A DNA stretch of 27,555 nucleotides from a virus. The stretch is taken from the IMG/VR virus record IMGVR_UViG_3300023276_000718, positions 1 through 27,555 of that record, one strand, 5' to 3'. Below, in pieces: positions 1 to 27,555 of the stretch. The notes beneath the pieces were generated by a model. It ran no database searches. It was given only the letters and a program-made list of their open reading frames with translations, and was not told where the DNA came from. The position numbers and the translations under genes were made by a program. Every line of letters starts with the position of its first letter. Position 1 is the first letter of the stretch.

Positions 1-487
1 CAACACCATGATCAGGCCTCTTAAATAGTGAGACGCCCCAAACCCCTCCCCAAAACTCATTATTACTTCCACATTGAAAATTATACCCTCCATAAGGTTT
101 ATTATTTTCAACCACGTCTATTGCAATTGTTCCTAACACATCTAAGTCAGGGTAATGCTTAATGTGTTGTGCAAGCGATTGCACGAATGTTGGGTATAGT
201 AAATCGTCTCCGTCAATTTGAGATACAAAGTCTGCATCACTGTTTAAGAATAAATTGTGGCATGAGTTTTTCCCTCTCCCGGGCTTGCCATTACTATCTG
301 TGCGTATTACTTTAAATGAAAAGTTTTCATCGAGTACTGATTGGTAGTATTCATCACTTAATGTATTTACTACAATTATAGTTTCAACTTCGAGATAGTT
401 ATCGGGGTATTGGTTTTCAGCTGACTTTACTAGTCTTTTAAGGGATGGTAAGTTATGATGAGTTAGTAGTGTTAATAATAATTTCAT
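1..487 (-). CDS. Glycosyltransferase family 2, partial (cut by the window's left edge)
   Basis: The first 162 codons are present and the C-terminus lies outside the window. The N-terminus has a GT-A fold pattern: an initial hydrophobic strand (residues 2-8), a second strand ETIIVVNT (about 34-41), and an aspartate cluster QIDGDDLLYP (90-99) that matches the metal- and nucleotide-sugar-binding DxD region of family GT2. Such enzymes transfer a sugar from a nucleotide-sugar to an acceptor. The acceptor cannot be told from the sequence; virion protein, modified DNA or host glycan are all possible. The start overlaps the RNase H stop as TAATG, so the two genes are probably translationally coupled. 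The C-terminal half is needed to exclude a bifunctional enzyme. Confidence 0.85.
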   Translation of the reverse strand, partial: MKLLLTLLTHHNLPSLKRLVKSAENQYPDNYLEVETIIVVNTLSDEYYQSVLDENFSFKVIRTDSNGKPGRGKNSCHNLFLNSDADFVSQIDGDDLLYPTFVQSLAQHIKHYPDLDVLGTIAIDVVENNKPYGGYNFQCGSNNEFWGGVWGVSLFKRPDHGV

Positions 488-1722
488 TAAAATATTTTTC
501 CTTTTGTTGTTTTATTTGTTATAAATGACATATCATTAGAATCGTCATCATCTCCTTTAAAAAAGCTAGCTTTAAATGCAGAATTATCATCACCGTCATG
601 TTTAGTTCCTTCAACTATTTTTTTCATTGTAGAAATATTAGGCAATGATAATTCATTTATGTTTATTTGAGATTCTACTGATTTAAACATTTCATCTAAT
701 ATACCTTCTGGGATAGTATAAGAACTAAGAACCATTAAATTAACATTAGATTTAAGATTAGTAATAATTTGCTCCCTGCTCATATGTTTAGCTTTCATAT
801 GCCTAATAAGTATATTAGCTAGATCAGTAATATAACCATCCTCATATAGATACATATGAGATAATGAACCATGTTTTTCTTTAAATTCATGAATTATTGC
901 ACCAGCCTTAGCCTCACTGATACCATATCTCCTAGGATTACCATTTTTAGGAGTAGATATATGCCAATATGCTGGAGGAACATTATCACCAGAGTCACCG
1001 GTCAAAACCTTTCGGAAACGGAAATCCTCTGGGTCTACTTCTACAACCGAAACTTTCTTTTTGGATATAATAGATGAAAGTAATTTTTTAGATTGTGCCT
1101 CTGGTGATGATGAAGTTTTTAGTACATCAAATAAATCTGTGGACGTTTCTTTTTCTTCGGTTACTAACCATTCAGAAAATCCTTGGTAAGTATATAATTT
1201 TTTATGAGCTGGTGAAAATAATATTGTATGTGTATTATTTGTTTTGCTTTTGTTTACTAATTGAACCAGGTCTTTGTCTCCAGTAAACATAATAACTGAT
1301 TTGTCATTAGCAAGAGATTCAGTATTCCACGCATACATTAGATCATCGCCTTCTGCACCGTTTACCTTTGAATAAATAACACCTTGTTTAATAAGTAGCT
1401 GTGTAAATTCTTCAGTAACTTTTGAAAAATTTGCCCAGTTAATTGAACTATCTTGTTTACGATTACCTTTATATTCTGCATCTGGGTAAAAATCCTTTCT
1501 CCATGATCTTGAATCAATGGTCCATACAACTTTATCTATAAGACCTTCGAATAATCTGATCTGGTATGCAAAATCTGTTGCAAGCTTTCTCATAAAGACA
1601 GTAGCGTCTTCATCAGTAGCAAGCATTTCTGTCTTTTTTGATTTTCTAGGTAGAACATAAAGAGTTCTAAAAAGAAAATAATTACCGTCTATTACGAATG
1701 TATGCCTTCCTGTTTTTCTCAT
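487..1722 (-). CDS. rnh: T4-type RNase H / FEN-1-like 5'-3' exonuclease
   Basis: This is a flap and 5'-exonuclease that would remove RNA primers and adjacent DNA on the lagging strand. The order of acidic motifs is that of the FEN-1/T4 RNase H family: FVIDGN near residue 9 (Asp12), TID at 68-70, GAEGDDL at 122-128 (Glu124, Asp126, Asp127), TGDKDLVQL at 147-155 (Asp149, Asp151), and GDSGDNVPP at 242-250 (Asp243, Asp246), the start of the helix-hairpin-helix region. At 411 residues it is about 100 longer than T4 RNase H (305). The extra length lies partly in a polar insert around 185-225 and in an acidic C-terminal tail ending KGKIF. It sits downstream of gp44 and a 51-residue ORF in one minus-strand unit. 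Confidence 0.92.
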   Translation of the reverse strand: MRKTGRHTFVIDGNYFLFRTLYVLPRKSKKTEMLATDEDATVFMRKLATDFAYQIRLFEGLIDKVVWTIDSRSWRKDFYPDAEYKGNRKQDSSINWANFSKVTEEFTQLLIKQGVIYSKVNGAEGDDLMYAWNTESLANDKSVIMFTGDKDLVQLVNKSKTNNTHTILFSPAHKKLYTYQGFSEWLVTEEKETSTDLFDVLKTSSSPEAQSKKLLSSIISKKKVSVVEVDPEDFRFRKVLTGDSGDNVPPAYWHISTPKNGNPRRYGISEAKAGAIIHEFKEKHGSLSHMYLYEDGYITDLANILIRHMKAKHMSREQIITNLKSNVNLMVLSSYTIPEGILDEMFKSVESQININELSLPNISTMKKIVEGTKHDGDDNSAFKASFFKGDDDDSNDMSFITNKTTKGKIF

Positions 1723-1753
1723 ATTATTGTATTTAATATAAATATAACAAATT

Positions 1754-1909
1754 TTAGTTAATACTGAAAGAAGAACCTAATACAATTTTCTCACATTCTT
1801 CTTTACTTAATTTTGATTGTCTTAAATCATGATATCTTTTAACTGCCCCGCCTAATTCCATGTAATTAGGAAACTTTTTAATTAATGCTTTTAAAAATTG
1901 TGATCTCAT
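1754..1909 (-). CDS. Small ORF of 51 residues in the gp62 position, function unknown
   Basis: The protein begins MRSQFLKALI and ends SFSIN. It is basic and predicted helical, with a central PNYMELGGAVKRYHDLR segment. Its ATG overlaps the TGA of gp44 as ATGA, the usual sign of translational coupling. In T4 the gene directly downstream of gp44 encodes gp62, the second clamp-loader subunit (187 residues). No convincing gp62 similarity can be seen by eye, and this ORF is far shorter. It may be a replacement partner, a remnant, or an unrelated small gene. The coupling and the tight fit between two genes make it a likely real gene. Confidence 0.65.
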   Translation of the reverse strand: MRSQFLKALIKKFPNYMELGGAVKRYHDLRQSKLSKEECEKIVLGSSFSIN

Positions 1910-2868
1910 ACTCCATTTAATATTGATTGCAGTTCATAAATACATGCAAGCATTGATACTGCAGGATCAATTACTTGTTGTCTTTGTGATTGATATTTGG
2001 CTACTGTTACTACTACCTGAGGTATAAATTGAATATACGATTGTCTTTCTTGTTGAATAAATTCAATAAACTCGGCACCTAATGAAGATAAAACATCATC
2101 AGTTCTATTTGCATAATTAGATAACATATATTGGTAATTCTTTACAGGATCTTCGCCATCTATAACAAGATCGTAAATATCTTTATATACAGAACTAAAT
2201 TGTTTTATATCTTCTACTGTAATTTTATCTTTACCTTGGGATTGGAATCCTTGCAACTGATTTAACATATTTCTTAAATCTGGGAATTTTCTTTTTACTA
2301 ATTCAACTGCTGCGTGTTTATCGATATCAATACCTTCTTCTTTACATATTTTAAGAATCCTCATAATGTAACTTTTCATTATTTCAGTTTCTTCTTCTTT
2401 GGAAAAATCAAAGTCAATCATTTCAAACCTAGATTGAATAGGATCTGGTACTTTATTAATATAATTACATGTTGCTACAAATCTTGCATTAGTTGCAAAT
2501 TGATCCATAGTAGCTCTTAATGCTTTAAAGAATTGGTCTGATACACCGTCAATCTCATCAAGTATAATTACTTTCAGTTTTCCCGGTTCATCCATAATTG
2601 AACGATTAGCACAGAAGTCTGTTATTCTATTTCTTACAATATCAACTGAGGTATCTGTTGATGCATTAATATAAAGGTAAGGATGCTTAAAATGTTTTAC
2701 TAATACTTTAGCTGCTGATGTTTTTCCAGTACCTGGGCTACCATGTAATAGTAAATGTTGATAAACACCTTTACTTAACTTTTCACCTACTCTTTTAGGC
2801 GTTATTAAATCTTCTAATGCCTTTGGGCGATATTTCTCCGTAAGTAAAATGTTTTGTATGTTCCGCAT
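1906..2868 (-). CDS. 44: Sliding clamp loader ATPase subunit (gp44-like)
   Basis: This 320-residue AAA+ ATPase loads the gp45 clamp on primer-template junctions. T4 gp44 has 319 residues. Visible motifs are EKYRPKALEDL at 11-21 (the RFC-box-like N-terminus), Walker A GSPGTGKT at 43-50, Walker B IILDEID at 101-107, a sensor-1-like ATCN at 132-135, and SRF at 146-148 with the arginine finger. The open frame extends upstream to 3090, but that part runs through the divergent intergenic region and into the opposite-strand gene and has no protein-like character. The start at 2868 gives the family N-terminus and follows an A-rich leader with a TACATATAAAAATAAA box. Confidence 0.93.
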   Translation of the reverse strand: MRNIQNILLTEKYRPKALEDLITPKRVGEKLSKGVYQHLLLHGSPGTGKTSAAKVLVKHFKHPYLYINASTDTSVDIVRNRITDFCANRSIMDEPGKLKVIILDEIDGVSDQFFKALRATMDQFATNARFVATCNYINKVPDPIQSRFEMIDFDFSKEEETEIMKSYIMRILKICKEEGIDIDKHAAVELVKRKFPDLRNMLNQLQGFQSQGKDKITVEDIKQFSSVYKDIYDLVIDGEDPVKNYQYMLSNYANRTDDVLSSLGAEFIEFIQQERQSYIQFIPQVVVTVAKYQSQRQQVIDPAVSMLACIYELQSILNGV

Positions 2869-2875
2869 AAATTTG

Positions 2876-2891
2876 TTTATTTTTATATGTA
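2876..2891 (-). promoter_or_regulatory. Candidate promoter box upstream of gp44
   Basis: On the minus strand the sequence reads TACATATAAAAATAAA, ending 7 bases before the gp44 ATG. The same 16-base box occurs ahead of uvsX and, as AGCATATAAAAATAAA, ahead of gp41 and the ORF before the polymerase. Its recurrence only at gene starts supports a transcription or translation-initiation signal. Its resemblance to the T4 late -10 element TATAAATA is noted; which sigma reads it is unknown. Confidence 0.6.
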
Positions 2892-2907
2892 AAAAAATAA
2901 GATTGTT

Positions 2908-2923
2908 TACATATAGAATAAAT
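2908..2923 (+). promoter_or_regulatory. Candidate divergent promoter box for the plus-strand gene
   Basis: The plus strand reads TACATATAGAATAAAT, a one-base-shorter version of the box on the opposite strand at 2876-2891. It ends 17 bases before the ATG at 2941. Together the two boxes form a divergent promoter arrangement in a 72-base intergenic gap. Confidence 0.5.
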
Positions 2924-2940
2924 ATTAAAATAGAATTATA

Positions 2941-3738
2941 ATGCAAAAAAGACGTAATATTAGAAAAGTCACGCAGGAGCCGTTTGTGGTTGAGCACAAA
3001 ACTAATATACAAAGAAGAAATGAAAATAGGAGAATTGTAAGAACTACTAACAATCAAGCAATTCAGATGAACATTTCTAAAGATATGCAATTAAGAAATT
3101 CAGCAATAGTTTCTCCGATAAAAGTTAAATATTCTGCGGTTCCAAAGTTATTTAAAGACGAAACTATTTATATCATAGGAGGTGGCCCTTCATTAAATAG
3201 TTTTGATTTTAGAGCTTTAGTAGGTAAAAAAACTATTGCAATTAATAAGGCAGTAATATATCATCCAACTGCCGATGTTCTTTATTGGACTGATGGTAGA
3301 TTTTATACTTGGTTTAAAAATGAAGTGGATAATTATAAAGGATTAAAATTTGCATTAAAACCAGGCAGCCTATATACTAATGATATTAAAATTCTAAGAA
3401 AAGGAAAACCTTATGGATTAGAGGAAGATCCACAAACATTATCACACGGATTTAATAGTGGGTATGCTGCTATTAATTTAGCGTATCATTTAGGTGCAAA
3501 AAGAATTGTATTATTAGGATTTGATATGACTAATGATGGTAACCAAACTCACTTTCATGATGGGTACCCTACGCGAGCAGCAGGCAATAGAATTTATGAA
3601 GATAAGTTTTTACCAGGATTTAAACAACTTTCATCAGAAATAAAAAATAAAGGGATAGACGTATACAATGCATCCCCACATAGTAGATTAAAAGACTTTC
3701 CTATAATTACATTGAATCAGGCATTAAGCTTTAGATGA
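2941..3738 (+). CDS. DUF115/MptE-like or sialyltransferase-like Rossmann-fold protein
   Basis: This 265-residue protein is the only plus-strand gene of the window. After a basic, arginine-rich N-terminal tail of about 65 residues comes a Rossmann-like core: YIIGGGPSLNSFDF at 77-90 (a glycine-rich nucleotide loop), KTIAINKAV at 97-105, ADVLYWTDGRF near 111-121, and NSGYAAINLAYHLGAKRIVL followed by LGFDM further on. The GGGPSL…N…DxxYW pattern is seen in the MptE-like/DUF115 proteins and in GT42-type sialyltransferases. A sugar- or nucleotide-handling role therefore fits, but the exact reaction cannot be set. It converges on the zinc-ribbon gene with a 15-base tail-to-tail overlap. The opposite orientation suggests a later insertion. 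Confidence 0.7.
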   Translation: MQKRRNIRKVTQEPFVVEHKTNIQRRNENRRIVRTTNNQAIQMNISKDMQLRNSAIVSPIKVKYSAVPKLFKDETIYIIGGGPSLNSFDFRALVGKKTIAINKAVIYHPTADVLYWTDGRFYTWFKNEVDNYKGLKFALKPGSLYTNDIKILRKGKPYGLEEDPQTLSHGFNSGYAAINLAYHLGAKRIVLLGFDMTNDGNQTHFHDGYPTRAAGNRIYEDKFLPGFKQLSSEIKNKGIDVYNASPHSRLKDFPIITLNQALSFR

Positions 3739-4215
3739 TCGCTTAGCATAAGTCATAAACTCTCTTTGTTCCTTTTTAAGGAGGTGTTTACAGTGTTTAG
3801 TAAATTTAATTGATGTATCTATAATTCTACCGTCTACTGTGTTATTCTGTGAGTTATGGGCTTTAGAACATTTACTACAAACAAAATTCTCTACCTTTTT
3901 AGAATCCATTCTAGATTTAATAGGAACTTTACATATACTACAGTTCCAGTCAATAAGATCAGCATCTTTTACTAATTCTTTAAGTGTAGTGAAAGTTTCC
4001 CTAAAAGGATTCCAAATAGCTTTATTAACATTCTTTTCATGATCATTCATATCTTCTACTTTAAAAATAACTTCAAAAGCTTGAGTATCAGAATCCAACC
4101 ATTTCATGTAGCGATTATTTAAAAGTAATTTTTGCTTCAAAGGCGGCAGGTTCTCTAATAGAATACCATACCGCCTTTTATACCATCCAAAGTTTATTTT
4201 ACGAACTTTATACAT
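3724..4215 (-). CDS. Putative zinc-ribbon protein, function unknown
   Basis: This 163-residue protein of unknown role carries two CxxC knuckles, CSIC at 92-95 and CSKC at 113-116, separated by 17 residues. This is the usual geometry of a zinc ribbon. An extra HCKH cluster lies at 141-144. The N-terminal 60 residues are basic and aromatic-rich. It starts 11 bases after the stop of the cysteine-rich microprotein, so the two are probably co-transcribed. Its last 15 bases overlap the end of the plus-strand gene. Nucleic-acid binding or binding to host RNA polymerase would be typical for a small phage zinc ribbon, but nothing in the sequence decides this. Confidence 0.75.
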   Translation of the reverse strand: MYKVRKINFGWYKRRYGILLENLPPLKQKLLLNNRYMKWLDSDTQAFEVIFKVEDMNDHEKNVNKAIWNPFRETFTTLKELVKDADLIDWNCSICKVPIKSRMDSKKVENFVCSKCSKAHNSQNNTVDGRIIDTSIKFTKHCKHLLKKEQREFMTYAKRSSKA

Positions 4216-4226
4216 AAGGTTTTAAT

Positions 4227-4292
4227 TTAACAGTTACAACATGTACAATTACATGATTTACCACAACCACAGGTTTTACAATTACATTTCAT
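4227..4292 (-). CDS. Cysteine-rich 21-residue microprotein, metallothionein-like
   Basis: A complete frame from ATG (4292) to TAA (4227) encodes 21 residues, nine of them cysteine (positions 3, 5, 8, 10, 14, 16, 18, 19 and 21). The cysteines fall in CxC, CxxC and CC arrangements (MKCNCKTCGCG…NCTCCNC); the other residues are Lys, Asn, Thr, Gly and Ser, with no aromatic residue after Met1. This is the composition of a metallothionein. The 25-residue copper metallothionein of Neurospora crassa, with seven cysteines, is a known protein of comparable size. The ORF lies 14 bases after the internal head protein gene and 11 bases before the zinc-ribbon gene, with an A-rich leader. Metal binding is inferred from composition; expression is unproven. 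Confidence 0.65.
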   Translation of the reverse strand: MKCNCKTCGCGKSCNCTCCNC

Positions 4293-4306
4293 ATTAATAA
4301 TTATTT

Positions 4307-5248
4307 TTACAGGTTTGATCTTAATCTTGCAAATTTCTGTGAAACAGATTCTGCTACATATTCAAAAGATTCTGGTACTTTAGCCGAAAGTTTCTTTTTA
4401 GCATCAGCTTCCTTTTTCTTAAGTTCAGCAATATCTTCTTTACTGTCTTCTATTGCCTTTTGTAATTTTTGAACTTGTTCTTCGGAACCTCTACCTGTTT
4501 TTAAATCTCTTTTAGCTTGATCTAAATCTTTCGTTGCTTTAGCCATTGCAGTTCTTTCATCTTCTATAGATTTATTATAAGCCTTTATATCTGATTCTAT
4601 CTTTGCGTTAGCATCATCCTTCGGTGCTTCGGTTGTATCATCAGCCTTTGGTGCTTCGGTTGTATCATCTTTCTTTGGCTTTTCAGTCTTTGCTGGCGTA
4701 TCATCTTTCTTTGGCTTTTCAGTCTTTGCTGGTGTATCATCAGCTGATGTGAATTTAGGTTTATCTTCTGCTGCATCTTTTGATGTTTCAGATTCATAAT
4801 CAGCTAATGCCTTTTGCGCCTTTGTTGCCTTTGCTGCTAATTCCTTTTGTTTAACTTTTAATCTTTTAGATTCTTCACCATCTGCTGCTTTAAGTACAAT
4901 CTTATTTGCAGCCATAGATGATTTTACTTTAGCCAATGAAGAAACCTTTTTTAGACCCGGTGTAGTAGCAAGACTATCCATTCTCTGTGAAATGTTAGAT
5001 GCTGAATCTGCTAATGCTGCATTCTTAGCTTGATTTGCTTGATTCAATACTTCCTTTTGTCCTGCCGATAAATCACCTTTAGATTTTTCTTTCTTCTTAG
5101 CATAATCAACATTATTTAATGCCTGTGCCACTTTAGCCTTTTGAAGCTTCTTAGCATTATTTTTAATCTTTTTCCATTTAATTGGATTTTTGATTGCATC
5201 TATTAATGCCTCGTTTACAAATTGGTCATATGTTTTTAATTTACCCAT
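4307..5248 (-). CDS. Putative internal head protein with capsid-targeting sequence
   Basis: This 313-residue, highly charged Lys/Glu/Ala-rich protein starts MGKLKTYDQFVNEALI. The segment KTYDQFVNEA matches the capsid-targeting sequence of T4 internal proteins (KTYQEFIAEA) position by position. In T4 that peptide sends the protein into the prohead core and is cut by gp21 after the glutamate. The middle (about 165-210) is a low-complexity linker of DDTPAKTEKPKK and DDTTEAPK repeats. The rest is strongly helical and likely coiled coil (about 215-295), and YVAES near the C-terminus is another possible cleavage site. It lies directly downstream of the capsid gene and its terminator, with its own promoter-like box. 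A core protein (gp67/68-like) is the alternative to a packaged internal protein. Confidence 0.7.
   Translation of the reverse strand: MGKLKTYDQFVNEALIDAIKNPIKWKKIKNNAKKLQKAKVAQALNNVDYAKKKEKSKGDLSAGQKEVLNQANQAKNAALADSASNISQRMDSLATTPGLKKVSSLAKVKSSMAANKIVLKAADGEESKRLKVKQKELAAKATKAQKALADYESETSKDAAEDKPKFTSADDTPAKTEKPKKDDTPAKTEKPKKDDTTEAPKADDTTEAPKDDANAKIESDIKAYNKSIEDERTAMAKATKDLDQAKRDLKTGRGSEEQVQKLQKAIEDSKEDIAELKKKEADAKKKLSAKVPESFEYVAESVSQKFARLRSNL
4623..4741. repeat. Tandem repeats inside the internal head protein gene
   Basis: Two adjacent short tandem arrays lie here. A 20-base unit (ggtgcttcggttgtatcatc) occurs twice with a 27-base period (4623 and 4650). A 36-base unit occurs twice back to back (4670-4705 and 4706-4741) and differs at a single base (c at 4697, t at 4733). 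Both preserve the frame and encode the Pro/Lys/Thr/Asp-rich linker. The near-identity indicates recent slippage or duplication. Confidence 0.9.
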
Positions 5249-5265
5249 GAGAGTTTATTATTTTT

Positions 5266-5281
5266 GATTTAATTATATATC
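5266..5281 (-). promoter_or_regulatory. Candidate promoter box of the internal head protein gene
   Basis: The minus strand reads GATATATAATTAAATC, 17 bases before the ATG at 5248 and directly downstream of the capsid-gene terminator. It resembles the boxes ahead of the protease and core-protein genes (TATATAAA core followed by an ATCAAA-like stretch). The match is weaker than theirs. Confidence 0.4.
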
Positions 5282-5290
5282 AACTATATT

Positions 5291-5322
5291 AAAACAAAAA
5301 AGCCACTCCGAAGAGTGGCTTT
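5291..5322 (-). terminator. Rho-independent terminator after the capsid gene
   Basis: The stem 5299-5308 pairs perfectly with 5313-5322 (AAAGCCACTC / GAGTGGCTTT). On the minus strand the loop is TTCG closed by C-G, the very stable cUUCGg tetraloop, and the stem is followed by TTTTTTGTTTT. It lies 26 bases past the gp23 stop codon. Confidence 0.93.
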
Positions 5323-5347
5323 CTATATAAAGTATTATTGTTACTTA

Positions 5348-7168
5348 TTAGATAAGTGAACAACCAGTGAACGTGAAGTTCATTGTGTAATACATTAATT
5401 CAGGATTGAACCCAGCGTCTACTAAAGCGAATCTAGATTTAACCGCGATTTTAGGAGCCATAGTTCCTTCTGCGATTGTTTCTACTGATTCAGCCATTAA
5501 GTAAGGCATGAATACTAAACCAGGTGAGTTACCATCACCTTTTCTTCCTACAGCAACTGTGTAGTCATTAAAGGCTCTGTTTGGATCAACATAAATAGTT
5601 ACCCCAGCGATCGCACCGATTGGATATAAAGATCCACCAGCTTGATTAACTGTATTTGATAACGGATATGCAACGAATCCAGCAACTGATTGAAGAGCAG
5701 TAGCCATTTCTCCACCTGTTACAGCGAAAGTAGCTGGTCCTCTTCTACCTCTTGTAGCAATTAAGTTACTTGCAGCAAGAATCTTAGTATAGATTCTTCT
5801 CTGTAAAGTACCTTGTACATTACCACCACCAAGAACGTTAGTCTGTGCAGCACCAAGTCCGGCAGCATTGACGTTAACGTTTGTAGTGTTGTTAGGTCCT
5901 AATGCAATTACAGTAGTAGCAGCACCTGCTTGGTCAAACTGTTGAGATAACTGTGTACCACTTACAGCAGCAACTTGGCTGTTGTTAGTTACACCGTTTC
6001 TAAAGATTCTGTCCAAGATGTATTTATTGATAGATTGAGTTAACTCATTTACCAATACAGCCTCAACTTGAGCAACAGCATCAATTCCGAATTGCTTCAG
6101 ATCTTGAACTTGTTCTCTAGTTACAGCAGCAGCAACTTGGAAAGTTTCAGCAGCTACAGACTTGTTGAATAAGCTAAGTCCCATAACGTTATCAACAGTT
6201 GATTCACCTACACCTCTTTGGTAAGGCTCTAAACCATTAATATTATTAAAACCACCAACAGCAACCTGACCAGCAGGATCATTTGCAGGTTGGAAAGCAT
6301 TACCAGAAAAACCAGAAATATGATCTTCTAGAGCTTTTACTAAACTTAATCCAGATGGAGTTCCAAAAGTACCTAATGCATTACCTGCGGCTAAAACCAC
6401 GTTAAGCGGAGCAGCAGTACCAGAACCGTAAAAAGCACCACCGTCAACTATACAAGAGTATAATGGACTAGCAGCAGTTTCAGCACCTTGTGAAAAAGTA
6501 AAGCCAGTGTTATGAACAGCAGCAGTACCAACACCACCTAAAGCAGATGTGTTAGCTCTTACTCTGAATATTGGGAATCCGTCAATTCTTGAGTTTCCAA
6601 CAAAAGTTAATTCGTAAGATCCACCAGAAGTAGCAGAACCAAACCCAGCAGCACTATCAACGTAAATGATATCATCTACACCAAAAGTACCAGCCGCTAA
6701 AGTAGCGTTAGCTTTGATCATTAATGGAGCAGCAACAGTATCTAAAGCACCGTTTACTGGAGCTCCTGATCCTCTACCACCACCGTATACAAAGTCTAAG
6801 TAAGTTAATACTCCCATAGGGCCTTGCATTGGTACAACAGGTACTAGGTCTAAACCTACAGTCTGAGCCGCTACTTGCATTGCAAGTGGTAACAAAGAAA
6901 AAGGTCTGTCACCAGATCCAGTTGCTTGTGCTGGGAAAGCATTCATTGATCCAGGGTTTCCTGGCAATGTAACGTTACCCATACTTTGAACATTCATGTT
7001 CGGGTTAAGGTGTACAGTATTGTAAACACTCTCATTAAGGTTATGGTAATGGCAGTACTTAGACATCCAAGATAACTTAGACTTTTCAGTAATTCCAGTA
7101 CTTTCCTCAATAACAGGTCCCCAAGTCTTTTGAACCTCAGCCTCGTTGATTAATTGATTTGCGTACAT
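5348..7168 (-). CDS. 23: Major capsid protein (gp23-like)
   Basis: This 606-residue protein lies directly downstream of the prohead protease and portal, the T4 order 20-21-(22)-23. T4 gp23 has 521 residues. The C-terminal segment (LVFMPYLMAESVETIAEG, then KSRFALVDAGFNPELMYY) and the central part (TREQVQDLKQFGIDAVAQVE, then LVNELTQSINKYI) follow the gp23 pattern. The region of about 130-330 is Gly/Ala/Ser-rich, beta-like and longer than in T4, suggesting an enlarged insertion domain. LINEAE (6-11) and NLNES (43-47) fit the gp21 cleavage rule L/I-x-E, so the propeptide may end at Glu46. Base composition and codon use look less AT-biased than the neighbours, as expected for a very highly expressed gene. 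The gene is followed by a strong terminator. Confidence 0.92.
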   Translation of the reverse strand: MYANQLINEAEVQKTWGPVIEESTGITEKSKLSWMSKYCHYHNLNESVYNTVHLNPNMNVQSMGNVTLPGNPGSMNAFPAQATGSGDRPFSLLPLAMQVAAQTVGLDLVPVVPMQGPMGVLTYLDFVYGGGRGSGAPVNGALDTVAAPLMIKANATLAAGTFGVDDIIYVDSAAGFGSATSGGSYELTFVGNSRIDGFPIFRVRANTSALGGVGTAAVHNTGFTFSQGAETAASPLYSCIVDGGAFYGSGTAAPLNVVLAAGNALGTFGTPSGLSLVKALEDHISGFSGNAFQPANDPAGQVAVGGFNNINGLEPYQRGVGESTVDNVMGLSLFNKSVAAETFQVAAAVTREQVQDLKQFGIDAVAQVEAVLVNELTQSINKYILDRIFRNGVTNNSQVAAVSGTQLSQQFDQAGAATTVIALGPNNTTNVNVNAAGLGAAQTNVLGGGNVQGTLQRRIYTKILAASNLIATRGRRGPATFAVTGGEMATALQSVAGFVAYPLSNTVNQAGGSLYPIGAIAGVTIYVDPNRAFNDYTVAVGRKGDGNSPGLVFMPYLMAESVETIAEGTMAPKIAVKSRFALVDAGFNPELMYYTMNFTFTGCSLI

Positions 7169-7276
7169 TATTTAAAATTATTTTTCGCATTTTGTGGAAT
7201 ACTATTAATATTCCGTTTTTAATCGCCTAAGTCCTTTTCTTCTTGACTATTCGATTATATCTTTTAGATTAAATGA

Positions 7277-8398
7277 TTATCTATTTAATCTGAATTTCAT
7301 TTTTTGAATTAAATCTGCTTGAAAGTTTTCATTTAATAATGGCTCTTTCTTTTTTTGAGCAGCCTCAGCAGCAGTTTTATTTTCATTTAGTGATTCTAAA
7401 TTCATTTGAGTATCTCTAAGATCTCTTGTTTGCCAAAAGTTATTAATAGCATAAGGAGTATTTAAAGAGTGGAATTTAGATTCAGAAATAATTTGTTCTT
7501 TTCTACTTTCAGAAAGAGAATTCCATTTATCAGAATATTTTGATGGCATATCATCAATAAAATTAATTACCTTTCTTTCTGTTATAAAACATGAATCCCA
7601 AACATTTTCAGCTTGTACAGTTGACATAATAGAATCGCTATTCATTGATTCAACTATTAAAACCTTCTTATCTTCAGATAAAGAATCAAATTCATTCTTT
7701 TTAGATTCTGATAAGAAATTCATAAAGTGCATTTCAGAAACATTCTTAGCTTCAGCCTTAGAAATTAAACTTTCTAATTTTTCACTAATAGTATCTTTGT
7801 AAGATTTCTTCTCTTCTTTAATTTCAACTGATTCATTAATAGTTTCTTCAATTACTGGATCAGATGATTCTTCATTAATTGATTCAGCATTCACAGCAGT
7901 TACATTTTCTGCAATGTATTCAGAATATTTAATACTCTTATCTACATTTTCTCCAAGATATTCAGAGTAAGCAATATTTTGATCAACCTTTTCAGCAACA
8001 TATTCAGAGTACTTAATTCCTTTATCTAGGCTTTCTCCTAAATAATTAGAATATGCAATTCCTTTATCTGCTTGCTCAGCAACATGCTCAGTATATTGAA
8101 TAGAACTATCTAGTTCTTCTCCTAAATAAGAAGCATAATTTTTAATTTTGTCAATGTTCTCTGCTAAGTAGTCAGAGTGAGATATGCTCTTGTCAAGATT
8201 TTCTGATAAGTATTCAGTATAATCAGTAACCTGATTTACTTTCTCTGCAATATGCTCAGTATATTTAACTAGCTTCTCGATTAACTCATCATTATTAGAG
8301 TTTGCAGATTCCTTAACACCATCCAATGTATTTTTAACATATTCAGTGTACTTATTAAAATCTTCAACGGTTACAAATTTGTCTGATGTATTTTCCAT
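7277..8398 (-). other. Possible nested in-frame scaffold product (internal start at Met198)
   Basis: The internal ATG at 8398 would give a 373-residue protein (MENTSDKFVT…) lacking the protease domain. The bases upstream on the minus strand (AAATAAATAAAACAAATAAA, then ACAGATCTAATA before the ATG) look like the A-rich leaders before true starts in this genome. Phage lambda C/Nu3 is the known precedent for a scaffold translated from inside a protease gene. This remains an inference. Confidence 0.35.
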
Positions 8399-8989
8399 TA
8401 TTAGATCTGTTTTATTTGTTTTATTTATTTCTTCTTCTGAACTATCTATTTCATAAATGTATAGACCTTCAGTATCTTTAAAGCCATAAGATTCATTTAC
8501 TCTTGCTAATTCTGCATTTTCAAATCCAGGATCAGCAACTAAATCATAAGTAAAGAACTTTTTAATTTTAACTTTACCAGATTCATCAACAGTACCAGCA
8601 GCTCTACTTGAAATATGCAATGGTATACCATCTTCTATTAACGCCTGAGCTTCTTTACCTTTTGAAGTATTTAATAATCTTATTCTTCCTAAAACTTGTT
8701 TCTTATCTTTATCGTAATCTAAATCCTCGATAACATGAGATACATTTGAAAGGCTAATGTCAAAATCCTTAGGGTGGTCTAATTCACCTAAAAGTTTATT
8801 AGTTTTAACTTTTTCCTTTAGTTCGTTAATATGAGGAAGTACTTCAGCTTCTTCATAAATTCTATTATTTTTATTCTTTACTCCAATCTCAGTAAATACA
8901 CCTTCAAGGACAACAGAGCCATCGGCGCCCTTTGTCATACTTAAATTAGACTTAGATCTTTCTAGAATTAAAAGTTTCTTATTTGACAT
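7277..8989 (-). CDS. 21: Prohead protease (gp21-like) fused to a repeat-rich scaffold-like domain
   Basis: Residues 1 to about 185 are a T4-type prohead protease: GVFTEIGVKNKNNRIYEEAE (30-49), LGELDHP at 68-74 with candidate catalytic His72, and HISSRAAG at 125-132 with candidate Ser128/Ser129. T4 gp21 is about 212 residues and ends there. Here the chain continues to 570. It runs through a linker (185-210), nine 14-residue repeats (243-368), an acidic segment, and an alpha-helical region with SLSEDKK/SLSESRK motifs. No separate gp22 scaffold gene lies between this gene and gp23, so the C-terminal part probably supplies the scaffold, as in protease-scaffold fusions of other phages. An internal ATG at 8398 (Met198) follows an A-rich leader-like stretch and may start a scaffold-only product. 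The start at 8989 follows a promoter-like box. Confidence 0.88.
   Translation of the reverse strand: MSNKKLLILERSKSNLSMTKGADGSVVLEGVFTEIGVKNKNNRIYEEAEVLPHINELKEKVKTNKLLGELDHPKDFDISLSNVSHVIEDLDYDKDKKQVLGRIRLLNTSKGKEAQALIEDGIPLHISSRAAGTVDESGKVKIKKFFTYDLVADPGFENAELARVNESYGFKDTEGLYIYEIDSSEEEINKTNKTDLIMENTSDKFVTVEDFNKYTEYVKNTLDGVKESANSNNDELIEKLVKYTEHIAEKVNQVTDYTEYLSENLDKSISHSDYLAENIDKIKNYASYLGEELDSSIQYTEHVAEQADKGIAYSNYLGESLDKGIKYSEYVAEKVDQNIAYSEYLGENVDKSIKYSEYIAENVTAVNAESINEESSDPVIEETINESVEIKEEKKSYKDTISEKLESLISKAEAKNVSEMHFMNFLSESKKNEFDSLSEDKKVLIVESMNSDSIMSTVQAENVWDSCFITERKVINFIDDMPSKYSDKWNSLSESRKEQIISESKFHSLNTPYAINNFWQTRDLRDTQMNLESLNENKTAAEAAQKKKEPLLNENFQADLIQKMKFRLNR
7886..8263 (-). repeat. Nine tandem 14-residue (42-base) coding repeats in the protease-scaffold gene
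   Basis: Residues 243-368 form nine units with the pattern Y-[ST]-x-[YH]-[LIV]-[AGS]-E-x-[LVA]-D-x-x-I-x, for example YTEYLSENLDKSIS, YSNYLGESLDKGIK, YSEYVAEKVDQNIA and YSEYLGENVDKSIK. A tenth, isolated copy starts at Tyr214. Two heptads per unit suit a helical rod. Each unit contains [LIV]-x-E, which is close to the gp21 cleavage rule. The repeats have diverged at the DNA level, so they are old rather than freshly amplified. Confidence 0.92.
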
Positions 8990-9000
8990 CTTTCTAGTTT

Positions 9001-9020
9001 ATTTGATTTATATATTATAA
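9001..9020 (-). promoter_or_regulatory. Candidate late promoter box of the protease-scaffold gene
   Basis: The minus strand reads TTATAATATATAAATCAAAT, ending 11 bases before the ATG at 8989. Its first 14 bases are identical to those of the box before the 627-residue core protein gene (14118-14137). The core TATAAAT resembles the T4 late element TATAAATA, and a gp55 gene is present in the window. Confidence 0.55.
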
Positions 9021-9033
9021 CTCTTGATAGTTT

Positions 9034-10680
9034 TTAGATTCCAGCTAATGGGTCTTCATCCATCCCATCAGATTTCTTCTCAGGTTTAAAATCTTTAGGG
9101 TTTGCACCTAATAAGATCTTTTCAATATCTTCCATTTTATATCCTTGGGCCTCTAACTCAGTACGTTCTTTAGCTCTAGCATTTGCTTTAATATCATCAC
9201 GAGTAAATCCACCGTACCTCTTAATTAAGAATCCTAAATCAAAATATGGTATTTCCTCCATTTCAGCAGTCATTGTACTTAGTTGAGTTTTCATATTACC
9301 AATAAAATCAACTCGTTTTGTTTGTAATTCCATTTCTTTCATTTCCTCAAAAACATTATCCTTCATAAAGTTTAATCCTAAACCTGCTTTAAATGCAATA
9401 TCATTTTTTAATTCTGGGTGATTAAGACACATTTGAAGATACATAGGCTTAACTAATATTTCTTGCCATATTGATCTTAATCTTGAAATAAATCTACCAA
9501 ATTTAATTTCATCTCTTAACATACCACTTGCTTCCATATCATATGTATTGCCACCTTCTCGGTCAAACCTAGAGAATGGGATTTTTGAAGCCATTTGTAA
9601 TTTATCAGAAAAATACTTTAAAGATTCAGTATCTCCTAAATCAGGACCATCTCCACCTATTGTTTGAATTTCTGGTGATTCACCGTCTTTAGAAGGTAAC
9701 CAATACTCTTTGTTAAACGGCATCATTGGTTTACCATTAGTTTGTATTTCTCCACTTTCAAAGTTAAAGTCTACAACCTCACGATATGAATTCATTAATG
9801 TTGCTAGAGATTGCTTTGCTCTTGTTTTAGATTTACCACCAACTGGTATTGTAAATTGTGTTTTAAATGAAGCATTAGATACAGCCCAGATAATTCTACT
9901 GTGTTCCATTATTCTTAAAAGGTTAAAAGATCTTATTAATCTTTCAACATAAGATATTCTCATTGGTGAATTAACAGATGAATATGAAATATAGATTATT
10001 TGTGAATCCCATAATGTTCTTTCTTTTGCACCCTGTCCTTTATATTGTATCCAAACTTTTTTACCATCATCGCTGTCAATACCTGGCATTAATGATATTG
10101 GATCTAATTCTTTAAATCCAATAATTTCAGTTTGTTTATCATTATAAACTATTTCAAATGCAAGAAAACCATCAATTAACCATTTCCTAAAATAATTCCA
10201 CGGTGATACCGAATCATTAAATCCAAAGTAATTATAGATATTATTATATACATCATTTATTTCCTCCTCTATTGATTCTCCGATATGTCCATTAAAATGT
10301 GCATATGCCATATAATTAGATTCATCAAATACAATAGCTTCATCTGTAAGTACATCTAAAATATCTTCTATCTCATCTTGTACTGCAAATGTTCTAAGCT
10401 GATCTCTTTTTCTATCATAATCCTGATCAAAGAATGCAATATTCTTTTTTAAGTTAGTATCCGTTAATGACAATGCAGCGAACGCCCCATACATATCATC
10501 ACTATCTGAACCCATAGGATTAAATGTATAACCCATTTGATTTTCAGTAAAACCTACTGCACGTGAATTACGAATGATCATATCATCATATGCCATCCCT
10601 AAATTAGAAAGATCTTTTAGAAGCCTTCTTACTGGATTTCCTGTACTTAAAGGACCTCTTCTATCTGTAAAACCTGCCAT
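9034..10680 (-). CDS. 20: Portal protein (gp20-like)
   Basis: This 548-residue protein (T4 gp20 has 524) would form the dodecameric portal vertex through which DNA enters the prohead. Family features are visible: an N-terminal helical region with DEIEDILDVLTDEAIV, a central FRKWLIDGFLAFEIVYNDK and GFKELDPISLMPGI, then the conserved IPFSRFDREGG and MLRDEIKFGRFISRLR segments that correspond to the stem/wing region of T4 gp20. The C-terminus is an acidic, lysine-rich tail (KPEKKSDGMDEDPLAGI). It lies directly upstream of the protease and capsid genes, as in T4. Confidence 0.93.
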   Translation of the reverse strand: MAGFTDRRGPLSTGNPVRRLLKDLSNLGMAYDDMIIRNSRAVGFTENQMGYTFNPMGSDSDDMYGAFAALSLTDTNLKKNIAFFDQDYDRKRDQLRTFAVQDEIEDILDVLTDEAIVFDESNYMAYAHFNGHIGESIEEEINDVYNNIYNYFGFNDSVSPWNYFRKWLIDGFLAFEIVYNDKQTEIIGFKELDPISLMPGIDSDDGKKVWIQYKGQGAKERTLWDSQIIYISYSSVNSPMRISYVERLIRSFNLLRIMEHSRIIWAVSNASFKTQFTIPVGGKSKTRAKQSLATLMNSYREVVDFNFESGEIQTNGKPMMPFNKEYWLPSKDGESPEIQTIGGDGPDLGDTESLKYFSDKLQMASKIPFSRFDREGGNTYDMEASGMLRDEIKFGRFISRLRSIWQEILVKPMYLQMCLNHPELKNDIAFKAGLGLNFMKDNVFEEMKEMELQTKRVDFIGNMKTQLSTMTAEMEEIPYFDLGFLIKRYGGFTRDDIKANARAKERTELEAQGYKMEDIEKILLGANPKDFKPEKKSDGMDEDPLAGI

Positions 10681-10698
10681 AATCTATTTTTATTATTA

Positions 10699-10714
10699 GT
10701 TTATATATTCTTAT
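10699..10714 (-). promoter_or_regulatory. Candidate promoter box upstream of the portal gene
   Basis: The minus strand reads ATAAGAATATATAAAC, 18 bases before the portal ATG. It shares the TATATAAA core with the boxes at 9001-9020 and 14118-14137. It overlaps the stop codon of the upstream gene. Confidence 0.4.
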
Positions 10715-11279
10715 AGTATAATGCTTGAGCTTGGTTAATATTTCCACCATAAAATTGGTTTTCATTATTAACAGCCCCAACATACCAATCCTCATATCCT
10801 AAGACATAAGGGTTTTTCATTTTCTTTATTATATACTGTCTTGTACAGTAAGTTAAATTATATTTTTTACCAAATGCTTGTTTTACAAATTCCCACCTAA
10901 AGTTAGTAATAGGGCTTTGGTTTTCAGGATTTCCTAATGCATAACCTTTTGTTAAACCTTTTATTTGTGATGCAAGTGAAGATGTAAGTTCAGTTAAAAA
11001 AGGAATGCGAGCTTCGTATGGCATATAATGTAAATTAATTCCTAATTGATGACCATTATCAGATTCTCCTAAACCTAATACTAAAGGTTTAGTATCATAA
11101 AAAATTTCATCTTTAGTATAATAATTAAAACAATACATCTGACCTGGGTTTAAAACACCATCACTGCTAGCACTAACTTTAGGTATATCTATTTGTGATT
11201 GTTTAGACGCACCTGTTCTACCTTTACTTTCGGCAAGATAAAGTTCTAAGTCTTCTTTGAATGATCCTATTAGTGCCAT
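10701..11279 (-). CDS. Conserved T4-like virion structural protein, exact role unknown
   Basis: This 192-residue protein lies between head-completion gp4 and the portal. The central segment PGQMYCFNYYTKDEIFYDTK, followed by PLVLGLG, LGINLHYMPYEAR and a downstream YTCxxYIIKKM-like stretch, belongs to a type of small virion protein I recall from many T4-like marine phages, usually annotated only as structural. The N-terminus SFKEDLELYLAESKG resembles a capsid-targeting/cleavage sequence (L-A-E then Ser at 15-18). Its ATG overlaps the gp4 stop by one base. A head or neck location fits the neighbours. I cannot link it to a named T4 gene with confidence. Confidence 0.65.
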   Translation of the reverse strand: MALIGSFKEDLELYLAESKGRTGASKQSQIDIPKVSASSDGVLNPGQMYCFNYYTKDEIFYDTKPLVLGLGESDNGHQLGINLHYMPYEARIPFLTELTSSLASQIKGLTKGYALGNPENQSPITNFRWEFVKQAFGKKYNLTYCTRQYIIKKMKNPYVLGYEDWYVGAVNNENQFYGGNINQAQALYYKNI

Positions 11280-11755
11280 TAAAATAATTTTGAATCTTCT
11301 GTCAACAACATAACTTTACAATTTCTTTCCTTAGCCATTTTATTAAGTGCATTTGTTTTACATAAATTTCTTACATATGATTCGTAAGCATATTTAAAAT
11401 TCTTTAATGCTTTTGCTGTTTTTCTTTTAGGTTCCTTTGGTTTTTGTAATTGTGCTTTAGGTTTTATTTCCACTACATACTCTTCTGTCTTATCTCCTTT
11501 TTTCATTTTAAAGAAAAAATCAGGATAATATTTATGGAACTTATTATCTAATAAATTAAAATAAGGTATAGAGAATGGCTCTGATATCCAGTAAATCACA
11601 TCCATGTTATGATCGCACCAATAACAAAATTTCCTTTCCCAGCTACTTCTATATATAATTGGACCTTCGCCTCTGTACTTTTGAGGGTATTTAGGTTTAT
11701 AATAACCTTGCTTAAATCCAGACTTTGAAGTAGGCTTTACCTTTTTTATACTCAT
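11279..11755 (-). CDS. 4: Head completion protein (gp4-like)
   Basis: This 158-residue protein closely follows T4 gp4 (also called 50/65), needed for head completion before tail joining. Recognisable parts are SKSGFKQGYYKPKYPQKYRG at 10-29, YRSSWERKFCYWCD at 35-48, YYPDFFFK near 76-83 and YVVEIKPKAQ at 93-102. These segments (Glu40, Asp79, the E-x-K at 96-98) fit a PD-(D/E)xK nuclease core like that of TnsA-type endonucleases, a similarity known for this family. The gene sits between gp55 and the conserved virion protein, close-packed on both sides. Confidence 0.92.
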   Translation of the reverse strand: MSIKKVKPTSKSGFKQGYYKPKYPQKYRGEGPIIYRSSWERKFCYWCDHNMDVIYWISEPFSIPYFNLLDNKFHKYYPDFFFKMKKGDKTEEYVVEIKPKAQLQKPKEPKRKTAKALKNFKYAYESYVRNLCKTNALNKMAKERNCKVMLLTEDSKLF

Positions 11756-11763
11756 TTAACATT

Positions 11764-12129
11764 TTATATTGTATAGATACCTTCACTATCGGCACTTCCG
11801 TTAATTGAAACAGTGCCATGATACTTCTTAGGGTGTAATTTATTCCAACCTTTTGCAAATCCTCTTTTTGCTATTTCTGTAAAATAAGCAAATGCATTAG
11901 TACTTTTTTCTGGGTTAAAATTTCTCCAATATCTATAAAGATCCATATAAGCATAAGCAATACAATCTTGCCTATCTTCTGGATTTCTATATGTTAGTTT
12001 TCTAGAACACTTATCAGCTAATAACATTAAAAATTCTAATGCCTTCGGTGTTAACTCTCCTTGTTCTTTAGATAGAATTATCTGCTCAAGGAGGTCTCTA
12101 TTATTTAAGTAATTTCTTTTTCTTGCCAT
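11764..12129 (-). CDS. 55: Late-transcription sigma factor (gp55-like), short form
   Basis: gp55 directs host RNA polymerase to late promoters together with the sliding clamp. The N-terminal NYLNNRDLLEQII matches T4 gp55 (NYVNNKELLQAII). RQDCIAYAYMDLYRYWRNFN followed by AFAYFTEIAKRGFAKGW matches the region-2-like part (T4 IADGIEASIKGLHNF, then AYITQACFNAFVQRI). The protein is 121 residues versus 185 in T4. It ends ADSEGIYTI and lacks the C-terminal SLDFL-type clamp-binding peptide. The open frame reaches 12159, but the first ten codons cover the promoter-like box, and Met at 12129 begins the family sequence MARKRNYL. Confidence 0.87.
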   Translation of the reverse strand: MARKRNYLNNRDLLEQIILSKEQGELTPKALEFLMLLADKCSRKLTYRNPEDRQDCIAYAYMDLYRYWRNFNPEKSTNAFAYFTEIAKRGFAKGWNKLHPKKYHGTVSINGSADSEGIYTI

Positions 12130-12142
12130 TAACTTTGATTTA

Positions 12143-12160
12143 TTTATTATTATATACAAG
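12143..12160 (-). promoter_or_regulatory. Candidate promoter box of the gp55 gene
   Basis: The minus strand reads CTTGTATATAATAATAAA, 13 bases before the ATG at 12129 and directly after the terminator of the upstream gene. It is similar in kind to the other AT boxes but matches neither class exactly. Confidence 0.4.
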
Positions 12161-12194
12161 AAAGGACCGATTGTTTAATTCCAATCGGTCCTTT
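12157..12194 (-). terminator. Terminator after the 627-residue core protein gene
   Basis: A perfect 13-base stem pairs 12161-12173 with 12182-12194 (AAAGGACCGATTG / CAATCGGTCCTTT) around an 8-base loop. On the minus strand the stem ends in a U-rich stretch (TTTCTTG). It lies 27 bases past the stop codon of the upstream gene. Confidence 0.88.
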
Positions 12195-12220
12195 GAGTTA
12201 GATAGTTAGATAGTTAAAAC

Positions 12221-14104
12221 TTAAATCTTAACTTCTAAATCACCCTTAGGTAATATTATACTTTTTCCATTTTTAGGAACGATTATACTTAACATATCAT
12301 CATCGCCTAAGGAAGCATATTCTTCTGCATTAACTAAAACTTCTTGTCTTTTTTTAAGACCTTGCGTGCTTGACTTCATTGATGCTTCTACATAGCCATC
12401 ATTTAAATAGTCGTCTTTAGTTTTTTTTTCAGAAATATATGAATTTGCTAATTCTTTTTCTTTACCTTTTAATTCTTCTGCTAATAAATTTAAAGCTTCA
12501 GTTAATTCTTCAGTTTCACCTAACTTTTTAATAGCAGCTTCAACTTCAGATTTCTTTTCTTCTAAAAAGGAAATTGAATCAGTAAGATCTTTTCTTTTGT
12601 TTTCTTCGATTGCTTTTTTATTATCTTCAGCAATTAATCTTTCAGATAAAATCGGAGAAACATCAAAGTTAATAAATTCTTTAACTAATTCAACAGTTTC
12701 AGTAGCTGTATCAATTTTTGACATTTCATTTAATTGCATTCCAGGATTTACTTTATTAATATAAATTCCTTCACTTACACCAATCATAGTTAAAAATACA
12801 TCTAAGAATTCTGGATTCTGAATAGTTGTAAAGTTATCCATTTCAGCGATAAGATCAACTGATTCAAAGAACTTACAAATTTTATCATTTTGCCATTGAT
12901 TTCTATAACCTGAGAAGTTACTTGCCAATAAAGCTTCTTTTAATTCAATAATACTATAATTAGTCATATCAACTTTACCCATAGCTAAAGTACCTTCAGT
13001 AATATTGTATTCTAATGATTTATTATTTTCTCCATGTAATGAAAGAATGTTTCCATTTCTTGAGAACATTTTTAATCCTTCAGTAATATCAAAGAATCTT
13101 GGATCAGTTACATTAGCTTCAGTAATGTCAGTTCCATTATAAATATAATTCTTTCCATGTAAGTGGAATGTTAATCCTTCTTCAGATTCTAACACCGGAG
13201 AAAGAACAGATACAACTTTACCATTTGCAGTAGATGCAACCTTTTGATCTTCAGCATTCATTTCATTTACTATTTGCTTAGCATCCATTGACCACGGGTG
13301 CTTTGCAGCAACAACAGCAAATTTAGATTTTACGTCTGATTCATTTAATAAAGAAACTAAATCAGAATTAAATGATTCCATTAATTTTCCTTTTTGATTT
13401 TCTGTTCTCGCAATAGATTCACTAATTCTAAATTCCCATTTAGCGTTATTATATGATTCCATTATATACTCTCTTAATTCAGAGATTGGATTTAACCAAG
13501 TGTTTGCAGATAATTTAGAATATAAATTTCTTGCAATTTTAAACTTAAGGTCTGGGCTAACAGAATTTTCTAATTCTTCGCTAATAGCGGTTAAGTCAGC
13601 ATTTTTAAGTTTCATTGGAAATGCAGTTATTGCTTCTTCCAAAATAGTTAAAGATTCTTTAACAGAATACGAAACTCTGGAATTGTCATTATCCATTGCC
13701 TTCAATCCATTAATGCTATCCATAACGTTTTCGTACAGGTCTGTTAATGTAAATTTCATTTTGTTATGATTTTTTTGATTATTATTTTCAGTGTATATAT
13801 TTGATTGATCTTTTTGCATTTCATGATACCTAGTGATACCACTCATTGCCATCTGTTGTGGAATTCCCATTCCTACTAAGATTGCCATAACTTGTTGATC
13901 TGTCATAGATCCACTATGGTCAATTTTGCCACTACTGCCAACATCTGACATTTTACCACTTTGGCTAAACAATACATGAATTATATCCACTAATTGTTGC
14001 TTAGGGTTATTAAGATAAAGGGCATTTGTATTTACACCAGGTTGGGCATCAATTGCCCCATCTGCATAAACTTGTGTTTGTCCTTCGTTAACTGTGTTTT
14101 CCAT
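12221..14104 (-). CDS. Large putative prohead core/internal structural protein
   Basis: I do not recognise this 627-residue protein. Residues 1-110 are polar with no clear homology, and 116-290 are helical. The part at 310-375 carries three copies of an ITE site (ITE|A 327-330, ITE|G 340-343, ITE|G 368-371), and LTE|A occurs at 534-537. All fit the gp21 cleavage rule L/I-x-E followed by A/G (T4 gp23 is cut at LTE|A). Residues 495-560 are a likely coiled coil. With its own promoter-like box, a strong terminator, and a place among head genes, it is probably an abundant core or packaged head protein. An internal ATG at 13759 (Met116, MKFTLTDLYENV) follows an A-rich leader-like stretch and may be a second start or mark an old gene fusion. 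Confidence 0.6.
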   Translation of the reverse strand: MENTVNEGQTQVYADGAIDAQPGVNTNALYLNNPKQQLVDIIHVLFSQSGKMSDVGSSGKIDHSGSMTDQQVMAILVGMGIPQQMAMSGITRYHEMQKDQSNIYTENNNQKNHNKMKFTLTDLYENVMDSINGLKAMDNDNSRVSYSVKESLTILEEAITAFPMKLKNADLTAISEELENSVSPDLKFKIARNLYSKLSANTWLNPISELREYIMESYNNAKWEFRISESIARTENQKGKLMESFNSDLVSLLNESDVKSKFAVVAAKHPWSMDAKQIVNEMNAEDQKVASTANGKVVSVLSPVLESEEGLTFHLHGKNYIYNGTDITEANVTDPRFFDITEGLKMFSRNGNILSLHGENNKSLEYNITEGTLAMGKVDMTNYSIIELKEALLASNFSGYRNQWQNDKICKFFESVDLIAEMDNFTTIQNPEFLDVFLTMIGVSEGIYINKVNPGMQLNEMSKIDTATETVELVKEFINFDVSPILSERLIAEDNKKAIEENKRKDLTDSISFLEEKKSEVEAAIKKLGETEELTEALNLLAEELKGKEKELANSYISEKKTKDDYLNDGYVEASMKSSTQGLKKRQEVLVNAEEYASLGDDDMLSIIVPKNGKSIILPKGDLEVKI

Positions 14105-14117
14105 ATTACACTATTTG

Positions 14118-14137
14118 ATTTGTTTTATATATTATAA
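14118..14137 (-). promoter_or_regulatory. Candidate late promoter box of the core protein gene
   Basis: The minus strand reads TTATAATATATAAAACAAAT, 13 bases before the ATG at 14104. It shares 14 consecutive bases (TTATAATATATAAA) and the following CAAAT with the box before the protease-scaffold gene at 9001-9020. Confidence 0.55.
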
Positions 14138-14155
14138 GTCTCTTTGATTAATTGT

Positions 14156-15157
14156 TTATCTATCAAATCCAGAATCAACACTGCCTAACCCGGACTCATC
14201 TACGTCAGGTTTAGCTTTTGCATTTCTATAATTTAAGCTTTCTAATGATTCAGGTACTATTGGTGCAGACGTTATAGAAGAATCTAAATAAGGACCTCCT
14301 GTTTGTATTGCATCTGGGTTAATATATCCTTTATTACTAAACGTTCCACTAGGCTGTGCCTTCAGTAAGCTTTCTTGTGTATATTCAAATTTTTGAAATA
14401 TTCCACCAAAATAAATACCTAATTCATTATTAACACCAGCTCTTAGCATACCTACGCCTTGTGCAGTAGGGTTTGCTTTAATTGCAGACTTTGTCATAAG
14501 ACTAACTTCAGGAATTAAAATACCTCCTTCAAAAACTGGCATAAATGACGCTACCTCAATAGGAAATGTTACACTCCATTCTTTTTTATCATTTAATTGA
14601 AATTCAAATAATCTATTTTGAGTGTAGTCTTCTGGTACTGCAAAAGTTCCTGCAACCCTCATCATGCCTAAATCAATTTGAAATAATGTATTTTTATAAA
14701 GCTTACTCATTAAACTTTCAGTAACCTTTAACATTTCTAAATTAGAAGAACATACTACAGTACAGTCAAATGTCATATTAAGCGGAAGAAAGTTAGTTTC
14801 CATAGAAAAAGTTTTTAATATACCTTCCCATTCTTGTACAAACTCACCTCTAGCGAACTTATTTGTTTGGTTACCTGAATCTATGGATATGCCAGTTAGT
14901 TGTATTATACCTCTTGGTACCGTCTCATAATCACCTATAGCTTTACCATTAGCTTCTGCATCAAAAAGAAAATTATCCATTAAAAATCTACCATCTCCTG
15001 TTATTGAATAAAAGAAAGGCACTGGAATTTTCTTTAATGTATCTTCATCAATTTGATTATAATAATAAACTTTATCTTTTAGTTCTGCTAAAAGAGCTAC
15101 TATAATATAACGCAGTATAGTATTGTCCTTATTAAATTCTTGATTATATGCTGACAT
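14156..15157 (-). CDS. 15: Tail sheath stabiliser / tail completion protein (gp15-like)
   Basis: This 333-residue protein shows the layout of T4 gp15 (272 residues), which caps the tail tube and sheath and joins the tail to the head. An N-terminal helical part with YYNQIDEDTLKKIPVPFFYS is followed by RGIIQLTGISID, then LPLNMTFDCTVVCSSNLEML (T4 has a PxxMxYxLxIxT…D segment there), then KVTESLMSKL (T4 QIVEQILPYF). Next comes EWSVTFPIEVASFMPVFEGG (T4 EWSLTFEVNGWMYPP). The C-terminal 100 residues are extra, polar and probably disordered. The resemblance is from memory and moderate, so another tail or neck protein of the same fold remains possible. Confidence 0.6.
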   Translation of the reverse strand: MSAYNQEFNKDNTILRYIIVALLAELKDKVYYYNQIDEDTLKKIPVPFFYSITGDGRFLMDNFLFDAEANGKAIGDYETVPRGIIQLTGISIDSGNQTNKFARGEFVQEWEGILKTFSMETNFLPLNMTFDCTVVCSSNLEMLKVTESLMSKLYKNTLFQIDLGMMRVAGTFAVPEDYTQNRLFEFQLNDKKEWSVTFPIEVASFMPVFEGGILIPEVSLMTKSAIKANPTAQGVGMLRAGVNNELGIYFGGIFQKFEYTQESLLKAQPSGTFSNKGYINPDAIQTGGPYLDSSITSAPIVPESLESLNYRNAKAKPDVDESGLGSVDSGFDR

Positions 15158-15187
15158 TAGTCATTTTTAATTTTTCTTGTATTATAT

Positions 15188-16858
15188 TTATCCAATAGTT
15201 TCAATTGTAAATTCACTAAAGCCTGCATCTTTTGTAATTTCTAACTTTTTATCAAAATATTCACTAGGTAGTACCGTATGATTAATCACAAAAGTATTTA
15301 ATCCTATGTCTTGTATAGTATCGTGTAAGATATTAATTATATGATATACACCATCAGAATCAATAGAAGAAAAGATTTCATCTAAAAATAAAATATTTAA
15401 CGATGGGAATCTAACTTTAATCATTTTCATTAATGCCATAATAATTACAAAGTCTACTTTTTTCTTTTCACCTGTGCTTAGTGTCTTTGCACTAATTTCT
15501 GTTCCTAGGTGATGTAATGTACAATAAAACTTTTCATTAAATCTAATACCAAACGGAATTCCCATTTCTCTACCCATTAATAGTATATGATTATTAAATG
15601 ATGGAAGAATAGATCTTACTGCTAAATTTTTAATACCATCTTCACCCATTAAGTTTTCAAGTATTGTTAAATAAAAATCATCAGCTTCACTTTTTAATTT
15701 ACCTGTTGACTTTTCGGTTTTACGAAGTTTAAAATCTTTTACTAATTGCTTTAGGTTAGTCGAAGAATCAGATTCGTCTTTTTCAGATAATTCAATTAAT
15801 TTAGATTTAATATTCTCCATCTGTGTTTCTAATTGACCAGCCTTTACATGAATTGTTCTACCTTTGGTTCTTAAATCATTTAATTTAGTTTCAGCTTCTT
15901 CATATTCAGTTTTAATAACCTCAAATTGATTAATAAGAGTTATTAACGATTCTTCTTTTTCTTTTTTAATATCTAAATGAAAATCAGAAGTAAGAGGAGC
16001 TGTACATGTTGGGCAAGTAGAATTCTCAAATAACTTTAAGTCTTTTTTAACATTTAAAATTTGATGATTGAGAGAAGAATGCTCTGTTGCTTTTTTTCTA
16101 GAATTTTTATCTAATTCCTCAAGCTTTATTTTAGTTGAATTTGTAAAGGTATTTAATTTTTTTCTATTTTCATTTAATGCAATTAAATCATCTTTTAACT
16201 TTTTAACTTTAGAAGCATCCTTTTCTGCTGTTAATAATTCTATTTGTTCTATCTTATCATAAACAGATCCAATAGATTCATTAAGAGTTCTTATTTCATC
16301 CTCATAAGTTCTTATTTCTTCAATAATACTTTTTCTTTTTTCCTTTACTGATTCTGCCATTTCATTAATAATAGAAAAACCAAATATTTTATCAATAATT
16401 CTTTTCTTATCATAAGGTGACATTGTAATAAAAGACTTAAAATCATTTACTGATAATATAATCACATTCTTAAAAACGTGATAGGGTATTTCATATATTT
16501 CTGTTTCTAAAAAATCTTGTAAATTTACTTTACCTGCAACATCATAATCAGATCCATTAATCTTAACATTAAAAATACCAGGATTAATACCTCGTTCTAT
16601 TTCAATTTTATTACCTTTGGATTCTAGCCATATCCTTCCATATAATTCTCCATTTACTCTATTAGGTAAATCTTTTAAGGTTGACCCTTCAACTTTACCA
16701 TAACATAGGTATGTTATGACTTTTGCTAATGTACTCTTACCAGCACCATTTCCTCCTAATACTAAATATAAGTTACTTTTACTTTCTTCAAAATCTATAA
16801 CTTGCAATCTATTACCATAACTTGCAAAATTCTTAAACTCTACTTTTTTAATCTTCAT
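15188..16858 (-). CDS. 46: Recombination endonuclease subunit gp46 (Rad50/SbcC-like ATPase)
   Basis: gp46 and gp47 form the Rad50-Mre11-type complex that resects DNA ends for recombination-dependent replication. This 556-residue protein (T4 gp46 is 560) has Walker A GGNGAGKST at 35-43 and two long coiled-coil arms (about 165-275 and 295-365) flanking a zinc hook CPTC at 282-285. The ABC signature LSTGEKKK is at 460-467 and Walker B LNILFLDE at 487-494. Its start overlaps the end of gp47 by 11 bases, so the pair is translationally coupled, in the same 47-46 order as T4. Confidence 0.95.
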   Translation of the reverse strand: MKIKKVEFKNFASYGNRLQVIDFEESKSNLYLVLGGNGAGKSTLAKVITYLCYGKVEGSTLKDLPNRVNGELYGRIWLESKGNKIEIERGINPGIFNVKINGSDYDVAGKVNLQDFLETEIYEIPYHVFKNVIILSVNDFKSFITMSPYDKKRIIDKIFGFSIINEMAESVKEKRKSIIEEIRTYEDEIRTLNESIGSVYDKIEQIELLTAEKDASKVKKLKDDLIALNENRKKLNTFTNSTKIKLEELDKNSRKKATEHSSLNHQILNVKKDLKLFENSTCPTCTAPLTSDFHLDIKKEKEESLITLINQFEVIKTEYEEAETKLNDLRTKGRTIHVKAGQLETQMENIKSKLIELSEKDESDSSTNLKQLVKDFKLRKTEKSTGKLKSEADDFYLTILENLMGEDGIKNLAVRSILPSFNNHILLMGREMGIPFGIRFNEKFYCTLHHLGTEISAKTLSTGEKKKVDFVIIMALMKMIKVRFPSLNILFLDEIFSSIDSDGVYHIINILHDTIQDIGLNTFVINHTVLPSEYFDKKLEITKDAGFSEFTIETIG

Positions 16859-17936
16859 AGTTTGGAGATAATGTTCTTTTATATAATTCTTGTACTGATG
16901 TTTTTAACCTTTCCTTTAAATCATCATCATAATCTAATGAATTAATATGCTCTGCTGCAATATTCATTAAATTTAATTCGCCATTAAAATCTGAAAGTTC
17001 ACCATCCTCTCTGTCATAAGGATTTTCTTCATCATAAATTCTAGGTTCTAATTTTCTAGCTAAACCATCAAGATAATCCATAAACATATTAATGTTATAT
17101 TTACCTAATACATTAGAAGGAATAAACACATCTACAAAATTATCTTGTATTTCTTTCGCGACATCTTCCATTCGCATTTCTAATATTTCATTAATATAAT
17201 ATCTAATAAATATAGGACTTAAATGGTTTTCAAAAAACCTATGTTTTCCACTTTCTAAATCTAATAAGTATATTCCTTTTTGATTATCTCTATCAGATCT
17301 TGTCATTTGGTAAGGATTACCTACAAGAACAAAATTTTCTTTATCTTGTCTATAATGAATATGCCCAGAATAAACTCTTTTAAATCTTTTAAAGATTGTT
17401 ACTTCATTTCCACTATCATGTAAATGTTTTGTACTAGGGCTTGTCTGTACACCTCGAGTTTCGGTATGACAAAACATATAATCAATTTTATCTTTTATAT
17501 TATCTAAGGTTTCCTTTTCATGTTCATGATTCCTTCGCCAAGGCATAAGTAAACAAGTAGCATCTTTATACTTTAAAACTTTAGGTTCTTTTAATACATT
17601 TACGTTAGGTAAATATTTTAAACAATCAACCGAAGAAATTTCATTAGAGTTTTTTCTCATTATATCATGATTACCAACTATGATATGTATATTTGGAAAT
17701 ATTTGTCCTAGTTCTTCAAATACCCTAATAGCCAAATCCTGTGCAGCTAAGTTAACACTCTGCCTATTATCAAATACATCCCCTAAATGATAAAGAACAT
17801 CACCCTCTTTATATTCTTTTTTTACTAAAGGAATAAAAAAATCAAAAAAGTAATCTTCAATTATTTTAAGCCACAAAACAGAATTTGATCTACAACCTAA
17901 ATGCGAGTCAGACACCATCCATATTCTCTTTGCCAT
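16848..17936 (-). CDS. 47: Recombination endonuclease subunit gp47 (Mre11/SbcD-like)
   Basis: This 362-residue metallophosphoesterase (T4 gp47 is 339) provides the nuclease of the gp46-gp47 complex. All metal-ligand motifs are present in order: DSHLG at 10-14, HLGDVFDNRQ at 50-59, GNHDIMRKN at 88-96, CHTE near 155, and SGHIHY near 195-200. The C-terminal third carries the capping/ATPase-binding part. It begins one base after the stop of the 164-residue ORF (TAA-T-ATG) and overlaps gp46, so these three genes form one operon segment. Confidence 0.95.
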   Translation of the reverse strand: MAKRIWMVSDSHLGCRSNSVLWLKIIEDYFFDFFIPLVKKEYKEGDVLYHLGDVFDNRQSVNLAAQDLAIRVFEELGQIFPNIHIIVGNHDIMRKNSNEISSVDCLKYLPNVNVLKEPKVLKYKDATCLLMPWRRNHEHEKETLDNIKDKIDYMFCHTETRGVQTSPSTKHLHDSGNEVTIFKRFKRVYSGHIHYRQDKENFVLVGNPYQMTRSDRDNQKGIYLLDLESGKHRFFENHLSPIFIRYYINEILEMRMEDVAKEIQDNFVDVFIPSNVLGKYNINMFMDYLDGLARKLEPRIYDEENPYDREDGELSDFNGELNLMNIAAEHINSLDYDDDLKERLKTSVQELYKRTLSPNYED

Positions 17937-17937
17937 A

Positions 17938-18432
17938 TTAAAATAATTTTCTAATTTTTCTTTTTTCTAAAATGTTATATTTTTTATCTAATTCTTCGAT
18001 TAATTCATCTTTAAATTTATTAGATAATGAATTATAAAATTTGTTAGGAAATACATCAAAGTAATCTGAAAGAACACTAAAAAGATCTATTCTCGTATAT
18101 GATGTTCCAGTGTTTTCTATAATATAAAAAAATACTTTATTAATTTGTACTTTATTTAATTTTTTTATTACACCATCAGGTGTTGCTTCGTTAAGATGTT
18201 CAAATTCACTCCCTTTAATTAAGTTGTCAATTACTTCAAATAAAGAATCATAATGTTGTTTATCGTCTGGGTCCATACCATCTAGCCATGAAGATGATAC
18301 TGTAAAATTTATTTTTTGCCCGCCTAAGTCTTGCTCGCCGTATGTATTATTAAAGATTTTATCTTTTTCTTGGTAACTTGATTTTTTATCTTCCTCTGCT
18401 TTTGTAAGTTTCTTTTTCTTTTTTCCCCACAT
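17938..18432 (-). CDS. Unknown 164-residue protein between helicase and gp47
   Basis: The N-terminus is very lysine-rich (MWGKKKKKLTKAEEDKK). A central acidic part (DGMDPDDKQHYDSLFEVIDN) is followed by a helical C-terminal half (INKVFFYIIENTGTSYTRID, then VLSDYFDVFPNKFY) and the basic tail KRKIRKLF. I recognise no domain. The gene is wedged 15 bases after gp41 and one base before gp47, so a role in replication, recombination or late transcription is likely. A gp33-like late coactivator, which in T4 also ends in a short hydrophobic clamp-binding tail, is one possibility, but no direct similarity can be seen. Confidence 0.8.
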   Translation of the reverse strand: MWGKKKKKLTKAEEDKKSSYQEKDKIFNNTYGEQDLGGQKINFTVSSSWLDGMDPDDKQHYDSLFEVIDNLIKGSEFEHLNEATPDGVIKKLNKVQINKVFFYIIENTGTSYTRIDLFSVLSDYFDVFPNKFYNSLSNKFKDELIEELDKKYNILEKRKIRKLF

Positions 18433-18447
18433 AATTTTTATTTTATT

Positions 18448-19734
18448 TTATCCTGATATATCATCAGTTTCTGTTAATCTCATATGTTCATAGTCAATAT
18501 CAAATTTACATCTTGAACCTTTACCTTGACCATCTCTAATTTTTAAAACCTTTAACCAATATTCTCGCTCTGCGTGCATTACAGAATCTTGGATTAATGC
18601 ATACATTACATCGGCAGTATGTGCTAGACCTGCTGATTCTGCAATGTTTTCCATTCTTACTTCGGTTGCATCCCATGCACCTCTATTAATTTGTGTTGCT
18701 GATATAACTAGCATATCTCTTTTAACGGCAAGTGCCCTAAGATCTTCAGCAATTTGTTTAATCTTCATATAGGTATTTTCAGTATTAGGATTTCTGTAAT
18801 TTGCAAGAATATTAATATAATCTACAACTAATACATTTACTTTATGATCTGTGTTTTCTTCTAAGTCTTTTAAGTAAGATTCAATATCCGGGATAGTTCC
18901 TTGTGAAGTTGGGTATTCCTTTACGAATAATTTACCTGGTGGTAATAATCCTCGAGACACCTTCTCTAATCTTCTTTTCATATAATCCCTATTACTTGCA
19001 TTTTTGTCATAATCCATCATAGGAACATTTAATAGATTTGATCCTATTCTTTTTAATACTTTTTGCGCTGACATCTCCGCTGTAATAAAAACTACATTAT
19101 GGCCCATCTTAACAAAGTTAGCTGCGTCGTTTGCTAACCATATTGATTTACCAATATTCTGTTCACCTGCATAAACAATTAATGATTTTGTATCATAGCC
19201 ACCGCCAGATACACGATCAACGAAACTCCAACCTGTTTCTATTTTCTTTGATGTTCTTTGGACATGAGATTCAGGATTAAAAAAATCTAAGCCTGTATCA
19301 GTATCAAAATTAATTGAACCATCCGTTGAGATCATTCCTATTGCACGCTGAACAACATCTTCTACATTTTCGGGGGATACATCTTGAGTTTTTACATATT
19401 CTATTGTTCTTACTAGTTGCTTATCAAAATGTTTCCATTTAACCCACGCCTCTCCTGTTCTTTTTAACCAATCTTGATCATACTCTTTAATGTTAATATC
19501 ATAAATAGATTTCACTATATCCTGTGATATTTCGTTAGGGTCATCCTTTACTAAAGCTGACATCTGTTGTTTAGAAGGGCTTTCTCCAAACTTTAAATAA
19601 AAATCCTTAGATAGTTTTGCAATCTGATCTAAATCTCTATTTGCAAAAAAGCCTTTACCTGTTCCTTTGAGGTAATGTGGCTTTGTTAAAAAATAGTTAA
19701 AGAAAATCTTTTCGTGATCTATGCTTGATTTCAT
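18448..19734 (-). CDS. 41: Replicative DNA helicase (gp41-like, DnaB family)
   Basis: This 428-residue protein (T4 gp41 is 475) is the hexameric 5'-3' helicase of the replisome. The RecA-like core has Walker A GEQNIGKS at 190-197, the segment VVFITAEMSAQKVLKRIGSN (214-233) typical of DnaB-type helicases, Walker B VLVVDYINIL at 301-310, and the sensor segment LVISATQINRGAW. ENIAESAGLAHTADV corresponds to the conserved region before the arginine finger. The N-terminal 150 residues form a shorter helical domain. The start is preceded by the AGCATATAAAAATAAA box, five bases before the ATG. A gp61 primase gene was not seen in this window. Confidence 0.95.
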   Translation of the reverse strand: MKSSIDHEKIFFNYFLTKPHYLKGTGKGFFANRDLDQIAKLSKDFYLKFGESPSKQQMSALVKDDPNEISQDIVKSIYDINIKEYDQDWLKRTGEAWVKWKHFDKQLVRTIEYVKTQDVSPENVEDVVQRAIGMISTDGSINFDTDTGLDFFNPESHVQRTSKKIETGWSFVDRVSGGGYDTKSLIVYAGEQNIGKSIWLANDAANFVKMGHNVVFITAEMSAQKVLKRIGSNLLNVPMMDYDKNASNRDYMKRRLEKVSRGLLPPGKLFVKEYPTSQGTIPDIESYLKDLEENTDHKVNVLVVDYINILANYRNPNTENTYMKIKQIAEDLRALAVKRDMLVISATQINRGAWDATEVRMENIAESAGLAHTADVMYALIQDSVMHAEREYWLKVLKIRDGQGKGSRCKFDIDYEHMRLTETDDISG

Positions 19735-19739
19735 GTAGT

Positions 19740-19755
19740 TTTATTTTTATATGCT
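19740..19755 (-). promoter_or_regulatory. Candidate promoter box upstream of gp41
   Basis: The minus strand reads AGCATATAAAAATAAA, identical over 16 bases to the box before the polymerase operon (25391-25406). It ends five bases before the gp41 start. Confidence 0.6.
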
Positions 19756-19772
19756 AAAAAACATAATTAGTT

Positions 19773-20078
19773 TTATTGGTACGGGTTATGAATTACTTCA
19801 TATGTAGTATAAGCTGAATTTTGTAAAGATATTTCTAAAAGTTTATGTTTTACTAATTCTTCTATAAGAATATCACACTGTTCTTTAGATAGATTCCATC
19901 TCTTTGCCATTGAGACATCTGTAAACTTTATTTCTTTAGCAACCTTTCCACAGTAATCTCGTATTAATTCAAAAAGTATATCTTCAGCATCAGGGTAATG
20001 TGGCAGTGTTGTGTGATTTCCTAATACGTACTTTACTTTAAGTTTTGCAGTATTAAGAATTTTCGGTAACATCATCAA
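19773..20078 (-). CDS. Small winged-helix-like protein overlapping uvsX
   Basis: This protein of about 100 residues has a likely helix-turn-helix/winged-helix core: ILFELIRDYCGKVAKEIKF, then VSMAKRWNLSKEQCDILIEE, then LVKHKLLEISLQNSAYTTYE, in which the last part fits a beta wing. This is typical of DNA-binding regulators or replication accessory proteins. Three ATG codons in a row (20078, 20075, 20072) leave the exact start open. All lie inside the 3' end of uvsX, with a 20 to 26 base overlap in another frame, so translation is coupled to UvsX. Its position between uvsX and the helicase could suit a helicase-loading or transcription role, but it does not look like T4 gp59 and is much shorter. 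Confidence 0.75.
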   Translation of the reverse strand: MMMLPKILNTAKLKVKYVLGNHTTLPHYPDAEDILFELIRDYCGKVAKEIKFTDVSMAKRWNLSKEQCDILIEELVKHKLLEISLQNSAYTTYEVIHNPYQ

Positions 20079-21258
20079 TAGTTTCAGTAATTATATTTCC
20101 TAGTTCTTCTTGGTCTAACTCATCGCCGTATGTAAACTTTTCCGCAACAATAGGTTCTAGTAATTTTAGTACATCATCAGTTAATACTTGCGGTGTATAT
20201 AATTGATTAAGATCAACTGTATCATTTAAATGTTTTACACAAAGCTTACGAGCAGTTGCTGAAGGCTGAAAATAAACTGTTATATCTTTTTTATCTTTTT
20301 TAAACGAATGCTTTCTACAATCAGCCTTTCCTGGATCTGTTAATTTATTAAATTGACTTTCAGTAATAAACTTTCCTCTTTCGATACCACAAATATCCCA
20401 CCCAATATATTCCTCTAATCCTACATAAGGATTCATACCTTTATTAAAAGATATATGGAATTTAATGTTTGTTGGTTTTGCAAATCTATTCTTGTTTGGT
20501 TTAGCAGTAACAATAATTCCAGTTTGTTCTATACCTTCTTTTAATTTAGCTTTACCTAAAAATAGAATAATAGATGCAGCATACTCTGGCCCAGTACCAC
20601 CCCCACCAACTTGTCTTGAAAATAAATCTTGTGTTTGGTAAGTATGATTAGTAAATAAGAAAGGAATTTTACAAATACCAAATTGAGTCATAATAATTCT
20701 AAAGGTAGATTTTAAAAGTTTAGCTCTTGTCATATCAGCTTTACTACTCCCAGTCTTTGCATCATCAATTTCTTTTTGGGTTGCAAGATTACCGGCAGAA
20801 TCTAAGACTACCAGTATTTTAGGTAATTCAATTCCTTTTTTCTTTTGCTCAATTAATACATCAGTAATTGCAGTTACTGAGCTTCTGAATTCTTGGACAG
20901 TGTTACACGGCTCATATCTAAATGTTTTTGGATCAATACCAAACTTTTCAACCAATTTTTTATCTACTGCATTTTCTGAATCATAAAAAATTATACTATA
21001 CCCTTGTTTTTGCGCTTGTTTAATTGCATTTAAAATAAGATAAGTTTTACCAGTTCCTGACGGTCCTGCTAATGCAACTGCTCTATTATTAGGATAACCT
21101 CCAAATAAAGAACCTGTTAAGCAAGCATTTAAATGATAATTTCCAGTGGGTATATAATGATCAATTTCTGAAATTGTTGATTTGTCTAAAGTATTTCCAT
21201 ATTCGGATATCTTTGACATTTCTTTGTTTAAATCTGCGAATGAGAATTCCTTTGCCAT
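20053..21258 (-). CDS. uvsX: RecA-like recombinase UvsX
   Basis: This 401-residue strand-exchange protein (T4 UvsX is 391) pairs homologous DNA for repair and recombination-dependent replication. Walker A GPSGTGKT lies at 65-72, followed by YSIIFYDSENAVDKKLVEKF (the acidic YxDSE motif). Walker B is ILVVLDSAGNL, preceding the GSSKADMTRAKLLKS segment and FLFTNHTYQTQDLFSRQVGG, the DNA-binding loop region of RecA-type proteins. The C-terminus is acidic (DELDQEELGNIITETIDDVT), as in T4. The ATG at 21258 follows a TACATATAAAAATAAA box by 10 bases. Confidence 0.95.
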   Translation of the reverse strand: MAKEFSFADLNKEMSKISEYGNTLDKSTISEIDHYIPTGNYHLNACLTGSLFGGYPNNRAVALAGPSGTGKTYLILNAIKQAQKQGYSIIFYDSENAVDKKLVEKFGIDPKTFRYEPCNTVQEFRSSVTAITDVLIEQKKKGIELPKILVVLDSAGNLATQKEIDDAKTGSSKADMTRAKLLKSTFRIIMTQFGICKIPFLFTNHTYQTQDLFSRQVGGGGTGPEYAASIILFLGKAKLKEGIEQTGIIVTAKPNKNRFAKPTNIKFHISFNKGMNPYVGLEEYIGWDICGIERGKFITESQFNKLTDPGKADCRKHSFKKDKKDITVYFQPSATARKLCVKHLNDTVDLNQLYTPQVLTDDVLKLLEPIVAEKFTYGDELDQEELGNIITETIDDVTENS

Positions 21259-21268
21259 GTTATTTTTG

Positions 21269-21284
21269 TTTATTTTTATATGTA
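21269..21284 (-). promoter_or_regulatory. Candidate promoter box upstream of uvsX
   Basis: The minus strand reads TACATATAAAAATAAA, identical over 16 bases to the box before gp44 (2876-2891). It ends 10 bases before the uvsX start and follows the methyltransferase stop by about 20 bases on the opposite side of uvsX's leader. Confidence 0.6.
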
Positions 21285-21304
21285 AAATTTATGATTTGTT
21301 TCAA

Positions 21305-21928
21305 CTATTTGGTAAAATACCAAGAGCCCCAAAATTCATCAGTTACTTTAGGTTTCTTATTATGAAGTTTACAGAATTCATCCACGGCAGGATTAACTCC
21401 AAAAATACCTGCAAAGTATCTACCTTCTGAATTATATGAAAATATTTGCCTATCTTTACCATTCTCAACTAAAAGATAATCATTATTAAGAATAGTGCTA
21501 TACCAATCAAGATTTAAATAGTCATGCCCTGCAAATATACCACCTTTCTTTAGCTTGGGGTACCACAGTTTTATATCACTCTTAACATAATCATATGCAT
21601 GATTTGCATCTATATAAATGAAGTCTAGCGATTCATCATCGAATAAATCTATAAGCTCTTCACCTAATCCACGAAGCATAAATCCTCTAGTTTCATTGCC
21701 TTTTATATTTTTTGCAGTATCCGCATAAAGATCATAAAGCTGCTCTTCGTCACATGCATCATCGTATTCATCACCTAGTGGTCGCCAAGGATCAATCATA
21801 TAAAGTCTACCACCCCACTTGCTCAACAGAACTTTACTAAACTCGCCTTTAAATACACCTAACTCTAAACCTAATTTAGCATTAGAAGAATTAAGTAAAA
21901 AAGGTATTACTTCTTCTCTGGTTTTCAT
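21305..21928 (-). CDS. Class I SAM-dependent methyltransferase
   Basis: This 207-residue protein has a Rossmann-type methyltransferase core: motif I LGLELGVFKGEFSK at about 19-32, an acidic end of strand 2 (YMIDPW), and LDFIYIDANHAYDYVKSDIK with the following LWYPKLKKGGIFAGHDY. These are typical of the Methyltransf_24/sugar- or small-molecule O-methyltransferase group rather than of DNA methyltransferases. Its ATG overlaps the stop of the upstream glycosyltransferase by four bases (ATGA), so the three genes of this cassette are co-translated. The natural role may be methylation of a sugar added by the two glycosyltransferases. The acceptor is unknown. Confidence 0.85.
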   Translation of the reverse strand: MKTREEVIPFLLNSSNAKLGLELGVFKGEFSKVLLSKWGGRLYMIDPWRPLGDEYDDACDEEQLYDLYADTAKNIKGNETRGFMLRGLGEELIDLFDDESLDFIYIDANHAYDYVKSDIKLWYPKLKKGGIFAGHDYLNLDWYSTILNNDYLLVENGKDRQIFSYNSEGRYFAGIFGVNPAVDEFCKLHNKKPKVTDEFWGSWYFTK

Positions 21929-22854
21929 TTGTTTTGTAAATTTAATTGTTTAAAATAAGGAATCCAATATTTTTCTAATATATTTTCCCAGCCTCTTTCA
22001 GGAAACATTTGATTATGCATTTCATCTACATATTGTATAATGTTATCTTCTGATTCATTAAGTTTATTAATAATAGAAACTGCCTCATCTATAGTACTAA
22101 ATGTTTTAGTCTTATCATAGTATCTTACAATACCAACCTTAGTTGAAATAAAAGGAATTTTGCATGCTACTGCTTCAGCAAAATAAGTAGGCAATCCTTC
22201 TGCTCTTGAAGGACAAATTATAGCATCGATATCTTCATACATTTTCCAACCATGAGGCCTGCCTGAAATTATAACCGGTTCTATATTAGCAGCTTTACAT
22301 ATTTGGTGAAATAGATCAGGCCTTTTTACAAATTTCCAATCTTCTTTATTGACATCACCTACAAAACCAACCTTTTTAATTTTTTTAACTTTCTTAAAAG
22401 GTTTAAATTTTTCCATACTAACACCGATAGGCAAAAGTTGACTTTCTACACCTCTTTGTTTTATTTGATTAACAATATATGGATTAATGCTACAAACGGG
22501 CGTTGTAAACCACCCTTCATACCAACCATGATTGAAATGATCTGCTGGTACATCAACTTCATGATGATATACTGGAATGAATTTATTTTTAAGTTGTAAT
22601 TGTTCTTCTTTAGGAAGGTCAGTAAAGAGCCAACCTTTATCTAAAATACTTGATAAATAAGGATCAATAATTATAAGGTCCCAATTCTTCCATTCTTTTT
22701 GATTAAATAACTTAAAGTACATATCTCGATCTGCCCAATCCATTAATTCAAAATTAATTTCTGGATAATCTTTATCTATAATTTTTTTAATATCTCTATT
22801 AATGATACCCATGGCACCAGGTGTGCAATCCCCAAAATATAGTACTTTTATCAT
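21925..22854 (-). CDS. Glycosyltransferase, GT-B fold (GT4-like)
   Basis: This 309-residue protein shows a GT-B C-terminal domain: KKVGFVGDVNKEDW, then EPVIISGRP, and AIICPSRAEGLPTYFAEAVA with CKIPFISTKVGIV. The last of these contains the ExxG…EA(V/M)A donor-sugar-binding motif of GT4-type enzymes. The N-terminal half has a Rossmann-like start (VLYFGDCTPGAMGIINRDIK). It overlaps the neighbouring genes by four bases on each side (ATGA). It transfers a sugar from a nucleotide donor; donor and acceptor cannot be read from the sequence. Confidence 0.85.
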   Translation of the reverse strand: MIKVLYFGDCTPGAMGIINRDIKKIIDKDYPEINFELMDWADRDMYFKLFNQKEWKNWDLIIIDPYLSSILDKGWLFTDLPKEEQLQLKNKFIPVYHHEVDVPADHFNHGWYEGWFTTPVCSINPYIVNQIKQRGVESQLLPIGVSMEKFKPFKKVKKIKKVGFVGDVNKEDWKFVKRPDLFHQICKAANIEPVIISGRPHGWKMYEDIDAIICPSRAEGLPTYFAEAVACKIPFISTKVGIVRYYDKTKTFSTIDEAVSIINKLNESEDNIIQYVDEMHNQMFPERGWENILEKYWIPYFKQLNLQNK

Positions 22855-24002
22855 TTCTTAAATTCTTTTATGTATTCTTTTGTATATAATGATTCATCCC
22901 ACATTGCATACCAGCCTTTTCCTGAAGAAACATCAGTAACTTTTCTAAAGAAGTCTTCATACATTGGTGCTATTGCTTCTAATGAAAATTTCTCGCCATG
23001 TTTTCTACAATCTTCAGATTTTATTTTGCCTTCATTAATATTGTTAACAGCTCTTACATAATCCTCAAAGGTTCTACATCTATAACCAGTTACACCTTCA
23101 ATATTATTTTCTGCAAATGCACCCCAATCAGAAGTAATAGTAGGAGTACCTGCTAATAAGTTTTCAATTTGCACCCCTCCAAAAGGTTCTAAATATTGAG
23201 AAGCTAAGAATGAACCTTTTGCATTTTTCATTAATTCTTTTCTTTCTTCTACGCCAGCATACCCTACAAATTCTATATGATCTGGCCAATTATAATTTTC
23301 ATATGAAGGATCAAGCTGCCCAGCAACCTTTAACTTAACACCAGCAGCCTTGCATACCTGTTCAGCAATATGAATGCCTTTTCCAGTATAAACTCTACCT
23401 AAAAATAAAAAATAATCATCTTTTTTATCATTGTATTCAAATTGATCTAAATCAAAATAATTAGGTATAACTATATCATAATTTCCTTGTGCACATGTAC
23501 CAACATTTTTTAATCCACAATATGCATGATATATTGCATAAGATTCAAATATTTTGTAAGGAGCCCAATGACCACCTGCATAACCTATACCAGGTTCTAT
23601 AATATTAAGATCATTATGAGCATCACAAATAGGCTTAACACCAGCACCCCAGAATGGCAAAATAATATCACCCGGTTGTTTTCTTTTTTCTATTTCAGCT
23701 ATAGAGTTTTTATAAAATGTTTTATATGCATTATCACCTAAGTCATATTTAAACCATTTAGTTTTATAATCATGAGTTCCATATACTTCAGTCCAAACCT
23801 TATTTGTAATAACAGTAACGTCTTCATCGGCCATAGTATCAGAATCCTCATGCCCGTAATGAAAAATAGTATGCCCTCTATCTTTCATCATTTTACAAAA
23901 CTTTAAAGCTTTTTGTGTATATGCACATGCTAAAAACTCATCATTTGTTACTGTATGTGGTAATCCTAATACATGAATTCTAAAATTTTTCATATTTTTC
24001 AT
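22851..24002 (-). CDS. Glycosyltransferase, GT-B fold (GT4-like), first gene of the cassette
   Basis: This 383-residue protein (380 if it begins at Met4, 23993) has an N-terminal domain rich in His/Tyr (YAGGHWAPYKIFESYAIYHA) and a standard GT4 C-terminal domain: DYFLFLGRVYTGKGIHIAEQ, VKLKVAGQLDP, IEFVGYAGVEERKELMKNAK, and FLASQYLEPFGGVQIENLLA with GTPTITSDWGAFAEN, holding the E-P-F-G-G…E motif. The AATAAAAATAAA stretch before it overlaps the polymerase stop. The usual spacing of that box in this genome favours the start at 23993. It is likely co-transcribed with the second glycosyltransferase and the methyltransferase. Confidence 0.87.
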   Translation of the reverse strand: MKNMKNFRIHVLGLPHTVTNDEFLACAYTQKALKFCKMMKDRGHTIFHYGHEDSDTMADEDVTVITNKVWTEVYGTHDYKTKWFKYDLGDNAYKTFYKNSIAEIEKRKQPGDIILPFWGAGVKPICDAHNDLNIIEPGIGYAGGHWAPYKIFESYAIYHAYCGLKNVGTCAQGNYDIVIPNYFDLDQFEYNDKKDDYFLFLGRVYTGKGIHIAEQVCKAAGVKLKVAGQLDPSYENYNWPDHIEFVGYAGVEERKELMKNAKGSFLASQYLEPFGGVQIENLLAGTPTITSDWGAFAENNIEGVTGYRCRTFEDYVRAVNNINEGKIKSEDCRKHGEKFSLEAIAPMYEDFFRKVTDVSSGKGWYAMWDESLYTKEYIKEFKK

Positions 24003-24005
24003 ATT

Positions 24006-24018
24006 TTTATTTTTATTA
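24006..24018 (-). promoter_or_regulatory. Weak promoter-like box before the glycosyltransferase cassette
   Basis: The minus strand reads TAATAAAAATAAA, which matches the second part of the ATATAAAAATAAA box. It overlaps the polymerase stop codon. The conserved CAT at the front of the box is missing, so it may be only an A-rich leader. Confidence 0.3.
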
Positions 24019-25140
24019 AAATAAACTTGTTGTATAAATTAAGTTTCTATTAAATGCTTTAAATCCCATCGCAGTTACTACGCGATTAATTGGATCTAGT
24101 ATTGTTTTTTCAAATTGTCTATCATGATCAATCTCTGGTGCAAATTCATAAGGATAATCACCTGGGGCAAATGCGAATACATCACATGCTTTATCTTTAG
24201 AGAAATACATTTTACATTTTTCACCATTACCTAATGGTTGATACTTGCCTTTAGAAGAAGAATTATTTAATAAATAATTATGATAACCTGCAGACCTTAC
24301 TCCAATTGGACACCTTGATGCAAACTCAAAAGCTTCATAATCATTTGTAATATATTTTTGATAATTATTTACTTTCCTAGAAAAGCTAATTTGATCTACA
24401 TTAGCTAATTTAAACTGTCTTTTAATATCTTTAAGTAGAGCAGCAAACTGTTTCATATCTAATTTATCAACAGAGAATATGTAAGTTAATAAATCTTTTA
24501 ATTTTTCTCTAGCAAATAATGGTGTTGACGATTGAATAATCTCAAAACCTTTAGAACTAATTTTAGATAAGTCATCATAATGAATATCTGGATCCTTCCA
24601 TACGATATTTTGCATGTACTTTTTCTTTGCTAACCATATTGCATTTTTTGCGATACTTTCTAATTCAAAAGATAAAAAGTTTTCTGCATTATTATCATCA
24701 GCATATTTTTGAAGGATCTTTTCTAAATAACCATTTACTCTAACTTTATATAATTTTAAAATAAATTCCTTTTCATCACCTACCCAACCTTCTGATTTTT
24801 CTATTACTTCATCAAACTTTACATAGACTGAATCTGTATCAATATAAATACCTACAGGATTTTCTATTCTACCGGTTACAGTAATTCCCATTTCTTTATG
24901 AGCAGCAATATCTTTATGCCAATATTTACTGAAATACATATTAAGTAATTCTTCAGTATACAAAATAGCATCTTTACCTTGCAAAGTTATAGTCTCTGCT
25001 ATATCTACATTAAAGAAATAGAAATAAGGATTACCAAATGCACCATAAATAGAGTTAAGCATTAACTTAACAGCTTGTTCATAATTATAAAACTTACTTG
25101 CTTCTTTGTTAATTTGTTGTAATTCTGTAAGTTCCGTCAT
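24016..25140 (-). CDS. 43: DNA polymerase family B, C-terminal half of a split gp43
   Basis: This 374-residue protein matches only the C-terminal part of T4/RB69 gp43 (about 900 residues). Motif B KLMLNSIYGAFGN is at 25-37, motif C IDTDSVYVK at 100-108 (Asp101, Asp103), AKKKYMQ corresponds to the KKRY segment, KISSKGFEIIQSSTP to KIMGMETQQSSTP, and RCPIGVRSAGYHNYL to the thumb region. The tail TTSLF fits a clamp-binding peptide. The 3'-5' exonuclease domain and motif A (DxxSLYP) are absent. An in-frame stop lies three codons upstream of the ATG, and the preceding ORF is unrelated, so the rest must be encoded outside the window. Its ATG follows the stop of the 79-residue ORF by one base. Split gp43 genes are known in a few T4-like phages. 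Confidence 0.92.
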   Translation of the reverse strand: MTELTELQQINKEASKFYNYEQAVKLMLNSIYGAFGNPYFYFFNVDIAETITLQGKDAILYTEELLNMYFSKYWHKDIAAHKEMGITVTGRIENPVGIYIDTDSVYVKFDEVIEKSEGWVGDEKEFILKLYKVRVNGYLEKILQKYADDNNAENFLSFELESIAKNAIWLAKKKYMQNIVWKDPDIHYDDLSKISSKGFEIIQSSTPLFAREKLKDLLTYIFSVDKLDMKQFAALLKDIKRQFKLANVDQISFSRKVNNYQKYITNDYEAFEFASRCPIGVRSAGYHNYLLNNSSSKGKYQPLGNGEKCKMYFSKDKACDVFAFAPGDYPYEFAPEIDHDRQFEKTILDPINRVVTAMGFKAFNRNLIYTTSLF

Positions 25141-25141
25141 A

Positions 25142-25381
25142 TTATGTTAATTCGCTAACTGTTGTTCCATAATCTTGGTTTATTAAGAGCTTATCATTAC
25201 CTTCAAAATATATCATTGTTTTTGTAGAATCATATAAACCTGTAATAGGATTATAGTATTCTGTAATGTATTGAATATAATCCTCTTGATACCTTGAATC
25301 AAATTCTACAAATTCAATAGCCTCTTGGCCATTCTTAGTTGTAGAAATAGGATTTAAGCCTGTTTTATTTCTATATGCCAT
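25142..25381 (-). CDS. Small unknown protein between clamp and polymerase genes
   Basis: This 79-residue ORF begins MAYRNKTGLNPIS and is rich in Tyr, Asp, Glu and Thr (YQEDYIQYITEYYNPITGLY). A short beta-rich end (TMIYFEGNDKLLINQDYG) follows. No polymerase motif and no known domain can be seen. It has a clear A-rich leader and promoter-like box, and its stop is one base from the polymerase start, so it is probably translated with the polymerase half. It could be an accessory subunit of the split enzyme or an unrelated small protein. Confidence 0.75.
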   Translation of the reverse strand: MAYRNKTGLNPISTTKNGQEAIEFVEFDSRYQEDYIQYITEYYNPITGLYDSTKTMIYFEGNDKLLINQDYGTTVSELT

Positions 25382-25390
25382 AGTTTATTA

Positions 25391-25406
25391 TTTATTTTTA
25401 TATGCT
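25391..25406 (-). promoter_or_regulatory. Candidate promoter box of the polymerase operon
   Basis: The minus strand reads AGCATATAAAAATAAA, identical to the box before gp41. It ends 9 bases before the ATG at 25381 and starts about 20 bases after the clamp-gene terminator. Confidence 0.6.
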
Positions 25407-25426
25407 AAAATCTATAAAAAGTTTAA

Positions 25427-25457
25427 GAATAAAGGCATCCCTTATAGAGATGCCTTT
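25427..25457 (-). terminator. Terminator after the sliding clamp gene
   Basis: A 9-base stem pairs 25431-25439 with 25449-25457 (AAAGGCATC / GATGCCTTT) around a 9-base loop. On the minus strand it ends in TTTATTCTT. It lies about 20 bases past the clamp stop codon. The plus-strand side also has a T run, but no plus-strand gene ends here. Confidence 0.8.
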
Positions 25458-25477
25458 TTAGGTTAAGGATATATTAA

Positions 25478-26227
25478 TTAGTCCTCGTCAGTAATCGCAA
25501 CCGCGACAGTTAAGTGAGTGTTGGTATCTAAAGATTTAAATACAACTTTATTACTACAAACAATCACTTTATAATTTTCTTTATCTAAAAGATTAATATA
25601 CTTTTTGTAAATTACAACTTTTTGTCCTTCTGCACCATCACCTTCATATGTATGAGCTAATGTTGCATCATAAGAAAGGCCTTGAACAGCAACACCTTTA
25701 TCATTAACTGCTAATGTAAACGTATCTTCTTCTCTTTCTAGATTAAATAATGATTTCATTTTGTCTACATGAGTAGTTAAAAGATCAAATTGAAATATAC
25801 TTCCGTCTGTTCCAAATGCGCGATCAGTTTCTTCTTTACTCATTTCCATAAAAGATAATGATGGATCTGCGCATGCTAAGTTAATCTGAAGATCATCATT
25901 AGCTAAAGTAAAATCACTTGCCATTAATTCACCATCTATTTCAGAATACTTAATCTTACCTTGAACATCACCATTAAAATGAGATAGCGCATCTATAACT
26001 TTACTCCCGTTATAAAAACTAACTTTTACTGGATCAGTTATATCTGTATCAAAAATATCTGATGTAGGTGTTGATACTAGTTTCACTGCATCCCTCTCAG
26101 GGAAGTACACAGATGAAACGGTTCCTTCTTTACCAATTTTCATAAAAATAAATTTATCTATTGGTAAAAGTTTTTTGACGAATGTACTTAATTCGTAACC
26201 GTCAATCTTTTTAATTGTTGCTTCCAT
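25478..26227 (-). CDS. 45: Sliding clamp (gp45-like)
   Basis: This 249-residue protein (T4 gp45 is 228) would form the trimeric ring that tethers polymerase and, in T4, activates late transcription. Sequence signals are modest, as usual for this family. There are repeated beta-strand segments of a two-domain clamp fold, INLACADPSLSFM in the middle (compare T4 IFWPAADPSTVV), and a final strand set NYKVIVCSNKVVFKSLDTNT. The position directly upstream of the polymerase, its own promoter-like box and its own terminator all fit an abundant replication protein. Confidence 0.85.
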   Translation of the reverse strand: MEATIKKIDGYELSTFVKKLLPIDKFIFMKIGKEGTVSSVYFPERDAVKLVSTPTSDIFDTDITDPVKVSFYNGSKVIDALSHFNGDVQGKIKYSEIDGELMASDFTLANDDLQINLACADPSLSFMEMSKEETDRAFGTDGSIFQFDLLTTHVDKMKSLFNLEREEDTFTLAVNDKGVAVQGLSYDATLAHTYEGDGAEGQKVVIYKKYINLLDKENYKVIVCSNKVVFKSLDTNTHLTVAVAITDED

Positions 26228-26242
26228 TGAATTTATTATTTG

Positions 26243-26258
26243 TTTATTGTTATATGCA
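26243..26258 (-). promoter_or_regulatory. Candidate promoter box of the sliding clamp gene
   Basis: The minus strand reads TGCATATAACAATAAA, one internal base different from the ATATAAAAATAAA core. It ends 15 bases before the clamp ATG. Confidence 0.55.
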
Positions 26259-26274
26259 TTAATTTAATATAGTT

Positions 26275-27543
26275 TTAAAAAGTACTATTAACTTTATACT
26301 TCTTTTTAGGTGTTGCTCCTAACTCTTCAGTTACTAAGATTTTTTGGTTCGTATTATCCTGTTTCATAAAGGTATAATTAGTCATCTTAGCATTACCTTC
26401 ACAGAATTTCTTTACCTCAACAGCCATATCCATTGCAGTTGTTGCTGGTACATTTTGAGCAATATGATTAACTTGCCTTGCATCTTTAATACCAAAATCT
26501 AGCGGTAGTCCCATTAGGTGTAACATTTCTCTGATATTTAAGTATCGATTTTCTGTTGGGTGTACACCATTAAACATATTTCTACCAATAAGAGCTGAGA
26601 AGCTTTCATTAAAGAAGTGTGGTGATGCATCCCAATAACCTAAACCTTGGCTTGTTTTATATTTTTGGTGCTCTAACATATCACCAAATGATTTTGTAGA
26701 TTTTTTATTAGAAAATCCTTGTTTATGATAATTTTTATCTAACCATTGTATACATTCATCAAGTAATTCATTCTTTTCTAAATACTGAGCAATTGTACCT
26801 TTACCAAACTTCTTAGCAAATTCAGCATGAGTTAAACCTTCTTTCTCTAATACGAATTCATAAGGTTTATAATGATCTGTTACTTTACCTGCTACCATAA
26901 ACATATCTTGTAATGTTGCATCTTCTGGTATTTCTTTAAGATAATCAATAAGATGTTTCTTTTCTCTAAACTTCCATTCTAACATAGGAACAGTTGGTGT
27001 ATTCCAAAAGAAATAAAATGTTCTTATTCTTCTTTGTGGAATTCCATGCAATTCGGTATTAGTTTTAATTAAAGAAAAGCTATATCCGTATTTTTCTCCA
27101 ATAGCCTTTAGTCTATTTACAACACCTTCTCCCATTTTAGTAAATAACCCTGGCGCGTTTTCACCCCATAATACTTTAGGTTTAACATGCTCCAAAACAT
27201 ATTCTGATGAATTATACATCCATTGGTTTTGGACTGCATCAGATCCCCTAGATGATGCGCTACCACTAGCAGAATTTAATTGTGATAAACCTGCGCATGG
27301 GCAAACAGAATTTACAAAATCAACCTGCTCAAATGTTTGGTTAGGAATTTCTAATTCTTCATGATCTAATCTATACATAGGAACGTCAGGCCAGTAATCT
27401 TCTATATGGCTTTCGTTTGCAGCAAATGCTTCATAGCTTAAATGAAATGCTGGTAAATTACCTGTTGCTTTATTACAACCTATTGCACTACCACCAATCA
27501 GTGGAATTATAGTACCCCATTTTAATTCTTTTTCTTTACTCAT
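26275..27543 (-). CDS. C5-cytosine DNA methyltransferase (Dcm-like, divergent)
   Basis: This 422-residue protein carries the motif order of C5-cytosine methyltransferases: a motif-I-like PLIGGSAIG at 14-22, motif IV CPCAGLS at 81-87 with catalytic Cys83, motif VI ENAP at 128-131, motif VIII QRRIRTFYF at 170-178, a target-recognition region around 190-320, YLNIREMLHLMGLP as motif IX, and QNVPATTAMDM as motif X. Motif I lacks the usual F-x-G-x-G, motif IV has Ala-Gly in place of Gln-Gly (PCQG), and VI has ENAP instead of ENV. It is full length and not visibly decayed. A role in protecting phage DNA from restriction is typical; target sequence and activity are unknown. Only 12 bases of its leader are in the window. 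Confidence 0.88.
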   Translation of the reverse strand: MSKEKELKWGTIIPLIGGSAIGCNKATGNLPAFHLSYEAFAANESHIEDYWPDVPMYRLDHEELEIPNQTFEQVDFVNSVCPCAGLSQLNSASGSASSRGSDAVQNQWMYNSSEYVLEHVKPKVLWGENAPGLFTKMGEGVVNRLKAIGEKYGYSFSLIKTNTELHGIPQRRIRTFYFFWNTPTVPMLEWKFREKKHLIDYLKEIPEDATLQDMFMVAGKVTDHYKPYEFVLEKEGLTHAEFAKKFGKGTIAQYLEKNELLDECIQWLDKNYHKQGFSNKKSTKSFGDMLEHQKYKTSQGLGYWDASPHFFNESFSALIGRNMFNGVHPTENRYLNIREMLHLMGLPLDFGIKDARQVNHIAQNVPATTAMDMAVEVKKFCEGNAKMTNYTFMKQDNTNQKILVTEELGATPKKKYKVNSTF

Positions 27544-27555
27544 ATCTTATTTTTT

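Follow-up and report, generated by a model that had tools for sequence, protein, structure and literature searches.

Genes at the locus

The window, by which we mean the whole stretch of DNA analysed (27,555 bases), is a virus record that carries genes for a T4-type major capsid protein, a prohead protease, a portal and a clamp loader. Between two of its minus-strand genes lies a short frame that runs from ATG to TAA and has the product MKCNCKTCGCGKSCNCTCCNC (Table 1). The original prediction had this frame filling the intergenic gap, with 14 bases to the gene upstream and 11 to the gene downstream, and these coordinates were verified. The composition ascribed to the peptide is also seen in the translation: 9 of the 21 residues (43%) are cysteines, in CxC/CxxC/CC order, and there are no aromatic or hydrophobic core residues. 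No signal peptide is present.

Table 1. Positions of the nine-cysteine frame and neighbouring genes in the window
Feature	Position	Strand	Remarks
21-aa nine-cysteine microprotein gene, CxCxxCxCxxxCxCxCCxC, metallothionein-like	4227..4292	-	Neighbour-anchored conservation, 30/79 phage relatives
313-aa protein, no family match	4307..5248	-	Upstream of the nine-cysteine frame
163-aa zinc-ribbon-like protein (CSIC...CSKC)	3724..4215	-	Downstream of the nine-cysteine frame; anchor gene of the comparative test
T4-type major capsid protein	5348..7168	-	phrog_138, E 4.9e-30

The N-terminus of the 313-aa protein, MGKLKTYDQFVNEA, resembles the T4 capsid-targeting sequence of the internal head protein type, a likeness that we presume from T4 internal proteins and a regular expression; the C-terminal ESVSQKFARLRSNL of this protein is conserved. 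The 163-aa protein has no match in Pfam and a weak one to PHROG 21525, of unknown function. The records closest to the capsid protein include an uncultured huge phage and Prevotella Lak phages, among others. On the opposite strand the window carries an alpha-2,3-sialyltransferase-like gene (2941-3738), and the site reads as a cargo spot. In three relatives (L013, L016, L029), fucosyltransferase- and sulfotransferase-like genes, by our own reading, are inserted beside the peptide, upstream of the zinc-ribbon gene.

The nine-cysteine codon pattern, with up to three mismatches allowed, matched once in the window and never in 100 dinucleotide-preserving shuffles. Only one other of the window's 154 ATG-started open reading frames of 15-40 aa reaches 15% cysteine. 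No Shine-Dalgarno sequence precedes the frame in the window, and an SD-like stretch was found in 11 of 174 members of the family described below; such sequences are often missing in Bacteroidota phages and their hosts. Searches of Pfam, NCBIfam and PHROGs (E up to 10) and of PADLOC returned no match to the peptide, and this absence from all four family libraries agrees with the expectation that gene callers miss the frame. The only sequence match in the PDB was the wheat Ec-1 metallothionein, which was not significant (E 3.8), and a profile of the family found nothing there. Among 50,697 phage records, tblastn gave no match, where the low-complexity filter may hide the peptide, and blastn gave only 30-base matches (E ~6).

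Conservation and turnover of the frame

The downstream 163-aa gene was used as bait, so that the peptide itself played no role in the selection of phage relatives. A 21-aa frame with the same nine ligand positions was found in 30 of the 79 phage loci that have upstream sequence. It lies directly upstream of the 163-aa gene, at 11 or 17 bases, in 25 of these; in the other five, ~1-1.9 kb of other genes, glycosyl- or sulfotransferase-like by our own reading, stand in between. All frame-bearing relatives keep the nine ligand positions, one of them as His, and none has an internal stop. In pairwise comparisons of the 16 distinct core sequences of the window lineage, cysteine codons showed 24.3% synonymous and 1.39% non-synonymous differences, and spacer codons 39.8% non-synonymous differences. 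All of the non-synonymous change at cysteine codons comes from a single sequence (L003), which has His at position 16 (TGT to CAC), and both TGT and TGC occur in 8 of the 9 cysteine columns. Since these columns vary between TGT and TGC but hardly in the residue encoded, the constraint is on the cysteine residue and not on DNA or RNA. With an FAD dehydrogenase gene as a second anchor, a cysteine-rich open reading frame was present at 13 of 77 loci, and 11 of these (nine distinct peptides) have the nine-cysteine form with every cysteine retained. The codon comparisons in the window lineage show selection on the thiolate ligands, and not selection on the spacers or RNA or the work of chance.

That the frame arises by chance or is a sequencing artefact is suggested by little more than its very short length. 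This explanation is refuted by the shuffles, by a pattern-reversed control with 0 matches in every bacterial genome searched, by recovery of the frame from hundreds of independent assemblies, and by change at cysteine codons that, apart from the one Cys-to-His, is synonymous only; we regard its remaining probability as negligible. The prediction that such a cysteine composition would be hard to obtain by chance has thus held, and the frame is confirmed as a real gene, although its translation is inferred.

The check proposed at the outset, a search of related phages for a conserved peptide with cysteines kept and synonymous-biased substitution, came out positive, with one Cys-to-His and a wider scope than expected. 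What had been set down as grounds for refutation was borne out in one part: the frame is missing from many relatives that share its flanking genes (~49 of the 79 zinc-ribbon-anchored loci), but no internal stops were found, and the ligands are kept wherever the frame is present. When mapped on a tree of the downstream gene, the frame appears or disappears at least five times. A single clade of 26 sequences is mostly frame-positive and includes three losses (L010/L024, L018 and L032); the last two codons of the frame remain in L010, and L018 has an apparent deletion between short repeats. A gain is seen in an isolated pair (L068, L072) within an otherwise frame-negative clade. With so many close phage relatives lacking it, the peptide is not essential, and on the evidence of this tree it behaves as an accessory gene, with at least five gains or losses at one site.

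Distribution, neighbours and alternative roles

When IMG/VR and GTDB genomes were scanned for the pattern and low-complexity poly-Cys reading frames were filtered out, the family grew to at least 177 distinct contexts and at least 148 distinct peptides of 20-23 residues, mostly on IMG/VR contigs. The consensus is M(x0-3)C[ND]C[KQ]xC[NKG]C[G]xSCxCxCC[ND]C and the pattern CxCxxCxCxxxCxCxCCxC-stop; spacer columns are mostly N, D, K, G, S and T, with V or I common at one column. Most of these members were found by a cysteine-pattern search, so that conservation of cysteines in this wide census holds by construction; the unbiased sets are the two anchored ones and, through its negatives, the host genus described below. 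The small size and abundant cysteines might also befit the precursor of a ribosomally synthesised and modified peptide (RiPP), or a secreted peptide. However, a leader region is missing, as Met and 0-3 residues are followed by Cys, no modification enzyme was recognised adjacent in the contexts inspected, and all nine cysteines are invariant, which makes such a product hardly credible.

Other cysteine-rich frames were met in passing. Small Cys-tailed frames with a hydrophobic front half, MKKFICDLIYALSFRNLCLGWCGSKLKCDCNCNC and MKKFICNLINIITFKQVCFKWCCSNCKCK, stand upstream of the FAD gene at L477 and L521. Three viral contigs (L564, L568, L570) have frames built from repeats, (CKCSGCSCNSA)n, and L569 has a longer protein with CDCDPCKCCKKCECHPCKCC (4490-4564), all in unrelated contexts.

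Among the matches listed, the neighbours of the peptide fall into ~45 upstream clusters, one of them holin, and ~50 downstream clusters, and in 15 contexts the gene that follows is encoded on the other strand. These neighbours bear on the notion that the frame is a leader peptide (uORF), in which stalling at cysteine codons, or metal binding by the nascent chain, would regulate the next gene. Cys-rich copper-responsive leader peptides of bacteria are indeed short frames upstream of a fixed downstream gene, and the nine-cysteine frame is likewise short, often lacks an SD sequence, and in many contexts immediately precedes a gene (by 11 bases in the window lineage). In contrast to those leaders, no constant downstream gene exists: with ~50 unrelated gene families downstream, the nine-cysteine peptide is not a leader peptide. 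The opposite-strand neighbours, the five window-lineage loci with intervening genes, and a terminator after the peptide in the FAD context also speak against this role, which is largely refuted and which we consider very improbable.

Downstream, the most frequent neighbour is an FAD/NAD dehydrogenase (46 contexts, among the matches listed). Together with the very high thiol density, this would suit a thiol redox buffer or a disulfide peptide that acts as a decoy against the redox or defence chemistry of the host, instead of a metal binder. Yet the fixed spacing of an odd nine ligands, the CxC/CxxC/CC order and the Cys-to-His change suit metal coordination, and without a signal peptide the product would remain in a reducing cytoplasm. 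In most relatives, the FAD gene with its hairpin and terminator also occurs without the peptide, which marks this gene as a site of integration and not as a partner. A redox role can therefore be kept only as an improbable alternative.

The hairpin upstream of the phage FAD gene is an observation in its own right. It has an invariant 9-nt loop, ATTCATAGC or sometimes ATTTATAGC, on a covarying stem of 4-6 bp, with 24 distinct hairpin sequences in 139 occurrences (L095 826-945, L107, L116, and ~60 of the 77 FAD-gene loci, L459-L538), and is followed by a rho-independent-type terminator and a GTATATTA box. No Rfam family matched above threshold, and the hairpin may represent a new RNA element of phages. 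That the ATTCATAGC-loop hairpin belongs to the peptide gene was rejected, since it is present without the peptide in most relatives.

The zinc ribbon had been named as a neighbour in the original prediction. It is present in the window but is no general feature of the family, being absent beside the peptide in most contexts, and a zinc-delivery pair with an adjacent zinc ribbon was accordingly rejected as a general rule.

A T4-type capsid profile matched in 26 of 42 long viral records (two weakly) and a T4-type portal in four more, so that 30 of the 42 have one or the other gene. The peptide could be a metal or thiol cargo made for the head, or packaged into it with internal head proteins. Capsid-targeting-like N-termini were found in 52 of 131 directly upstream genes versus 162 of 1016 other open reading frames of the same loci, the window's own upstream protein has KTYDQFVNEA, and several lineages have, close by, a structural-type protein that opens with MCxCGCNTC and continues with a prohead-protease-like LxE motif. 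However, the peptide itself has no capsid-targeting signal, bacterial copies exist without a virion, the regular expression was chosen after the neighbours had been seen, and homologues were only partly collapsed. Neighbourhood statistics alone leave a capsid-linked role open, as a lead and not a test; we rate it as unlikely, though less so than a redox role. Structural-type phage proteins that start with MC(x)CGCNTC(E/D)T and continue with LNES or LTEG were noted at L105 1964-3082, L113 11-1285, L398 4702-6054 and elsewhere. LNES/LTEG resembles a prohead-protease site, and these proteins have a cysteine module fused to a possible capsid-targeting sequence.

Among the genome matches listed, all bona fide bacterial ones came from marine Flavobacteriia, including MED-G11, or from unclassified marine Bacteroidota. 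One genus of marine Flavobacteriales with ~1 Mb genomes (that of G002) has the peptide in single copy in 18 of 25 genomes, mostly at one syntenic chromosomal site that, by our own reading, follows PurM, glutamine synthetase, a CaxA-like antiporter and a 119-aa protein. In the seven negative genomes the antiporter query was unmatched as well, so that the region is probably missing from them. Across the 18 host species, cysteine codons differ by 36.2% synonymously and 0% non-synonymously, and spacers by 63.2% non-synonymously; one copy (G004/L260) starts with ATA instead of ATG. Wider sampling, with the query genome counted, found the peptide in one genome out of 395 in the class and in two out of 150 in the family, and showed it to be rare there. 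The 21 residues are too few to show which way the gene passed between phage and host. In 17 of the 18 genomes of the genus, a GTTATTAACA(ATTT) box stands 28-43 bases past the peptide stop (host loci L252, L231, L458, L539-L555); it is perhaps a DnaA-box-like or regulatory site.

A probable minimal metallothionein-type peptide

Metallothioneins are typically enlarged by repetition of modules, and His is itself a metal ligand. One family member (L111) is a 36-aa form, MRNRQNCNCENCKCQKACNCMKCNCSKSCDCACCDC, with 13 cysteines and the CxCxxCxCxxx module repeated. Taken together, the invariant thiolates, the drifting polar spacers, the Cys-to-His swap and this repeat form point to a metal-thiolate cluster peptide, and the reading as a metallothionein-like protein put forward in the original prediction fits them, with metal binding inferred. 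Three attributes looked for in a metallothionein are seen: very small size with many cysteines in CxC/CxxC/CC order (20-23 aa, 9 Cys), cysteines invariant with variable spacers in the anchored set (a His being the sole exception), and, in the window peptide, absence of an aromatic or hydrophobic core. A fourth, the binding of several d10 metal ions in thiolate clusters, is inferred.

Known metallothioneins differ in detail. Fungal family 8 members (Neurospora crassa, and the Agaricus bisporus copper metallothionein), with 26 aa and 7 cysteines in the order X2-CXC-X5-CXC-X3-CXC-X2-C-X3, were once considered the shortest (PMC4755600). The nine-cysteine peptide is, like them, single-module, tiny, CxC-rich and without aromatics; unlike them, it has CxCxxCxCxxxCxCxCCxC with 9 cysteines in 20-23 aa, so that the number and spacing of the seven-cysteine order are not matched, and there is no demonstrable homology. 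Nine cysteines is the number that forms an M3Cys9 cluster (PMC10612145), as in the animal beta domain and the wheat Ec-1 beta-E domain, but these are eukaryotic domains of ~30 residues within larger proteins and have another cysteine spacing. The bacterial SmtA/BmtA/PmtA group (Pfam Metallothio_Pro) and mycobacterial MymT are also Cys-rich and serve as cytosolic metal buffers, but are longer, at ~50 residues or above, and the fold of the SmtA group is zinc-finger-like (PMC10612145). SmtA-type profiles of Pfam and NCBIfam did not match our peptide (E up to 10). No report of a phage metallothionein was found in the open-access literature, and as a metallothionein family this would be the smallest natural one known to us, with nine ligands in 19 residues.

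In our view the frame is likely to be an accessory gene that is translated into a minimal metallothionein-type peptide; its translation, its metal binding, its late expression and any benefit are all inferred. In such a peptide, the nine cysteines would fold around a small metal-thiolate cluster, such as M(II)3Cys9 or a Cu(I) cluster, in the reducing cytoplasm, and the spacers (Asn, Asp, Lys, Gly, Ser, Thr) would need only to be small and polar. The peptide would probably be made from late transcripts, late expression being inferred from the head-gene neighbourhood. It could buffer zinc or copper released when host proteins are degraded or overloaded, and/or feed zinc proteins and protect the cell until lysis, and phage and streamlined marine Flavobacteriales host may share one metal-handling peptide. 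Beside the peptide gene we identified neither a transporter or sensor of metals nor a Zur/CueR-type site.

The family is new and common to marine phages and bacteria, is most likely metallothionein-like, and has a scope far above that of the earlier proposal. A broader proposition, which remains a serious but tentative possibility, is that it represents a new class of metallothioneins, the smallest known, widespread among marine T4-type phages as an accessory gene and belonging to the core genes of one streamlined marine Flavobacteriales genus. Viruses would use this unannotated peptide to control metal in infected cells, and might carry it in the capsid for delivery along with the DNA. With only 21 residues, the peptide is within reach of peptide synthesis, and a natural Cys-to-His variant is available for comparison. 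Zinc, copper and iron limit or poison cells in the ocean. If the proposition is true, metal buffering would be a common function of phages there.

Follow-up and report, generated by a model that had tools for sequence, protein, structure and literature searches.

Organization of the locus

The analysed stretch of DNA (the window, 27,555 nucleotides of the IMG/VR virus record IMGVR_UViG_3300023276_000718) contains the features listed in Table 1. One of its genes encodes a prohead protease of the T4 gp21 type, which is fused in frame to a scaffold in the position of T4 gp22. The match of the 570 aa product to the Peptidase_S77 profile reaches 54 bits at a cut-off of 27, and the match to phrog_207 (head maturation protease) extends beyond the protease domain. 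These matches, as well as the profile and fold matches to the solved T4 gp21 structure described below, bear out the initial interpretation of this DNA made without database searches (referred to here as the sequence-only reading), in which the product was described as a prohead protease fusion. The protease-scaffold fusion as such is already known from the annotation of related phages.

The portal gene lies upstream of the fusion gene, and the gene of the gp23-type major capsid protein (MCP) lies downstream of it. Compared with the T4 gene order, 20-67-68-21-22-23, a single gene replaces genes 21 and 22, and neither gene 67 nor gene 68 is present between the portal gene and the fusion. The scaffold part is placed like gp22, between the protease and the MCP, and is encoded in the same reading frame as the protease. 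A profile search with this part returned no Pfam scaffold match. In the predicted model, pLDDT values are mostly 65-84 over about residues 420-520 of its C-terminal region. A scaffold role of the C-terminal part of the fusion is very likely. In the MCP, a hydrophobic-x-E-[NS] site at about positions 42-46 is retained among relatives.

Two recurrent motifs accompany the genes of the window. The motif ATATATAAA recurs upstream of the structural genes 7277-8989, 9034-10680, and 12221-14104 and is possibly a late promoter, and the motif CATATAAAAATAAA recurs upstream of the replication genes 18448-19734, 20053-21258, and 25142-25381 and is possibly an early promoter.

Table 1. Features of the window discussed in this work (aa numbers refer to the respective protein product).
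Feature	Position	Strand	Remarks
Prohead protease-scaffold fusion	7277..8989	-	570 aa; Peptidase_S77 E=2e-14; phrog_207 over residues 7-469
Protease domain, T4 gp21 fold	8480..8989	-	Residues 1-170; invariant GELDHP (His72) and SSRAAG (Ser127/128)
I-L-E at residues 8-10, corresponding to the LIE at which T4 gp21 cleaves itself N-terminally	8960..8968	-	Present in 52/52 close relatives
V-N-E (164-166) followed by S, candidate self-cleavage site directly past the protease domain	8492..8500	-	Neither N165 nor E166 varies among 34 aligned relatives
Putative internal translation start: ATG of Met198 (8396-8398) and constrained stretch just upstream	8396..8437	-	Met in 86/86; lowest synonymous diversity
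Scaffold part, gp22 position	7280..8398	-	Residues 198-570; between portal and MCP as T4 gp22; 26 [LIV]-x-E vs. 9.3 expected
Nine 14-residue repeat units	7886..8263	-	Residues 243-368; consensus Y-S-E-Y-[LIV]-A-E-N-[LV]-D-K-x-I-x
Acidic variable linker (369-396) and helical C-terminal part (397-570)	7280..7885	-	Conserved [LIV]-x-E sites in the C-terminal part
Portal protein, gp20 family	9034..10680	-	Portal_T4 E=1.9e-72
Major capsid protein, gp23 family, with N-terminal propeptide	5348..7168	-	Gp23 E=7e-29; predicted cut after L-N-E46
Putative internal (cargo) protein	4307..5248	-	CTS-like N-terminus MGKLKTYDQFVNEA, C-terminal ESFEYVAESVSQKFARLR; just after the capsid gene

Protease domain and its predicted self-cleavage sites

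The protease domain belongs to the Peptidase_S77 / T4 gp21 family by its profile, its fold, and its His/Ser motifs. A search of PDB profiles identified the solved T4 gp21 (5jbl_A, E=3.9e-5), and the predicted fold matches 5jbl_B with a Z score of 17.1 and an rmsd of 2.1 A over 137 residues, the next matches being herpesvirus proteases with Z of about 7. The alignment columns of His72 and Ser127/128 are invariant among the aligned relatives.

Two likely self-cleavage sites, ILE10 and VNE166, are both conserved. In T4 gp21, the LIE corresponding to the former stands at residues 7-9, and N-terminal self-cleavage of gp21 has been described (PMC9958956). In PTm1, PAU, and Lak, the latter site likewise takes the form [LIV]-[NSM]-E-[SA], and in clade L290 it reads Y-E-S. 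Since the C-terminal processing of gp21-type proteases is on record (PMC9026906, PMC5694885), VNE166|S is probably a self-cleavage site of this protease as well.

The repeat array and its relatives

The nine tandem 14-residue units were reproduced at exactly the coordinates given in the sequence-only reading. The motif proposed there, Y-x-x-[YH]-[LIV]-[AGS]-E, applies except for position 1, where unit 3 has H (HSDYLAE) and eight of the nine units have Y; the corrected motif is [YH]-x-x-[YH]-[LIV]-[AGS]-E. Position 4 (Y or H), position 5 (L, I, or V), and position 7 (E) follow it in all nine units. The equation of one repeat with one turn was mistaken, 14 residues corresponding to approximately four helical turns. 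In two AlphaFold runs, the array was modelled as a nearly continuous helix at pLDDT of only about 30-55, and the consensus plotted on a helical wheel is amphipathic. The predicted model thus supports a helix in the array and no particular assembly of such helices. Matches of the long-helix fold to NONO/SFPQ and Mce1 were weak, concerned common helical arrangements, and were set aside.

At the DNA level, TRF detects the array only in part (period 42, 4 copies, 71% matches, 7901-8069), which argues for a protein repeat kept by selection. The array is not a chance product, because 52 distinct close relatives retain each of the nine units. A recent expansion of a DNA repeat was considered and rejected, as the array found by TRF is weak and partial and the units are conserved individually across the relatives. 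Clade L290 is an exception to this picture: its units are nearly identical, as if recently homogenised. In L291:2038-4014, the repeat region and the C-terminal domain are encoded in two separate ORFs; this split may be natural, or it may stem from a misassembly or frameshift error in an array of nearly identical units.

A scan of IMG/VR detected 235 relatives; the best 80 of them were retained, and scans started from distant homologues added other clades and a fifth one. Among the relatives found are the genomes of five different huge phages, 462-735 kb in size. The array is frequent among viral contigs from the environment, and of 50,697 phage records only uncultured ones matched. For phages with a similar capsid gene cluster, hosts from Bacteroidota have been predicted (PMC9723584), and the phage represented by the window may share this host range.

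The number of units is nearly fixed within clades. Nearly every close relative in the clade of the window has nine units, L053 has ten, the L096 group has about nine, and the other clades have 10-14. The [LIV]-x-E core, which the sequence-only reading expected to be conserved, is present in all 468 units of the 52 distinct close proteins and in about 96-99% of units in most clades (E7 is retained in 99% of units in the L091 clade and in 96% in the L083 clade), but this falls to 74% in the L081 clade. There, 26% of units are devoid of E, with units 1, 4, and 9 E-less in several members, yet Y/H is kept at position 1 in 97%, [YHF] at position 4 in about 86%, and [LIV] at position 5 in 100% of units. 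The loss of E from units that keep their aromatic and hydrophobic positions indicates that the repeat unit is first of all structural and that its glutamate is dispensable in some copies.

Our search of the open-access literature revealed no description of such an array, which does not prove its absence, and no earlier description of the repeat family or of its spread onto small proteins. The sequence-only reading took an array of cleavage sites fused to the protease to be undescribed; a scaffold loaded with sites (T4 gp22) and the fusion (in annotations) are both known.

A putative internal start of the free scaffold

A feature overlooked in the sequence-only reading is a conserved Met directly before the scaffold. 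It is present in all 86 automatically parsed distinct relatives, which represent five clades, although the linker at this place varies in length and sequence; 36 more loci fall outside the automatic parsing, and those inspected show Met before the scaffold too. Position -3 relative to this codon is occupied by A in 79 of the 86 sequences and by G in the other 7; at other internal Met codons, A stands there in 35 of 92 cases. In Flavobacterium johnsoniae, initiation is favoured by A at -3 (PMC6847099). Among 52 relatives, synonymous diversity is lower in the codons just upstream of Met198 (9-codon ratio 0.17) than anywhere else in the gene, and in the clade of the window the 11-codon ratio near Met198 is 0.26 (permutation P=0.008). 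In the L091 and L096 clades, the synonymous minimum lies elsewhere and not at the scaffold Met, and a start-context model built from the genes of the window lends no support to this start, ranking Met198 54th of 170 internal ATGs.

A plain fusion yields protease and scaffold at a ratio of 1:1. In T4, about 580 copies of gp22 accompany 55-100 copies of gp21 (PMC9958956, PMC5694885), which is far from this ratio, and therefore a plain fusion could not supply it. Synthesis of a free scaffold from Met198 by internal initiation, similarly to the lambda C/Nu3 pair, is in our view fairly probable. In this way, a single gene might supply protease and scaffold in unequal amounts.

Likeness of the repeat unit to the capsid-targeting sequence

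The sequence-only reading also pointed to the likeness of the repeats to the T4 capsid-targeting sequence (CTS). Our alignment supports this: the resemblance is real at the level of sequence. A DNA pattern recovered T4 ipII and ipIII as MKTYQEFIAEA. According to suppressor analysis in T4, targeting depends mainly on CTS residues 4 and 7, and processing on residues 8 and 10 (PMC9026906). These four residues (Y4, F7, I8, and E10) correspond in the alignment to positions 1, 4, 5, and 7 of the repeat, where its conservation is highest, and the repeat thus carries the residues required of a CTS, with Y/H in place of F at position 4. When the 8,508 heptads of the proteins encoded in the window were ranked by similarity to T4 YQEFIAE, the nine repeat heptads took ranks 1-6, 12, 17, and 22; being mutually related, they count as one observation and not nine. 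There is a consistent difference between the two codes: position 4 is mostly F in CTSs and Y/H in the repeats, and position 6 is often N in the former and mostly A/G/S in the latter. A T4 CTS is an N-terminal propeptide, and the array lies inside the scaffold.

N-terminal placement of the CTS type was found here only in the candidate internal protein and in short arrays on separate proteins. The N-terminal motif of the candidate internal protein (4307-5248) is KTYDQFVNE, and in relatives it is KTYSEFVNE or KSYNEFIAE. This protein has no relative among the 50,697 phage records, and profile searches detected none. In the huge phages, a CTS-type motif occurs close to the N-terminus (aa 3-6) of several proteins, such as MEFVKTYLEFINEQ and MKNIKTYEDFVNEE. 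The candidate internal protein ends with FEYVAES-VSQKFARLR, and the end of the scaffold is similar (LNEN-FQADLIQKMKFRL), so that a shared C-terminal processing or shell-binding peptide is possible. Short DNA repeats of 27 and 36 bp (87-97% matches) at window positions 4612-4741 code for a K/P/D/T-rich segment of the same protein.

A search for the repeat in whole phage records revealed mini-arrays of two to four units in small separate proteins (L254, L256, L257, L258, L259) of four large relatives. They are represented by a 65-aa protein (MNTISYQEYVMEALNAQIDYSEYIAKELDKSISYTEYL...) of a 508-kb phage (L254), whose neighbours have CTS-like N-termini; an 83-aa ORF with four units and the probable start MNYEDYIAES; a 207-aa protein that has three units close to its C-terminus; a 76-aa protein that carries two units at its N-terminus and a hydrophobic helix at its C-terminus; and one of 62 aa (MIKSYSNYNDYIAER...). 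The units are mostly N-terminal. In the 735-kb phage, one mini-array protein and its one-unit neighbour both end in a hydrophobic helix. The same search found no mini-arrays in the records of T4, PTm1, Lak, pT24, PAU, and P-HM2, and a search for relatives of the 76-aa membrane-type protein gave none. The movement of units onto other proteins, mostly to their N-termini, is the strongest evidence in this analysis that the unit may be a docking module.

Predicted cleavage at [LIV]-x-E sites

The scaffold part is strongly enriched in [LIV]-x-E, and so is the MCP propeptide (5 vs. 1.2 expected), in contrast to the mature MCP (3 vs. 3.0 expected) and the portal protein (4 vs. 7.5 expected), as expected for substrates of the protease. 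T4 gp22 contains 20 such motifs vs. about 10 expected, and enrichment is seen also in the scaffolds of PTm1, pT24, and P-HM2; a scaffold loaded with sites is thus a general feature of T4-type phages. Within the repeats, a control for direction fails: the reversed motif, E-x-[LIV], occurs 14 times and [LIV]-x-E nine times, and therefore the enrichment there is inseparable from the pattern of an amphipathic helix. At the MCP sites of the L091 clade, N follows E, as in many repeats, which makes cleavage of the array chemically plausible; the P1' residue, considered earlier as an argument against cleavage in the repeats, was dropped for this reason. On balance, a cut at the repeat glutamates is plausible, with the chances about evenly divided. 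Another protein of the window (12221-14104, 627 aa, of unknown family) starts with MENTVNEG and has 31 [LIV]-x-E vs. 20 reversed motifs; it is probably a further substrate of the protease, either a core protein or an ejected one.

Proposed model of core assembly and alternative explanations

The explanation that in our opinion fits these observations best would involve two products of the fusion gene, a core packed of helices, a CTS equivalent to a single repeat unit, and proteolytic clearing of the head; as a whole, we consider it an even bet. The gene would probably give a few copies of the full fusion and many copies of the free scaffold starting at Met198. The nine units would form a long amphipathic helix, and the scaffold molecules would pack through the aromatic and hydrophobic positions 1, 4, 5, 9, and 13 to build the core. 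The CTS of an internal protein would be a single unit of the repeat code, and the cargo would join the core by the same helix packing. During maturation, the protease would cut itself at ILE10 and VNE166 and the shell propeptide at LNE46. It would also cut the scaffold behind a large number of [LIV]-x-E motifs, with repeat position 7 probably among them, and thereby free the cargo and clear the head.

In T4, core targeting is ascribed to the affinity of the CTS for the core, with no structural basis given (PMC9026906). A scaffold made of tandem CTS-like units suggests a concrete basis for it, namely that like binds like. Docking by such like-with-like helix packing may be the mechanism, at chances that we put somewhat under even. 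A broader and more tentative proposal, which we would not call probable, is that the T4-type CTS is a part taken over from the scaffold. The same helical unit, packing homotypically in core and cargo, would then be used once in the CTS, two to four times in the mini-arrays (one of which has a membrane-type helix), and 9-14 times in the scaffold; the glutamate at its end would let the linked protease dissolve the assembly. For the phiKZ-type giant phages, no counterpart of gp22 had been confirmed as of 2017 (PMC5694885); the fusion provides a candidate scaffold for huge phages.

The alternative that survives best, doubtful but to be taken seriously, is that the array is a plain structural repeat, a helical scaffold rod, and that its likeness to the CTS arose by convergence, both being short amphipathic helices with many [LIV]-x-E that share one protease environment, with the cargo docking elsewhere. 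It agrees with the amphipathic wheel of the consensus, the persistence of hydrophobic positions in units that dispense with E, the excess of E-x-[LIV] over [LIV]-x-E in the repeats, and the differences between CTS and repeat at positions 4 and 6. However, the match at all four mutation-defined CTS positions and the top ranks among the 8,508 heptads speak against it, and a pure rod has no need for units at the N-termini of small separate proteins.

It is improbable that the repeats and the CTS are alike as preferred cleavage sites, that is, as a substrate code read by the protease in the form of an extended P7-P1 motif. The requirement for CTS residues 8 and 10 in T4 processing (PMC9026906) and the P1' N common to the repeats and the MCP sites of the L091 clade are in line with such a code, but the other likely sites, VNE166 and MCP LNE46, lack the aromatics Y1 and Y4, residues 4 and 7 of the T4 CTS serve targeting rather than processing, and the E-less units keep their aromatics. 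A role of the unit number as a length gauge for the core, and hence for capsid size, is compatible with the explanation based on helix packing but quite unlikely: copy number is nearly fixed in clades (nine in almost all close relatives) and reaches 10-14 in clades of 508-735 kb phages, but no genome in the nine-unit clade is complete (largest contig 181,663 bp).

Comparison with known systems

The Sphingomonas phage PAU encodes a protease of the gp21 type, in which the same motifs occur, and also a set of internal proteins that are CTS-like, but its protease (gp151) and scaffold (gp152) are separate and the repeat array is absent. The MCP of PAU is processed by about 65 residues (PMC5646251). 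A 429-kb phage (L255) contains a second, diverged protease-like ORF of 135 aa (G012:C1:417574-417867), which has GELYNP instead of GELDHP and, judging by this change, looks inactive; it recalls the diverged protease paralogue of phage SPN3US (PMC5694885).

The proteins of Tenacibaculum phages PTm1 and pT24 annotated as 'prohead core scaffolding protein and protease' are likewise fusions of the gp21 type, with a scaffold rich in [LIV]-x-E and the same gene position, but they do not contain the 14-residue YxxY array. The scaffold of PTm1 (L087:6073-7767) has a different repeat of longer period (LSEGIEKWI...), with [LI]-[ST]-E at recurring places.

In phage lambda, the scaffold Nu3 is nested in the gene of the C protease and is produced in free form from an internal start. 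Protease and scaffold share one reading frame there, as in the phage of the window, in which the internal start is only predicted. The C protease is of the S49 family and the domain described here is of Peptidase_S77, and therefore the lambda system is analogous to this one, which is not a member of the same group.

T4 itself is another close parallel. Its gp21 and gp22 have in common with the product described here the protease fold and active-site motifs, the portal-protease-scaffold-MCP order, and a scaffold loaded with [LI]-x-E, but they are encoded by separate genes, whereas the phage of the window has one fused gene, no genes 67 and 68, and a regular 14-residue repeat in its scaffold. 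The CTS of T4 IPII and IPIII shares with the repeat the heptad Y-x-x-aromatic-[ILV]-x-E as well as the targeting and processing positions. In T4, it is present as one N-terminal copy on the cargo, whereas in the group of phages represented by the window, with Y/H for F, it is found in 9-14 internal tandem copies on the scaffold.
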